A stretch of 64,000 nucleotides of DNA from assembly GCA_020073395.1 (NCBI GenBank), contig JAIQFF010000001.1:51270-115269 (forward strand). Reading direction: 5' to 3'. The notes beneath the pieces were generated by a model. It searched no databases. It had not been told where the DNA came from and saw only the letters and a program-made list of their open reading frames with translations. This DNA is from Terriglobia bacterium (GTDB lineage Bacteria; Acidobacteriota; Terriglobia; Terriglobales; Acidobacteriaceae). The position numbers and the translations under genes are program-made. Positions 1 to 64,000 of the stretch are shown piece by piece (position 1 is the first letter of the stretch; each line of letters opens with the position of its first letter).

Positions 1-425
1 TTGAACTTCTCGTGCTCGAGCAGCCGGCTGACCAGTTCCGCACGGGGATCGTCCTGCGCGTCTGAAGCCGCCGCGGGGTCACGCGGCAGCAGCATCTTCG
101 ACTTGATGTGAATCAGCACAGCCGCCATGTAGATAAATTCGGCCGCGACGTTCACATCCAGTTCCCGCAGTTTTTCCACGTAGGCGAGGTATTGCGCGGT
201 GATGCGCCCAATTGGAATATCGTAAATATCGATGTCCTGTTTGCGGATCAGGTCGAGCAAAAGGTCGAGTGGTCCTTCGTACACATCGCCTACGGTGACG
301 GAGAACGGGAAGTCGCTTTCGGGCTGCGGCTTCTGCGCGGTCGGCATTGGTACGACGGGCGCGAGTGTGCTTCCGTCTTCCGTCGCAATGTCGTTTGCGG
401 GCGCGATTTTCAGGTTCTCAGCCAT
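1..425 (-). CDS. scpA: Segregation and condensation protein A, N-terminal part (runs off window edge)
   Basis: Reverse-strand reading from ATG at 425: MAENLKIAPANDIATEDGS...FSVTVGDVYEGPLDLLLDLIRKQDIDIYDIPIGRITAQYLAYVEKLRELDVNVAAEFIYMAAVLIHIKSKMLLPRD, typical ScpA N-terminus. Not in ORF track because no stop lies in the window. Overlaps trpS stop. Confidence 0.93.
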   Translation of the reverse strand, partial: MAENLKIAPANDIATEDGSTLAPVVPMPTAQKPQPESDFPFSVTVGDVYEGPLDLLLDLIRKQDIDIYDIPIGRITAQYLAYVEKLRELDVNVAAEFIYMAAVLIHIKSKMLLPRDPAAASDAQDDPRAELVSRLLEHEKF

Positions 426-1455
426 GTTTCTCATCGTAGTCGAGCGACATGCCCATGGCCTCGCGGACTTCGTCCATGGTGGCCCCTGCGACCTTGCTGG
501 CGCGGGAAGAGCCTGCCTCCAGAATATCCCAGGCGAGGCGTGGATTGTCCTCATATTTCTTTCGCCGCTCCTGCATGGGATTGAGGATGCTAACCAGGGC
601 ATCCGCGGCCCAGCCCTTGCATTCGATGCAACCGATGCCGGCGGAGCGGCAGCCTTCGTCAACTTTCATGATAGTTTGCCGGTCGCTGAATATCTTATGC
701 AGGTCCCCGACGGGACAAACATCGGGATTGCCGGGATCGCTGCGGCGCACGCGGGCCGGATCGGTCACCATGGTCTTCAACTTCTGCCGCACTACCGGCT
801 CGGGGTCCGTCAGCAGGATGGTGTTGCCGTACGACTTCGACATTTTTCGCCCGTCGGTTCCTGGCAGTTTCGCTGCCGGGGTCAGCAGCGGCTGCGGCTC
901 GGGAAACACAAAAATACCTTTGCGGGTATAAAACATGTTGAAGCGCCGCGCGATTTCGCGAGTCAGCTCAACGTGGGGTACCTGGTCTTCGCCCACCGGA
1001 ACGAAGTCACCCTTGTAGATCAGGATGTCCGCCGCCTGCAGTACGGGGTAGCCGAGAAATCCGTAGGTGCCCAGGTCTTTCTCCGAAATGTTTTCGCGCT
1101 GCTCCTTGTATGTGGGGACGCGCTCCAGCCAGCCCAGGGGCGTGATCATGGAAAACAGCAAATGCAATTCGGCATGTTGCGGGACGTGCGACTGGATGAA
1201 CATGGTGCAGCACTCGGGATCAAGCCCCGCGGCCAGCCAGTCGAGCAGGACTTCCAGCGAATTTTCCTTAATCTTCGAGGTATCTGCGTAATCGGTGGTG
1301 AGCGCGTGCCAGTCGGCTACGAAGAAAAAGCAATCGTACTGATCCTGCATGCGGACCCAGTTGTCGAGCGCGCCCACAAAGTTTCCCAAGTGCAGCTTGC
1401 CCGTCGAGCGCATACCGCTGAGCACGCGTTTGCGTTGGCTGGAGCGAGAGGTCAT
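418..1455 (-). CDS. trpS: Tryptophan--tRNA ligase
   Basis: RVLSGMRSTGKLHLGNFVGALDNW and KMSKSYGNTI (HIGH/KMSKS class I signatures). Start chosen at internal Met (1455), giving ATGA overlap with the upstream gene. Confidence 0.96.
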   Translation of the reverse strand: MTSRSSQRKRVLSGMRSTGKLHLGNFVGALDNWVRMQDQYDCFFFVADWHALTTDYADTSKIKENSLEVLLDWLAAGLDPECCTMFIQSHVPQHAELHLLFSMITPLGWLERVPTYKEQRENISEKDLGTYGFLGYPVLQAADILIYKGDFVPVGEDQVPHVELTREIARRFNMFYTRKGIFVFPEPQPLLTPAAKLPGTDGRKMSKSYGNTILLTDPEPVVRQKLKTMVTDPARVRRSDPGNPDVCPVGDLHKIFSDRQTIMKVDEGCRSAGIGCIECKGWAADALVSILNPMQERRKKYEDNPRLAWDILEAGSSRASKVAGATMDEVREAMGMSLDYDEKHG

Positions 1456-2147
1456 CAGATTCTCAGGAGGATGCCTATGAAAAGTGCAAAGACCGGTCCA
1501 ATCAGGGCTGTCAAGAGTCTTCCGCCCCAAAACACCAGAAGCAGCAGGCCAAAAGTCCCCACGGTGTCATAAATCCGAAGCGCGCCTGCGGGCAGCAGAT
1601 GGCGCAACACGTGACTGCCATCGAGCGGCGGGACCGGGATAAGGTTAAACACGCCCAGCACTATATTGATCACCATCATTGCGAATACAAGTTTGCACAA
1701 CGGTACCAGAAGCGAATTGCTGTCAGCAAAGCTTGCACCCTGGAGCGTGCCGAAAACGATCTGCTCTCCCGCGGCCGAAGCATTCTTTACAAGAATGAGA
1801 ATCAGTACGGCGCCCGTGGCGACCACGAAATTGCTGATCGGTCCGACCACCGAAGTGAGAATGTCATCAAGCACCGGGTTCTTGAAGTTTCGCGGGTCCA
1901 CCGGTGTGGGCTTGGCCCAGCCCAGGACGGGCAGGTGGGCGAGCATGGCAACCGCAGGCAGGATCAGCGTTCCAAACAGGTCAATGTGCTTGATGGGATT
2001 GAGTGTAATCCGCCCCAGCATGCGGGCCGTCGGATCGCCGCGCAGGTTGGCCATCCAGGCGTGCGCCGATTCGTGAATGCTGATCGCAAACATAAAGGCG
2101 ATCAACTGGAACACGATGTTCAGGATGTCAATGTGTTGCAGGTTCAT
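1455..2147 (-). CDS. Site-2 protease family (M50) membrane metalloprotease
   Basis: HESAHAWMANLRGD zinc motif (HExxH), NLIPVPPLDGSHVL motif, multiple TM segments. Confidence 0.92.
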   Translation of the reverse strand: MNLQHIDILNIVFQLIAFMFAISIHESAHAWMANLRGDPTARMLGRITLNPIKHIDLFGTLILPAVAMLAHLPVLGWAKPTPVDPRNFKNPVLDDILTSVVGPISNFVVATGAVLILILVKNASAAGEQIVFGTLQGASFADSNSLLVPLCKLVFAMMVINIVLGVFNLIPVPPLDGSHVLRHLLPAGALRIYDTVGTFGLLLLVFWGGRLLTALIGPVFALFIGILLRI

Positions 2148-2241
2148 GCGTGATTGGTTTTGATACTAACACGCGGAGCAGCGATTCACCGCTTCCCCGC
2201 ACCTCGATTGGCGGGCCTGGCGGTTGCCTGAAATTCGCGTG

Positions 2242-3054
2242 CTAGCGCTTGTTCAGAGCGTTCTGCAGCTGTTCCGGCGCGATCGACTTGATCTTGATCG
2301 GCTTGGCGGGAATGCCGCCGACTACCGTGAACGGATCAACATCTTTCGACGCGACTCCCATCGAGCCCACCATCCCGTGCTCGCCCACTTTCATCCCGCT
2401 TAACACCGTCGCGTGATACGTAATGCGCGCCTTGGGGCCGATCTCTGTCTTGTGATTGCTGACGATCATGCCATCGTTGAGATCGTGCGCATGCGAATAA
2501 ATGTTGGCGTAATCAGACACGGAAGATCCTTCATGAATAATGATCTCTCCGCGGTCGTCGAGCAGCACGTACTTGTGAATGGTGCAATTGTCTTCGACCG
2601 TCAGGTTGTAGCCGAAGGAAAATTCCACGCCGTGAAAGATTTTCACATTATTCCCGCAGTGCTTGAACACGTGCCGGGCCAGCATGGCGCGCACCTTGTG
2701 TCCCAGCCAGTGATTCAAGCCGATCGGGGAGCGGTCGTACATCATCCAGAACCAGATCAGCGGTTTGCGTTCACCATACTTGGCGGCATCGGCATCACCA
2801 TAACTCTCGGGTTCCAGGGTGGCGTTGCGCGGATCCAACGAATGCACCAGAGTCTGTATCGCCAGCGGCGCTGCCGGGTCAGGCGCCGCGTAAGGGCGTC
2901 CCAGATAAAGCTGGTGGAGTTCCTCGCGGACGAGATCAGAGCGACGCTCGGGATCGCGGTTGGCGAACGCGCGATCCAGCCCGTCAATCCATTCCAGGAA
3001 TGCCTTTTCGGCGGACGGAACGGGTTTCAGGACTCGATATTCGTATCGGGGCAT
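2242..3054 (-). CDS. Hexapeptide-repeat (LbH) acyltransferase family protein
   Basis: ITYHATVLSGMKVGEHGMVGSMGVASKDVDPFTVVGGIPAKPIKIK. Start moved to MPRYEYRV (3054) because the longer ORF N-terminus (GVGQECPTHT) is translated from a palindromic repeat. Confidence 0.8.
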   Translation of the reverse strand: MPRYEYRVLKPVPSAEKAFLEWIDGLDRAFANRDPERRSDLVREELHQLYLGRPYAAPDPAAPLAIQTLVHSLDPRNATLEPESYGDADAAKYGERKPLIWFWMMYDRSPIGLNHWLGHKVRAMLARHVFKHCGNNVKIFHGVEFSFGYNLTVEDNCTIHKYVLLDDRGEIIIHEGSSVSDYANIYSHAHDLNDGMIVSNHKTEIGPKARITYHATVLSGMKVGEHGMVGSMGVASKDVDPFTVVGGIPAKPIKIKSIAPEQLQNALNKR

Positions 3055-3124
3055 AGCCGCCTCGCTGCGGTGAAAACTAGAACATAACACACGGCTCAGG
3101 ATGCCATGGCTCGAGCTTCGCAAG

Positions 3125-3150
3125 GTGTGGGTCGGACACTCCTGTCCGAC
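3125..3150. repeat. Palindromic repeat, GTCGGACA family
   Basis: gtgtgg-gtcggaca-ctcc-tgtccgac; related copies at 3242-3268 and 35725-35753. Confidence 0.85.
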
Positions 3151-3241
3151 GCCTCTGACATGGATTCTATGCCAGATGCAGCTTCTGCCTGCTAACCGAG
3201 GTTCGCTCACCACGACCTAAACCCAACAGCAACCCCAAAAG

Positions 3242-3268
3242 CGGGGACAAGAGTGTCCGCCCCACACT
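3242..3268. repeat. Palindromic repeat, GTCGGACA family (diverged, opposite orientation)
   Basis: cggggacaagagtgtccgccccacact, near reverse complement of the copy at 3125. Confidence 0.75.
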
Positions 3269-3295
3269 GCGCTATGTTCTATAATGCGCGCGCCT

Positions 3296-4240
3296 ATGAA
3301 AATCAAGAAAACTGCAAAGCCGCATCCCATGCCGGTGGACGCACTGGTCTATCCACGCTTTTCCGGTGTGCCCACGTTCATGCGGCTGCCGCATGTTCCG
3401 CAAGCGGAGGAACTGGACCTCGCGTTGATTGGCATCCCGTTCGACGGAGGCACAACTTATCGTCCGGGCGCGCGTTTCGGGCCGCGCAACATTCGCGTGC
3501 AATCGGCCATGATTCGCCCCTGGAATCCGGTACTGAAGCTCAATCCATTCGAAAAATGGCGGATTGGTGACTTTGGCGACCTCTCGATCAACCCGCTGTC
3601 GATTGAAGACACCTACCGGCGAATCACTGAGCAACTGGGCGACGTGTTTCGCGGCGGCGCGCGATCGGTCTGCGTCGGTGGCGATCATTCCATTCTCTTG
3701 CCAATACTCCGCGCTATTCACAGGCACTTCGGCCCAGTTGCCTTTATCCAGCTCGACGCCCATGGCGACACCTGGAGCGGATACTTTGGCAGTCCACATT
3801 CGCACGGCACGCCGGTGAAGTATGCCATCGAGGAAGGGCTGATTGAGAAGGGGTATGCCCTGCAGGTGGGATTACGCGGGCAAGTTTATTCCGAACACGA
3901 CTTTGATTTCGCTCATAAGCACGGCATCAAAATTGTGACTTCGGAAGAGTTTCACGAGAGCGGCGTCGAACTGGTCAAACGTCACCTCAAGAAGTTGCGG
4001 GGCCGTCAAGTGTACCTGACGCTGGACATTGACGTGGTCGATCCCGCCTACGCTCCCGGCACCGGCACGCCGCAGGTGGGCGGCCTCTCCAGCCCGCAAA
4101 TTCTGGACCTGGTTCGCAGTCTCCGGGGCCTGAGGCTGGTGGGATGCGATGTGGTGGAAGTGTCGCCGCCCTACGATAACGGCGAGATCACCTCATTGCT
4201 GGCGGCGAATTTGCTTTTCGAGTTGCTGTGTCTGTTCTAG
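3296..4240 (+). CDS. speB: Agmatinase / ureohydrolase family
   Basis: GGDHSILLPILRAI, FIQLDAHGDTW, TLDIDVVDPAYAPGTGTPQVGG metal-binding motifs of the arginase/agmatinase superfamily. Confidence 0.9.
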   Translation: MKIKKTAKPHPMPVDALVYPRFSGVPTFMRLPHVPQAEELDLALIGIPFDGGTTYRPGARFGPRNIRVQSAMIRPWNPVLKLNPFEKWRIGDFGDLSINPLSIEDTYRRITEQLGDVFRGGARSVCVGGDHSILLPILRAIHRHFGPVAFIQLDAHGDTWSGYFGSPHSHGTPVKYAIEEGLIEKGYALQVGLRGQVYSEHDFDFAHKHGIKIVTSEEFHESGVELVKRHLKKLRGRQVYLTLDIDVVDPAYAPGTGTPQVGGLSSPQILDLVRSLRGLRLVGCDVVEVSPPYDNGEITSLLAANLLFELLCLF

Positions 4241-4304
4241 GAGGCCAGAGCCATTTCCGGTTATAGGGGTCCCCTCGGCTCCGCTCAGGATGACACGGCA
4301 TTCC

Positions 4305-5624
4305 ATGATCACTCTTGCCCGCAAACTTCGCGTGGTCGATTACTTCACCCTGGGGTGGGGCACCATGGTGGGGGTCGGCTGGTTGGTCATCATGGACGAC
4401 TGGCTGCTGCGCGGGGGGCCGCTGGGCGGCGTTCTGGGATTCGCTATCGGCGGCGCGCTCCTGCTGCCCATCGGCTATGTGTACGGTCAACTGGTGACGG
4501 CCATGCCCGATGCCGCGGGCGAGGTCGCCTACACCGCGAAGGTCTTTCCCCGATCGATCAGCTTTGCCACTGGTTGGATGATGGTCCTGGCGTACTTCAT
4601 CGTCTGTCCGTGGGAAGCGGTGGCCGTGGGAAAAATTGCGAGCTACATCTTTCCCAGCCTGGATTCGATGGAGCTTTATCGCATCGCCGGCCGGCCGGTT
4701 TATTTACCTCATGTGATCATCGGCCTGGGGCTCACCGGCCTTCTGACCTGGCTCAACTATCGCGGCATCCGGCTGAGCGCGGTTTTTCAGAACTGGACTA
4801 CTTTCGGAACCCTTGGCCTGTTTATGGTGTTCGTCGCAGTCGGTGTGAGCAAAGGTTCTCCGCGGAATTTTCCTCCCTTGTTCACGCACAGCGGATTCGT
4901 CTCCGTCCTTTTGGTGATTCAGATTGTGCCGTACTACATGACGGGATTTGAGTCGGTGGTAAAGGGGGCGGAAGAGTCCCGCCCGGAATTCCGCTCTGGC
5001 GGATTTTTCAAGGCCATCTGGATGGCCATCCTGGTGGGCATTCTCTTCTACACCATCGTGATTGCCGCCGTGGGCTATGTCGCTCCATGGCGGGAACTCA
5101 CCGGCGAAAGATTCATGACTGCGGTCGCCTTTGAGCGTGCGGTGGGAGCGCGTTGGATTGTCAGCGTGATTCTGGCGGCGGCGCTGCTTTCGCTTTTCAA
5201 GGTATTCAATGGCAACCTGGTCGCGGCCAGCCGCATGGTGTTTGCCATGGGACGCCGCGGGCTAGTGGATGCCCGCGTCGGCCAGGTGCACGCGCAGAAT
5301 CAAACCCCGTCAGTGGCCGTGATCTGCATGGGATTGGGCACGGCCGCATGCATGTTCCTCGGCGACGCCATCCTGGTGCCCATTTCGAATGTGGGCTCGC
5401 TGGCGTCCGCGGCGGGATGGCTTGCAGCCTGCGCCGCGTATTATCAGATGGCGCCAACCCTGCGCCAACGACTGGTGGCCGCCCTGGGAGCTCTGGTCGG
5501 GCTGCTGATGATCCTGATGAAGGTTGTTCCGTTCGTGCCTGGACATTTCATTCCCTATGAATGGTTGGCCCTGGGGATCTGGGTGGCACTGGGCGCGCTA
5601 GCAGCCCGGCGAGCCACATCGTAG
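4305..5624 (+). CDS. APC-family amino acid permease
   Basis: LRVVDYFTLGWGTMVGVGW N-terminus, ~12 TM hydrophobic profile. Start chosen at internal ATG 4305. Confidence 0.85.
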   Translation: MITLARKLRVVDYFTLGWGTMVGVGWLVIMDDWLLRGGPLGGVLGFAIGGALLLPIGYVYGQLVTAMPDAAGEVAYTAKVFPRSISFATGWMMVLAYFIVCPWEAVAVGKIASYIFPSLDSMELYRIAGRPVYLPHVIIGLGLTGLLTWLNYRGIRLSAVFQNWTTFGTLGLFMVFVAVGVSKGSPRNFPPLFTHSGFVSVLLVIQIVPYYMTGFESVVKGAEESRPEFRSGGFFKAIWMAILVGILFYTIVIAAVGYVAPWRELTGERFMTAVAFERAVGARWIVSVILAAALLSLFKVFNGNLVAASRMVFAMGRRGLVDARVGQVHAQNQTPSVAVICMGLGTAACMFLGDAILVPISNVGSLASAAGWLAACAAYYQMAPTLRQRLVAALGALVGLLMILMKVVPFVPGHFIPYEWLALGIWVALGALAARRATS

Positions 5625-5745
5625 CGCCGGCGTTCCTTCGACTTCGCTCAGGACAGGCTCCGCCGGCTGTCGGGTGGGGGTCTCGCCCACCCCAAGGGTT
5701 TGCAGAGATTCCGCTATCGAAGTACAAAGTAAGAACGGAGACCCC

Positions 5746-7446
5746 ATGGGAAGCAGCGCGCTAAAGAGAAATTTCCTTATCGGCATCTTGTTCCTGACAG
5801 TCATTAACCTGTCCTGGGCGCAAGCCAACGACCAACCTTTCGATACGGTCATCAGCAATGGCCACATCATCGACGGCACGGGCTCACCGTGGTACTCCGG
5901 TGACATCGGCATTCGCGCCGGAAAAATCGCTGCCATCGGCAATCTGAGCGGCGCGGCGCGCACGCGCATGCTTGATGTCCACGGTCTGGTTGTCGCCCCC
6001 GGCTTTATCGACATGCTGGGCCAGTCGGAACTGACTATCCTGGTTGATCCGCGCCTGCCCTCGAAAATCTATCAGGGCATCACGACCGAGATTACGGGCG
6101 AAGGCGGCTCGATCGCGCCCCTGAATGACGCCATCATCCAGGCCGACCGCTCCGGCTACGATCACTATCACATCACGCCCGACTGGCGCAGCTTTCAGCA
6201 ATACTTCGCCCGCTTGGAAAAGCAAGGCATGGGAATCAATCTGGCCAGCTATGTCGGTGCCACCCAGGTCCGGCGCATGGTGCTGGGCGATGACGACAAG
6301 CAGCCCACCCCGGCACAACTCGACCAGATGAGGGGGTTGGTCAGACAGGCGATGAGGGATGGTGCGGTCGGGGTCTCGACCTCGCTGGAGTACGCGCCCG
6401 CTCCCTACGCCAAAACCGATGAGTTGATAGCCCTGGCTTCGGAAGCGTCGAAATTCGGCGGCATTTACGCTACGCACATGCGCAATGAGAGCGACGCTGT
6501 GCTGCCCGCGATCGACGAAGCCCTGCGCATTGGGCGCGAGGGCCACCTCCCGGTTGAGATATGGCACATCAAGGTTGCAGGAAAAGCCAATTGGGGACGC
6601 ATGCCGGAAGTAGTGGCAAAAATTAACGCCGCCCGAGCCGAGGGAATGGACGTCACCGCCGATACTTACGCCTACACCGCGTGGTTCAACAGTCTCTCCG
6701 CCTTCATTCCACCCTGGGCGCACGACGGTGGCGACGCCAAGCTGATCGAACGTCTCAAAGATCCAGCGATGCGCGCCCGCATTCGCAAGGACATGATGAC
6801 GCCGTCGAGCGACTGGGACAACGAGTGGCAGGAAATTGGCGGGCCCGAAGATATTCTGATCGGCGTGGTGCAAAATGCCAACCTGCTTCCACTGCAGGGC
6901 AAGAGGCTGGCTGAGGTGGCGAAGATGCAGAGCAAAGATCCCATGGACGCGTTGTTTGACATCTTGATTGAAGACAATGCATCGACCGGAGTCGCGGTCT
7001 TTGGCATGTCCGAGCCAGATGTAGCGCTTGCTCTGCAGCAGCCCTGGGTATCCGTCGATAACGATTCTTCCGGAGCCTCGCCGCAGGGAATTCTGGGCCA
7101 GGAGCATCCTCACCCCCGCGCCTACGGCACCCTCCCGCGCGTCTTGCGCAAATACGTTCGAGAAGAAAAGAAACTCACTCTGGAAGACGCCATTCGAAAG
7201 TTTTCTGCCTTGCCGGCGCAGCGCATGCGCTTGGCCGACCGCGGAGTGCTGAAAGCGGGGATGTGGGCCGATGTCGTGGTCTTCGATCCCGCCAAAGTCC
7301 GCGACCTGGCGACGTTCGAAGATCCAAACCAGCTGTCGCAAGGAATGGAGTATGTACTGGTGAACGGTGTTCCAGTGATCGATCAGGGCAAACAAACTGG
7401 GGCATTGCCGGGAAAGGTCCTGCGAGGGGCAGGCTACGTGAAGTAG
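5746..7446 (+). CDS. N-acyl-D-amino-acid deacylase-like amidohydrolase, secreted
   Basis: Signal peptide, FDTVISNGHIIDGTGSPWYSGDIGIRAGKIAAIG, YATHMRNESDAVLPAIDEAL, AQRMRLADRGVLKAGMWADVVVFDP. Start chosen at ATG 5746. Confidence 0.88.
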   Translation: MGSSALKRNFLIGILFLTVINLSWAQANDQPFDTVISNGHIIDGTGSPWYSGDIGIRAGKIAAIGNLSGAARTRMLDVHGLVVAPGFIDMLGQSELTILVDPRLPSKIYQGITTEITGEGGSIAPLNDAIIQADRSGYDHYHITPDWRSFQQYFARLEKQGMGINLASYVGATQVRRMVLGDDDKQPTPAQLDQMRGLVRQAMRDGAVGVSTSLEYAPAPYAKTDELIALASEASKFGGIYATHMRNESDAVLPAIDEALRIGREGHLPVEIWHIKVAGKANWGRMPEVVAKINAARAEGMDVTADTYAYTAWFNSLSAFIPPWAHDGGDAKLIERLKDPAMRARIRKDMMTPSSDWDNEWQEIGGPEDILIGVVQNANLLPLQGKRLAEVAKMQSKDPMDALFDILIEDNASTGVAVFGMSEPDVALALQQPWVSVDNDSSGASPQGILGQEHPHPRAYGTLPRVLRKYVREEKKLTLEDAIRKFSALPAQRMRLADRGVLKAGMWADVVVFDPAKVRDLATFEDPNQLSQGMEYVLVNGVPVIDQGKQTGALPGKVLRGAGYVK

Positions 7447-7472
7447 CGACTGAGTGAGTTGCAACGCGGTCT

Positions 7473-8060
7473 TTATTTCTGGGTCACGGTGACTTTGTGC
7501 AGCCCAACGGTCGCCGCATCCACGCGGGCGGGCAGGGCGAAGCGGGAGTCGATGCCGATATTCGGGTACTTCGGCTTGAGATATTTCTCGACGAACATTT
7601 CCAGGACAAAACGGGGAACCTCGACGCCGTCGAGCGAAACCGAATCCACGTGAACTAGGCCCTCTCGCCTGGCGCCGTAGGCGTGGGTAGTAACCACCAC
7701 CTCGTGCACTCCACTGAACACCGAGAGCAGGGGGTTGTAGGAATTCTTGCCTGCCTTCAACTGATCGAAATCGACTTGTGAAGTACCGATGACTATCCCC
7801 GGCTGTTCCTGGAAAACTACCGACCGCACTCCCGTGGGCAATTGAACCTTCCCAGAAGCAAAGTAAGCGTTGATCTCCTGCTCGGTGAGCTCTGTGGGCG
7901 AGGGATCGGGGCGCGCCTGCACCCCGTTGCTTTGCACGCGCTGCAGCTTGCGCTCGAATCTCGCTGCCGGGGCCGAATCCGCAACCGTCTGCGCCCGGAC
8001 ATGCGAAGTGAGAAGGGAGCAAACTGTGAGTGCGAGAAGAAGGGCGCAGCAGACCTTCAT
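7473..8060 (-). CDS. Secreted hypothetical protein
   Basis: Signal peptide (MKVCCALLLALTVCSLLTSHVRAQ); ATGA overlap with upstream AsmA-like gene. Confidence 0.75.
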   Translation of the reverse strand: MKVCCALLLALTVCSLLTSHVRAQTVADSAPAARFERKLQRVQSNGVQARPDPSPTELTEQEINAYFASGKVQLPTGVRSVVFQEQPGIVIGTSQVDFDQLKAGKNSYNPLLSVFSGVHEVVVTTHAYGARREGLVHVDSVSLDGVEVPRFVLEMFVEKYLKPKYPNIGIDSRFALPARVDAATVGLHKVTVTQK

Positions 8061-10591
8061 GGTTTGAGGGCGGCCTGGGTCTCCGGAGTCGTACTGAGAG
8101 TCACACGCGGCTGGTTCAAGGTTCCGGTGATGTTGAAGCCGCGGGCGCCATCACGGGACAGTTTGATATCCAGAACCCGACCCAGAGATGCGGTGCCGCT
8201 TAACTGGTAGATGCCGCCAGGAGTCTGCAGTTTGCCTGGTTCGATCTCGAACCTCCCCGCGCGCAAAAGCAGTTGTCCCGTGAACCGGTTGACTCGTAGC
8301 GGAGAGCTCTCCCCAGCCAGCGTGAGGTGCGGCAGCGAACCATCGCGAGCCTCCACCTGGAAACTTGCGTCGGCGTGAGAAAGCAATTCTGTCCTGGTCC
8401 AACCCAGAGTGGCGGCGCGATATTCGACATTTGCGGTGCCCGTGATCCAGGGGTCATGCATGGCCTCGGCGACTTGCCCCAGCGCAACTTTCTCCAGCGT
8501 GCCGTGGCCGCGATATGCCGGGGGATTGACCGTGAAATCCACTTGCCATTCGCCGGCGTGCCGTCCGCCTAACACCTCGGCCCGCAGGTTCGAAAGCTGA
8601 AGGCGGCCCTGCTCGAGCTCGACCTCGGCGGAGATCCGGTTTGCGACCAGATTGTGAATCAGAACGCGACCCGCCGTGAGCTTTCCCACCGCATGTATAG
8701 ACGCCAGATACGGTCTGGGTTGCGCCGGCGACGATAGAAAGCGATACCAGGGCTGTTTTCCGGGAACGGCATTCACCAGGCTACTCACGTTATCGGTCAC
8801 AAACTCGTCGGCGTGAAGGTCGAAGCGAATCACGCAAGCGCGAGGTGTATCGCATTGCCTGGGAATGGTCAACGATCCGCGAAATGTATTGCCGGCCGCG
8901 GAAGCAGTCAGCTTCCGCACTTCAGCAGAGCTGGGGGTCAGCTCAATACTTGCGGAGGCGATTTCCACCGGCTTATTCAAGCCCCGCACCCGGGTGTGGA
9001 CTGATATCAGTTGAGCTGTTCCCGTAACTGAGGGAGCCGCGAATCCGGCCCAGCCTCCGCCCACATGAAGACTGATGCGAGCTTCTCCGTTGGCTACGGG
9101 TTGAGGCGCCGGCAATCCGATGGTGCGGGCTACTTCCAGCAGGCGCTGAACTTCGACGTCTCCTTGCACCAGAAAGTTATAGCCTGAACGCGAAAACTGG
9201 CCGCGCACCGTGGCATTTGCAGGTCTGCCCAGGGCCAGATTGAAGGGACCAACCTCGACGCGCGCCTCATTCCTGGCGAAGATAGCCGACCTTCGACTGC
9301 CCGCGGTCCTCTGGTTCAGCTCCAAATCTCCACCCGAAGAAACGCTGAAAGGGATTTTGTCCAGAACGATCCGGGTGCTGGTGATCGGCGATCGAATATT
9401 CAAAGCCAGGACTTCACCACCGCCTTGCCAGACTGGTGCCATCCCGCTCGTGCCGGGTTTGCGCCGCAGCGTGACATTAGCGTCCATCTTGCCGGCGGCG
9501 ATGATGTCAGTGGGCACATTCTTCTTCACCCGCCGGGCGAATTCTACCAGCGGCTGGATGGGCAGGCTGCGGACGAGCATGGTCAAATCGTAGGCACCGG
9601 GCGAGGGGGCAAGGCTGCCGCTCAACGCGATTTCGCCGTCGCCCACGGGGGCGCGGCAGGCCAGCGCGGAGAGAACGTGGTCGGTGGTACTGTAGCGGCC
9701 GCTGCATCGTGCCGCCAGGCGCAAGGCTGGATCGCCGGAAATGTCGTAACGGCGGAAGTCCTCGATGGAAGCGTCTGTGTTTACCTGCAGGTCCTTGGGT
9801 GTGCCCGTCAAGGTAGCCGAGAGACGGACGGCGCCTCTCCATCCCTTGTCCTGGCCCAGAGTGAGCTTCGTCACCTGGCCCAGTTGAGCCCCTTCCCACT
9901 GCACCGTGAATTGCACTGGCGTTTCATGCAGACTTGCCGAGCGCTGCCACGACCCGTCCACTGCCAGCCGGCCGGTGTCACTGAGGTTGAAATCGGTCCG
10001 CGTCGGTTGGGCTTTCAAGCGGATGCCCCAGGCATTTTCGGAGCCTTGCCACAAAGCAAAATTGGCTTCGGTCAGGGTGTAGGACTTTTTTTCCTGGCCA
10101 AACTTGACGTTGATGCGGCCGTGGTCAGCTTCAATGTAGGGGAAGCCAGGTCGTACCTCTCCACTCGTTTTGGCAGTGGGCGCAACCGCCGTGCTGGCGG
10201 CACGCTCGACCAGTTTTTCCAGATTCCAGCGGCCCTCGTTATTGCGCACCAGGTTGAGACTGGGCTCGGTAAGGCTGAGGCGGGCGATCTCCAGGCGGCC
10301 TCGCAGCAGGGAACTGACGCGCACCGTGGCGACGACGTCGGAAGACTGCAACACCGGCTCGGCGCCGAACTCGGGGTCTTCGTGGACGACAAAATTTTCC
10401 AGATCAAAACCGGGCTGAGGCAACAGACGCAGAGTTACAGATCCCACGTCCACAGGCCGCCCTAACGCCAGGCTGATCGAGCGCACGATGCGGGTGCGCA
10501 GGCGCTGCGCCCCGGGACGTATCAGAAACAGCGCCAGCACCAGTACGATACCGGTGACCACCTGCCCGCGCCTGGACCGCAGAAATCTCAA
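8057..10591 (-). CDS. AsmA-family protein
   Basis: N-terminal TM followed by ISLALGRPVDVGSVTLRLLPQPGFDLENFVVHEDPEFG...NNEGRWNLEKL, typical AsmA N-terminal region; long beta-rich body. Confidence 0.85.
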   Translation of the reverse strand: MRFLRSRRGQVVTGIVLVLALFLIRPGAQRLRTRIVRSISLALGRPVDVGSVTLRLLPQPGFDLENFVVHEDPEFGAEPVLQSSDVVATVRVSSLLRGRLEIARLSLTEPSLNLVRNNEGRWNLEKLVERAASTAVAPTAKTSGEVRPGFPYIEADHGRINVKFGQEKKSYTLTEANFALWQGSENAWGIRLKAQPTRTDFNLSDTGRLAVDGSWQRSASLHETPVQFTVQWEGAQLGQVTKLTLGQDKGWRGAVRLSATLTGTPKDLQVNTDASIEDFRRYDISGDPALRLAARCSGRYSTTDHVLSALACRAPVGDGEIALSGSLAPSPGAYDLTMLVRSLPIQPLVEFARRVKKNVPTDIIAAGKMDANVTLRRKPGTSGMAPVWQGGGEVLALNIRSPITSTRIVLDKIPFSVSSGGDLELNQRTAGSRRSAIFARNEARVEVGPFNLALGRPANATVRGQFSRSGYNFLVQGDVEVQRLLEVARTIGLPAPQPVANGEARISLHVGGGWAGFAAPSVTGTAQLISVHTRVRGLNKPVEIASASIELTPSSAEVRKLTASAAGNTFRGSLTIPRQCDTPRACVIRFDLHADEFVTDNVSSLVNAVPGKQPWYRFLSSPAQPRPYLASIHAVGKLTAGRVLIHNLVANRISAEVELEQGRLQLSNLRAEVLGGRHAGEWQVDFTVNPPAYRGHGTLEKVALGQVAEAMHDPWITGTANVEYRAATLGWTRTELLSHADASFQVEARDGSLPHLTLAGESSPLRVNRFTGQLLLRAGRFEIEPGKLQTPGGIYQLSGTASLGRVLDIKLSRDGARGFNITGTLNQPRVTLSTTPETQAALKP

Positions 10592-11355
10592 CGAACCACC
10601 TTCAACGTACGCTTCCAGCGCGTCTCGTCAAAGAAATGAATTATGACGTGCGCCAGAAATCCCACTCGCTCGGTGATCGCCGTATGCAGATACTGGTTGG
10701 GCGGCGTCTCGAACGACCAGTAGATGAACATGGGCCTCCCGATCACATTCTCCTTCGGGATAAATCCCCAATAGCGGCTGTCATAACTTACGTCGCGATT
10801 ATCTCCCATGGCGAAATAGCTGTTGGGAGGCACGACCAGGTCGTCGCCCTGGATATATTGCGGTAGGAGTTGTTGCCAGTCCGAAAACAGGCGGTTGTAG
10901 TCGGACGGCGGCACGGCCGGGAAGTTGTCGCGATAGTCGTTCGGACCTTGGTCGGGATCATGGATGACATAGGGCTCATCCAGTTTTTCGCCATTGCGAA
11001 ACACTACGCCATTGCGCAAATGGATGCGGTCTCCGGGAATTCCGATGATCCGCTTCACCACGTAAAGGCCCGGCTCCGCAGGCGAAAGGAAGACCACGAT
11101 GTCCTGCCGCCGTATCTCCCGGTAGGGAAGCAGCGGGCCGGTCCAGTGCGTGGCCGGAGCGAATTGCACCCGGTTCACGAAGACATGGTCGCCGATCAGC
11201 AGGGTGTTCTCCATGGAACTGGAGGGAATCTCAAAGGCCTGCAGGACGAAAGTAATAATGAACAGGCCGGTGACCAGCACGGCGGCCAGGGATGCCAGAA
11301 ACTCGACGGTAGTCTCGCGCGGCTTTTCTTCCGGCTTTGTTTCTTTCTTGGGCAC
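10588..11355 (-). CDS. lepB: Signal peptidase I
   Basis: PSSSMENTLLIGDHVFVNR, KRIIGIPGDRIHLRNG, GDNRDVSYDSRYWGFIP. Confidence 0.95.
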   Translation of the reverse strand: MPKKETKPEEKPRETTVEFLASLAAVLVTGLFIITFVLQAFEIPSSSMENTLLIGDHVFVNRVQFAPATHWTGPLLPYREIRRQDIVVFLSPAEPGLYVVKRIIGIPGDRIHLRNGVVFRNGEKLDEPYVIHDPDQGPNDYRDNFPAVPPSDYNRLFSDWQQLLPQYIQGDDLVVPPNSYFAMGDNRDVSYDSRYWGFIPKENVIGRPMFIYWSFETPPNQYLHTAITERVGFLAHVIIHFFDETRWKRTLKVVR

Positions 11356-11388
11356 GGGATATTTTCTCGCTCCGACGCTGCTTTCGCT

Positions 11389-12174
11389 CTATTGAACCAC
11401 TCGAAACGTGCGGTCCCACCGGGTCATCTGGAACACGTGGGTCGCGGCATAGGCGAAGTGGATGAGTTTATCACCCGCTGTGGGTGAAGCCGGCATATCC
11501 TGGTCCGTCTTACGGACCGACCAGTAGATCAGCAGCGGACGTCCGATGACATTTTCCTGGGGCACGAACCCCCAGTAGCGGCTGTCCAGACTCTCATCCC
11601 GATTATCGCCCAGCACGAAATAGTTTCCCTGGGGAATAATCAGTTCGTTGTCCTCGACCAGCTTTTTCATCTCCAGCCACCAGCCTCCTTCCAGGCCGGG
11701 AACGGGAAGGTTGAGCCGCGGGAACTCGTCGCGAAAGGTGTCGTGTACGCCGGAACTATAGCGGACGTAGGGCTCCTGGAGAGGGTGGCCGTTGACATAC
11801 ACTTGCCGGTTGATCAGGCGGACGCGGTCCCCCGGCACGCCTACCACGCGCTTCACAAAATGCTGGGAGGGATGGACGGGGTAGCGAAAAACAATAATGT
11901 CTCCCCGGCGCACTTGTTTGTACGGTATGAAATGGTCGGAGAAACTGCTTCCGCCATAGCGGAGCTTGTCCACCAGAAGGTAGTCCCCGATCAGCAGGGT
12001 GTTCTCCATGGATTCGGACGGAATCTGGAACGCCTGCACGATGAAGGTGATGACAAAAACGGCGATGACTACGGTCGCCAGCAACGACTGCAGCGAACTT
12101 ATTGTGTCCGCAGGCGGACGCCTATCCTTCACTTCTGCCACTTCTGCTTCGGCGGTTACTGGCATGGTGGTCAC
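11389..12174 (-). CDS. lepB: Signal peptidase I (second, tandem copy)
   Basis: PSESMENTLLIGDYLLVDK, KRVVGVPGDRVRLINR, GDNRDESLDSRYWGFVP. Confidence 0.95.
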   Translation of the reverse strand: MTTMPVTAEAEVAEVKDRRPPADTISSLQSLLATVVIAVFVITFIVQAFQIPSESMENTLLIGDYLLVDKLRYGGSSFSDHFIPYKQVRRGDIIVFRYPVHPSQHFVKRVVGVPGDRVRLINRQVYVNGHPLQEPYVRYSSGVHDTFRDEFPRLNLPVPGLEGGWWLEMKKLVEDNELIIPQGNYFVLGDNRDESLDSRYWGFVPQENVIGRPLLIYWSVRKTDQDMPASPTAGDKLIHFAYAATHVFQMTRWDRTFRVVQ

Positions 12175-12965
12175 TGGGTGTGCCCGTTGCGCTTGGTTCT
12201 GCCGTTGGCCTCGAGGGGCACAGTGCGCAGATATTCCAGCACCTGGCGGGCGGCGTCCTGCTCTGCATTTTTCTTGGTCGAACCATCTGCCCGTCCGATG
12301 AATTCTGCTTTGCCGGTACTCTCCAGCGGCTGCAGGCGTGCCTCTACGGTGAAAGTCTTGCTGTGTTCCGGGCCACGTTCTTTCACCAGCGCATAAGTGG
12401 GTTGGGGTCTTCCGGTGGCCTGCAACTTTTCCTGTAACGCCGACTTGTAATCGGTCACCGGCAGGCTGCTGCCATTGGAAGCAATCCGTTCCAGTTCCGG
12501 GATGACGATGGACTGCAGCACAAAGCGGCGGGCGGCGTCCAGGCCGCCGTCAAGGTAGATGGCCGCCAGGACAGCCTCCAGCGCATCCACCAGCAGGGCA
12601 GTCTTATTGCGGCCTCCACTCTTCTCCTCACCTCGCCCCAGGTTCAGGTAGTGTCCTAACTCCAACTCCTGGGCCACTCCGATCAGGTGCTTTTCGCTTA
12701 CCAGGTGCGCCCTGAGCTTGGAGAGTTCTCCCTCCCGAAAGCTGGGAAAGCGGTTATACAGTTCCTCCGTAGTTACAAATCCCAGGACAGCATCTCCCAA
12801 AAACTCCAGTTGCTCATTGTCCGCCACCCGTGCTGCTCCGGCCGTTTGCAGCGCTTCCAGTTCGCGCGCCTGGGAACTGTGGGTCAAGGCCTGCTCCAGC
12901 AGTTCCGCCCGCTGGAAACGGTACGCGAGAGCGGCTTGCAGGAGCGCAATGTCACGCGGCTTCAT
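12171..12965 (-). CDS. rnc: Ribonuclease III
   Basis: NEQLEFLGDAVLGFVTTEELY signature and C-terminal dsRBD (DYKSALQEKLQATGRPQPTY...AEQDAARQVLEYL). Confidence 0.96.
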   Translation of the reverse strand: MKPRDIALLQAALAYRFQRAELLEQALTHSSQARELEALQTAGAARVADNEQLEFLGDAVLGFVTTEELYNRFPSFREGELSKLRAHLVSEKHLIGVAQELELGHYLNLGRGEEKSGGRNKTALLVDALEAVLAAIYLDGGLDAARRFVLQSIVIPELERIASNGSSLPVTDYKSALQEKLQATGRPQPTYALVKERGPEHSKTFTVEARLQPLESTGKAEFIGRADGSTKKNAEQDAARQVLEYLRTVPLEANGRTKRNGHTQ

Positions 12966-12977
12966 GGTTTGGGTGGA

Positions 12978-13075
12978 GCGATGTCGGACTTCGGACTTCG
13001 GACCCCGGACTTCGACACTCTGGGATTTGCGAAAGTCCGAGGTCTGAGGCTCGACGTCCGAAGTCCGGTCCCTCC
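12978..13075. repeat. Reiterated-word inverted repeat between rnc and TPR gene
   Basis: cggacttcggacttcggaccccggacttc ... gaaagtccgaggtctgaggctcgacgtccgaagtccgg. Confidence 0.8.
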
Positions 13076-13077
13076 CG

Positions 13078-13953
13078 CTAATTCTTGGGCGCAGGATTCT
13101 GTGCGCTGGCAGGCGGCTTGCCGGCCGCCGGGGCGCCGCCGGTCAGCTGAACCAGGCGATCCCGTTCGTTGCGTGACAGAGTGGCGAGGGTCGTGCCTTG
13201 GCTTCCTTCAGTCATCTGCACCGCCTGATTCGCGTACTTCAACGCCTCCGCGTACTTTTCCTGTTTGTCCAGCGAGAGTGCCAGGCGCAGCACGGCCAGG
13301 GGATCGGGCTGGGAAGGGAAGGCATCAAGCGACTTGTGAAAATAGCCTTCCGCGTCCGAATACTTTTCCCGGGTGTACTGGATAGTACCCAGCACATAAT
13401 AGGCGCTGGAGCGCAGGAACCCCTTATAGGCATCCACCTTGTCCTGCGGAGTTCCAGGCGGCACCGTGATGTCGGTGTCAGTCGTCTCCACCGCATGCAG
13501 CGCCAGTTTCGTGCCTTCATCCAGGCGTTGATCTTTATCCAGGTCGGTCTCCCGGGTGCGCTCCGCCAGGACCTGGGCCACACCTACCAGCGCTTCCGGG
13601 TCATCCGGATCGAGCTTCAGCACCTTGCGTCCCATTTCCATCATCTTGTCGGGGTTGTTCCCACTCTGATAGCCGTGCATGGCGGTGCGGTACAGCAGGA
13701 TCTTCAGTTCGCTGTCGGGGAACTTGGCGGCAAAATCGTCCGCCCCTTTTTCCAGGGCTGCGGGATCATTGGCGTTGGCGGCGGCAACCTTGTAGGCATC
13801 GAACTCGGGCTGAGTCTTGGCTTGGGGTGGCCGCTTTCCCTGGGGTGGTGCTGTGGTGGCCGCGGTACCTGCCGGCGCGGGAGGCGTCTGGGTTTGCGCC
13901 GATACCAATGTAGCCAGCGCCAGTATCACGACTAGCATCGCTGCTTGCTTCAT
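13078..13953 (-). CDS. Secreted tetratricopeptide-repeat protein
   Basis: Signal peptide from MKQAAMLVVILALATLVSAQ; TPR-like repeats (YSDAEGYFHKSLDAFPSQPDPLAVLRLALS). Start chosen at 13953. Confidence 0.8.
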   Translation of the reverse strand: MKQAAMLVVILALATLVSAQTQTPPAPAGTAATTAPPQGKRPPQAKTQPEFDAYKVAAANANDPAALEKGADDFAAKFPDSELKILLYRTAMHGYQSGNNPDKMMEMGRKVLKLDPDDPEALVGVAQVLAERTRETDLDKDQRLDEGTKLALHAVETTDTDITVPPGTPQDKVDAYKGFLRSSAYYVLGTIQYTREKYSDAEGYFHKSLDAFPSQPDPLAVLRLALSLDKQEKYAEALKYANQAVQMTEGSQGTTLATLSRNERDRLVQLTGGAPAAGKPPASAQNPAPKN

Positions 13954-14008
13954 GCTCTCTCCTTGGGCAATATCTGATTCGTCCCTTTCGATGATTGCTG
14001 TTGTTACT

Positions 14009-15481
14009 CTACTGCGAGCGGCGGGTGGGTTCATACGGCTTCTGCAAACCCCGTTCAGCCGCCGCCTTGGCTTCGGGCAGCCCCGAGCCCGCGGTCGCTG
14101 CCGCCCGGTAATGGTCCATCGCCGCGTCGCGGTCTTCCTGCAAGTCAAAAATTCTTCCCAGGTAGATATGCGACCAGGCTACCACCTTCGGTTCATGCGC
14201 CACTTCCAGCGCCCGCTCGAAATAATTCCGCGCTCCCTGCATGTCGGAGTTATGAGTGGCCACCTCCGCCAGAATAAAAAGCGCCCGGCCCGGATCCTCG
14301 TTCTTTTCGTCCAGCGCCTCCTGGGCCAGTTTTTGCGCGCTTTCGGCATCGCCCGCCGAAAGCCGCTGTTCGGCCGCGATCAGCAATTTACCCTCGTGCG
14401 GCCGCGAAAGATGCAGCAGTTCGGTATCGGATGTGGAGGCAAACGTTACTTGCGCCGCCCGCTTCCGCTCTTTTCCCACATCGATGCCGCTGACCAGATC
14501 GCCATAGGCATGGCTGAGTCCGGCCGGGTCCTTCTCAAACCGGAGCAACGCTTCATAAAAATAAGTGGTCAGGATGAAGCCCTGCTGGGTTGACGTCTGA
14601 ACCGCCTGCTGACGCTCCGTTTCGGGAGCTTTGCTCGATCCCGTCGTACGCGCCTCGATCGCCCGGATGAAGCATTCGGTCACCAGCAGGGAGGCGTCGC
14701 TCTTGAAATTTTGATCCATGGGCGCCGTCTTGACGGTTTCGCGCAGCGGTTCCAGACGCTTCATCGTCATCGGGTACTTCATGGCCAGCGGGTCCAGCAA
14801 GTAGTGCAGATAAGTGTGCCGGATCTGCTCCATCTTGAGCCCGGAGCCTGGCCCCGGAGAAATCACCACATAATAGTCGGATCCGTAGTTGCGGGCGTTG
14901 GTTTGCCCCGGCGCGCCCATGGGATCAATGTAGACAGTGAAGCCCCGTCCCAGCCGGGAGGACGACGGAAGTTTCAGATAAATTTCCGTGTCGAACATCA
15001 TCTTGGCCAGCGCCTCGTGATAGCGCCCGGTCAACCCAGAGTAGGCCTGACTATCTCGCTCCCAGATGTCATGCAAGCCCGTCTTGGCGGCGAAATTTTG
15101 CAGCAGCGGCAGGATTCCTATAACAGCGGTGGCATCCGGAGGCAGGTCCGCATCCTTCACCTTCGCCGTGAGGGCGGGCGGCGGGTTCAGGTAGAGCGCG
15201 AGTGACACGTATTGGGCCAGCGTTTTTGAAGCATCCGGCTGCTGGTGCTCCTGATAGAACTGGCACATCGCCTGGGTCGCATCCGTGGCTTCCTGCGAGC
15301 TCTGGCGGGCGTGAGCTACCTCGGAACGTACCTGCGAACGTAGCGGGTCGGAGACGCCTAATTCCTGGTCGTATCCACAAGTGTTGATGGCCGTAAGCAC
15401 GGTGAAAAGAGTTTCACTGGTGTCCAGAGCCACCGGACTCTGGTTTTGCGCCGGCGACAACTCGGCCAGCAGCGCAAACAA
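14009..15481 (-). CDS. TPR-containing hypothetical protein
   Basis: C-terminal TPR region (PGRALFILAEVATHNSDMQGARNYFERALEVAHEPKVVAWSHIYLGRI); apparent TTG start, so exact start uncertain. Confidence 0.75.
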   Translation of the reverse strand: MFALLAELSPAQNQSPVALDTSETLFTVLTAINTCGYDQELGVSDPLRSQVRSEVAHARQSSQEATDATQAMCQFYQEHQQPDASKTLAQYVSLALYLNPPPALTAKVKDADLPPDATAVIGILPLLQNFAAKTGLHDIWERDSQAYSGLTGRYHEALAKMMFDTEIYLKLPSSSRLGRGFTVYIDPMGAPGQTNARNYGSDYYVVISPGPGSGLKMEQIRHTYLHYLLDPLAMKYPMTMKRLEPLRETVKTAPMDQNFKSDASLLVTECFIRAIEARTTGSSKAPETERQQAVQTSTQQGFILTTYFYEALLRFEKDPAGLSHAYGDLVSGIDVGKERKRAAQVTFASTSDTELLHLSRPHEGKLLIAAEQRLSAGDAESAQKLAQEALDEKNEDPGRALFILAEVATHNSDMQGARNYFERALEVAHEPKVVAWSHIYLGRIFDLQEDRDAAMDHYRAAATAGSGLPEAKAAAERGLQKPYEPTRRSQ

Positions 15482-15660
15482 GGCCGCGTAAAGCGAGCGT
15501 CTAAACCTGGAACTCAGGGAAACCTCCTGCAGGCTGGCCGGAATGCGGATTACTATCTAACCAAGTGTAAGGGGTGTCCGCCGCAGAATCAATGGACGTT
15601 GTTGCAGCTTTTTACTCGGGACGCCCACTTTACCACCGGGCGGCCAAGCGCCCCAAGGCG

Positions 15661-16335
15661 CTACCCCTTCACGCTGACTCGTGAGAATGACAGTATCGCC
15701 CGCCCCGTAGTCGGCCTGCCCATGGAAAGCGCGGGACGGAACGTGGTGAAGGTGGTAAAGATGAGCATGTTTTTCTTTACTTGCGGCAGCAACGAGCTGT
15801 CTTCCTTGGAATCGGAAAGAATGCGATAGTCCTGCACCCGTCCCTGGGGGTCCACATAGGCCTCTATTACCAGTGAATCGTCGTTGATGGAATCCAGCGC
15901 CGAACCGAAAGCCGATTGTTGCAACTGCGGCGCGGTGTGCAGCAACAAGGGGACATCAGAATTGTCCGCCTGCAGAGGCGCCAAAAATCCCATCAAGACC
16001 ACGAAAATCACTACTGCCGCCGCCAGGCCCGCCGTTGCCGGCACCATGAAGAGGTCAAGGGCGTTGTCAAAACGTACACGAAGCCCGTCCAGATACCGGC
16101 GCCGGGATTGTGCTACCTCCTGCGAAATCGCGACACGAAGTTTCAATGCCAGGTCAGCGGGCGCCTTCCGGCGGCCTACCCGGGCCAGCAGGTTCTGGGT
16201 TTGCCGCAGCGAAGCATAGTGCCGGCTGCAACGGTCGCAGCCTTCCAGGTGATGGCTCAGGTCGCGCATCTGCCGGCCGGTAACCGCCCCATCGAGGTAG
16301 GAAGAAAACAACGGTCTGGCTTGGGTGCACGTCAT
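15661..16335 (-). CDS. Anti-sigma factor (zinc-finger) with a C-terminal TonB-like periplasmic domain
   Basis: HHLEGCDRCSRHYA zf-HC2 motif, TM segment, C-terminal region resembling TonB C-terminal fold; ATGA-coupled to sigma factor. Confidence 0.85.
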   Translation of the reverse strand: MTCTQARPLFSSYLDGAVTGRQMRDLSHHLEGCDRCSRHYASLRQTQNLLARVGRRKAPADLALKLRVAISQEVAQSRRRYLDGLRVRFDNALDLFMVPATAGLAAAVVIFVVLMGFLAPLQADNSDVPLLLHTAPQLQQSAFGSALDSINDDSLVIEAYVDPQGRVQDYRILSDSKEDSSLLPQVKKNMLIFTTFTTFRPALSMGRPTTGRAILSFSRVSVKG

Positions 16336-17063
16336 CGTGTGACCTCAATCGCAGAAATCACGCAGCCGGTCGGGCGTTCTTTAACTTCTCCGGGCGCTTG
16401 CAGGCCGAGTTGTTCCCCATTTTCCATTACATATCCCGTCAGACGCCGTCGCAGGGCCTCCCGGCCGCGAGTCAGCCGCGACTTCACTGTTCCCAGGGAA
16501 ACATCCGTAATTTCCGCTATCTCTTCGTACGACATTTCTTCCAAGTCGCGCAAGATAACCGTGGTGCGGTAGGGCTCCGAGATCTGCCGCAATTCCTCCT
16601 CGACGCGCGCCCGGACTTCCTCGTGGACCACCATGTCGAACGGCGATTCGCTTTCATCCATCAGGATATCGCGCATTCCCGATGCGCCGAGCCCGCAGTC
16701 GTCCAGATTCGGTTCGATCGAGGTTTCCTTCGCCTTGTGCCGGAACCACCAGCGCCTCCGGTTGGAAGCTTCGTGCACGGCAATGCGGTAAATCCAGGTC
16801 TTCAGACTGGATTCGCCGTGGAAATGTTTCATTCCACGAAAAACTTTGAGAAAGACTTCCTGCGTAGTATCGGCGGCGTCCGCCGGGTCCGCGACGATGC
16901 GATGAACCAGGCTATAAATGGGCTGGTGGAATTCCCCGATGAGCCACGCGTAAGCGTCTTCCGATCCCGCCTTCAGTTCGGCCACGATTGCCGACTGCTG
17001 GGCCCGGATTCCGATCGCGCCTGCCAGATCACCCAAGGTGGTTGCTCCCGCCATCAACGCCAT
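16332..17063 (-). CDS. ECF RNA polymerase sigma factor (RpoE-like)
   Basis: DAADTTQEVFLKVFRGMKHFHGESSLKTWIYRIAVHEASNRRRWW and MSYEEIAEITDVSLGTVKSRLTRGREALRRRL. Confidence 0.95.
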   Translation of the reverse strand: MALMAGATTLGDLAGAIGIRAQQSAIVAELKAGSEDAYAWLIGEFHQPIYSLVHRIVADPADAADTTQEVFLKVFRGMKHFHGESSLKTWIYRIAVHEASNRRRWWFRHKAKETSIEPNLDDCGLGASGMRDILMDESESPFDMVVHEEVRARVEEELRQISEPYRTTVILRDLEEMSYEEIAEITDVSLGTVKSRLTRGREALRRRLTGYVMENGEQLGLQAPGEVKERPTGCVISAIEVTR

Positions 17064-17151
17064 GGCGTAACCTCCCCATTATAGGTTCTTTCCCCCGCGC
17101 GCCCAAAAGTAAAACGCAGACTACGTGAGGCCAGGAAATCTGCCTGTTATG

Positions 17152-17181
17152 TATAGACCCCAGAGTGGCAGATAGAGTTCC
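17152..17181 (-). promoter_or_regulatory. Candidate ECF-type promoter upstream of the sigma/anti-sigma pair
   Basis: Reverse strand reads GGAACTC-TATCTGCCACTCTGG-GGTCTATA, resembling GGAAC / GTCTA sigma-E elements, about 90 nt before the sigma start codon. Confidence 0.45.
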
Positions 17182-17361
17182 ACCGTGGCAACTGTCCTGA
17201 TTTCAGTACTTTAGGGATGGCCTGCTAACGCTTTGCACAATCGGCGGGGCGAAGGTTCAAGGGTGCGAGTTTACTTTGCGTCCTTTGCAGCACTTTTTGC
17301 GCTCTTAAGCGTGGAGATTAAGCCCCTTACCGCAACGGACGAAAAGAGAACCAGGGCTGCG

Positions 17362-18090
17362 CTATTTTGGTGGGGTTCCCGTGGTGCTGGGGCTGGTCGT
17401 GCTGGGATTGGTGGTGCTGGGGCTGGCGGTGTTGGCGTGGGGCTTGACGACGGGCTTCTTTTTGACCGGCTTCTTTGGCGGCGCGTTATCGTCCACCACA
17501 ATCTTCTTGGGAGGCTCCGAAGGCGTGCTGGCCTGCGCGTTTTGCAGCGCCGTGCGCAGGCGGGTCACCTCCGCCTCTTTGGCTCCTGCCAGGGTTTCCA
17601 TGCGCTCGGCAAAGGAACGCCGCGCTCGCTCGAAGGCGCTGACATCGTTCTCCAGCGACTGGAACTCATCCTTGGAACCAAATGCTCCGGCCGATTCCGC
17701 CACCGATTCGAACACATCGTAGAGCGCGTCCAGATTGCGATAGAGCTTGAACGTGGAAGTGAGATTCTCTGGAGACGCCTTCAGTTCGGCGATAATCTCT
17801 GGCAACGCCGACTGCAGGTTGCGCTGGATGGATTCCATATTCCCCTGGGCCTGCCGTTTGCTGCCCGAGTCCGTCTTCCATTTCTCGATGCGTAGCTTGG
17901 CCAAGTCCACCTGCGCCGCCTGCGATGCCTGTTCCAGCTGCGAGAGCAACAGGTTCAGCTGATTGACGGAAGAATAGGACACCGGACCCTGAGGCGCGGG
18001 CTGGTTCGCGGAAATAACCTGTGCACCCACCGCCAGACAAAGCGGCAACAGGCACAAATATCGAAAACGCAAGAAAGGGTTTGGTTTCAT
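17362..18090 (-). CDS. Secreted hypothetical protein with coiled-coil character and T/S/P-rich tail
   Basis: Signal peptide, helical body, tail PHANTASPSTTNPSTTSPSTTGTPPK. Confidence 0.7.
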   Translation of the reverse strand: MKPNPFLRFRYLCLLPLCLAVGAQVISANQPAPQGPVSYSSVNQLNLLLSQLEQASQAAQVDLAKLRIEKWKTDSGSKRQAQGNMESIQRNLQSALPEIIAELKASPENLTSTFKLYRNLDALYDVFESVAESAGAFGSKDEFQSLENDVSAFERARRSFAERMETLAGAKEAEVTRLRTALQNAQASTPSEPPKKIVVDDNAPPKKPVKKKPVVKPHANTASPSTTNPSTTSPSTTGTPPK

Positions 18091-18248
18091 TAAGGTCGCC
18101 GCAAATCGTCACACAGAATACTAAGTTTCGCGGCTTTCGCAAAATTTACACCGTACTAGAGATGCTGGCAGTCAGCAGCGGGTTTGACTATCGATAGCCG
18201 GTAGGCGAGAATTGAGTTGCTCGAGTCCCCTCGTACAAATTCTCACGT

Positions 18249-18324
18249 GGGCCTGTGGCGCAGCTGGGAGCGCGCTTCCATGGCATGGAAGAGGTCGTCG
18301 GTTCGATCCCGACCAGGTCCACCA
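18249..18324 (+). tRNA. tRNA-Ala(GGC)
   Basis: Acceptor GGGCCTG/CAGGTCC + ACCA; anticodon arm CTTCC-ATGGCAT-GGAAG with GGC anticodon; T-arm GTCGGTTCGATCCCGAC. Confidence 0.95.
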
Positions 18325-19072
18325 AATCTCGACGGTGAGTTCCTCAAAGCGCGGCTCTGGTGGGTTCTTCGTTGCGGGAAGATCCGTCAGTCCTCCAACT
18401 GAACAGATTGGTACGCCAACGTGCAGACATCGAGCGATGACCCGAATTAAAAAAATAAATAAAAATGGAAACCGGAACGTTGTTACTGTAGACCGATAGG
18501 TTCAGCAGGATGTAGCCGCGTCCTCTGGTTCTGCGGAAGTGGTCCTTGTCAATCAAATACAAACGCCGAACTTGGCGTGGTATTACAACACCTCCATTTT
18601 CCAAGCAGAACCATATTGATATTAAAAAGCTCAGCTTGAGGTCTGAGGCCGCGCTTTTTAAGAGTTACAAGGAGCAACTGCCGAGTGATCTGATTCAGCA
18701 GACCCGGAGGCATCCCAGATTTTTGGGCACGCTCCTGAAACGAAGGAGTGGCCGCTAAAGATTTCGATAAACGACAAGAAATATTGCAACCTGGTTTCGG
18801 TTGGTGCATCCAAGGGCTAACGTCGCGAATTGGCAGCGCCTGCGAGTTCCTGAAGGAAGTTCTGCCGGGCGTAAGACTTCGACCTCCTAGCCTGATTTTG
18901 TTTTTGGAGCTCGGATGCTGTGCGGTACCAAGTACGAAGTGATGGCGAGGACGTTTCGCCCTGCCTGCACTTGTGTGTTTTACTCGTTTGTCTCCCCAGG
19001 TTCCCAGCTTTTGGTCCCTTACCTCAACTTAAATCCCACCCTCACAATTCAATATAACGCCCGGAGGAAGTC

Positions 19073-20863
19073 ATGGCGACGAATCTCATCCAGATTGAAA
19101 ATGACTTGGAAATCAAACAGCGGCTGGAAGCAGAGCGCGCACGTCTGCGGAAAATTGCTGGACTCGATCAACCCACGCACTTCCACCGGCCAGTCGAACG
19201 CGCCTTCATTGCCGAAGAGCGCAGCCAGGTGACGATTCTATTCGGCGGCTTTACCTGGAAACACGAAGACCTGATCCGCGCCGTCTTCCAGGGTTGCGGC
19301 TATCGCTGCGAGAAGCTTCCGGTACCGAACGTCGCTGCCTTCCAGACGGGCAAGGAATTCGGAAATAACGGCCAGTGCAATCCGACCTACTTTACTGTCG
19401 GTAATTTGGTGCAGTACCTGCAGTTTCTGGAAAAAGAGGGCCTGCCACGCCAGCGGATTCTGGACAACTTCGTCTTCTTTACGGCGGGCTCATGCGGTCC
19501 CTGCCGCTTCGGCATGTATGAGGCCGAATACCGGTTTGCGCTGAAGAACGCTGGCTTCGACGGCTTCCGCGTCCTGTTATTCAAGGACAGTGATGGGATC
19601 AAAGCAGCCTCCGGCGAGCCCGGGTTGAAGTTCACGGTTGATTTTGGCTTCGGGATGCTGAACGCCATGCAGCTGGGCGACGTGATCAACGATTTGATCT
19701 ACCAGATTCGGCCTTATGAAGTGAATCAGGGTGAGACTGACCGCGTCTTTCGTGAGATGGTCGACGGTTTGTGCGATGACCTGAAGAACCGCAAGTCGTA
19801 TGAAATCGAACAGCTTGCCCCGGACTGGGCGAAACCCAAGTTCAAGAACAACAAAATTTTACGAAACACTTTCAACGTGTTCGGCAAGTGGCACGAGCAC
19901 ATGTGGGGCAAGGACTACCTGAACGCCCTGCACGCGGCTCAGGAAAAGATCAACACGATCGAAGTGGACCGCACCCGGGTCAAGCCGCTGGTGAAGATCA
20001 CCGGTGAATTCTGGGCGCAGATCACCGAAGGCGACGGCAACTTCCACATGTTCGATTTCCTGGAGCGCGAAGGGGCGCAGGTCCTGGTGGAACCAATCGC
20101 GACGTGGGTGGCCTACCTGATGTACCAGGCGAAGGCGCATGCCAAAGCGAAGTGGCCCGTAAACCGGCCACACCGGAATCCGGAGTGGTACGAGGTGAAG
20201 AAACAGTTTGCCAACTACATCGGCCTGCGCAAGAAGCTGTGGGGCATCGGCGCCGGAGAGCGCATGTGGAATTTCTTTTACCACCGCACCATCAAACATC
20301 TGGGCGGCATCACCCACCAACTGGTGCCGCAAACCGAGCTGGCCGAGATGGCGCATCCCTTCTACAACCAGTTCGCGAGGGGTGGCGAAGGGCACCTTGA
20401 AGTCGGCAAGAACGTCTACTACACGGTGCACAAGCTGTGCCACATGGTGCTGGCGCTGAAGCCGTTCGGATGTATGCCGTCGTCTCAGTCCGACGGCGTG
20501 CAATCCGCGGTGGTGAACAGATTCAAAGACATGATCTTCCTGCCCATCGAAACCTCGGGCGAAGGCGAAGTCAATGCCCACAGCCGGGTCCAGATGGCGC
20601 TCGGTGAAGCCAAGGTGAAGGCAAAGACCGAGTTCGAGCAATGCCTGAAGTCCACCGGCAAGACGCTCCCGGAGATCAGGGAGTACATCGAGCAGCACCC
20701 CGAACTGAAGCACCCGTTCTATCACGTGCCGCATCGCGAAGGAGTCGCGGGTACGGCTGCCCAGTTCATTTTGCACGTCAGCGATCGCATCAATCGGGAC
20801 AAGGAATTCTGGAAGCGCTCACGCGTGCCCGGAGCTGCGATTCCCGCAGCGTCCGGCGACTGA
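19073..20863 (+). CDS. 2-hydroxyacyl-CoA dehydratase (D-component)-like protein, partner of the downstream activase
   Basis: FGGFTWKHEDLIRAVFQGCGYRCEKLPVPN...GQCNPTYFTVGNLVQY...TAGSCGPCRFGMYEAEYR...GCMPSSQSDGVQSAV; RBS GGAGG before ATG. Confidence 0.8.
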   Translation: MATNLIQIENDLEIKQRLEAERARLRKIAGLDQPTHFHRPVERAFIAEERSQVTILFGGFTWKHEDLIRAVFQGCGYRCEKLPVPNVAAFQTGKEFGNNGQCNPTYFTVGNLVQYLQFLEKEGLPRQRILDNFVFFTAGSCGPCRFGMYEAEYRFALKNAGFDGFRVLLFKDSDGIKAASGEPGLKFTVDFGFGMLNAMQLGDVINDLIYQIRPYEVNQGETDRVFREMVDGLCDDLKNRKSYEIEQLAPDWAKPKFKNNKILRNTFNVFGKWHEHMWGKDYLNALHAAQEKINTIEVDRTRVKPLVKITGEFWAQITEGDGNFHMFDFLEREGAQVLVEPIATWVAYLMYQAKAHAKAKWPVNRPHRNPEWYEVKKQFANYIGLRKKLWGIGAGERMWNFFYHRTIKHLGGITHQLVPQTELAEMAHPFYNQFARGGEGHLEVGKNVYYTVHKLCHMVLALKPFGCMPSSQSDGVQSAVVNRFKDMIFLPIETSGEGEVNAHSRVQMALGEAKVKAKTEFEQCLKSTGKTLPEIREYIEQHPELKHPFYHVPHREGVAGTAAQFILHVSDRINRDKEFWKRSRVPGAAIPAASGD

Positions 20864-20935
20864 TTCGGACGGCCTCACCGCCGAGGCCGTTGAGTCCGCC
20901 AAACCACTGACAACGTTTTATGAAGAGAGGCAGTA

Positions 20936-23900
20936 ATGCACGATCACAAAGTGCCGCAGCTGATTCAGATCGCCCCGCTCGAACCCCAGGTTGCTCCGGT
21001 CCAACGCGAGACCCAGGCGCAGAGCCCGCACGATCACCAGACCAGGTTTCTGGTCGGGCTCGATGTGGGATCCACCACAGTGAAGGCGGTCGCCGTCGAA
21101 GCGGACAGCGACCGGGTGCTGTGGCAGGACTACCAGCGCCACGAAACCAAGCAGCCCGAGAAGACGCTGGAATTCCTGAAGCGCATGGAAGCCGAGATAG
21201 GAATCAATCGCCACAACACGCGTATGTTCCTGACCGGCTCCGGCGGAGGGGTGATTGCGGACCGGATCGGCGCAAAGTTTGTGCAGGAAGTTACCGCCGT
21301 TTCCCTCGCCGTGGAAAAGCTTCATCCCGAGGTTTACTCCGTCATCGAACTAGGCGGACAGGACGCCAAGATCATCGTCTTCAAGGACGACGAAGAGACC
21401 GGGCGAAAAAAGAAGATCCCATCGATGAATGACAAATGTGCCGGAGGCACAGGCGCGGTCATCGACAAGATCAATGCCAAGCTGAAAATTCCCACTGATC
21501 TGCTCGCCGAACAGCGCTATCACGGCATCAAGCTCCATAAAGTGGCAGGCAAGTGCGGAGTGTTCGCGGAAACCGACATCAACGGGCTGCAAAAGGTCGG
21601 TACACCGCCGGATGAACTGATGGCGTCCTTGTTCGAAGCCATTGTGCTGCAGAACTTGAGCGTTCTCACCCGCGGCCACACATTGCGGCCGCACGTGCTG
21701 CTCTTAGGTGGCCCCAACAGTTTCATTCGCGGCATGCGGGAAGCCTGGCAGGCAAATATTCCGCGCATGTGGCAGGAGCGGAAGGTTGCTCTCCCCGAGG
21801 GCGCGAAACCGGAAGACCTGATCAAAGTGCCGCAGAACGCGCAGTACTTTGCCGCACTGGGCGCCATCGAGTTCGGGCGCACCGAAGACGATTGCGTCGG
21901 CTGCTATCGTGGCTGTGACAATCTGGTTCACTACATTGAGTACGGACGCCAGGAAGAGAAAGCCAAGTCCGGCGGCAAAGGACTGGTGGAGAACCCGGAG
22001 GATCTGCCGGTGTTCAAGGAAGCCTATCGCCGCAAGAAGTTCACGCCCGCAGTCTTTCAGAAAGGAAGCACGGTCGGGGGCTTCATTGGAATTGATGGCG
22101 GCTCCACTTCAACCAAGGCCGTACTGCTCGACGAAAACGGCACCATTCTGTGCAAGGCTTATCAGCTCTCGAACGGCAATCCGATTCAGGACACAATCGA
22201 AATGTTCGAGAACCTGCGCGGACAGGTGGAAGCTCAGAGGGCCAAACTCGAGGTGCTGGGCGTAGCCACGACTGGCTATGCGAAAGACATCCTGAAGGAC
22301 GTGCTCCATGCGGATGTAGCACTGGTCGAGACCGTGGCCCACACGGAGTCGGCGCTTAAGTTTTACGACGATCCCCACGTGATCGTGGATGTGGGCGGGC
22401 AGGACATCAAGATCATCATGCTGCACAACGGACGGGTCAAGGATTTCAAGCTGAACACGCAGTGTTCGGCGGGCAATGGCTACTTTCTGCAATCCACTGC
22501 GGAGGGCTTCGGCCTCGGCGTCGAACAATATGCCGATCTGGCGTTCTCGGCTCAATCCATGCCCGTTTTCGGATACGGCTGCGCCGTCTTCATGCAGTCC
22601 GACATTGTGAACTTCCAGCGGCAAGGCTGGCGGGCGGAAGAAATCCTGGCCGGGCTGGCCGCAGTGCTTCCCAAGAACGTGTTCCTGTATGTGGCCAGCA
22701 TTCCAAATCTGGCTGCCCTCGGCACGCGTTTCGTTCTGCAAGGCGGGACACAGAACAACCTGGCGGTGGTGAAAGCTGAGGTCGACTTCATCAACAACAG
22801 TTTCCGGGCCGCTGGCAAGAAGCCGGAGATTATCGTTCACGAATTCTGCGGCGAATCAGGAGCCATTGGCGCCGCGGCCGAGTCCCTGCGCCTGTGGCGG
22901 AATGGCCAGCAGACCACGTTTGTCGGACTCGATGCCGTCCGCAAAATCGAATACCGTACCACTCGCAACGAAGCCACGCGCTGCTATTTTTGCAAAAACA
23001 ATTGCCTGCGCACTTTTATTGACATCCGCACCGCGCCAAAGGACGACCTGAGCTTTGTGCCGATCCAGAAAGTGACCAAGGTCCCGCTGATGCACGGCGA
23101 GCAGCGCCTGATCATCGCCACCTGCGAAAAGGGTTTGGTCGAGGATGTCAACGACATGAAGGACATCAAGGCGGGAATCGACCAGATCAAAGACAAGCAC
23201 CCGAACTTCGTGGACATCGCGGCGCACGAAGTATTCCGCCCGATCAATCCCAGGAGCGTAGCCGATCCGGTTCCGGTCACGAAATTCTGGAATAAGACAG
23301 CCAAAGAGCGAATTCCGCTGATGGAGAATCGCAAGAAGCTCCGCGTCGGTATTCCGCGGGTCCTCAACATCTACACCTACGCGCCGCTGTTTAACGGTTA
23401 CTTCGAAAGTCTGGGCGTGCAGCCGGAAAACATCATCTATTCCGATTACACCAGTTCCGATCTGTACCGCGCCGGCGCCAGTCGGGGCGCAATCGACCCC
23501 TGCTTCCCCGCCAAGATCGGCATCTCCCACGTTTACAACCTGATTCAGGAAAAGCACCGCAAGAAGCCGCTGAACGTCATCTTCTTCCCGATGTACGACG
23601 TGCTTACTTCGCCGCTGGTCAAGATTGTGGACGCGAACGCATGTCCGACTGTGACAGCAACCCCTGAAACGGTAAAGGCCGCATTCACGAAAGAGAACGA
23701 CGTCTTCGCCGAGCACAACGTGAAGTACGTGGATCCGGTCTTGAACTTTGCCGACCGCAAGCTGTTCGCTCACCAGATGCTGCAGGCATGGCAGCCAATC
23801 CTTGGCTTATCGCAGGAAGAAAATGACCGTGCGGTCGAAGTCGGCTTCAAGGCACTGGCGGACTATGAAGCGAGGATCCGCAGGCGTGCCCGGCAGGTGC

Positions 23901-24538
23901 TCGATCAGCTGGAGCGGGAGGACCGCATCGGCATCGTCATGCTGGGCCGGCCCTATCACCACGATCCTGGGCTGAATCACGAAATCATGGAAGAGTTCCA
24001 GAAGCTGGGCTATCCCATCTTCTCGCAAAACACGCTGCCGCTGGACGAAGACATGCTGGAGCGGCTGTTCGGTGAGGAGGTGAGGGCGAGTGTAATCAGC
24101 AGTCCGCTCGACATTAGCGACGCCTGGAAGAATTCATATTCCTGCAGCACGAACCACAAAGTATGGGCAGCGAAGTTTACTGCTCGGCATCCCAACCTGG
24201 TTGCGCTCGAAATCTCCAGCTTCAAATGCGGACACGACGCCCCCATTTACGGCGTGATTGAAGGCATCATCGAGCAGTCGGGCACGCCCTACTTCTGTTT
24301 CAAAGATCTCGACGAGAACAAGCCGTCTGGTTCGATAAAGATCCGCGTGGAAACCATCGACTATTTCCTGCGCCGTTACCGGGAGGAAGTGATCCGCAAA
24401 CGAAAAGCCGCGGAGGATATTGAGGCTCAACTAGCCGCGCTGGAGGCGCAGTTGCGGCGCGAGCATCTCGGCACCGAAGCGTCGCCGGTAGAAGGAGCAA
24501 CCTGGGAGCAATCGGCGCACACGATGGCTGCTGACTAG
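20936..24538 (+). CDS. Giant acyl-CoA dehydratase activase-related protein: two BadF/BadG-type ATPase modules plus DUF2229/HgdB-like C-terminus
   Basis: Two ASKHA modules: FLVGLDVGSTTVKAV...MNDKCAGGTGAVID...KCGVFAETDI and GFIGIDGGSTSTKAV...NTQCSAGNGYFL...GYGCAVFMQSDIV; C-terminal VGIPRVLNIYTYAPLFNGYFESLG and IGIVMLGRPYHHDPGLNHEI. Confidence 0.9.
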   Translation: MHDHKVPQLIQIAPLEPQVAPVQRETQAQSPHDHQTRFLVGLDVGSTTVKAVAVEADSDRVLWQDYQRHETKQPEKTLEFLKRMEAEIGINRHNTRMFLTGSGGGVIADRIGAKFVQEVTAVSLAVEKLHPEVYSVIELGGQDAKIIVFKDDEETGRKKKIPSMNDKCAGGTGAVIDKINAKLKIPTDLLAEQRYHGIKLHKVAGKCGVFAETDINGLQKVGTPPDELMASLFEAIVLQNLSVLTRGHTLRPHVLLLGGPNSFIRGMREAWQANIPRMWQERKVALPEGAKPEDLIKVPQNAQYFAALGAIEFGRTEDDCVGCYRGCDNLVHYIEYGRQEEKAKSGGKGLVENPEDLPVFKEAYRRKKFTPAVFQKGSTVGGFIGIDGGSTSTKAVLLDENGTILCKAYQLSNGNPIQDTIEMFENLRGQVEAQRAKLEVLGVATTGYAKDILKDVLHADVALVETVAHTESALKFYDDPHVIVDVGGQDIKIIMLHNGRVKDFKLNTQCSAGNGYFLQSTAEGFGLGVEQYADLAFSAQSMPVFGYGCAVFMQSDIVNFQRQGWRAEEILAGLAAVLPKNVFLYVASIPNLAALGTRFVLQGGTQNNLAVVKAEVDFINNSFRAAGKKPEIIVHEFCGESGAIGAAAESLRLWRNGQQTTFVGLDAVRKIEYRTTRNEATRCYFCKNNCLRTFIDIRTAPKDDLSFVPIQKVTKVPLMHGEQRLIIATCEKGLVEDVNDMKDIKAGIDQIKDKHPNFVDIAAHEVFRPINPRSVADPVPVTKFWNKTAKERIPLMENRKKLRVGIPRVLNIYTYAPLFNGYFESLGVQPENIIYSDYTSSDLYRAGASRGAIDPCFPAKIGISHVYNLIQEKHRKKPLNVIFFPMYDVLTSPLVKIVDANACPTVTATPETVKAAFTKENDVFAEHNVKYVDPVLNFADRKLFAHQMLQAWQPILGLSQEENDRAVEVGFKALADYEARIRRRARQVLDQLEREDRIGIVMLGRPYHHDPGLNHEIMEEFQKLGYPIFSQNTLPLDEDMLERLFGEEVRASVISSPLDISDAWKNSYSCSTNHKVWAAKFTARHPNLVALEISSFKCGHDAPIYGVIEGIIEQSGTPYFCFKDLDENKPSGSIKIRVETIDYFLRRYREEVIRKRKAAEDIEAQLAALEAQLRREHLGTEASPVEGATWEQSAHTMAAD

Positions 24539-24602
24539 AACGGAGAACTTTCTGCAGAAGTTAAGGCAGAAAGGCATTAAGGGGCTCGATCGTAGATGGC
24601 AC

Positions 24603-25349
24603 CTAGAAACCCGCCCACTGCTCCAAATCGCGAGCGGCTTGCTTCAAATCGTCGGGCCTGCCCAGGTCACGCCAATAGTATTCGTCGGATCGAAACCCCA
24701 CTATTCTTTCGTCGAGGCCGGCCAGACGCAGATAAGGAGTGATGATGGAAAAAATTCCTTCTTCCGCCATCATTCGAATAAAGCGAGGCGAAATCACGTG
24801 GATCCCGCCAAAGGCCAGCGCTTGAGTCTGCGATGAAGATCGAACCAGCTCAGTTTCCCCATCGCGCCCCGACCGGCGGCCGCAAAGCTGGAGCTGCTGG
24901 TCGAACAGGAGGTACCGGGAAGTCTGGCGGTCTTGCACTGCCAGGGTGGCTAGAGCTTGATTGTCGGTGTGAAATTGCGCCATGCGTCGCAAGTCAATAG
25001 TGCTGATAACATCGACGTTGTGCAAGAGGAATGGCTCTTCGGGACGGCTGGAATCTTCGAGAAAAAAATATCCCGCCTTTTTCAGTCCACCGCCGGTGTC
25101 GAGCAATACATCTTCGCGAGAGACTTCAATTCTCATGCCGAAATTATCGTGGGTTTTCAAATACTCGAGAACCATGTCGGCGAAGTGATGCACGTTGACA
25201 ATGACTTCGCGGATGCCAAAGGTACGCAAACGGGTCAGTGTGATTTCAAGCAGGGTGCGGCCGGCAACTTCTACCAGCGCCTTGGGGCGGTCATCGGTGA
25301 ATGGTCGCAGGCGGGTACCGAGACCGGCAGCCAGGACCATCGCCTTCAT
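24603..25349 (-). CDS. Sugar-phosphate nucleotidyltransferase, MurU-like
   Basis: MKAMVLAAGLGTRLRPFTDDRPKALVEVAGRTLLE signature; ATGA-coupled downstream of a kinase. Confidence 0.88.
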   Translation of the reverse strand: MKAMVLAAGLGTRLRPFTDDRPKALVEVAGRTLLEITLTRLRTFGIREVIVNVHHFADMVLEYLKTHDNFGMRIEVSREDVLLDTGGGLKKAGYFFLEDSSRPEEPFLLHNVDVISTIDLRRMAQFHTDNQALATLAVQDRQTSRYLLFDQQLQLCGRRSGRDGETELVRSSSQTQALAFGGIHVISPRFIRMMAEEGIFSIITPYLRLAGLDERIVGFRSDEYYWRDLGRPDDLKQAARDLEQWAGF

Positions 25350-26773
25350 TGGCCCAGCGTCTCCAGTTCGCGATGCCGCAACAATACTTCCACTCCACTT
25401 CGACCGCGCAGACGCTTAGCCAGTTGCTCCGCCAGGTACACGGAGCGATGCTGGCCACCGGTACAACCAAACGACACCATCAGGTTCTTGAAGCCGCGCC
25501 GCTGATATTCGCTCACGCTGGCATCCACCAGCGACAGCACGCTGGCCAGAAACTGGTGCACGCTGTCCTGCTGGTTCAGGTAGTCGATCACCGGCGCGTC
25601 TCTGCCGGTGAGGGCTTTGAAGCGTTCTTCGCGGCCAGGATTGGGGAGGCTGCGGCCGTCGAAGACAAATCCGCCGCCATTCCCCGTCTCGTCCTTGGGC
25701 CAGCCCCGGTGAAATGAAAAGCTGAAAATCCTTACTACCAGGCTGTCGGCGTCGGAAGCCAGGGCCTGCAGTTTCTCCGACCCCAGCATGCTGTGGAAGG
25801 CGCCCAACAGCGTGGGCAGCGCAATCGGCAGAGTGACGTTGTGCAGCAGCCAGCGCAAATTCTTCAGCGCGTAGGGCACGCTCTGCAGAAAATGGACCTT
25901 GCGTTCATAAAAGCCGCGGAAGCCGTAGGCTCCCAGGGCCTGCATGATGCGGACGTAAACATAGGCGTAGTAGTGCTGCATGAACGCTTCACGCTCCACC
26001 CTGACGAAAGCGGTGAGCGTGTCGAGATAGTGATCGAGCAATTGCTGGCGCAGTTCCGGCGGCAAATCGGCTTTGGCGTCGTACAGGAGAGAAGCGACGT
26101 CGTATTGCAGCGCTCCCTTGCGGCCTCCCTGGTAGTCCAGGAAAAATGGCCCCCCATTACGCCACATGATATTGCGGGACTGGAAGTCGCGATAGAGAAA
26201 GTAGTCGTGCCCGGCGCTCAGCAGGAATTTCGTGAGACGGCTGAAGTCGTCTTCCAGAGCCTGTTCATTGAAGGGAATGCCGGCCAGCCGAAGGAAGTAG
26301 TACTTGAAATAATTCAGGTCCCAGGCGATAGACTGGCGATCGAAGCTGCCCCGCGGATAGCACACCTTGTAGTTCAGATCGCGCCCCGCCTCGACCTGAA
26401 ACCGGGGCAACACGGCGATGACCTTACGATAGGCCTCGATCGCCTGCGGGGAGATGCTTTCGCCGGCACGATTCTTGGAGAGAAACTCAAACAGCGTGGT
26501 GCCGCCCAGGTCTTCTTCGAGGTAGGCACCCTGGCTCAACTCTTCGCCATAAATTTCCGGCACCGGCAGACCATGCCGCCGAAAATGCCGCGAAAATTCG
26601 AGGAAGGCTACGTTCTCTTCACGCACATCGTACAGAATGCCAATGGCGCTGAATTGCCCGCCAGTCAGCCGGATAATCTTTCGCCCTGAACCGCCCAGCT
26701 TTCCCTGGAGCGGCGTGATCTCCACGGCCGGCGTGTGGAAATGCTGCTCAAAAAGTTGATTGAGGATGTCCAT
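25346..26773 (-). CDS. AmgK-like sugar kinase (APH fold) fused to a RapZ C-terminal domain
   Basis: Kinase part: YFLYRDFQSRNIMW, FFLDYQGGRKGALQYDVASLLYD. C-terminal part: GGGFVFDGRSLPNPGREERFKALTGRDAPVIDYL...VSFGCTGGQHRSVYLAEQLAKRL...LRHREL, matching the RapZ CTD pattern. Confidence 0.87.
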   Translation of the reverse strand: MDILNQLFEQHFHTPAVEITPLQGKLGGSGRKIIRLTGGQFSAIGILYDVREENVAFLEFSRHFRRHGLPVPEIYGEELSQGAYLEEDLGGTTLFEFLSKNRAGESISPQAIEAYRKVIAVLPRFQVEAGRDLNYKVCYPRGSFDRQSIAWDLNYFKYYFLRLAGIPFNEQALEDDFSRLTKFLLSAGHDYFLYRDFQSRNIMWRNGGPFFLDYQGGRKGALQYDVASLLYDAKADLPPELRQQLLDHYLDTLTAFVRVEREAFMQHYYAYVYVRIMQALGAYGFRGFYERKVHFLQSVPYALKNLRWLLHNVTLPIALPTLLGAFHSMLGSEKLQALASDADSLVVRIFSFSFHRGWPKDETGNGGGFVFDGRSLPNPGREERFKALTGRDAPVIDYLNQQDSVHQFLASVLSLVDASVSEYQRRGFKNLMVSFGCTGGQHRSVYLAEQLAKRLRGRSGVEVLLRHRELETLGQ

Positions 26774-26830
26774 GAATGTGCCACAAAGATAACATCGAAC
26801 CGGGGATGCAAAAACGAAAAGGGTGCCGTT

Positions 26831-28684
26831 TCAGTGAGCAGCAGGATGCGCAGCGGATGAGGGCATCGAACTTTCCGCCGTTGCCTCAAAAACGATCGGC
26901 CGGGCCGAGACGATCCCCATTCCCTCTTGCACCGTGATGAACTGGTTGGGCTCGACTTTAGCCACGAAATCCTTCTGGCCGCTGGGCCACACGATAGTCA
27001 GGCTCACCGTCTTGCCCTCCTCCGGTTTGCCCAATCCGAAAGTGAGCGGCAGCTCGCTTTGGGACAAGTAGCTCGAACCAGTCTTCACCATGCCAAAAAG
27101 GCGCGTGCCTTTGCTGGTTTTCACCGTTACCTTCGCGCCGATGCCGTCACGATTGGAGCGCGTGCCCACAGTTTTCACTCGCAACATATCGTTCTGGTTA
27201 GCATTGTCGTTGCGCAGCAATCGAGCCGAACCACCGTTGGCGGTAATCAGGAGATCGAGGTCACCGTCATTGTCGAAATCGCCGTTCGCTGCGCCGCGGC
27301 CTACGATGGCACGTTGCAATGCCGATCCGACCTTGGCGGTAACTTCATCGAACTTCTTTTTGCTCAGGTTGCGGAACAGATGCGGGGGCTGGGCATATCT
27401 GACATTGGGCTGCACCACGCTGACATCGTCGGAGACGTGACCGTTGATCGCGAGCAGATCGGGCAAGCCGTCCAGGTCGTAGTCAAAGAAGAATGTGCCG
27501 AAGGTGAGTGACTTGGTGGAGATGCGGGCAATGCCGGTCGCGGGGGCTTCGTCAGTGAACAGGCCTGATCCATCGTTGTGGTAAAGTGCCATGCCCTCAT
27601 TGGTGAAATTGCCGATGACCAGGCTCTGCCAGCCGGAATTGTCGTAGTCCGAGGCGTCTGTGCCCATGCCTGCGCGTACCGTGCCCGAATCGCCGTAGGC
27701 GATGCCGGCGGCGACGGCTACGTCGGTGAAAGTTCCGTTGTGGTTGTTGTGGTAAAGCTTGTTGGGCTCGGTGTCATTCGAGACGACGAGATCCATCCAG
27801 CCGTCGTTGTCGTAGTCCAACATCGCGACCCCGAGCGATTTGCTGGTGGGATCGTAGAGCCCGGCGCGCCGGGTTACGTTCTCAAAAGTCCCGTTGCCCT
27901 TGTTGTGAAACAGGGTTGCGCTCTGTCCTTTGTATCGTTGCGGCGTGCAGTACGACTTGTTCTTGCTGTCGAGCGAACAGTATTGGTCGGTGTCAATCGA
28001 CCATTCGATGTAGTGGGCGACGAACAAGTCGAGCTTGCCGTCGTTGTCATAATCGAACCACAAGGCGCTGCTGGAGAATCCCGGGTCGGCCACGCCTGCT
28101 TTCGCGCTTACGTCGGCAAACTTGCCGTGGCCCAGGTTGCGGAAGAGATGGTTCGATCCGACCGCGGTGATGTAAATGTCCACCTTGCCGTCGTTGTCAT
28201 AGTCGCCCACGGTGCAGCCCTGTCCGTAGATCTCCAGCGCGAGGCCCGCCTGTCGGGTGACGTCCGTGAACGTTCCATTCTGATTGTTGTGATAGAGCGC
28301 GGGATAGGATTTTCCCGTTTGATGACCCGGCCAGTCCATGGAGTTGACCAGCAGGATGTCTTGCCAACCGTCATTATCGTAGTCGAGAAAGCAGGCCCCG
28401 CTGCCCATGGTTTCCGGCAGGTACTTCTTTCCGAACCCGCCAGTGTTGTGCTTGAAATGGATGCCGGCCGGGGCGGTGACATCGGTGAACTCGATCGGTC
28501 CCGAAGGCCGCGCGGCAGCCGGCGCGGGCGTTGGTACCGGAACCGAAGCTGGCTCCACTGCAGGTGAACTGGAAGCCGGTTTGGGTGCAGGAGTTTCCTG
28601 CGGGCTTGAGGCTTGTTGTTTGCACCCAGCCAATGCCAGAAGAGCGAGGAGAGCTACACAACAGGTGACCCGGATTCTCGGCAT
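26831..28684 (-). CDS. CRTAC1-like FG-GAP/VCBS repeat lipoprotein with ASPIC/UnbV C-terminus
   Basis: Lipobox LALAGC; repeated DYDNDGWxDLLLVN units; C-terminal ASPIC-type GLGKPEEGKTVSLTIVWPSGQK. Confidence 0.9.
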   Translation of the reverse strand: MPRIRVTCCVALLALLALAGCKQQASSPQETPAPKPASSSPAVEPASVPVPTPAPAAARPSGPIEFTDVTAPAGIHFKHNTGGFGKKYLPETMGSGACFLDYDNDGWQDILLVNSMDWPGHQTGKSYPALYHNNQNGTFTDVTRQAGLALEIYGQGCTVGDYDNDGKVDIYITAVGSNHLFRNLGHGKFADVSAKAGVADPGFSSSALWFDYDNDGKLDLFVAHYIEWSIDTDQYCSLDSKNKSYCTPQRYKGQSATLFHNKGNGTFENVTRRAGLYDPTSKSLGVAMLDYDNDGWMDLVVSNDTEPNKLYHNNHNGTFTDVAVAAGIAYGDSGTVRAGMGTDASDYDNSGWQSLVIGNFTNEGMALYHNDGSGLFTDEAPATGIARISTKSLTFGTFFFDYDLDGLPDLLAINGHVSDDVSVVQPNVRYAQPPHLFRNLSKKKFDEVTAKVGSALQRAIVGRGAANGDFDNDGDLDLLITANGGSARLLRNDNANQNDMLRVKTVGTRSNRDGIGAKVTVKTSKGTRLFGMVKTGSSYLSQSELPLTFGLGKPEEGKTVSLTIVWPSGQKDFVAKVEPNQFITVQEGMGIVSARPIVFEATAESSMPSSAAHPAAH

Positions 28685-28722
28685 CAGAAGTTCAGTTTCC
28701 CTTTCGCTGTTCTCGGCAAAGA

Positions 28723-29577
28723 CTAGTGCGCTACCGCCAGCTTCTCGGAACTCGCGCGGCGCGAATCCAGCCAGATCTCGATCAGCATGGCGGTCGGTCC
28801 CACGATGAAAAGCGCATAGAAAGGCGCATAGACGATCTGGTACATGCGCATGATCATTTCAGCCAGCGCAACCAGGAATACCACCACGCACTGTCCCGTC
28901 TTTGATCGCACCGTGGTTTTCGGATCGGTAATCATGAAGAAAATGAAAAGCTGGTACATCGGTCCGGTGATCGGCGCAATCTCGGACTGCCACGGGCTTC
29001 CCGTGATCAAGCTTCGCAGAAAGGCGAAAGCGATGAAAGAGACGACATAGGTGAAGGTGATGTGAAAACGCCGCAGGCGCCAGATGATGACCGAGCCCAA
29101 CACCCAGATGACCAACATGGGCAAAAGATAGTTGCCCCACTGAATGCTCAGAGTGGCCACGGTTTCAGGGGCCAGGAAGAGCATCGCCGAGATGCCGAAG
29201 TTGGACGGGTTCCAGATGTGCCGCCCTTTGATGCGCAGCACGTACTTGGACATGATGGAGATGGCGGCGCACAGAGCGTAGGGCCAGAAGGCAGGTGAGC
29301 GCAGCAGAATTCCCACGCTGATTCCGCTGATGTATGCGCTCGCCGGGTGCACCCACTTGTGAAAGAAAATACGGCCCAGGGCCAACTCAGTCGCGATGCT
29401 TACCACGATCGCCAGCAGTGTCCTCTGGTAGCTTTCAAGAATGCCAAACGACAAGTGACCCATGAGCAGGATGCAGGTAATGAAAATCGGGGCAACGTAA
29501 CGGTTGTCGAGACTAATAAAGTGCTTCCAACCAGCAGGCGCGGCCGGTGGCGGTGTCAGGTGCGCGGTCTGGCTCAT
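28723..29577 (-). CDS. RnfD/NqrB-like membrane protein
   Basis: Polytopic; KGRHIWNPSNFGISAMLFL and FFMITDPKTTVRSKTGQ resemble RnfD/NqrB family motifs. Start chosen at MSQTAHL (29577), giving ATGA overlap. Confidence 0.78.
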   Translation of the reverse strand: MSQTAHLTPPPAAPAGWKHFISLDNRYVAPIFITCILLMGHLSFGILESYQRTLLAIVVSIATELALGRIFFHKWVHPASAYISGISVGILLRSPAFWPYALCAAISIMSKYVLRIKGRHIWNPSNFGISAMLFLAPETVATLSIQWGNYLLPMLVIWVLGSVIIWRLRRFHITFTYVVSFIAFAFLRSLITGSPWQSEIAPITGPMYQLFIFFMITDPKTTVRSKTGQCVVVFLVALAEMIMRMYQIVYAPFYALFIVGPTAMLIEIWLDSRRASSEKLAVAH

Positions 29578-31382
29578 GCAGGCTCCTTGATCTTGTGCAG
29601 TTGGCCGGCGGCAGGCTTGTCGATGGTTTGAAGTTTGCCGGAGGGCCAGCGGATTATTGCTCTTTCCATTTGCGGGTATTTTCCCAGGCCAAAATGCAGG
29701 CGGCGCTGGTTCTGCGAGGCGAAACCACTGCCTCCTGAAACTTCCTGCACTTGCTGCTGGCCGTTCCAATACATCGTGACCTGGGCCCCAATCGCGCTGC
29801 GGTTGGTGGCGGTTCCTTCCAGCTCAAATTCGATCCACTCATTTTCCGGCGTCACTGTGTTCTTGTAAACCAGCAACGGGCCCTTCTGGTTGGCGACGAC
29901 GACATCGAGCACGCCGCGATTCCACAAGTCGGCAAGCGCGACCGCGCGACCGTCATAAGTGTCGTTGACCCCGACCGCCTGGGCCACATCGACAAATTTG
30001 CCGGCGCCATCATTCAACCACAGCCGCTTGGATTGATACCCCGACAAACTGCGGCCTTCGAACGCCGGCCAGTTCCTGGCGTCGCCAATGATGGTGCTGT
30101 TGCCGCCGGCCACCTTGGAAAAGTCATACCAGTAGCTTCGGTTGCGGTCGAGCGAGATATAGCCATTGGTCAGGTACAGGTCGAGTGTTCCGTCGTTATT
30201 CAGGTCGCCAAACTGCGCGCCAAAACTCCAGCCGCCAAGCTCGACGCCGAAATCCCGCGCCAGGTTCTCGTACTTGATGGCGTCGCCTGAAGTCCCTTGC
30301 TTGGGCACCCACAGATTGTTTCCCTGGATCAGAATGCCGTCTTCTGAAATATTCGAAACATACACGGCGTACCTGCCCTGGTTCAGGATATCGCCAAAGG
30401 CGGCATTCATCCCGCTCTTGGGTGCAAAGCCCACGCCGGTCTGCTCACCCACTTCATGGAAGCGTTTTCCGTCATTGAAATAGAGCTCGGAAACGCCGTA
30501 GTCGTTGGCAATAAACAAATCCGGATGCCCGCTGCCCCGCAAGTCTGCCGCCGCCGCGGCCAGCGCCCAGCGATGGCTGTTGATACCAACTCTCTCGCTG
30601 ACCTCTTCAAACTTTCCATGGCCAAGATTGTGGAACAGATATTTTCGTCCGCCATTCTTGGCATACTCAAAGCTGTCGGGCATGATCCGGGTGGTGGTGA
30701 GATGCCAGAGGTCGATGCCCTCGGCATAGTAACCGCCGACAAACAAGTCCAGCAGCCCATCGCCATCGTAATCAAACCAGATGGCGGTGTTGGCGTTGAT
30801 CCAGGATGGCAGCCCGGCTTGCTCGCTCACTCGGGTGAAGCCGTGCCCCTGGTCGTTGTGGTAGAGCTCCGGACGTCCCCACTTGATCAGGAACAGGTCA
30901 TCGTATCCGTCATTGTCGTAGTCGCCCCAAACTGCGCCGGTGGAGACTCCTGTGCCCGGCTGATTGACATCCGCAATGCCGAGTTCGCCGGCCACATCTT
31001 TGAAAGTGCCGTCCCCCAGGTTGCGGTACAGACAATTCCTGGTGCCGATGGCGCTGTTGACCACGTAAATGTCCGACCAGCCGTCGCGGTCGAAATCGAC
31101 AATGGATACCGACGCGCCCATCGACGCGACTTCCGGCATGATGGATTCCAGCTTGGGATCGAGCGCCGGGGCTTCATGGACAAACCGGATGCCCGCAGCC
31201 TGAGAAACTTCCTGCAGATAGAAGCCGTGCCGCGCCATCGTCGTCTTTACATCAGCGCTTGATCTATCCGCCGCGCGCCGTGCCGACAGCCGCTTGAGCA
31301 CAAGGGGTGTCACCAACAGTCCGACGAAAACGATACCGAGAGCGGCCCTGGCAATGCGGCTGCCTGTCGTCATCATTGTCAT
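29574..31382 (-). CDS. CRTAC1-like FG-GAP/VCBS repeat protein with ASPIC/UnbV C-terminus
   Basis: N-terminal TM/signal; DFDRDGWSDIYVVNS, DYDNDGYDDLFLIKW repeats; C-terminal RRLHFGLGKYPQMERAIIRWPSGKLQTID. Confidence 0.9.
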   Translation of the reverse strand: MTMMTTGSRIARAALGIVFVGLLVTPLVLKRLSARRAADRSSADVKTTMARHGFYLQEVSQAAGIRFVHEAPALDPKLESIMPEVASMGASVSIVDFDRDGWSDIYVVNSAIGTRNCLYRNLGDGTFKDVAGELGIADVNQPGTGVSTGAVWGDYDNDGYDDLFLIKWGRPELYHNDQGHGFTRVSEQAGLPSWINANTAIWFDYDGDGLLDLFVGGYYAEGIDLWHLTTTRIMPDSFEYAKNGGRKYLFHNLGHGKFEEVSERVGINSHRWALAAAAADLRGSGHPDLFIANDYGVSELYFNDGKRFHEVGEQTGVGFAPKSGMNAAFGDILNQGRYAVYVSNISEDGILIQGNNLWVPKQGTSGDAIKYENLARDFGVELGGWSFGAQFGDLNNDGTLDLYLTNGYISLDRNRSYWYDFSKVAGGNSTIIGDARNWPAFEGRSLSGYQSKRLWLNDGAGKFVDVAQAVGVNDTYDGRAVALADLWNRGVLDVVVANQKGPLLVYKNTVTPENEWIEFELEGTATNRSAIGAQVTMYWNGQQQVQEVSGGSGFASQNQRRLHFGLGKYPQMERAIIRWPSGKLQTIDKPAAGQLHKIKEPA

Positions 31383-34300
31383 TGGTTGAGCCCGCTGCGC
31401 AACGCATTCTTGAAAACTTGAGGAGTGACGTAACGGGTGTGATAGTTCTGCCAGTCTTCAGGATGCTGGCGGTACACCCATTCATCCTCGAGCGCACCCG
31501 GCCGCGTCGTGTACTCGTTCTTGGCGTGATACGGCAAAGGCAGCACAGTTTTGGAGAAAGTCGAATTGTAGTCTCCGTCCTTGATCCAGCCATCGCCCTT
31601 GATGACGAAGTCCCGCACCCAGCCTGCGGGCGGGGGTGGCTGCTGGGGAAAGTGCAGCGCCATCTCATCCCCCGAGTTCACGATGACATAGCGGTCGTCA
31701 ATCTTGTCTATAAGCTCGCGGATGTCTCCGTATCGCGTGTAGTAACCGATCAGGTCGCGCCAGTGCTGTTTGGTGCCTTCAATCTGGTTGTAGTCCGGGA
31801 CTTCCGGCGCTCCCGCGCCCACCGGCATCTGCATCACCGAATAGCCGCGATAGTGCAGGTCGGCGAGCGATGGATCCAAAGTCGTTTCTTTCAGCGGTGC
31901 GTCCGGCGCGCCCTCCGCCCAGTGGATGGCGTCCCAGTAAATTTCCAGATTCGTCCGCAGTCGTACTTTTCGTGGCGTGCCGGAGCGGAAGACGTTCGTC
32001 AGATTGAACAGGATTGTTTTCTTGCGCCCTGCCGGAAAGCCGAGGGTGTTTTGCGCCGTGATCCAGCCGCCGCGGCCGTCAGGTACCTGGACACTCAAGC
32101 CATGGGCGCGCCAGTGGCTGCCCTGCGTGATGGCGACATTCACCGACGACTCGGTATCGTGGATCGAACCCTGAGCGACCAGGTAAAGTGGGCCGTTTTT
32201 GGGCGCGTCATCGCCGAGGTCAACCTCGAGGTAATGATCACGCGTCACGCCCTGGAATTGGCCGCGCCCGAAGTTGTTTACGGCTCTTCCGTCGAGCGTG
32301 CTGACCAACTCGGTGACATCCTGGCCATCGTCGTCGATCGCGCGCGCGATCTGGTGCGGCGTCTTTACCGTGGTGATCCCCAGTTTCGCCGGCGGAATCA
32401 CGAAGCGTTCATCCACAAAGATCTCCGTTCCGGCGGGATGGTCAACCGTCATGAGCGCCAGATAGTCGTAGTAGTAAACTTCCCACAATTCCGCGGTAAC
32501 GCGGATATCGTAGAAGCCATCGTGAGGTACGAGCTGATCGCGCCCGATTTTGTACCACTCTCCAGTGGCCGCGATTTGCGCCGAGCCCAGCGTGTTGATG
32601 CGCAAGCCGATGGCCGAGCCCCACGGAACCGCGTCCTTCACAAACTCCATCTCTTTTCCGTTGTAGGCAAATAGGAAGGGACAGGAGGCTTTCAGGCGCT
32701 GCTCGGTCACCACTTCCTGGTCAGCCTTCACCTCAAACTCGGCTCGCACCGTGCCATTAGGCCAGATGACCCGAACAACTTCAGCCTCGGTCTGCTTACC
32801 CAAACCGAAGTGAAGTTGCGGCCCGGTGATGGGCTGTTTTTGCACCAGCAGCCCGGAGCGGACTTCAATTTCGCCGCCCACGCCAAAGGGATTAATGCGC
32901 TGATCGCCAACCGCCTGGACCGCATGCGGTCGCACGACCTGCCAGTGATAATTCTGCGGGCTCTGATTGACTCCTTGCACCGGTTGTCCATCCGCGGACA
33001 GACCGAGAAGATCGAGATGGCCGTCATTGCCGGTGTCCGCAGCGTCGAACACCAGTGCTGGTCCGGCGGGATGAGTCAACAGCGTGAAGCTGCCCATAAC
33101 GTCGCCGAGCCAGATCATCGCGCCGGCGGTGTTGCCACCCGCAGTTGGCGTGGTGGGGGACAGTAACAGGTCGAGCGCTCCATTGTTATCCAGATCAGCC
33201 ACGTGCAGGCGTACTTCGCCGGCAAGATAGCTGGATGGGTTTGATACTCGGGCAATCTCGGCTGTCTCCCAGCTTTGTCCTTCGTCCTTGTCCGAAATCC
33301 GGAGGATGGCGCCGTCAGCTTGCACAGCCAGCAGATCGAGGGTCCCATCGTTGTTGGCGTCGGCCACGGCCACTGCTTTGACCGCTGTCAAACCCGGTGG
33401 CAACGGGCGCTCGTGGAATTGTCCCTGCCGCAAATTCATGAACACGTGAAGCCGTCCCGCCCCATCGACGATCGCGGCATCGGGATTGCCATCGCCGTCC
33501 AGATCAGCCCAGGCAAAGCCGATCACGCCAGAAAGCCCGTCGAAGGGATGAATGGGGAGGAAGGTGCCGTCCCCATTATTTCTCAAGACGGTCGGAGTGC
33601 CGGTTTTTGCGCCCAGCACGATATCGAGATCGCCGTCGGCTTCAATGTCCACCGCCCAAGCCCCAGCGTATGGCGCATTGGCTACAGATTTGGGTAGGTT
33701 CGCTTGTGCGGTTACATCCGTGAAGGCGCTGGGGCTGTCCTGTCGCAGCAGTCGTACGCCGCCGGCACCGGCCAGCACCAGATCGGTCTTGAAGTCGTAG
33801 TTGAAATCAACTGGGACGATGCCCTCGGGCAGGGGCAACACGCTGGAAGTTCCGCCGGGGAAGGGAATGGTTGCCCCAGTGGACAAATGCACCGTGCGGC
33901 CATTGGCCTCCGCGATCGCAGGCGCGCCCGCACTGCCTAGCGGAATGGCTCCAATCCAATTCCAGCGGGCACTGCCCGTATTGACGAGCGGTTGGAGATT
34001 GAAGTTGAGTGCCGTGTCTGCCGGCGCCGGGCGGAAGACGGGCGACTCGAGTTTCAGGAAATGGGTGAAGGGCTCAGCTTCATCTCCGGGAGGCGCCTTG
34101 ATCGCGGTGAGACTCTGGCGATACTCGGGCACCCGCATCATCACGTTGCGCAGAAACGTTGTCTGGGTCGCGGCGGGACGCAGGTCCGCGCTGGCTGTGG
34201 CAGTCTGCGCAGCTGCCAGCTGATGCTGTACCTCTGCCGGCCACGCTGACGAGCGCGCGCTGATTTGGGCGACGGCCGACTTGAGGGTCGCAGCGTCTCC

Positions 34301-34939
34301 GCGTTTCGCCGCAATCCGGCTCAGTTCCAGCAGGGCGGCCAGGTTGTCCGGTTGCGCGGCCAGAATCTTTTGCAGCAACTGCTGCACTTCGGCCGCGCCG
34401 CTTTCATCGCCTTGCCGTTCCGTTTCTTCTGCTAAGCGGTAGATCGCCCGCAAGTTTTTCGGATTCAGCTCGACCGCTTTGCGCAAGTCGGCAATGGCTT
34501 GCGCGGAATGGCCGCGCTGGCTTTCCAGAATCCCCAGCAGATCGTAGATGCGATCATTCTGCGGGGCCAGATCACGCGCCCGTTCGAGCCGCAGCGCCGC
34601 GGTGTCGTAATTTCTTTGGCGCAGGGCGAGGATTCCCCAGTTGGCCCACCCGGCGGGCTCAACGGGAACAAGCCGTGTCACCTCTGAGAGCCTGCTGTCC
34701 GCGTGCACGTCGTCGCCCACCTGCAGCGCCGCCAGGCCGACATAGAACGCGGAAACCACAGTGCCATATTCCTTGGAGGACGGATCGGGAAGCTTGCCGG
34801 CGGAATGACATCCCGGAGAAGTTGTGATTACGGCAGTCAACAGAAAGAGCACAACCAGATGCTGGAATATCAAACGCCCTCGCTCAGGGATGGTGGACCC
34901 CGAGCGCCCGTCGAGGAAGGATTGGTGATCTTTGGTCAT
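31379..34939 (-). CDS. Large TPR + VCBS/FG-GAP + ASPIC lipoprotein with ~500-aa C-terminal region of unknown function
   Basis: Lipobox-like SPGC, TPR block, VCBS units (DIEADGDLDIVLG, DLDGDGNPDAAIV), ASPIC (LHFGLGKQTEAEVVRVIWPNGT), then CPFLFAYNGKEMEFVKDAVPWGSAIGLRIN onwards. Confidence 0.87.
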   Translation of the reverse strand: MTKDHQSFLDGRSGSTIPERGRLIFQHLVVLFLLTAVITTSPGCHSAGKLPDPSSKEYGTVVSAFYVGLAALQVGDDVHADSRLSEVTRLVPVEPAGWANWGILALRQRNYDTAALRLERARDLAPQNDRIYDLLGILESQRGHSAQAIADLRKAVELNPKNLRAIYRLAEETERQGDESGAAEVQQLLQKILAAQPDNLAALLELSRIAAKRGDAATLKSAVAQISARSSAWPAEVQHQLAAAQTATASADLRPAATQTTFLRNVMMRVPEYRQSLTAIKAPPGDEAEPFTHFLKLESPVFRPAPADTALNFNLQPLVNTGSARWNWIGAIPLGSAGAPAIAEANGRTVHLSTGATIPFPGGTSSVLPLPEGIVPVDFNYDFKTDLVLAGAGGVRLLRQDSPSAFTDVTAQANLPKSVANAPYAGAWAVDIEADGDLDIVLGAKTGTPTVLRNNGDGTFLPIHPFDGLSGVIGFAWADLDGDGNPDAAIVDGAGRLHVFMNLRQGQFHERPLPPGLTAVKAVAVADANNDGTLDLLAVQADGAILRISDKDEGQSWETAEIARVSNPSSYLAGEVRLHVADLDNNGALDLLLSPTTPTAGGNTAGAMIWLGDVMGSFTLLTHPAGPALVFDAADTGNDGHLDLLGLSADGQPVQGVNQSPQNYHWQVVRPHAVQAVGDQRINPFGVGGEIEVRSGLLVQKQPITGPQLHFGLGKQTEAEVVRVIWPNGTVRAEFEVKADQEVVTEQRLKASCPFLFAYNGKEMEFVKDAVPWGSAIGLRINTLGSAQIAATGEWYKIGRDQLVPHDGFYDIRVTAELWEVYYYDYLALMTVDHPAGTEIFVDERFVIPPAKLGITTVKTPHQIARAIDDDGQDVTELVSTLDGRAVNNFGRGQFQGVTRDHYLEVDLGDDAPKNGPLYLVAQGSIHDTESSVNVAITQGSHWRAHGLSVQVPDGRGGWITAQNTLGFPAGRKKTILFNLTNVFRSGTPRKVRLRTNLEIYWDAIHWAEGAPDAPLKETTLDPSLADLHYRGYSVMQMPVGAGAPEVPDYNQIEGTKQHWRDLIGYYTRYGDIRELIDKIDDRYVIVNSGDEMALHFPQQPPPPAGWVRDFVIKGDGWIKDGDYNSTFSKTVLPLPYHAKNEYTTRPGALEDEWVYRQHPEDWQNYHTRYVTPQVFKNALRSGLNQ

Positions 34940-35123
34940 TGAGTTTTCTCGCTGCAAGCCTCAGCGGCTGAAGCCGCCATTCACATAGTGCTCATGATGC
35001 ACCGCCAAAGCGCTGCTCCACCCAAGCGCCGCTCCTCCCAAGACCTGCTCCACCTAAAACCTGCTTCCGACCCAAGCTGTTACCACCCAAGCTGCAACAA
35101 AAGAGGATTCCTCCGGCCAATAG

Positions 35124-35669
35124 CTATGCGGCCTGTAATCTTTTCATCCGGCTTCGCCGCCGTGAAATGCCCCGAAACCAGAGAAACCCCACCGCCAAGA
35201 AAGGTAACAGATAAAACAGAAGGTCCCATTTGCCAAAACCCACTGGAGTCGCTTCCACTCTCGAAAATTCTTCTCCGCGGCCCTGCGAGCTTTCGAGGAC
35301 CAGGCGGACCCGCCAAAACTCCTGCCGATCGAACTCGACGATGGCGTTGTATTGTTGCTGGCCGCCACTGTTGTCCTTAGTGGCCGTGTAAACTGCCTCG
35401 GGCAGGCGTCCGCTTTCCGGCTGAACGCCGATCTGCAACTTCAGATCCTTGGGGACGGTCCCCCCTGGAATCGGTTCTACAAAGACAAAAAAAGTGCCGG
35501 TGCCTACGTCGGGATGCGTCCACAGAGAAATGACGCAGGGGCCAACTTTGTGATTCTCAATGATGGGGAAGGGCGGGCCGTTGTGGGCCCGGGCTGGCGT
35601 GGGCAACATCAAAACGAGCAGGCCCGCAAGACCGAAATCAATTCCCCGCAGGATAGTGTGGTGGTTCAT
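35124..35669 (-). CDS. Hypothetical membrane-anchored protein of the redox cluster
   Basis: Signal/TM at N-terminus, C-terminal TM plus basic tail (FYLLPFLAVGFLWFRGISRRRSRMKRLQ). Start moved to MNHHTILRG because the longer N-terminus (MGRTLLSDTV) is translated from a palindromic repeat. Confidence 0.7.
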   Translation of the reverse strand: MNHHTILRGIDFGLAGLLVLMLPTPARAHNGPPFPIIENHKVGPCVISLWTHPDVGTGTFFVFVEPIPGGTVPKDLKLQIGVQPESGRLPEAVYTATKDNSGGQQQYNAIVEFDRQEFWRVRLVLESSQGRGEEFSRVEATPVGFGKWDLLFYLLPFLAVGFLWFRGISRRRSRMKRLQAA

Positions 35670-35724
35670 CCTCAGCTCGAGCATAGCAACGAAAAGAACA
35701 CCCACTCCAAGAGCGACTTCAACC

Positions 35725-35753
35725 GTGTCGGACAACAGTGTCCGACCCACACC
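35725..35753. repeat. Palindromic repeat, GTCGGACA family
   Basis: gtgtcggacaacagtgtccgacccacacc; reverse complement matches the 3125 copy. Confidence 0.85.
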
Positions 35754-35760
35754 ATCCCCC

Positions 35761-37224
35761 CTAGCCGCTCATCAGGGTGGCACGCATTTCCATGGGTTGG
35801 AACAGGAGCCACATGGATGCGACAAAGAGAATCAGACCTATTGTCGCCCACGGAATAAATACCCGCATCGGTTGCCGGGGCGAATCCTCTTCTGCCAAGC
35901 CATAGGTCACGGTCAGTGAGCCGGCAAATCCCAGCAAGAGGAGCCCGATTTCGATCATCAGCACGATATTCGCTGGCAGGCCCGTAAGAGTCCAGCGTGG
36001 CTCGCCCAAGACAGGCCACCCCAGACTCGCAAGCGCGCTCTGAGTTACGGGAATGAAGGTGTAGAGTCCGGTTAAGAAATGAAATCCGTAGTGGGCGAGC
36101 CACATCCCGAAGCCCATGGGCACGAGGCCGTAAGTGTATCGCACCATCAGCGGGAGCAGGGCGCGCCGGCTGCCCGCCCAAACTCGGGTCAGCCATGCGG
36201 CCAGTCCCAGCAGCAGGACCGGCTCCAGAATCAGAAAGAAGGCGAAGATGATCCCGAGCACCGGCGCTTCGTGGCTCACGTGCAATATTTTTCCCAGCCA
36301 GCTCTCGACCGCGTAAACCGGACTGACCATGCCAAAAGCGTTCAGCAAGGCGCCAAAGGTGAACACTATGGCCAGCGCGGCCAGGTCTTTGCGGCGAGAG
36401 AAATAACCAAGTCCCGATCGCAATGGATCAGTCAGGAGTTCTTCACCGGGCATCCGGCTCAGGATTCCGACGTTGTCATGCGGGCAGGCGTGCACACAAT
36501 CCAGACAGAATGTGCAATCCATGTTGCCCACTTTGCGGGGCTGAAACAGGGCCAGCTCACAGCCGCGGATTGTGACCAGGTCCGAAACCGGTTCGCGCCG
36601 GCCGCGAATGCAATCCAGCGTATGGCAACTGGTGCACACCGCCTGGTCCCGTACCTTCACCTCAAGAGGAGAAAGCGTCGAGGCCACAAAGTTGAACTGT
36701 CCGATGGGGCAAACAAACTTGCAAAACGAAGCGTGCTTAAAAAAGCCGTCCACTACGAGCACGGTCAAGAAGTACGCGAGAATCAGCCAGGCCGTCCACC
36801 AGGGCGAGGACCACAGATCGAACAACTCGTAGAGAAAGAGAATCAGGATAAAGAGTGCCAGGGAAAGCCACTTGTTGCGCAGCGCCCGCGGCCAGTCGAA
36901 GCGAGGCGTGAAGAATCGCCGCGCGGCCTGGCGTACCAGCATGAACGGGCAAGCCAGGCAGAAAAAGTTCCCCGCCGCGAGCAGCACCAGTACCAGTACT
37001 CCGCGAAAGTGAAGCCAGCTCAGGGTGGTCGCCAGATTCTTCGGGGCGAGTGTGGGGCCGAACAATCCATGCAGGATCATTACGACGCTGACGATGAGCA
37101 GTGGAGCCTGGAGCAGCGGGCGGGCATGACGCCAGCGAAACAGATGGCCCAGGCCAGGAACTTGCATTAAGTCAAAGGGCAGCGCTTCGGGAGCTTCCAG
37201 GGCCGGGATGGATGATGGGTTCAA
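35761..37224 (-). CDS. Polytopic 4Fe-4S-binding membrane protein (polyferredoxin, FesM/NosH/CcoG-like)
   Basis: FFCLACPFMLV, FCKFVCPIGQFN, VCTSCHTLDC, DCTFCLDCVHACPHDNVG; many TM helices. Confidence 0.9.
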   Translation of the reverse strand: MNPSSIPALEAPEALPFDLMQVPGLGHLFRWRHARPLLQAPLLIVSVVMILHGLFGPTLAPKNLATTLSWLHFRGVLVLVLLAAGNFFCLACPFMLVRQAARRFFTPRFDWPRALRNKWLSLALFILILFLYELFDLWSSPWWTAWLILAYFLTVLVVDGFFKHASFCKFVCPIGQFNFVASTLSPLEVKVRDQAVCTSCHTLDCIRGRREPVSDLVTIRGCELALFQPRKVGNMDCTFCLDCVHACPHDNVGILSRMPGEELLTDPLRSGLGYFSRRKDLAALAIVFTFGALLNAFGMVSPVYAVESWLGKILHVSHEAPVLGIIFAFFLILEPVLLLGLAAWLTRVWAGSRRALLPLMVRYTYGLVPMGFGMWLAHYGFHFLTGLYTFIPVTQSALASLGWPVLGEPRWTLTGLPANIVLMIEIGLLLLGFAGSLTVTYGLAEEDSPRQPMRVFIPWATIGLILFVASMWLLFQPMEMRATLMSG

Positions 37225-37232
37225 CAGCTTGC

Positions 37233-37655
37233 CTAGTTGGGTCGGACGCCCCGCACATCAATCTGGCGTTCCAACTTTTGTCCGCCGGGCAGGGTGACAT
37301 GGAGGAGGATAACCCAATCTCCCGCCATCTCGAACGTGAGATGAGCCTGGTAGCGGCCGGGCTCGATTTCCCTGACTTCGCCAAAGACCGGAGACATGCC
37401 CGCGTGCGACATGTCCGCCTCCAACGCAATGTGCGCTCCCGGAATGGCTTTTCCCGCCGGATCGACCAGCCGAAAGTTCACTACTGTAGGCCCGATCCGA
37501 GCCGGTTCGGGCGAGATCTCGTGCTCAATCGTAATCGTGCGCGACGAGTCCGCTGGTCTGGAGCAGGCGGTTATGAGCAGAGTTGCAGCGCAGGCGCACA
37601 GCAGGAGTTGCCGATATTTTCCTGGGAGCGTGCGAGCCAGCCACCCGCTCCATCT
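37233..37655 (-). CDS. FixH/YtkA-like lipoprotein (start uncertain)
   Basis: In-frame KYRQLLLCACAATLLITACSRP (lipobox) followed by PARIGPTVVNFRLVDPAGKAIPGAHIALEADMSHAGMSPVFGEVREIEPGRYQAHLTFEMAGDWVILLHVTLPGG. The ORF-track extension to 38129 overlaps the upstream gene in another frame. Confidence 0.75.
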   Translation of the reverse strand, partial: RWSGWLARTLPGKYRQLLLCACAATLLITACSRPADSSRTITIEHEISPEPARIGPTVVNFRLVDPAGKAIPGAHIALEADMSHAGMSPVFGEVREIEPGRYQAHLTFEMAGDWVILLHVTLPGGQKLERQIDVRGVRPN

Positions 37656-37702
37656 AAAGGCGAATGCGATCTTGCGATTCCTCGTACTCTGATGCTTTCG
37701 GA

Positions 37703-38311
37703 TCAGGCAGCTTGCATCGACGGATTGTGGTCCCATGCGCAGGAGCAAACCATCGCCCTCTCCTCCGCCTCCGACGGGAACATGTGATAGTACATGGCGA
37801 TGACCATGGGAATAAACACGATCGAGTTGTAGAAGAGATGGAGTTCCACGCGCGGAATCACCAGCTGCAAAACGCTGAACGGCACCGGCTTGCCCCAGAA
37901 ATTGTGGTGGGCCGTGGCCTGCCAAATCAGCAGGAAATGCTCGATGTGATGCCAGAACTGGATGACCAGCGCCACCGTCCACCAAGTGTGCGCCCGCCCC
38001 GTAAATCCTTTGCGCAGGACCCAAATGCCTGCAAGCATGACGATGGCGTAGCCATAGTGCAGCGCTTCGGACTTGATCAACCAGGGGTACCACAAACCGA
38101 GAATGCCATTGGCTTTGGGCCGGGGCCATCCCATGACATAAATCTGGTAAGCCTGAGCGAGGTGCTCGCCCCAGTGTGCCAGCACGATGAACATGAAAAC
38201 CTGCAAGGCGCGTTCGTGCCAGCGGCTGTTTAGCTTCTCGTAGAAGCTGGCATTGGCCGCCGGGGCAGTATGGATCTGGGGAAGCGCAGGATTCGAAACT
38301 GCCATGACCAT
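37703..38311 (-). CDS. His-rich polytopic membrane protein of unknown function
   Basis: HWGEHLAQAY, EALHYGY, QFWHHIEHFLLIWQATAHHNF, ELHLFYN, MYYHMF within predicted TM segments. Confidence 0.82.
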   Translation of the reverse strand: MVMAVSNPALPQIHTAPAANASFYEKLNSRWHERALQVFMFIVLAHWGEHLAQAYQIYVMGWPRPKANGILGLWYPWLIKSEALHYGYAIVMLAGIWVLRKGFTGRAHTWWTVALVIQFWHHIEHFLLIWQATAHHNFWGKPVPFSVLQLVIPRVELHLFYNSIVFIPMVIAMYYHMFPSEAEERAMVCSCAWDHNPSMQAA

Positions 38312-38342
38312 GCTCCTTGAAACCTTAAACTTACCGCAAAAA

Positions 38343-38358
38343 TGTGACCACGATCACA
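38343..38358. promoter_or_regulatory. Crp/Fnr-family palindrome TGTGACCACGATCACA
   Basis: Exact TGTGA-N6-TCACA, centred ~40 nt upstream of the start codon of the His-rich membrane gene. Confidence 0.65.
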
Positions 38359-38423
38359 CTTTGTCCACTTGGGGTCAATAGTTGAAATATATTATCCCCC
38401 CGTGACCAGTCTTAACCACGTCC

Positions 38424-40001
38424 TTAAAAGTGGAGGTTGGTCTCCAGGTAGGCAAACTGCCCGTTGGGATCCTTGGGATAAATCTTCGCAATCACCGTCT
38501 TGCCCCAGGCATGGCCGTAGTACAGCGTAGTACTGAAAGAGCGGGTGATCTGGTAGTCGGCGCTGAGATCCCAGACGTTGGCCAAGCCACTGAAATCGTT
38601 GCTGGGACGGCCGGTATAACCAAAAGTCTTCGGCTGAAATGCGCCTCCACCGAGGTACCAGAAATCGGCCGAGTTGGCCAGCCGGAGAGCGTGCCCTTCG
38701 GAACGCAGCGCCAGTTTCGAGGTTGGCTTGAGGTTCAGAGTGGCGTAGAAATCCACGTTGTTCATCATGTTGTAGAAGGGAAAGCGCGCGTACTGGCGCG
38801 GTGTGGTCAAGACCTGGAAGAAAGTCCCGTGAGTCGAGTCATTGGGATTTCCATCGCCGCTGCCATATGAAAAGCCGGCGCTGAGCCATGGCTTGAGGTG
38901 CTTCACCGAGGGCTGCCAGCCGAGTTCGCCCACGAAGGCGCTGGCACGTTGGCTGAGCGCGCCCCAGGAGCCGCCCTGGTAAACGCCCCACACCAGAAAA
39001 TCAAACTTGCCGGCGTTCGTGGTGCTGATCACCTGCGCGTAGTTGGCGCCGTAGGTGGCCAACTGAACCTTGCCCAGGTCCGCAGTGCGCACTGGCACGG
39101 GACGGTTGTCGGTCTTCAATATGGTATTGCGGTCATCCACGTAACCCAGGCCGAACACGCGTAGTTGCGCCTCGCCATGCGGCGTATTGATGGACCGGGT
39201 GAAGGCGCCGTAGTAAACCTCGATGTCCAGCTCAGGCATTCCGTCGGTCTGGAGAATTCCAGCAGTCGGTCGAGCGCTGAAAAAGGTGAAGTTGTTCTTT
39301 CCGGAATTCAGGGAGAACTGGCCGCCGTCAAAAGTTCGCTGGACCGCAGTGAATCCGAAGTTGGAGATCAGTCGATGCGCGATCCTGCTCTGTACGACGG
39401 CTGCGAGCACGGGGTCCTTGGGCTTGACTTCCATGCCATCGAAATATTCGAAGCGCCCCAGTTTCACGCGCGCCGGCCCGAGATGCTTGAAGTCCACGAA
39501 TGCCTGTTTCAGGAACACGCTGGCGTTGTTGGACTCGTTATTGTTGGCCACATAGTAGGACCCGCCCAGGCCAAGCTGGCCCGCGGGACCCGCGACTACC
39601 GCGTCATTGGGAAGACCAAGAATGGACGGCTGTTCCATTTCGGCGAACCAATCGAGTTTTTCCCTGGTCTGACCAATCCCGATACGCAGCAGGGAGTGCC
39701 ACAACGGGTAGTCGCTGTTTCCCGTGGGCGCCTCGAACCAGTTCCAACCTTCCGCGCGGGTGCGCCAGTTGATCGTAATCTCGAATGGACCCAGCTTATG
39801 CTTTTGGGCTTGTGCTGAGGCAGGATGTGCCGCTTGTGGTGGCTTCGGCGCTGCCGCGGATGTTGATGGGGCGGAGACGGCCGCCTGCTGCACCGGCACT
39901 GACGGCTGCTCCACGGCGGTCTGGGACTGCTGTCCTACCAATTGTGCAGTACCTATCAGTAAAATCGCCGCGCTGGCATACGCTATTGCTCCCAGTTTCA
40001 T
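38424..40001 (-). CDS. Alginate-export-type outer membrane porin
   Basis: Signal peptide from MKLGAIAYASAAILLIG; beta-barrel-like body (FGFTAVQRTFDGGQF..., YGHAWGKTVIAKIYPKDPNGQFAYLETNLHF with aromatic C-terminus). Confidence 0.8.
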   Translation of the reverse strand: MKLGAIAYASAAILLIGTAQLVGQQSQTAVEQPSVPVQQAAVSAPSTSAAAPKPPQAAHPASAQAQKHKLGPFEITINWRTRAEGWNWFEAPTGNSDYPLWHSLLRIGIGQTREKLDWFAEMEQPSILGLPNDAVVAGPAGQLGLGGSYYVANNNESNNASVFLKQAFVDFKHLGPARVKLGRFEYFDGMEVKPKDPVLAAVVQSRIAHRLISNFGFTAVQRTFDGGQFSLNSGKNNFTFFSARPTAGILQTDGMPELDIEVYYGAFTRSINTPHGEAQLRVFGLGYVDDRNTILKTDNRPVPVRTADLGKVQLATYGANYAQVISTTNAGKFDFLVWGVYQGGSWGALSQRASAFVGELGWQPSVKHLKPWLSAGFSYGSGDGNPNDSTHGTFFQVLTTPRQYARFPFYNMMNNVDFYATLNLKPTSKLALRSEGHALRLANSADFWYLGGGAFQPKTFGYTGRPSNDFSGLANVWDLSADYQITRSFSTTLYYGHAWGKTVIAKIYPKDPNGQFAYLETNLHF

Positions 40002-40312
40002 TTCAAACTCCTTGATCGGGCGCGCTGCACGCGCTCTTGCACCGGGGTTCGCACGAGTCCGCGGGACCCTGCGATTGAAGATGTCGCAGCAATGTAGAAG
40101 TAAAGCCCAGCCGGAGCAATAGCAGAAAAGCACTAGTTGTTATCGAGGAGTTTCCTTTCCTGATGCGGATTGTCTGCACCGATGAATTAAGTTCGCGCCG
40201 CTATGAAATCAGCCGCAACCGGCAGCGAAATCGTTACATCCGTAACTTGCCCAGGGGTGACTAATTTCCTAATCTCGCAAGATCGGGTCTCCAGTTAAAT
40301 TGCAGGACTTGA

Positions 40313-40687
40313 ATGTTTGTGGGCCAATCAAACACATCATGGTCAAAGCGCAGCACGCGCTTTGCGTGCGGTACGCTGGGGCTGGTCTTATTGGCCTTGC
40401 TTTCGACTGCTTTTCTCGAGGCCCAGAACGCGCCCGCGATGCGCAAACTGGTTTACAAAGTCGCTCCCAAGTATCCCCGCGAACTGAAGCAGAACGCGAT
40501 TGGTGGGGTCGTCCGCTTGTCTATTTCGATCAGTCCCAATGGCTCGGTAGGAAAAATCTCGCCCATCGGCGGCAATCCGATTCTGGTGGATGCAGCTACG
40601 CTGGCGGTCAAACAATGGAAATATGTGCCCGCCGATCACCCGACTACCACTGAAATCCAGCTGGATTTCATTCCGAATCAACAGTAG
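40313..40687 (+). CDS. TonB C-terminal domain protein (energy-transducer family)
   Basis: KVAPKYPRELKQNAIGGVVRLSISISPNGSVGKISPIGGNPILVDAATLAVKQWKYVP. Confidence 0.85.
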   Translation: MFVGQSNTSWSKRSTRFACGTLGLVLLALLSTAFLEAQNAPAMRKLVYKVAPKYPRELKQNAIGGVVRLSISISPNGSVGKISPIGGNPILVDAATLAVKQWKYVPADHPTTTEIQLDFIPNQQ

Positions 40688-40756
40688 CCGTTCCACCCCG
40701 GGTGCGGCCGCCGGGATTATGACCACCGAACCCTGGCAGGAATGCTAGGCTGATAA

Positions 40757-41701
40757 TTGGAGTGTTCCAAATTGCTGTCCTCTGCCAACCACCGCTGCCG
40801 CTTGTTGCTTGCCATTGTCAGCGTTGCTATGCCCCTTCTCGGCACCGCCGAAACCCGAATTACAGGTGCGACGGCAGGCGCGAAGAAGGGCGTTGCCAAG
40901 CCCTGGGCCATTCGCTGGCAACCGGCACAGCTGGTGAACGGAGCTCCGATTGTGTTTGACGTTGCGCCCCCAGTGCGACTGACAGAGCTCTCCGCCAAGT
41001 GGTTAGGACATCAAGTCTGGTTTAGTTACGACGCGGCCAGCAAAGCCTGGTACGGGATCGCGGGAGTCAGTCTCGAAACTCGCCCCGGCACTTACGCTCT
41101 GGATCTCATAGGAACCACCTCCCGGGCAACTCAAATCTCGTTTACCCGAAAAATCCTGGTTCGGGCCGCGAAATATCCCAGCATCAAGGTAACCGTGGCC
41201 AAGCGATTCACCGAACCCAGCAAAGCGCAGCTGGAGCGCATTCACCAGGACACGACGGTAAAGCAGGACGTGTTTCAACACACCAATTCGGATCGGGAGT
41301 GGACAGGGAAGTTTCTCGCACCTGTAGTCGCGCCCGTCTCCGATGCTTTTGGCACCCGGCGGACTTTTAACGGCAAAGTTCAAAGCATGCACCAGGGACT
41401 GGACTACGGCGTCCCGACCGGGACACCCATTTCCGCAGCCAATGCGGGAATCGTTCTGCTGGCGGGCCCTTTGTATTTCGAAGGCAACTGCGTGGTACTC
41501 GATCATGGGCAGGGACTGCTCACGCTTTACCTCCACCTTTCAGAAATCAAGGTTAAGCAGGGTGAGCGGTTGGCGGCCGGGCAGCAGATTGGGCGTAGTG
41601 GAGGGACCGGCCGGGCCACCGGACCTCACCTTCATTTTGCCTTACGCTGGCAGGGCGTTTATCTGAATCCTGCAACCCTGCCGACCCTCAAACTTCCCTG
41701 A
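40757..41701 (+). CDS. M23-family metallopeptidase (LytM domain)
   Basis: MHQGLDYGVPTGTPISAANAGIVLLAGPLYFEGNCVVLDHGQGLLTLYLHLSEIKVKQGERLAAGQQIGRSGGTGRATGPHLHF. Track start is TTG; exact start uncertain. Confidence 0.9.
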   Translation: MECSKLLSSANHRCRLLLAIVSVAMPLLGTAETRITGATAGAKKGVAKPWAIRWQPAQLVNGAPIVFDVAPPVRLTELSAKWLGHQVWFSYDAASKAWYGIAGVSLETRPGTYALDLIGTTSRATQISFTRKILVRAAKYPSIKVTVAKRFTEPSKAQLERIHQDTTVKQDVFQHTNSDREWTGKFLAPVVAPVSDAFGTRRTFNGKVQSMHQGLDYGVPTGTPISAANAGIVLLAGPLYFEGNCVVLDHGQGLLTLYLHLSEIKVKQGERLAAGQQIGRSGGTGRATGPHLHFALRWQGVYLNPATLPTLKLP

Positions 41702-41754
41702 GACGTTACAGGCAACGTCGCTACCTCCGGCTCATATAGGCTGCACTCGGCGGT

Positions 41755-43713
41755 TCACAAGCGGCCATCCAGCACTCTGCCTGTCCCACTCCGGAGCGCG
41801 GGGAAGGAGCGAATCGACGGTCGCAGGTTCAGGTTCCTGACCAGCCGGTGCAGATAATTCGCGTGTACTCCCAGGGTTCGAGCCGCCTCGGTGTAATTGC
41901 CATTGGTTTCTTCCAGGGCGGTAAGAATGAGGTGTTTCTTCAATTGAGTGACCGCCATGTGATACTTGGCCTCGTGCGTGCCGGGCGCAGGACCCTTCTC
42001 TAGAACTGATTCCGGCAGGTCCTCCGGACGAATGGTTTCCGAGACGCCCAACACCAGGGCTCGCTCGATGGCATTTTCCAGCTCGCGCACGTTGCCCGGC
42101 CAGTCGTAATTCATCAGTCCGGCCATAGCCTCGGGAGAAATTTTTTTGGCCTTGACTTTGCATTTGGCGGCAAACTTGGCGACAAAGTACTCCGCTAGGA
42201 TGGGAATGTCTTCCACACGCTCGCGCAGAGCGGGCACCACCATAGAAACGACGTTCAACCGGTAATAAAGGTCCTCGCGAAATGTTCGGGCCTTGACCGC
42301 TGATGCCAGATCCTTATTGGTGGCCGCGATCAGACGTATGTCGATCGAGATCGGGCGGGAGCCGCCCAGGCGCTCGAGCTCGCGCTCCTGCAGCACGCGC
42401 AGCAACTTAACCTGCAGCGCCGGCGCCAGTTCCCCAATTTCGTCCAGAAATACCACGCCTCCGTCGGCCAGCTCCAGCCGGCCTTTCTTTTGACCCGCAG
42501 CGCCGGTAAATGCTCCTCGTTCATATCCAAAGAGCTCGCTCTCCAGCAGACCTTCCGGAATGGCCGCACAATTAATGGTGACAAATGGCCGGCCAGCGCG
42601 CGGGCTGTTGCGATGAATGGCCCGCGCCACCAGTTCCTTTCCCGTCCCGCTTTCGCCACCCACTAGGACCGTCGCATCCGTCGGCGCTACCCGCGACAGG
42701 AAACGGTACACCTCCTTCATCGCGGGGCTTTCGCCGACCATGCTGTGCTGCAGATTGATTTCCGCCGCCAGGCGAAGGTTTTCCTGTTCCAGCCACAGCA
42801 ACCGCCGTGAGTTTTCCAGCGCCACCGCCGAGATGCCGGCAATGCTGGCGACGAGTTCCAGGTGATCTCGATCAAAACGGGTGCCAGGGCTGGTGGTGTC
42901 CAGGTAAATGCATCCGACCACCTTCTGAAAGACGGTCAGGGGCACGCACAACAACGAGCGCACGCGAAAACTCACCAGGCTTTCTACTCCGCTTAAGCCT
43001 CCGCTGGCGGGCACATCCGCCCCCAGGATCGCCACTCCCTGCTCCATCACCTGGGTAGTGATGGTGCGGCTTACCCGGACTGGTTCTCCCCGTTTTGCCG
43101 GATAGGCGAAGAGGGAGGAGAACTTCTGGCTGCCCTTGCCATCCAGCAAGATTGCGCCGCGTTCGGCCGGCACCACTTCAAAGATCAGTTCCAGGATCTG
43201 CTCCTGCAACCGGTCGAGGTCAGAAATGGAGTGCACCACGCGGCTGATTTTCAGCAGCGCATTGAGGTTCCGCCCCAGGCGCGAAGTTGCCGGCAGCTCT
43301 TTCAGGATGCGTTCCGGCTGGAGATAGAGAACATCCCGCGGGTGGACCTGGGTCGTGGCCTGAGTCAGGCAATCGTCGAACTCCACAGCCTCAGCGGTCG
43401 CTCCGTCCGAGTCCTCCTTCGTCAGGAAGACAAAAACAGATTCTCCCACTGAGATTTGATCCCCGTGGTTCAGCCGCTTTTCCGACACCACGCCACCGTT
43501 AACGAATGTTCCATTGCGGCTCTCGAGATCGCGAAGCCTGTAACTATCCTCCTCGCGCATGAGCATGCAATGGCGTCGCGAAAGCGAAAGATCGCTGATT
43601 GTCAACGAGTTAGAAGGATCTCTGCCGATCCTGATTTCTGCTTCAGTCAAAAAATAGATGGAATCTGCCAAGGGTCCGGCCGCTACTTGAAGTCTGGGCT
43701 TCACCGTTCGCAC
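41755..43713 (-). CDS. FHA-GAF-AAA+-Fis sigma-54-dependent regulator
   Basis: [33 protein letters not shown]+: [31 protein letters not shown]-terminal Fis-type HTH ([23 protein letters not shown]). Confidence 0.92.
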
Positions 43714-43861
43714 ACCTCACATGCGGCCTACCGTGTAACACATTTTTCTTTCTTGCGGAATATGGTTATCCGTCCTGTTCGACTATCCGAACAGATAGCC
43801 ACTCTATCCGCCTGGATAGAACGGGGCTCAATTCCGGCCTGAGGCCATCTCCGTATTAAGG

Positions 43862-44063
43862 CTATAAAATACAGATAAATAATGACTTATGAGAAACAAG
43901 TGCAGTTTGCCACCAGTGTATTGCGATGGCCGAATACGTGCTCTTAAGCGGGCAGCGTTGGCCGGCAAAAAGCGACGGGGGAAGCGCTTTCAGAAGTTCC
44001 GCCGGAAGTTACGCTGGTCGGGAATCCGAGGGACCCCCTCATCGGGTTCCCGATCGCTTTTTT
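43862..44063 (+). ncRNA. Candidate structured small RNA ending in a rho-independent terminator
   Basis: TATAAAAT box at ~43863, nested complementary segments (GTATT/AATAC; CAGCG/CGCTG; CCGGC/GCCGG; AAAGCG/CGCTTT), terminator hairpin at the end; no credible protein. Confidence 0.45.
44018..44063 (+). terminator. Rho-independent terminator
   Basis: TCGGGAATCCGAGGGACCCCCTCATCGGGTTCCCGA stem followed by TCGCTTTTTT. Confidence 0.75.
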
Positions 44064-44125
44064 CATCCCAACCGCCAAGAACTCACAACTGACAACCGAG
44101 AACTGAATCTAGAGTTTGATTTTTG

Positions 44126-47100
44126 TCACTCGCCCATCGCGGTCAAGCGTTGCGAATCGAGTGCTTCATGCACAACGACCCCATCATGGAAGGTCACAGT
44201 TTTGCCCGAGATGGCAGGGACGCGTTCCCCCGGCAGTAGAATTCCCACCAAATTCAGGGGATCGGCGGCCGACAACACAACCGTCTCTCCCGTGAGCGGC
44301 ATTTTGCGCGTCGCCCGCAACGATTCCACCGCCACCGGTAGGGCAAACTGTTCCCCGAGAAAGCCATCCACGAAACGGCCCCCTCGAATCTCGCCCCGGT
44401 CTTCCAGCCGCCGGAAAGCCATCTGCAATTCGCGCCACTTGGGAAGATTGGTCTCGCGGGCCAGCAAATCACGAAAGACGATGCCGTAGCGTTTCAGCAG
44501 CATCCAGCAGGTCGCCTCCACGGCGCGATTGCGGTCCGCTGCCTGGTCCGTGTACAACAACGCCCAGCGGCCGGTACTGTGCCGGGGCCGTGCCGCCCGC
44601 CCACTGCCTTGCCCGGCGCGGCGCTTGGGATCGATCAGGGAGCGCAGATTGTCGAAACCATCGGCAGTGATCAGACCACCCGCTACCAGTTCCCAGAGGG
44701 AAGTCTCGACCTCAGCCTTCAGCCGCCCCGTGCTACGCACGATGTCAGCGAAAAATGATGCTCCACGCTGCCGCAGGAATTCCAGCACCTGGCGCGCGCC
44801 TTCGCTGAGTCCGCGCGCCTCGGGCTGCTCCGAGTCGGGACGACGATGCGGAGTCATCCAGTCGGCTTCTTCGCGCACGAAAAACGTAATCGGAGCCACA
44901 CTGGTCGGAATCACGCGCCGTTTTCCGGCCACGGTGTCATCAAGAGTCGCGGGATGGGGAGACAGCCGCCCCCAACCTACAGCGCCGGTAAGACACAGTT
45001 GGTCGAGCCACTTGGGGTCGTAGTTGACAATCCGCCGGCCCAGAATCTGCCGCTCCCAGGCATTGGCGGGAATTTCAAATCCCTGCAACTGCCGCAGCAC
45101 GTCAAGCGTGGCGCGTTCACCCTGAACTTGTGCTCCGGACGCGACATGCTGCCAGCGCAGGAGCCAGCGCATGAATTGTGCCGCCGTGACCGGTTCAATC
45201 TGCTTGCGCAACGTGGCCACAGTCAGCCGGTGAATGCGCGCCAGCAAGCGCCGCTCGCACCACTCCAGTTCGGGTGGATCTGATTGAACCAGCTCTGACT
45301 CATGTGGTCGCGGGCGACTCGCCCGCGAAGCATTGTCGGTAAACTGTCCGCGCAGTACCGCACCAGAGGCTTCCATTCGAAGCAATGCCTTTTCAACCTC
45401 GGACGAAGGAAGCCCGAGCACAGCGCCAAGTTGCGAAGCTGTTGCCGGGCCCAAGTGCGACATCCAACCAGTGACCAGGGCCAGCAGAGCATCGTCGGAA
45501 GACGGTAGAGTCGTCTGAATCTCGGCGACCGGATGATCAAACTCGGCGTCCGGGAACAGCAGTGAGAATGTCCTTGCTCGTTCCGTCGCTACCCAGTAAC
45601 TCACTCCAGCGTGTTGAGCCGGCGCGGCGCGCCCTTGTTCGCGCAGTCTCTCGAAATATTCCTGCCATGCACTGCTTACGTGGGGGCAGCCGCCCTCGGC
45701 TGTCCCGTCGAGTGCAGCTCGACCGTCCTTGCCAGCTTCATTTAAGCCGACCAAACTCAGGGGAGCGGCATCCGCTTGGGCGGGCGAGTCGCCCGCCTCC
45801 ACACGGGCCGGGAAAGCAATCAAGGTGTGTAATACATCGTGTAACTCGTCCGCGTCGCGCACATCGGGCCAGGCTTCTTTCCGCACCTGCGCGATGGCAG
45901 CCTGATCGAGCTTGCCTACTTCCTCCAGCACCGATTCCGGCAGTATGCGACGCATCTCCACGGCGCGGGCCCGCCGTTCCTCGATAGGCGCGTCATCGAG
46001 ATACGCGTAGGGATTTGCGTTCAGAATCTCATGCGAGAATTGCGATGGCACCGGAGTGTCCACCGCCAGGCAACGGATTTGTCCCTGCTGGATGCCGCTC
46101 AGCAGCGCCCGCAGCCCGTCCACATCCATGGCCTCAGTGAGGACATCTTTCATCACTTCCTTTACCAGGGGGTGATCGGGAATCTGAATGTCGCCCACGA
46201 TATTTTCCTGGCACGCGGCCACGTCGGGGAAAACCGATGCCAGCAGATCGTCGGAGCGCATGCGCTGAATCTGCGGCGGAACTTTCTTGCCGCCCTGAAA
46301 GCGCAGCAAGGCCAGAGCGCGATTGGCGTCCCAGCGCCAGCGCGTGCCAAAGAACGGAGAAGCCAGCGCCGCCTGTTCCAGAATCGGTTGCACGGTTTCG
46401 GCGTTGAGGAAATGAAAAACGTCAGCCAGCGGAAAGCTGTGCTGCTCCGCCAGAGCAATATTGAGGCCGTTGTCGGTGGCTGCGGCCTGCAACTCAAAAT
46501 TGAAGCTGCGACAGAAACGCTTGCGCAGGGCCAGGCCCCAGGCTTTGTTGATGCGGCCGCCGTAAGGCGCGTGGATGATCAGTTGCATCCCACCGCCTTC
46601 GTCGAAGAAGCGCTCGGCGATGATCGTGTCCTGAGTGGGGACATCCCCCAGCACAGCACGGCCCTGCAAGATGTACTCGACGGACTGTTCGGCGCCGGAA
46701 TCATCCAGTCCGCATTCTTCCTTTAACCATGCGATGGTTTCGGCAACGGCGGGCTGACTTGCTGAAATCGCGACCGGAGAAGTGTCACGCAGACGGTCGC
46801 TGATTTCTTTACGCAGACCAGCCACGTGTGCCGAAAGCTCCTGGGTGCGTGCCGGGGCCTCGCCTCGCCAGAAGGGAACGCTGGGCGGCGCGCCGTGAGC
46901 GTCTTCCACCAGCACGCGTCCGGACTTGCCCTCCACGCGGCGGATGCGCCACGAGGTGTTGCCCAGCAGCATGATGTCGCCGGCGTTGCTCTCTACCGCA
47001 AAATCTTCGTCGAGAGTGCCGACGACGATGCCGTCCGGCTCGGCGACCACGGTGAAGAGCGCGGTCTCCGGAATAGCGCCGCCGCTGGTGATGGCCGCGA

Positions 47101-48703
47101 GCCGGCTGCCCCGCCGTGGCCGTAGCCTCCGGTTCACCCGGTCGTGATGGATGTATGCGCCGTAGCGCCCGCGCCGCGACGCAATGCCCTCGGAAAGCAT
47201 TTCGAGGATCGAGTTGTAAGTTTCGCGAGAGAGATTGCGATAGGGATAGGCGCGCGTGACCAGGGCGAAGAGTTCATCTTCGTCCAATCCGTCACTTGTC
47301 GCGCCGGGATGCGTAGCGCGGGCATCCTCGCCGGCTGGCCCGAGGGCATCTTGCCCTCGATGGTGAGGGCGGGATGCCCCCACGACAGCCGCCGGGACGG
47401 CGGTGCTACTGGTTGCCGCGCAGGTTGCCACAATCTGCTGCGCCAGAATATCCAACGGAGCATCGGGGATGATCAGCCGGTCCAGATCTCCTTGCCGGAT
47501 GGCGCGCACCAGCGCACCGCATTCCAGCAGATCGTCGCGCGTGCCGGCGAAGAAGCGTCCCTTGGGCACCGCGCCGCGCCAGTGGCCGGAACGGCCCACC
47601 CGCTGCAGGGCGACCGCGATGGCGCGCGGAGAGCTGATCTGCACCGCCAGGTCCACGGTGCCGATATCAATTCCCAGCTCCAGCGATGCCGTCGCTACGA
47701 GAACCTTGACTTTGCCTTCTTTCAATTTCTGTTCCGCGGTGAGGCGCAGCTTGCGCGACAGGCTGCCATGATGCGCGGCTACGTTGTCTTCGCCTAATCG
47801 CTCGCCCAGGTTGTGCGCAATTCGCTCCGCCAGCCGCCTGGTATTGACGAACACCAGCGTGGAACGGTGCTGCTCCACCAGCTCCACCAATCGGTTATAG
47901 ATTTCTTCCCACATCTCGTTGGTGGTGATCGGCCCCAGGGATGAGCCGGGCACTTCCACCGCGAGATCGAGTTTCCGCTTGTGTCCAACATCGACAGTCA
48001 CCGGCGCCGGGCGTCCGTTGCCGGTCAGGAAGTGAGCGACCTCTTCGATGGGCTTTTGAGTGGCAGAGAGTCCGATGCGAACCGGCGTTCGATACGTCAG
48101 CGCCTCCAGTCGCTCCAATGAGAGCGCCAGGTGCGCGCCGCGTTTGTCATCGGCGACTGCGTGGATTTCATCAACGATAACGGTTTCGACATCGCGCAGA
48201 ATCGCGCGACTCTTTTCCGCGGTCAGCAGAATGTAGAGCGACTCGGGCGTGGTGACCAGAATGTGCGGCGGCCGCTTCAGCATCGCCCGGCGCTCGTGCA
48301 TGAGTGTGTCGCCGGTGCGTACCGCGGTGCGAATCTCCGGCATCAGTAGCCCGCGCTCACCCGCCATCTGAAGAATCTCGCTCAACGGCACCTCGAGATT
48401 CTTCTGGATGTCGTTGCCCAACGCCTTCAGCGGCGACACATAAAGAACTTCGGTGCGATCGTGCAGGTCCCCGGCCAAGGCTTTGCAGACTAACCGGTCA
48501 ATGCAGGCGAGAAATGCAGCCAGAGTCTTGCCAGAGCCAGTAGGGGCGGAAATGAGGGTGGTTCGTCCCGCCAGAATATGAGGCCAGCCCTGCTCCTGGG
48601 GCTCCGTCGGCGTGCCAAATTTCCGCACAAACCACTCCGCAACCAGCGGGTGCGCCCAGGCGAGCGAGGAAGGAGAGGAAAACATCGTTGGATATTCTAA
48701 CAT
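44126..48703 (-). CDS. lhr: Lhr-family DEAD/DEAH ATP-dependent helicase, with repeat-derived in-frame insertions
   Basis: LISAPTGSGKTLAAFLACIDRL, VDEIHAVADDKRGAHLALSLERL, GLSATQKPIEEVAHFL, VATASLELGIDIGTVDLAVQISSPRAIAVALQRVGRSGH. Confidence 0.93.
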   Translation of the reverse strand: MLEYPTMFSSPSSLAWAHPLVAEWFVRKFGTPTEPQEQGWPHILAGRTTLISAPTGSGKTLAAFLACIDRLVCKALAGDLHDRTEVLYVSPLKALGNDIQKNLEVPLSEILQMAGERGLLMPEIRTAVRTGDTLMHERRAMLKRPPHILVTTPESLYILLTAEKSRAILRDVETVIVDEIHAVADDKRGAHLALSLERLEALTYRTPVRIGLSATQKPIEEVAHFLTGNGRPAPVTVDVGHKRKLDLAVEVPGSSLGPITTNEMWEEIYNRLVELVEQHRSTLVFVNTRRLAERIAHNLGERLGEDNVAAHHGSLSRKLRLTAEQKLKEGKVKVLVATASLELGIDIGTVDLAVQISSPRAIAVALQRVGRSGHWRGAVPKGRFFAGTRDDLLECGALVRAIRQGDLDRLIIPDAPLDILAQQIVATCAATSSTAVPAAVVGASRPHHRGQDALGPAGEDARATHPGATSDGLDEDELFALVTRAYPYRNLSRETYNSILEMLSEGIASRRGRYGAYIHHDRVNRRLRPRRGSRLAAITSGGAIPETALFTVVAEPDGIVVGTLDEDFAVESNAGDIMLLGNTSWRIRRVEGKSGRVLVEDAHGAPPSVPFWRGEAPARTQELSAHVAGLRKEISDRLRDTSPVAISASQPAVAETIAWLKEECGLDDSGAEQSVEYILQGRAVLGDVPTQDTIIAERFFDEGGGMQLIIHAPYGGRINKAWGLALRKRFCRSFNFELQAAATDNGLNIALAEQHSFPLADVFHFLNAETVQPILEQAALASPFFGTRWRWDANRALALLRFQGGKKVPPQIQRMRSDDLLASVFPDVAACQENIVGDIQIPDHPLVKEVMKDVLTEAMDVDGLRALLSGIQQGQIRCLAVDTPVPSQFSHEILNANPYAYLDDAPIEERRARAVEMRRILPESVLEEVGKLDQAAIAQVRKEAWPDVRDADELHDVLHTLIAFPARVEAGDSPAQADAAPLSLVGLNEAGKDGRAALDGTAEGGCPHVSSAWQEYFERLREQGRAAPAQHAGVSYWVATERARTFSLLFPDAEFDHPVAEIQTTLPSSDDALLALVTGWMSHLGPATASQLGAVLGLPSSEVEKALLRMEASGAVLRGQFTDNASRASRPRPHESELVQSDPPELEWCERRLLARIHRLTVATLRKQIEPVTAAQFMRWLLRWQHVASGAQVQGERATLDVLRQLQGFEIPANAWERQILGRRIVNYDPKWLDQLCLTGAVGWGRLSPHPATLDDTVAGKRRVIPTSVAPITFFVREEADWMTPHRRPDSEQPEARGLSEGARQVLEFLRQRGASFFADIVRSTGRLKAEVETSLWELVAGGLITADGFDNLRSLIDPKRRAGQGSGRAARPRHSTGRWALLYTDQAADRNRAVEATCWMLLKRYGIVFRDLLARETNLPKWRELQMAFRRLEDRGEIRGGRFVDGFLGEQFALPVAVESLRATRKMPLTGETVVLSAADPLNLVGILLPGERVPAISGKTVTFHDGVVVHEALDSQRLTAMGE
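45309..45327. repeat. Palindromic repeat inside helicase CDS
   Basis: cgcgggcgactcgcccgcg. Confidence 0.85.
45682..45723. repeat. Compound palindromic repeat inside helicase CDS
   Basis: ggggcagccgccctcggctgtccc followed by gtcgagtgcagctcgac. Confidence 0.75.
45778..45799. repeat. Palindromic repeat inside helicase CDS
   Basis: gggcgggcgagtcgcccgcctc. Confidence 0.85.
47299..47410. repeat. Compound palindromic repeat cluster inside helicase CDS
   Basis: gcgcgggcatcctcgcc, cgagggca-tct-tgccctcg, gggcgggatgccccc, agccgccgggacggcggtgct within ~110 nt. Confidence 0.88.
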
Positions 48704-48743
48704 GGGATTTTCGCAAAATGTTCGCCTACGCGCGAACCACGTG

Positions 48744-48783
48744 GGCCCGGACGCCTCGTCCGGGCGGGCGAGCGAAGCTCGCC
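48744..48783. repeat. CCCGGACG...CGTCCGGG repeat, copy 1
   Basis: ggcccggacgcctcgtccgggcgggcgagcgaagctcgccg; near-identical to 57093-57134. Confidence 0.85.
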
Positions 48784-48886
48784 GCAGGTTTTGCGCCGGG
48801 GTGAAGCAGAATACTGGTCTATGGTCGCAGCGAAGCGGCGGAGCTTCGCTGCGCTGCGCCGGAGCCTGAATGCTAAAATCCCGGCA

Positions 48887-49480
48887 ATGCCAATAACATC
48901 ATCCGCCAAAGCCCGCGCCAAGAAAATCAAACTGCTTCTCTTCGACGTAGATGGCGTACTCACCGACGGCAAACTTTTTCTCTTTCCCGTTCCCACCAGC
49001 CAATCCAGCGGTCCGGCCTCCGGACCAATCGTAGTTGAAGCCAAAGGCTTCCACGCTCAGGACGGTGCCGGCATTTCGATTGCCCGCATCGCCGGCATCA
49101 AGTCTGGACTCATCACCCGGCGCAACTCTGAAACTGTGGCTCTGCGCGCCCGCGATCTCAAGCTGGAGCAGGTCCACCAGGGCATTCAGAACAAGTTGAA
49201 AGCCTTTCGCGAAATCCTGAGTGCGGAAGGGCTTAGCGCCAGCGAAGTTGCCTTCGTCGGGGACGACGTGATCGATCTTACTGTGATGCGCAACTGCGGT
49301 TTTTCCGTCGCCGTTGCGAACGCCCGCCGCGAGGTCAAGGATGCCGCCCATTACGTGACCCCTCATGCCGGTGGCGATGGGGCCCTGCGGGACGTGATCG
49401 AATTTATCCTGAAGGCGCAAGGAAAGTGGAAACAAGCGGTTGAGAAGTACATCGGGAGGGAAAGCGGGGACAGCAATTAG
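48887..49480 (+). CDS. kdsC: 3-deoxy-D-manno-octulosonate 8-phosphate phosphatase (HAD-IIIA)
   Basis: IKLLLFDVDGVLTDGKLF, FHAQDGAGISIARIAGIKSGLITRRNSE, VAFVGDDVIDLTVMRNCGFSVAVANA. Confidence 0.9.
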   Translation: MPITSSAKARAKKIKLLLFDVDGVLTDGKLFLFPVPTSQSSGPASGPIVVEAKGFHAQDGAGISIARIAGIKSGLITRRNSETVALRARDLKLEQVHQGIQNKLKAFREILSAEGLSASEVAFVGDDVIDLTVMRNCGFSVAVANARREVKDAAHYVTPHAGGDGALRDVIEFILKAQGKWKQAVEKYIGRESGDSN

Positions 49481-49581
49481 CACTTGGCAATTAGCCAACC
49501 CATCCGCAGGTTGGGTTGAGCAGATTGTGACTCCGGGAAGTTAATCGCCCGGCATTGGCCAAGTGCCAATTGCCAATCCCC
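49467..49581. repeat. Reiterated-word inverted repeat downstream of kdsC
   Basis: ggggacagcaattagcacttggcaattagccaa ... ttggccaagtgccaattgccaatcccc. Confidence 0.8.
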
Positions 49582-49774
49582 GCGCCGAAGCCACCCGCCC
49601 AGCCAGGCAAACAAAAACCCACCGGTCGTCTGCTTGGGGCGTGCTCGGGTCGACGACCGATGGGCTACCGTTTCTCCTTACTCACCCTGTTGTTTTCAGG
49701 AGTAATTAATTTCTCTAAACCCCGGTCGCCGAGAAAGTTTCGCGGATTTTTGTAAATGTTTGTAAATTCACCGC

Positions 49775-50599
49775 TTATTCCGGAATTGCGACTGGCCGGG
49801 CGGCCATGAGTTCGGTAAACCTCGGGTCTTTGCGGAGGGCGGCGAACTCGGAGTCTTTATACACATCCTCAATCCCCTTGTAGCCTTCTTCCATGGCCCG
49901 CCGGAGGTATTGCAGGGAGCGGTCGGCGATCCCGCTTTTGGCGTAGAGCTTGGCCAGCACGTAGTCAAAATGGGCGCGGTCGCCCGGTGATGACATCTGG
50001 GCCAGAACTCCAGTGTGCGAAGTGCGTTCGAAAATATCCGGATCCAGCTGCAGGGCCTGGTTGTAGGCCAGGCTGGCCTTCACGTAGTCCTTCTTGGAGA
50101 AGTACGCTGCCCCTAAATTGCTGAAAAACGAGCCGGAATCCTGGCGCAAGTTAATGGCTTTCTCGTATTCCTTGATGGCTTTTCCGTACTTTTTTTGCAG
50201 ATAGTAAATTACGCCCAGATTGTTGTAGGCGTCGGCAAACTGGCGGTCATTCTTGATTGCACGTTCGAAGTCCTTGCGGGCATCGGCGAAGCGCGCCATC
50301 TGCAATTCGTTGATGCCGATCTTGTTGTAGATCCTGGCGCTGCCGGGCTGTTTTTTCAGCGCAGCCCGGTAATAATCCAGGGCATCCAGGTAGAACTTTT
50401 CGGCCCGCAAGGCGTCGCCGCGAGCTTCCAGGTCAGCGGCTGCGGCATCGGCCGGCGGGGGATCGGCTCGCCGCACTGGCGGCGGACTGATCTCAACCTG
50501 CTCCGAGGAATGAGCTTGAGCAAAATGATGGACCTGAGCCGAAGAAAGAGTGGGGAAAAGCGAGGCAAGCAGGAGGTAAAGCAGATATTGACGACCCAT
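49775..50599 (-). CDS. Secreted TPR protein
   Basis: YNNLGVIYYLQKKYGKAIKEYEKAINL and FFSNLGAAYFSKKDYVKASLAYNQALQLDP. Confidence 0.88.
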   Translation of the reverse strand: MGRQYLLYLLLASLFPTLSSAQVHHFAQAHSSEQVEISPPPVRRADPPPADAAAADLEARGDALRAEKFYLDALDYYRAALKKQPGSARIYNKIGINELQMARFADARKDFERAIKNDRQFADAYNNLGVIYYLQKKYGKAIKEYEKAINLRQDSGSFFSNLGAAYFSKKDYVKASLAYNQALQLDPDIFERTSHTGVLAQMSSPGDRAHFDYVLAKLYAKSGIADRSLQYLRRAMEEGYKGIEDVYKDSEFAALRKDPRFTELMAARPVAIPE

Positions 50600-50641
50600 A
50601 AGTCCGCTCCTGAAGACAGAGCCAACTCGGCGCGAGCTCGT

Positions 50642-53275
50642 CTACTGAGGACCCTTACCGTCCGTGTCCGCCGGTTTGGGTTGCGGATCGTTAGACGGTT
50701 TGTCATCCTTAAAGATACCCGCAATCTTGCCGAAAAACCCTTTTTTCTTTTTGCTGGGATCTTCGACCGCGGTGCCCGTTGGCCCAGGCGGCACGCCGGG
50801 TTGGGCGCCGGGAGGTGGAGGCGGAAGGGCCTTCTCGCCGCCCAAGCCAAAGACCCGGGAGAAGAAGCCGCGCATTCCCGCTCCCTGGTCACAGGTCTCG
50901 CTGGGTTCGGTTCCCGCGATGAACGCGGCACTGTAGGTTTCCGGACAGGAAGGCGTGGCCAGCAGATTGGTGGTCTTGTCGAGTTGCACATCCACTACGC
51001 CTGAGGGTTGCAAAAACGGCCGCGCGTCGGCGTACTGCGGCAGCGTCACTGCCTTCTTCATGAACTCTGCCCAGATCGGGGCAGCGGTCTGGGCGCCGCT
51101 CAAACGAATATCGCTGTAGTCGTCGTAACCTACCCAGACAATGCACAGCAGGTTGCTGGTATAGCCGGCGAACCAGCCATCATGCGAAGTTCCCGTCTTG
51201 CCGGCTGCGGGAGCCGTGAACCCGCGCTGGCGTACCGCGTACGCCGTGCCGTAATTCATCACCCCTTCCATCATGTCGGTCATGAGGTAAGCCACGCGAG
51301 GATCGAGCACGGGGTGGGTTTCCGGCTTGAAATCCAGGATGATATCGCCGTTGGCATTGCGCACCGAGTTGACCACCGTCGGCGAAATGCGCACGCCGGC
51401 GTTGGCGAATACGGTGTAAGCCGCCGCCATATCCAGGGGAGTGGCATCGTAGGCGCCGAGTGCCATCGCGGGCGTGGCTTTCACTGACGTGATCCCGGCC
51501 GCTTTGGCCAGGTCGGACACTTTGTCATAGCCCACCTCTTCCGCCAGCTTCACCGTCGCATTGTTCAAGGACATAGCCAGGGCATAGCGCGCGGTCACGT
51601 CGCCGTGATACTCCTCCTTGTAGTTGCGGGGCTCGTAGATCTGGTCACCGTAGGCAAACGTGCTGGGCGCATCTGCCACCAGTGTGGCCGGGGTGAACAC
51701 GGGATTAGCGCCGTCCAGCGCCGTGTTCATGGCAGCGGCGTAAACAAACGGCTTGAAAATTGATCCGGTGGGACGCTTCGCCACCGCATGGTTCAACTGG
51801 CTGACGCCATAATTCCGGCCACCCACCAGCGCCAGAACTTCACCTGTGTGCGGATCCATCACCACCATCGCCACCTGGGCTTGAGGTCCGGGCAGGACTT
51901 TGGTCTCGAACTTGTTCTTTCCGATCTTCGTCCGTTTCGTGCGCAGCTTGGTTACCTGGTCGTCCACCAGCTTCATTCCGGTCTGCACCGCTGCCGCTGC
52001 AGCTTTCTGCAGGTCGGGATCGATGGTCGAGTAAATGCGATAGCCCTGGTCGTTCATCTGGCGCTCGTCGAGCTTGCTGATCAGCGTTTCGCGCAGCAGA
52101 TCAACAAAGTAGGGAGCGTCACTGGCCTCAACATTGGGCGGCGCCAGCTTCAGCGGTGTGGCCTTGGCTTTTTCCGCTTCGGCCTGGGTGAGGGCATGAG
52201 TTTCGACCATGCTGTCCAGGACCAGGTTGCGGCGTTCGAGGGCCCGCTCGGGATGGCGATAGGGCGACAAATAGCTGGGTGCCTGGATAATTCCAGCGAT
52301 CAGCGCAGCTTCCGCCGGGGTAACGTCCTTCAGGTCTTTGTTGAAGTAAGCCTGTGCTGCCTGGCCAAAACCGCTGATGGTGAAGGAACCGCGCTGGCCC
52401 AGATCGACACGATTGGCATAGAACTCGAAAATCTGCTGCTTGCTGAGCTTCTGCTCCATCTCGACCGCGATCAGCATCTCCGACAATTTGCGCTTTACCG
52501 TCTTCTCCGGGGTCAGGAAGAATTTTCGGGAAAGCTGCATGGTGATGGTGGACCCGCCTTGCTCATGCCGGCCGTGAATCACATCAATCCAGGTGGCCTC
52601 GGCCAAGCGCAAAAAGTTCACGCCACCGTGTTGAAAGAAGCGCCGGTCTTCGATGGCCAGCACCGCATCCACCATCAACTTCGGAATTTCATCGTAGGTA
52701 ACCAGTTGCCGTTTCGACCGCTCGCCGGCGTCGAACAAGGAAGTGATCATCTGCGGTTCGAGTTCGTAGGCTGCCAGATCACCCGATTTGCTGGTAATAC
52801 TTTCAACCTTGCCGTCCCGGACCCGGACGGTGGCCGACTCTGGGCTGTGATAGGAATCGGAACCAGGCTTGATCTCGATGCCGCCTTCCAACAGGCGGTA
52901 ACTGCCCATCGGCGACTTGCCGTTCTGGTCATACCCGGCGCGACGCAACTGGATCGCAATCTCTTTGGGCTCGATCTTTTCACCTACCTGGACCGGGCGT
53001 GCGACGGCGTAAATTCGGGCGGAGTTGCCAAACACCGGACCTTTGAAACGCTGGTCGATCATCCGGCCAAACTTGACGTAGTAATAAGTGAAGAACGCCC
53101 CGCCTACAGTGGCCAGGACGAGGAAAACCACCAGGGCCGCGCGCAGCAGCGGATCCTGGAAGGACCATCCCCTTCCGGACTTGCCAGTTTGCTTGCCTGT
53201 CGGGATCTTGAGTCTTATGGCCACAATTGAGATGAGCGGAGGCGCCTCTACTGTCTTAGACGATGGAGCGCACAC
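50642..53275 (-). CDS. mrcA: Penicillin-binding protein 1A (transglycosylase/transpeptidase)
   Basis: VLAIEDRRFFQHGGVNFLRL, GGSTITMQLSRKFFLTPEKTVKRKLSEMLIAVEME, RPTGSIFKPFVYAAAM, GKTGTSHDGWFAGYT. Confidence 0.95.
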   Translation of the reverse strand: MCAPSSKTVEAPPLISIVAIRLKIPTGKQTGKSGRGWSFQDPLLRAALVVFLVLATVGGAFFTYYYVKFGRMIDQRFKGPVFGNSARIYAVARPVQVGEKIEPKEIAIQLRRAGYDQNGKSPMGSYRLLEGGIEIKPGSDSYHSPESATVRVRDGKVESITSKSGDLAAYELEPQMITSLFDAGERSKRQLVTYDEIPKLMVDAVLAIEDRRFFQHGGVNFLRLAEATWIDVIHGRHEQGGSTITMQLSRKFFLTPEKTVKRKLSEMLIAVEMEQKLSKQQIFEFYANRVDLGQRGSFTISGFGQAAQAYFNKDLKDVTPAEAALIAGIIQAPSYLSPYRHPERALERRNLVLDSMVETHALTQAEAEKAKATPLKLAPPNVEASDAPYFVDLLRETLISKLDERQMNDQGYRIYSTIDPDLQKAAAAAVQTGMKLVDDQVTKLRTKRTKIGKNKFETKVLPGPQAQVAMVVMDPHTGEVLALVGGRNYGVSQLNHAVAKRPTGSIFKPFVYAAAMNTALDGANPVFTPATLVADAPSTFAYGDQIYEPRNYKEEYHGDVTARYALAMSLNNATVKLAEEVGYDKVSDLAKAAGITSVKATPAMALGAYDATPLDMAAAYTVFANAGVRISPTVVNSVRNANGDIILDFKPETHPVLDPRVAYLMTDMMEGVMNYGTAYAVRQRGFTAPAAGKTGTSHDGWFAGYTSNLLCIVWVGYDDYSDIRLSGAQTAAPIWAEFMKKAVTLPQYADARPFLQPSGVVDVQLDKTTNLLATPSCPETYSAAFIAGTEPSETCDQGAGMRGFFSRVFGLGGEKALPPPPPGAQPGVPPGPTGTAVEDPSKKKKGFFGKIAGIFKDDKPSNDPQPKPADTDGKGPQ

Positions 53276-53425
53276 TTGCCGTTATCCGACACCAGGAAAT
53301 CTCTTTCCCGGCCATACGGAGCGCTCCCCATCCTCGATTGAGTTCGGATAGACATCATCCATTTTACCCTGCCGGCCCGGTTTTCAACCTGCCGGCTGGT
53401 TGGCAGCCAGGTACCGCCCTGGGTT

Positions 53426-54637
53426 TCAATCGGTGGGAGCGAACACCGCATTGTCCGAGACCGTCAAATCCGGCACCGTGTGCGTAAGGGCGCCGGTGGA
53501 AGTACTGGTATCCAACACCGAAAAGGCGCTGGTGGCCGCGTCGGCGCAGAATGCTTCTCCGCCTCCCTGGTCCCACTTGCAATCCAACACAATGGGCAGG
53601 GTGGTGAACGGTGAGCCCGCCAAGGCAGTCAACGCGCCGCTGCTGGGATCAATGGTGAAGCCCTCGACGGCCGCAACATTGCTGTTGTTGTCGACTCCGA
53701 AGGCGTAAACAAATTGACTGCTGGGATGAATCCGCAGGTCCTCCGGTTCAGCCATAGTTGTGGCGAAGGGTGAATTCGTTACCCCCGTCAATGCACCGGT
53801 GGTGGGATCAATGGCAAAAACGTACAGGTTGTTGTCGCCGAAAATCCCGGAGAGCCCTATCGCGAACTTGCCGGTGAAATCGGTTCGCACCCCCGCCACA
53901 CCCAGCCCAAAAGGACCTCCCACGATCTGGGAAAGCGCGCCGCTATTTTGATCAATGGAAAACCCATAGATGGGCAGCGCCGACAAGCCTTGACCTGCGT
54001 ACAAGAATTGTCCGGTTCCGTCCACTGCCAGAACGTGAACGAAATCAAGATTGAAAGCAGAGAACGGCGAGCCTGGAGCGGCTACTAGGGCCCCGGTTGT
54101 GGCGTTGATCTGAAATACCGAGATCTGGCCGGTAGTATCGTTACCCGCGAACAGGAAGCGACCGGCGGGATCGCTGGTGATCGAGTCCGCGCCCGCAGTG
54201 GGAAACGGACTTCCGGTAATGGTGGTCAGAGTGCCGGTAGTGCGATCTATCGTGAACGCCTGAATGGTCAGCGAATCATTCTGCGGCAGGTATAGAAATT
54301 TCTTGTTGACGATGGCTATGTCATTGCCCGCTCCACTCGGAAGCGTCGGCAGCGTGGCTGTGAGATTGGCAAAAGCCCCCGTCGTACTGAGGCTGGCACC
54401 GAGAATCTTGCTGTTATTGCGGTCGAGGTAGTAGAGCAGGGAAGCGGTGTTTCCTCCTCCGCCCGGGTTTGTCCCCGGTCCGCAAACCGTCCCGCCGGTT
54501 GACGTTCCACTGGTGGAACCTCCGGAGCTGCCGGAGCTGCTGATGGAAGTGGTTGGGCAGCCACCTCCGCAACCCGACCAACCCACCATTGCAACCGCAG
54601 CCAGCACCAGCAAGAGCAGCCTGTTTCCCAGCTTCAT
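53426..54637 (-). CDS. Lactonase-like beta-propeller lipoprotein
   Basis: Lipobox VGWSGC; repeated FxxDxxTGALTxxxGSPF units. Confidence 0.85.
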   Translation of the reverse strand: MKLGNRLLLLVLAAVAMVGWSGCGGGCPTTSISSSGSSGGSTSGTSTGGTVCGPGTNPGGGGNTASLLYYLDRNNSKILGASLSTTGAFANLTATLPTLPSGAGNDIAIVNKKFLYLPQNDSLTIQAFTIDRTTGTLTTITGSPFPTAGADSITSDPAGRFLFAGNDTTGQISVFQINATTGALVAAPGSPFSAFNLDFVHVLAVDGTGQFLYAGQGLSALPIYGFSIDQNSGALSQIVGGPFGLGVAGVRTDFTGKFAIGLSGIFGDNNLYVFAIDPTTGALTGVTNSPFATTMAEPEDLRIHPSSQFVYAFGVDNNSNVAAVEGFTIDPSSGALTALAGSPFTTLPIVLDCKWDQGGGEAFCADAATSAFSVLDTSTSTGALTHTVPDLTVSDNAVFAPTD

Positions 54638-54870
54638 ACATCCTCCGCACAGTTTCGGACGTCACGCCCGGTCTTGCACATGCGGTGCCGATCAGGCGAA
54701 AAACGCCACTGCCAGGCACGCCCAATCGGGCCGTTATCTGGGCAGGTATTCCTGAATGGTAGGTAGTTACCGGATTGGGAAACAAGAGTACCGAAGTAAG
54801 AGGGGGTTGTGTTCCAGGTTCCTGCTTCGGGGCGCGAATCAGGACGACCGCGCTGGCGCCGCCAGCACCT

Positions 54871-55218
54871 CTAGAAAACGCCTTTGTTTCGGGCCGAAGC
54901 GTCGAAGTGCAAGTCCATAGGATATCCGGGCAGGTTCACGTGCACCGTGTAGCTGGCATCGATACTGACAGAACCGGTACCGACCACTCCGTTGCGCACC
55001 ACTTTGATTTGTTCCTTGGTAATCGGGATATCCATTTCCTGCGCCTTCTTGAAGACTTCATCGCGGATGACATCCTCGGTCTTGGTGGTGTAGGTGCTCA
55101 TCTGCGATTCAGTCTTGAGGGCGTCCTCGAACTGATAATTGCTGAAGTAGGGCGGCGCCAGCGTCGCGATCAGAATGACCGCGGCAACAATGATCAGAAT
55201 GCCGATAACCATCTTCAT
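54871..55218 (-). CDS. Small single-TM hypothetical protein
   Basis: MKMVIGILIIVAAVILIATLAPPYFSNYQFEDALK; good ORF between convincing genes on the same strand. Confidence 0.75.
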   Translation of the reverse strand: MKMVIGILIIVAAVILIATLAPPYFSNYQFEDALKTESQMSTYTTKTEDVIRDEVFKKAQEMDIPITKEQIKVVRNGVVGTGSVSIDASYTVHVNLPGYPMDLHFDASARNKGVF

Positions 55219-55252
55219 AGCGCGCTCCGCTTCCGGTTGCGCGCCAGGTGGT

Positions 55253-57022
55253 TCAGGGCGCAGACCGTAGATTCTTTTCGAAATATTCGGTTATTGCGGA
55301 GATGCTAGCATCCTCCATCTGCCGAGTCGAGCGCCGAACCACTTCCACAGTACCTTCGGTAACCTTCTTTCCGACATTGATACGAAAGGGGATACCAACC
55401 AAATCAGCGTCCTTGAACTTGACCCCTGGGCGCTCGTCCCGGTCGTCGAGCAGCACCTCGTAGCCGGCGGCCTCGAGGCGCTGGGCAATGTCCACGGCAG
55501 TGCTCAGGAGTTTTTCGTGGCCCACGTTGGTGGGCGTCACTACGATCTCGAAAGGCGCAATCTGGGGAGGCAGCCAGAAACCGTTTTCGTCGTTGTCCTG
55601 CTCCACGGCGGCAGTCAGGATGCGCTCAATTCCGATGCCGTAGCTGCCCATAATCGGTGTGACTTCTTTGCCATTCTTGTCGAGAACGCGCGCCCCCATG
55701 GACTGAGAGTACTTGTAGCCCAATTTGAAGATGTGTCCGATTTCGACCGCGGTATCAATGCGCAGAGTCCCGCCACAATTGGGGCAGTCTTCACCCGCCG
55801 TTACGCTGCGCAGATCAACGTAGGCCGTAGGCTGGAAGTCGCGGCCCGGCGTGATGTTTTTCAGGTGATAGTCCTCTTTGTTGGCCCCCCCAATCAGGTT
55901 GATGCGGCCTTCGAGCGCCTTGTCCACCAGCAACATTGGACGCTGAACGTCGTTCGTGTCCTTAGCCCACGCGATGCCGATGGGCCCCAGGAATCCGGCT
56001 GGAGAATTAAACAGCTGCCGGATTTCCTCTTCCTGCATGGGACGGGCTTCCTTGCCCCCTAGCGCGGCCGACAGCTTGACCTCATTCATCTGATGATCGC
56101 CGCGCATCAGCAGAATGACTGCGCGCGCCGACGCTTTGCCCGTCTTCGGATCGAGGGCTTCTACCATCAAGGCCAGCGTTTTCATCTTGTTCCTGGGCGA
56201 AACGCCCAGGAACTTGGCGACATCCTCGATGGTCTTCATGCCCGGGGTGTGGACTTCGAGCGGCTTGCCATCGCCGTCAGCCTTAAGGTCCTCGACCGCG
56301 GCCAGTCTCGACGTTGCCTTGTCCAGGTTGGCAGCGTAATTGCATTTTTCGCAGCTCACGATCCGGTCTTCGCCGGCCGGCGTCCGCACCATGAACTCGT
56401 GGGATTGCGATCCGCCCATCGCGCCTGAATCCGCCTCGACCACCATGTACTTCAATCCACAGCGGTCGAAGATGCGGCAGTAGGCGTCGTAATGCTTCTG
56501 ATAGGAAAGGTCCAGGCCGGCGGCATCGATGTCGAAGGAGTATGAATCTTTCATGATGAACTGGCGCACCCGCAACAGGCCGGACTTAGGCCGGGCTTCA
56601 TCGCGAAACTTGCTTTGAATCTGGTACCAGATCTGGGGCAGCTGCTTGTAGCTACGCAACTCCTTGCGCGCAATCTCGGTCATGACTTCTTCATGCGTCA
56701 TGCTCAAACACAGATCGGCGCCCTTGCGGTCTTTCAGCCGAAACATGGTGTCGCCCATGACAGCCCAGCGCCCGCTGGCCTCCCACAGTTCGCGCGGATG
56801 AATCGCCGGCAGGTAGAATTCCTGTCCGATCTTGTCCATCTCTTCGCGAACGATGCCGATGATCTTGTTGAACGAACGCTGTCCCATGAAGAGATAGGAG
56901 TAAATACCAGCGGCCAACTGGCGGATGTATCCGGCCCGCACCAGGAATTTGTGGCTGGCGACTTCAGCGTCCGCAGGCGCCTCGCGCAGAGTAGGAATAA
57001 AGAGTTGAGACCAGCGATGCAT
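55253..57022 (-). CDS. proS: Proline--tRNA ligase
   Basis: [44 protein letters not shown]; class II synthetase core and editing domain. Confidence 0.96.
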
Positions 57023-57092
57023 AGTTAGTGGTCCTGGGTAGCAGGGAATTGACTATTGTAAATGATTGGGAGGTCTGGTCTCTGCTGGCGTA

Positions 57093-57134
57093 GGCCCGGA
57101 CGCCCGCGTCCGGGCGGGCGAGCCAAGCTCGCCG
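57093..57134. repeat. CCCGGACG...CGTCCGGG repeat, copy 2
   Basis: ggcccggacgcccgcgtccgggcgggcgagccaagctcgccg. Confidence 0.85.
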
Positions 57135-57205
57135 GAGCTGCGGAGATTCGCTCCGCTGGGCAGTTGAGGGCACCCGCCCCTACGTGCGCATTGCCGGGAT
57201 TTGAC

Positions 57206-57415
57206 TTAGCTCGCCAACTGCTTCAGAATTTCTTTCCCCAGCTTCTGCGCCTCGCCGAAAAATTTCTGGTATTCGACAAACAGCCGATTCAACTCCAGCG
57301 ATTTGTCCGGGCCAAGCTTTTTGCGCAGGATCATGTCGCGCACGTGGACGGGGTTCGGCAGGGTGGCGTCTTCGGTCAGTTCTTCCAACGCCGTGTTTGG
57401 ATCGTAATGGTACAT
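57206..57415 (-). CDS. Small conserved-looking hypothetical protein
   Basis: MYHYDPNTALEELTEDATLPNPVHVRDMILRKKLGPDKSLELNRLFVEYQKFFGEAQKLGKEILKQLAS. Upstream part of the track ORF lies in an AT-rich repeat. Confidence 0.6.
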   Translation of the reverse strand: MYHYDPNTALEELTEDATLPNPVHVRDMILRKKLGPDKSLELNRLFVEYQKFFGEAQKLGKEILKQLAS

Positions 57416-57426
57416 AAAGACTCCAT

Positions 57427-57532
57427 TGTGCAATTTAGTAATTGAGTAATCAGGTAATTGAAAATCCTCTTTCACGGCGGCGTCCGCGGGCTTTCCATTG
57501 CACAATTTCTCAATTACCAAATTACACAATTC
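57427..57532. repeat. AT-rich reiterated-word inverted repeat between kdsD and the small gene
   Basis: tgtgcaatttagtaattgagtaatcaggtaattg ... tgcacaatttctcaattaccaaattacacaatt. Confidence 0.8.
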
Positions 57533-58573
57533 CTACATCATCTCCGTTCCCCACAAATCGTGCAGGTGGACAATTCCCAAAAGACCGTGTGCGCCATCAA
57601 CTACCACCAATGACGTGATCTTCTTTTCTTCCATCAACGCCAGCGCGGTGGCGGCAAATTCATTCGCCCCGATGGTTCTAGGATTCGCTGTCATACACTC
57701 ACCCGCGTTGAGATCGAGCACATCCTTACCGCGCTTTTCCAACAATCGCCGCAGGTCGCCATCGCTGATCACTCCCACCAGCTTCTGGCCGTCCACCACG
57801 GCAGTCACGCCCAGTTTCTTCCTGGACATTTCATAGATCACATCCGGCATCCTGGTTTGCGGAGTGACTCTGGGCACGGCGTCTCCAGTGTGCATCAGCG
57901 ATTCCACCCGCGCCAGACGCTTGCCCAGCTTTCCGCCAGGATGCAGGTTGGCGAAATCTTCTTCCTTGAAGCCGCGCTTTTCGGCCAGAGTCATCGCCAG
58001 GGCATCGCCCAAAGCGAGCATGGCCGTGGTTGAAGCAGTAGGTGCCAGGCCGAGCCCACAAGCTTCCTTGGCCACAGAGCAGTCGAGTGCGACATCCGCC
58101 GCCGCCGCCAAAGTGGATATTTTTTGGGTTGACTGTGTGGCGCGGGCACCCTCGCCCGCGTCTTTTTCAAAGACCGCATCCCCAGTGAAGCTGATCAGCG
58201 GCACTTGCAGCCGCTTGAGGGTAGCCAGCAAGCGCAGAATTTCTTCTGTTTCGCCGCTGGCGGAGAGCGCCATTACCACATCGCCCCGCACCACCATGCC
58301 CAAGTCTCCATGCACCGCATCCACGGGATGCATGAACAAAGCCGGAGTTCCAGTCGAACTGAGTGTGGCCGCGATCTTGCGCGCGATGATGCCGCTCTTG
58401 CCCATGCCCGTGACCACCACCCGGCCGCTGCAGGCATGGATCAATTCGACGGCTTTGACGAAGGCCGCCGCCATGGGGCCCGCAATGCGATCGGCCAGCG
58501 CGCGCAACGCCTCAGCCTCGATCCGGACTACGTTTTCGCCAATGTGTTTCATGGAAGGAAAAGATGTTAGCAC
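57533..58573 (-). CDS. kdsD: Arabinose-5-phosphate isomerase (SIS + CBS), with repeat-derived in-frame insertion
   Basis: RVVVTGMGKSGIIARKIAATLSSTGTPALFMHPVDAVHGDLGMV; KEACGLGLAPTASTTAMLALGDALA; two CBS domains. Confidence 0.93.
   Translation of the reverse strand: MLTSFPSMKHIGENVVRIEAEALRALADRIAGPMAAAFVKAVELIHACSGRVVVTGMGKSGIIARKIAATLSSTGTPALFMHPVDAVHGDLGMVVRGDVVMALSASGETEEILRLLATLKRLQVPLISFTGDAVFEKDAGEGARATQSTQKISTLAAAADVALDCSVAKEACGLGLAPTASTTAMLALGDALAMTLAEKRGFKEEDFANLHPGGKLGKRLARVESLMHTGDAVPRVTPQTRMPDVIYEMSRKKLGVTAVVDGQKLVGVISDGDLRRLLEKRGKDVLDLNAGECMTANPRTIGANEFAATALALMEEKKITSLVVVDGAHGLLGIVHLHDLWGTEMM
58142..58161. repeat. Palindromic repeat inside kdsD CDS
   Basis: cgcgggcaccctcgcccgcg. 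Confidence 0.85.
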
Positions 58574-58580
58574 GCGGAAT

Positions 58581-58656
58581 CCAGCTGTCAGCTCTCAGTT
58601 GTCAGCTTTCATTCGCCACGAACTGGGGGAAGTCTTTCGCAAGCTGACAGCTGCCT
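58581..58656. repeat. Reiterated-word inverted repeat between channel gene and kdsD
   Basis: ccagctgtcagctctcagttgtcagctt ... aagctgacagctgcc. Confidence 0.75.
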
Positions 58657-59801
58657 CAGAAATGATCATCCATCGACTGCACCCGTCCCGCCAGACTTCT
58701 GGCTTGAATCGCACGGTCCCAGGGACCGGCCTGCCAATTATCCTTTTGCTTCTCGGGATGGATCCACGGCGGCAGGGTGATCGAAAGGTTGGCGGCTATG
58801 GCCACCGCATACGGTTCATACAGCGAACGAAGCTGGCTTAGCTTCTCCTCGAATGCGGCGCCCTCGTGCAGCTTTACTCCACGCCCCGCCAGGCTTTCGC
58901 GCAGCCGGTTCAGTTCCTGTGCGGGCAGTCGGTCAGGGGCGGTTGGCGCGTAACGCGCATTCACCACCTGGGCGAGGTCAACCACGGCATGCCGCGCCAT
59001 GGCGAAGGTGATCTTGGACTGTTCGAAGCGCAACCCGTCCACGCCCGCGATAACCAGCGCGGTGGCATCCAGAATTGTGGTCAGCGCTCCCAGCCAGGAT
59101 TGATTGTTATGCTGCGAGCGAAAAAAACTCAACACGGGATACGACAGATGGCTCTCCAACACCTCCGCTGCCCAGCGCTCCCAGTCCTTGAAAATCTGGT
59201 CGAGCACCGCTTGTTGCGGACAATTTCCGAACCTTGATAACAGCTCAGCCGCCGATGGGGGCGAGCCGGCGCGCGCGTCGAGCAGGGAAATTTCGATCTC
59301 GCGACGGGAGAATGACGAATAGATGGTTGGCAAATAACCAATCACGACGCCTAAAAACGCGAATCCCATGCCGGCTTCGATCACGGCCAGGGCCCGGGCC
59401 ACGCCGGAGCTGGGGATAATGTCCCCGTAGCCCAGGGTAAAAAACGTCTCGCCACTGTGGTAGAGCAGCACCCCAAACGTAAGCGGCTCGCTGCCCAAAC
59501 GGAAGTGTTCGCCGGCGCCATATTGGAGCAAGGCAAAACCAAACACCAACGCCGCCGCCCACAAAATCAGCAGGAAAATGAGCGATAGTGGTCCGAAGTA
59601 GCCAAGAAAATTCTCCCGCCGCGCCCGCGAGGGTATGCGGGCCGCGAGCTTTCTGTAGGGAATCCAGGTACGCCGGTAGAACCAGCTGGTCAGGCGGAAA
59701 AAACTGCGCTGCACCCGGCGCGGTAGAACCACGGTCTCAAACGCATCCAGCAGGATGCCAAGGATCAAAACAATTCCGGCAATGGCGCAAACGATACGCA
59801 T
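58656..59801 (-). CDS. Two-TM potassium-channel-like protein
   Basis: FFTLGYGDIIPSSG selectivity-filter motif between hydrophobic helices. Confidence 0.85.
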   Translation of the reverse strand: MRIVCAIAGIVLILGILLDAFETVVLPRRVQRSFFRLTSWFYRRTWIPYRKLAARIPSRARRENFLGYFGPLSLIFLLILWAAALVFGFALLQYGAGEHFRLGSEPLTFGVLLYHSGETFFTLGYGDIIPSSGVARALAVIEAGMGFAFLGVVIGYLPTIYSSFSRREIEISLLDARAGSPPSAAELLSRFGNCPQQAVLDQIFKDWERWAAEVLESHLSYPVLSFFRSQHNNQSWLGALTTILDATALVIAGVDGLRFEQSKITFAMARHAVVDLAQVVNARYAPTAPDRLPAQELNRLRESLAGRGVKLHEGAAFEEKLSQLRSLYEPYAVAIAANLSITLPPWIHPEKQKDNWQAGPWDRAIQARSLAGRVQSMDDHF

Positions 59802-59867
59802 CAGACTGAAATCTCAACCTAGGGGCGCGAGCGGGACGCTAGCGCCTACATTGCATCGCGCACGAAA

Positions 59868-60989
59868 TCAGTGCGATCCTCCATCCCCCGTGAGCCGGAT
59901 CGATTTCCCCGAGGCCGCGGAGCGCCGGGCTGCATCGAGAATTTCAGCAACGATCACATTGGCTTCCAAAGACGAAGGCGCGCCAGGGGGAGCTCCATCC
60001 AGTACGACGGCCCGAAGCAATGACAACGAGTCATCATAAGGAGCGGGAACCGGCTTGGCCGCGATCTGTTGCTCTTCTCCTCCTTTGAGCCGCACCCGCA
60101 CGTCGTCGCGGCGCACCGTGATCACGTAACCGGTCTGGCCATAGACCTCCATATCCTTGCGATCGAACGGCCAGTTCCACGACGCCTGCAGAATGGCCTG
60201 CGCCTTGGGATAGGTCAGGATGATGGTGGCTTCGTCATCCACACGCGGATAGATTTCTGGTTTGATCTGCTGGGTGACAGCGGTCACCGACGTGGGCCGT
60301 TGCCCATTCATGAGCCAGGTCATCAGATCGGCGCCATAGCAGCCGAAATCATAGAGCGCTCCGCCACCATCGAGTTTGGGATCGTTAAGCCAGGCCAGAA
60401 ACTCAGGTTGTACGTTGATTTCCTTCGGGCCCTGGTGACCGTCGTGGACAACTACCTTGCTAATGTCGCCGATGCTCTGCTCGTGAACCATGTCGTAGGC
60501 CGCATGGTTGCTGCGATACCAGGAGGTCTCGTAATTCACCAGCACCTGGATCTTGCCCTTGCGCGCAGCGTCGGCGATGGCGTGCGCATCCTCGGCGCTG
60601 ACCGCCAGCGGTTTTTCCATCATTACCGGGATGCCTTGCCGGGCGCAGGTTTCCACCACCCTGCGGTGATCGTACGTATTGGTGTAGGCCAGGACCGCCT
60701 GGGGGCGGGTCTTCTGCAGCATGTCTTCCAAATCGGTAAAGAGCAGGCCACGGTCGAGATCAAACTTAGCCGCATAACGCTCCGCCACTTGCTGGTCAGG
60801 CTCGGAGATTCCGACAATCTGGATATCAGCGCGATGAAGTGAGTGCTGCAGGAAACCTTCGACGTGACCGTGGACCATGCCCGCGATTGCGACTCGAAGC
60901 GGCACCCCGGATGCAGCGGTTTGTGCCCTGGAAGCCGCGAGCGCAGTCAACAGGAGAGCAGCCAAAAGTATCCGGAAGAGATGTTTCAT
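59868..60989 (-). CDS. Secreted Gfo/Idh/MocA-family oxidoreductase
   Basis: Signal peptide MKHLFRILLAALLLTALAASRAQ; LRVAIAGMVHGHVEGF, GIPVMMEKPLAVSAEDAHAIADAARKGKIQVLVNYETSWY. Confidence 0.88.
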   Translation of the reverse strand: MKHLFRILLAALLLTALAASRAQTAASGVPLRVAIAGMVHGHVEGFLQHSLHRADIQIVGISEPDQQVAERYAAKFDLDRGLLFTDLEDMLQKTRPQAVLAYTNTYDHRRVVETCARQGIPVMMEKPLAVSAEDAHAIADAARKGKIQVLVNYETSWYRSNHAAYDMVHEQSIGDISKVVVHDGHQGPKEINVQPEFLAWLNDPKLDGGGALYDFGCYGADLMTWLMNGQRPTSVTAVTQQIKPEIYPRVDDEATIILTYPKAQAILQASWNWPFDRKDMEVYGQTGYVITVRRDDVRVRLKGGEEQQIAAKPVPAPYDDSLSLLRAVVLDGAPPGAPSSLEANVIVAEILDAARRSAASGKSIRLTGDGGSH

Positions 60990-61054
60990 TGATGCCTCAG
61001 ACCTGCGACTAAATGCACGGCGGAATGGTAGCAGATTCACGCGGCGACGCCGGG

Positions 61055-61897
61055 TCACGGTTTGACGTGTGCTGCAACCAGTGCGTTCTGTACCGCCTGC
61101 AGTTCTTTCAACACCTCCCGCAGTCTGGTTGATTCGAGCGCGTTGGCCCCGTCGGATTTGGCCTCTTTGGGATTATCGTGGACTTCCATGAATATTCCAT
61201 CCACACCCGCCGCCACGGCGGCACGCGCGAGGACGGGGATGAATTCCGGCTGTCCTCCGCTGACCGCGTGATCTCCGTCAGACGCAGACGATGGCAGTTG
61301 GACCGAATGGGTGGCGTCGAAAACCACGGGAACGAACTTTCGCATGATGGCCAGGGAACGCATATCGACCACGAGATTGTTGTATCCGAAGCTCGATCCG
61401 CGCTCAGTGACGAAGACTTTGTCGTTGCCCGCGGTGCGGCATTTCTCCACGATATACCGCATATCAGCGGGCGAGACGAACTGGCCCTTCTTGATATTTA
61501 CCACGCGCTCGGTCATGGCCGCGGCCACGACCAGATCGGTCTGGCGGCAAAGAAATGCCGGAATCTGCAAGATGTCCGCAACTTCCGCGACTTTGGCTAC
61601 GTCGGCGGTTTCGTGCACGTCGGTAAGGATTGGCACGTGCACTTCGTCCTTCACTTTCTTCAGAATGCGCAAACCCTCTACCAGACCTGGACCGCGATAG
61701 CTGCGAATGGAAGTCCGGTTGGCCTTGTCGTAGGAAGCTTTAAAGATGAAAGGGAAATTCAGCGAGCGCGTAACCCCCTTGATCACTTCCGCCATGAACA
61801 GGGCATGCTTCTCGCTCTCAATGACGCATGGGCCGGCGATGAGAAAAAGGTTTCCCGCGCCGATTCTGACATTGTCGATTTGAAAGGAAGTGGTCAT
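61055..61897 (-). CDS. kdsA: 3-deoxy-8-phosphooctulonate synthase
   Basis: LFLIAGPCVIESEKHALFMAE, FKASYDKANRTSIRSYRGPGLVEGL, FDATHSVQLP. Confidence 0.96.
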   Translation of the reverse strand: MTTSFQIDNVRIGAGNLFLIAGPCVIESEKHALFMAEVIKGVTRSLNFPFIFKASYDKANRTSIRSYRGPGLVEGLRILKKVKDEVHVPILTDVHETADVAKVAEVADILQIPAFLCRQTDLVVAAAMTERVVNIKKGQFVSPADMRYIVEKCRTAGNDKVFVTERGSSFGYNNLVVDMRSLAIMRKFVPVVFDATHSVQLPSSASDGDHAVSGGQPEFIPVLARAAVAAGVDGIFMEVHDNPKEAKSDGANALESTRLREVLKELQAVQNALVAAHVKP

Positions 61898-61902
61898 GTT
61901 CG

Positions 61903-61972
61903 AACCACGGAGGACACAGAGGGCACGGAGAAATCAACTGGTTCCTCGGTGTCCTCTGCGTCCTCCGTGGTT
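61903..61972. repeat. Long imperfect inverted repeat between pyrG and kdsA
   Basis: aaccacggaggacacagagggcacggag ... ctcggtgtcctctgcgtcctccgtggtt; arms match at about 25 of 28 positions. Confidence 0.9.
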
Positions 61973-61974
61973 AA

Positions 61975-63660
<1,686 letters not shown>

Positions 63661-63793
63661 TTAGATTGTCTTTGAAATTTTGTGCAGGATGGGTGCACAA
63701 CCAATTATGCCAGAAATGTTTTGCGCTGACGAGAAATAGTTTCGCTCGGCGGCCTCGCATAGGAGAAATCGAGCCCAGGCGTCCCGGCGGCGC

Positions 63794-63812
63794 GACGGGC
63801 GAGACGCCCGTC
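63794..63812. repeat. Palindromic repeat upstream of pyrG
   Basis: gacgggcg-aga-cgcccgtc, perfect 8-bp arms. Confidence 0.85.
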
Positions 63813-63883
63813 CTCGATCTTCACGGCGGAGACATCCTACGGAGTACACTGGGCAACGAAGGCTGCATCTAAGTAGTTGACTC

Positions 63884-64000
63884 TATGCGTCAGCTCTATC
63901 GCCTCGTGGTCGGCCTGGTGGCGGGAACTACTTTGTTCCTGATGGCGGCCACGCCCGTCCTCGCGCAACAGCTCGCCAAGCGCCTCATCCTCAAAGATGG
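63884..64000 (+). CDS. Secreted hypothetical protein, truncated by window end
   Basis: MRQLYRLVVGLVAGTTLFLMAATPVLAQQLAKRLILKDG; clear signal peptide. Confidence 0.65.

Follow-up and report, generated by a model that had tools for sequence, protein, structure and literature searches.

A multi-phylum bacterial operon with an UnbV/UnbU-type pair and exchangeable copper-type or ABC transporter modules

What could an outer-membrane porin, a membrane polyferredoxin, an RnfD-like protein and three FG-GAP proteins be doing side by side in one genome? The question is raised by nine genes, all on the minus strand, at positions 26831-40001 of the window, the 64,000-nucleotide stretch of Terriglobia DNA analyzed here. 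The initial annotation had described nine same-strand genes with two ATGA overlaps, and both features are present in the sequence after re-derivation of the open reading frames with inspection of start codons. The ninth gene, which that annotation did not name, encodes the 181-aa protein g5 (35124-35669). Domains were assigned by Pfam/NCBIfam searches, which recognized three FG-GAP/UnbV_ASPIC proteins, one of them with TPRs, and assigned no family to g5 or to a His-rich membrane protein that we call hisMP. In a promoter and terminator scan of the region, promoters were at chance level.

A core of three genes shared across phyla

At the center of the cluster are FGTPR, FG2 and the RnfD-like protein. 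FGTPR (31379-34939) combines TPR, FG-GAP and ASPIC domains with a conserved 440-aa C-terminal beta domain, for which only partial jelly-roll/CBM32/discoidin-like matches of low coverage were found; sequence matches of this domain to replication factor C were judged spurious. FG2 (29574-31382) is an FG-GAP/ASPIC protein with an N-terminal membrane anchor, and its alignment holds no conserved His/Cys set fit for a copper site. It is followed by the RnfD-like membrane protein (28723-29577). The two ATGA overlaps, each of 4 nt, join FGTPR to FG2 (31379-31382) and FG2 to the RnfD-like gene (29574-29577).

Scanning 85,488 species genomes with an alignment of the RnfD-like protein yielded 316 relatives, and we analyzed 93 loci, comprising the best 80 of the 316 and 13 others. 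The best 80 are from Acidobacteriota, Planctomycetota, Pseudomonadota metagenome-assembled genomes, Rhodothermota and Armatimonadota, and almost all of them keep the order FGTPR-FG2-RnfD-like. FG2 and the RnfD-like gene are same-strand neighbors in 82 of 82 loci, with the exact 4-nt overlap in 65; FGTPR and FG2 are same-strand neighbors in 71 of 75, with a 4-nt overlap in 50. The recurrence of this order in Acidobacteriota, Planctomycetota, Rhodothermota and Pseudomonadota is far beyond chance, and the three genes are the tightly coupled core of a multi-phylum operon. The earlier proposal of one conserved, undescribed envelope system is borne out to this extent, as is the guess that it would occur in Planctomycetota; a gene order confined to close relatives, which had been named as the outcome that would speak against the proposal, is not what the loci show.

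The claim of a single nine-gene system holds as regards a conserved operon, but not as regards an undivided unit. The operon consists of a fixed core and an exchangeable module, and the porin (Alginate_exp type, Pfam E 1.3e-23; 38424-40001) is an occasional accessory, found in 9 of 25 loci with module I and 2 of 28 with module II, the two modules described below. FG3 (26831-28684), an FG-GAP/ASPIC lipoprotein that groups with the ordinary CRTAC1 lineage in our tree, is a frequent companion (55 of 80 loci), located 3' of the core in most Acidobacteriota. Of 297 genomes in the phylum, 14 have a member of the close RnfD-like subfamily (≥57% identity) and three have hisMP.

Two modules that replace one another

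Module I, comprising hisMP, a YtkA-type lipoprotein, the polyferredoxin and g5, lies upstream of the core in 26 of the 93 loci. hisMP (37703-38311) is predicted to be a four-helix membrane bundle (AlphaFold, pLDDT 85) with two HxxEH motifs; the residues conserved in its alignment are H46/E49/H50, H85, H121/E124/H125, H158 and a C-terminal CxC tail. A Foldseek comparison of its fold with the PDB gave no significant match. We rejected hisMP as a CtaG homologue on the basis of an hhalign probability of 3.9% against a two-sequence CtaG alignment and the lack of a Pfam hit. In the nearest relative of the window locus, L104, neither hisMP nor the porin is present at the corresponding place, and hisMP is therefore not indispensable in that organism.

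The lipoprotein (37233 to approximately 37736) had been called FixH/YtkA-like. The YtkA assignment stands (PF13115, 45.2 bits versus a cut-off of 25.9), whereas FixH gave no match in Pfam/NCBIfam. Its lipobox Cys and copper-type M-x-H-x-G-M motif are invariant in the alignment, and its profile matches PDB entry 9ll2, 'Copper resistance protein' (E 2e-5). The start of the gene is unsure because no ATG, GTG or TTG lies between the lipobox and the ATG at 37736, which is itself inside hisMP. The polyferredoxin (35761-37224) has a NapH/CcoG-like architecture with invariant Cys sets, although its matches are weak: it matches the NapH/MauN family far under the family cut-off (E 8.5e-10), matches Fer4 at sub-threshold scores only, and does not match the CcoG model. 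More distant homologues are fused to Caa3_CtaG (E 6e-57 and 6e-56), to a heavy-metal-binding domain (HMBD; E 6e-10) or, by weak matches, to COX2/cupredoxin-like domains. g5 is a periplasmic protein with a C-terminal anchor, in which the residue next to the predicted signal peptide, with the cleavage site judged by eye, is His in 26 of 26 sequences and is followed by a GPP(F/Y)P motif (HxGPPFP in the window). An N-terminal His of a mature protein is among the known copper ligands, and that of g5 may be another.

Cupric reductase activity is known for CcoG, also a membrane polyferredoxin (PMC7558416), and the assembly of CuA in Bacillus involves YtkA domains (PMC13344008). Taken together, module I looks like a copper-handling set, with copper itself as the probable metal, and the metal handling proposed in the initial annotation fits these four upstream genes. 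Cytochrome oxidase assembly was considered as a role and rejected, as there are no oxidase genes nearby and the core was in no oxidase cluster seen.

Module II, found upstream or downstream of the core in 28 of the 93 loci, is a NitT/TauT-type ABC transporter (binding protein, permeases and ATPase), a kind of importer that is not usual for copper. It sometimes includes a MerP/CopZ-like protein, and a MerP/CopZ-like HMA neighbor is present in 11 loci. The binding protein contains an invariant TCQLTCPVTDY motif, and its closest solved proteins with a named ligand are of taurine, sulfonate and nitrate types. Modules I and II are together in none of the 93 loci; 39 have neither, with some of those loci incomplete. 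The Fisher value for this exclusion, 2e-5, is indicative only because the loci are related and some are incomplete. In addition, a genome-level search for the module-II binding protein found it in neither of the two module-I genomes tested but in seven other genomes that have the core, and the I/II label switches at least eight times along the RnfD-like tree. Such repeated replacement suggests that the two modules fill an equivalent need of the core, which would not hold for an electron donor and an importer, and it amounts to an experiment of nature on the requirements of the core.

An optional third set, consisting of FAD-dependent halogenase-like, RaSEA-like radical SAM and asparagine-synthetase-like genes, adjoins the core, irrespective of the module, in about 31-33 of 80 loci. 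In three loci (L157, L161 and L167) the triad is on the same strand as the core. A search for its radical SAM gene found none in the window genome and several other core genomes.

Kinship with the UnbV/UnbU pair of enediyne producers

An RnfD-like protein invites an electron-transfer reading, and the initial annotation described the cluster as a membrane redox system. Comparison with genuine RnfD argues against this. The protein matches NQR2_RnfD_RnfE in Pfam (33.6 bits versus a cut-off of 27.7), but reaches only 18 bits with the RnfD model TIGR01946, for which the cut-off is 207. In our tree, the core RnfD-like proteins and UnbU fall outside genuine RnfD (support 100). All core sequences have 94 residues between the NPxN and TDP motifs; the spacing is 101-103 in UnbU and 93 in a third orphan RnfD-like group located beside DUF2330-like genes, compared to 134-149 in genuine RnfD, and the missing segment is the place of the covalent FMN loop of RnfD. 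The S/T-GAT flavinylation motif is absent from the core sequences except for one TGAT (L159), which may or may not lie at the loop; since only one of five genuine RnfD sequences contained the motif, the spacing is the stronger test. No other Rnf/Nqr subunit is encoded among the nine genes, and no genuine RnfD in the window genome.

The relatives of the core lie instead in enediyne biosynthesis. In our trees, FG2 clusters with UnbV and apart from the other CRTAC1 proteins (support 93), the core RnfD-like protein clusters with UnbU (support 90, with one long-branch Metabacillus row included), and the order UnbV-UnbU is shared by Streptomyces globisporus C-1027, S. finlayi and two Acidobacteriota enediyne clusters (L203 and L208). 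By gene order and by both trees, the latter with moderate support, the cluster contains an UnbV-UnbU pair like that of the enediyne cassette, at an identity of only 27-30%. hisMP has homologues in the same setting. In the acidobacterial genome G257, one (52% identity over 149 aa) is flanked by DUF1702 and a polyketide synthase of 1921 aa (KS-AT-ACP-KR-DH), in a cluster that also encodes a hot-dog thioesterase and proteins of the ASPIC/UnbV and RnfD-like types; genome G152 has DUF1702-UnbV-UnbU-PKSE. These gene sets are the enediyne genes E3/E4/E5/E(/E10) (PMC5181780). The C-1027 producer carries the pair on plasmid SGLP1, where the annotations read 'RnfABCDGE type electron transport complex subunit D' for UnbU and 'CRTAC1 family protein' for UnbV; five genes away, a hypothetical protein is 54-58% identical to hisMP (54% over the full length to that of the window), CxC tail included. 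All four Streptomyces plasmids read have this arrangement. UnbV/UnbU also occur in a Serratia ketosynthase cluster.

DUF1702 (E3) is absent from the window genome and the core genomes, and full-length PKSE was found in G257 and G152 only, with none in the window genome or the core genomes. On these grounds we rejected the window genome as an enediyne producer, and the substrate of the core cannot be an enediyne polyene. In the open-access literature surveyed, we found no paper joining UnbV with RnfD or naming UnbU; the individual parts are known, and their combination is new as far as that literature shows.

Possible functions and comparison with known systems

The enediyne cassette reportedly iodinates and dehydrogenates a polyene to give iodinated polyynes, according to a 2024 paper on a diiodotetrayne. 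If this is the work of UnbV/UnbU, the core would most probably be an oxidative enzyme of the envelope with another substrate, and module I its copper supply. We therefore favor, at a little short of an even chance, an envelope UnbV/UnbU-type oxidative machine supplied with copper, or an equivalent, by exchangeable modules. FGTPR, FG2 and the RnfD-like protein would act in the envelope, with a hydrophobic compound or a small molecule as substrate, in line with the role proposed for UnbV/UnbU in enediyne pathways. The YtkA lipoprotein and g5, through its N-terminal His, would bind periplasmic copper, which the polyferredoxin may reduce or hold as Cu(I), and hisMP, with its His/Glu residues and CxC tail, could pass on or use the metal. 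The role of module I would fall, in many relatives, to an ABC importer whose binding protein bears Cys, often accompanied by a MerP/CopZ-like protein. We infer that the metal is copper, the direction of its flow and the oxidizing activity of the core. To our knowledge, neither UnbV nor UnbU has a proven individual chemistry, so the statement that the core works like them inherits that uncertainty.

Other explanations are less probable. An envelope electron-transfer chain, starting from quinol or the cytosol and running through the polyferredoxin and RnfD-like protein to FG-GAP proteins as secreted redox partners, would account for the invariant Cys sets and the fold kinship with RnfD, and NapH-like modules serve many extracytosolic enzymes (PMC8238504). 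We consider it unlikely, however: in relatives an ABC importer takes the place of the polyferredoxin and the two never occur together, so that the polyferredoxin is not a fixed electron donor of the core, the RnfD-like protein lacks both the flavin loop and the RnfD spacing, and the domain searches of the nine genes recognized neither an FMN-binding domain nor a cytochrome or other redox partner. Also conceivable, at a lower level of probability, is uptake or detoxification of a soft metal or metal complex that the modules capture and the core processes or stores. In its favor are the best scores of the ABC subunits, which are with SaoP/SaoA of the Sec-assisted organometallic (SAO) system but below cut-offs, the invariant Cys-bearing motif, the HMA neighbors and a Metabacillus homologue near mer genes. 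Against it are the taurine, sulfonate and nitrate ligands of the closest solved binding proteins, the lack of MerA, MerB or a P-type ATPase in the clusters seen, and the UnbV/UnbU kinship, which points to biosynthesis. The SAO system itself was rejected, as scores were below cut-offs and no Sao selenoproteins were seen.

Biosynthesis could instead mean a dedicated natural-product pathway, which would use the core and the triad to produce a small molecule for export, perhaps a metallophore, with copper or the importer as part of the pathway. The frequency of the triad beside the core, its shared strand in three loci and the Serratia ketosynthase cluster favor such a pathway, but the radical SAM gene is missing from the window genome and several other genomes with the core, and the cluster has no carrier protein or known scaffold gene; we rate it as improbable as metal uptake. 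Finally, RnfD/NqrB are related to ammonium/urea transporters (PMC12174285), and with its flavin loop lost the RnfD-like/UnbU protein might be a solute channel, with the FG-GAP proteins as binding or adhesion partners. We find this very unlikely, since membership of the conserved enediyne cassette speaks for participation in the chemistry.

The mode of action of enediyne genes E4/E5, which we equate with UnbV/UnbU, has been open for two decades. A multi-phylum operon that combines an UnbV/UnbU-type pair with hisMP and metal-type genes, free of polyketide synthase, leads to a testable hypothesis, that copper takes part in E4/E5 chemistry, and culturable hosts such as Silvibacterium bohemicum, Stieleria and Rhodopirellula-type strains carry the system. 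A broader version of the favored copper-supplied oxidative machine, which we regard as doubtful, is that UnbV/UnbU are, in general, a membrane oxidase or halogenase that depends on copper, occurs in several phyla without polyketide synthases and is loaded by interchangeable metal-supply modules, and that enediyne producers recruited the pair together with hisMP. If true, this would be a new class of envelope metalloenzyme system.

Among known systems, Rnf/Nqr shares with the cluster a distant fold and the C-terminal TDP motif of RnfD/NqrB, but the RnfD-like protein is in a separate clade, lacks the flavin loop and has no other subunit beside it. NapH-like flavinylated electron-transfer systems (Meheust 2021, PMC8238504) likewise place a NapH-type polyferredoxin in an envelope cluster, but the window cluster has no FMN-binding domain or ApbE. 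In ccoGHIS/fixGHIS, which supplies copper to cbb3 oxidase, a membrane polyferredoxin also neighbors a small anchored periplasmic protein; here, that protein is YtkA rather than FixH, the polyferredoxin has CtaG-fused homologues and no CcoG-model match, and CcoI ATPase, CcoS and oxidase are not among the nine genes. With the YtkA/CtaK and Caa3_CtaG copper-insertion factors, the features in common are the YtkA domain, the CtaG-fused polyferredoxin homologues and a His-rich membrane protein beside the polyferredoxin; hisMP, however, is a four-helix protein not detectably related to CtaG, and oxidase genes are lacking. The enediyne cassette E3/E4/E5/E/E10 (DUF1702-UnbV-UnbU-PKSE-TE, as for C-1027 in Streptomyces globisporus) differs in that the window cluster lacks PKSE, thioesterase and DUF1702 and adds FGTPR and a copper or ABC module, but the two share the UnbV-UnbU pair in the same order, and a hisMP homologue lies beside the C-1027 cassette.

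The closest relative and an unrelated gene in the window

In the closest relative, locus L104, whose RnfD-like protein shares 91% identity, the porin and the His-rich membrane protein (hisMP) are missing (1776-2227) and the flanking neighbours otherwise match, reflecting either a deletion or an assembly fault. A 1200-aa protein of the window (20936-24538), whose sequence resembles an acyl-CoA dehydratase activase in fused form with two ASKHA domains, has no relation to the nine-gene cluster finding.

Relatives of individual components

The binding protein of module II, the NitT/TauT-type transporter set of relatives (L087, 582-1640, and its relatives), carries an invariant TCQLTCPVTDY motif; to our knowledge, a motif of this type is not expected in taurine/nitrate-type binding proteins. 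Elsewhere, polyferredoxins carry a fused domain of the Caa3_CtaG, heavy-metal-binding, cupredoxin-like or His-rich kind (L033, L034, L036-L045), and apparently represent an uncharted copper-related polyferredoxin family. A third orphan RnfD-like group adjoins a DUF2330-like protein, identified by eye (L099, L100, L101), and the two may be fused in L102 and L103. On a Metabacillus plasmid (L226, 9333-10720), the RnfD-like gene is immediately preceded by a redoxin-domain gene, with mer and copZ genes close by.

Homologues of hisMP also occur on plasmids. On SGLP1 of Streptomyces globisporus C-1027 (L223, 17953-18982), the gene next after the homologue encodes a two-helix protein of 142 aa that carries a CAGHAGHTTCEW motif and belongs to no Pfam family; a hypothetical gene occupies this position in each of the four Streptomyces plasmids that were read. 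Another homologue (45%; L225, 11980-12444) comes from the cyanobacterium Geminocystis; the plasmid that carries it is small and phage-like, and no UnbU is annotated close to the gene.

Enediyne-type cassettes and a variant

Two Acidobacteriota genomes contain enediyne-type cassettes with DUF1702, UnbV, UnbU and PKSE: G257 (L208, contig C4, 606-11349) and G152 (L203, contig C48, 8903-18631). A thioesterase is present in one of the two, and a hisMP homologue lies within one of the two. The Serratia proteamaculans plasmid cluster (L227, 1-14820) has DUF1702, UnbV-like and UnbU-like genes, with stand-alone ketosynthases, a carrier protein and an aminotransferase in place of PKSE.
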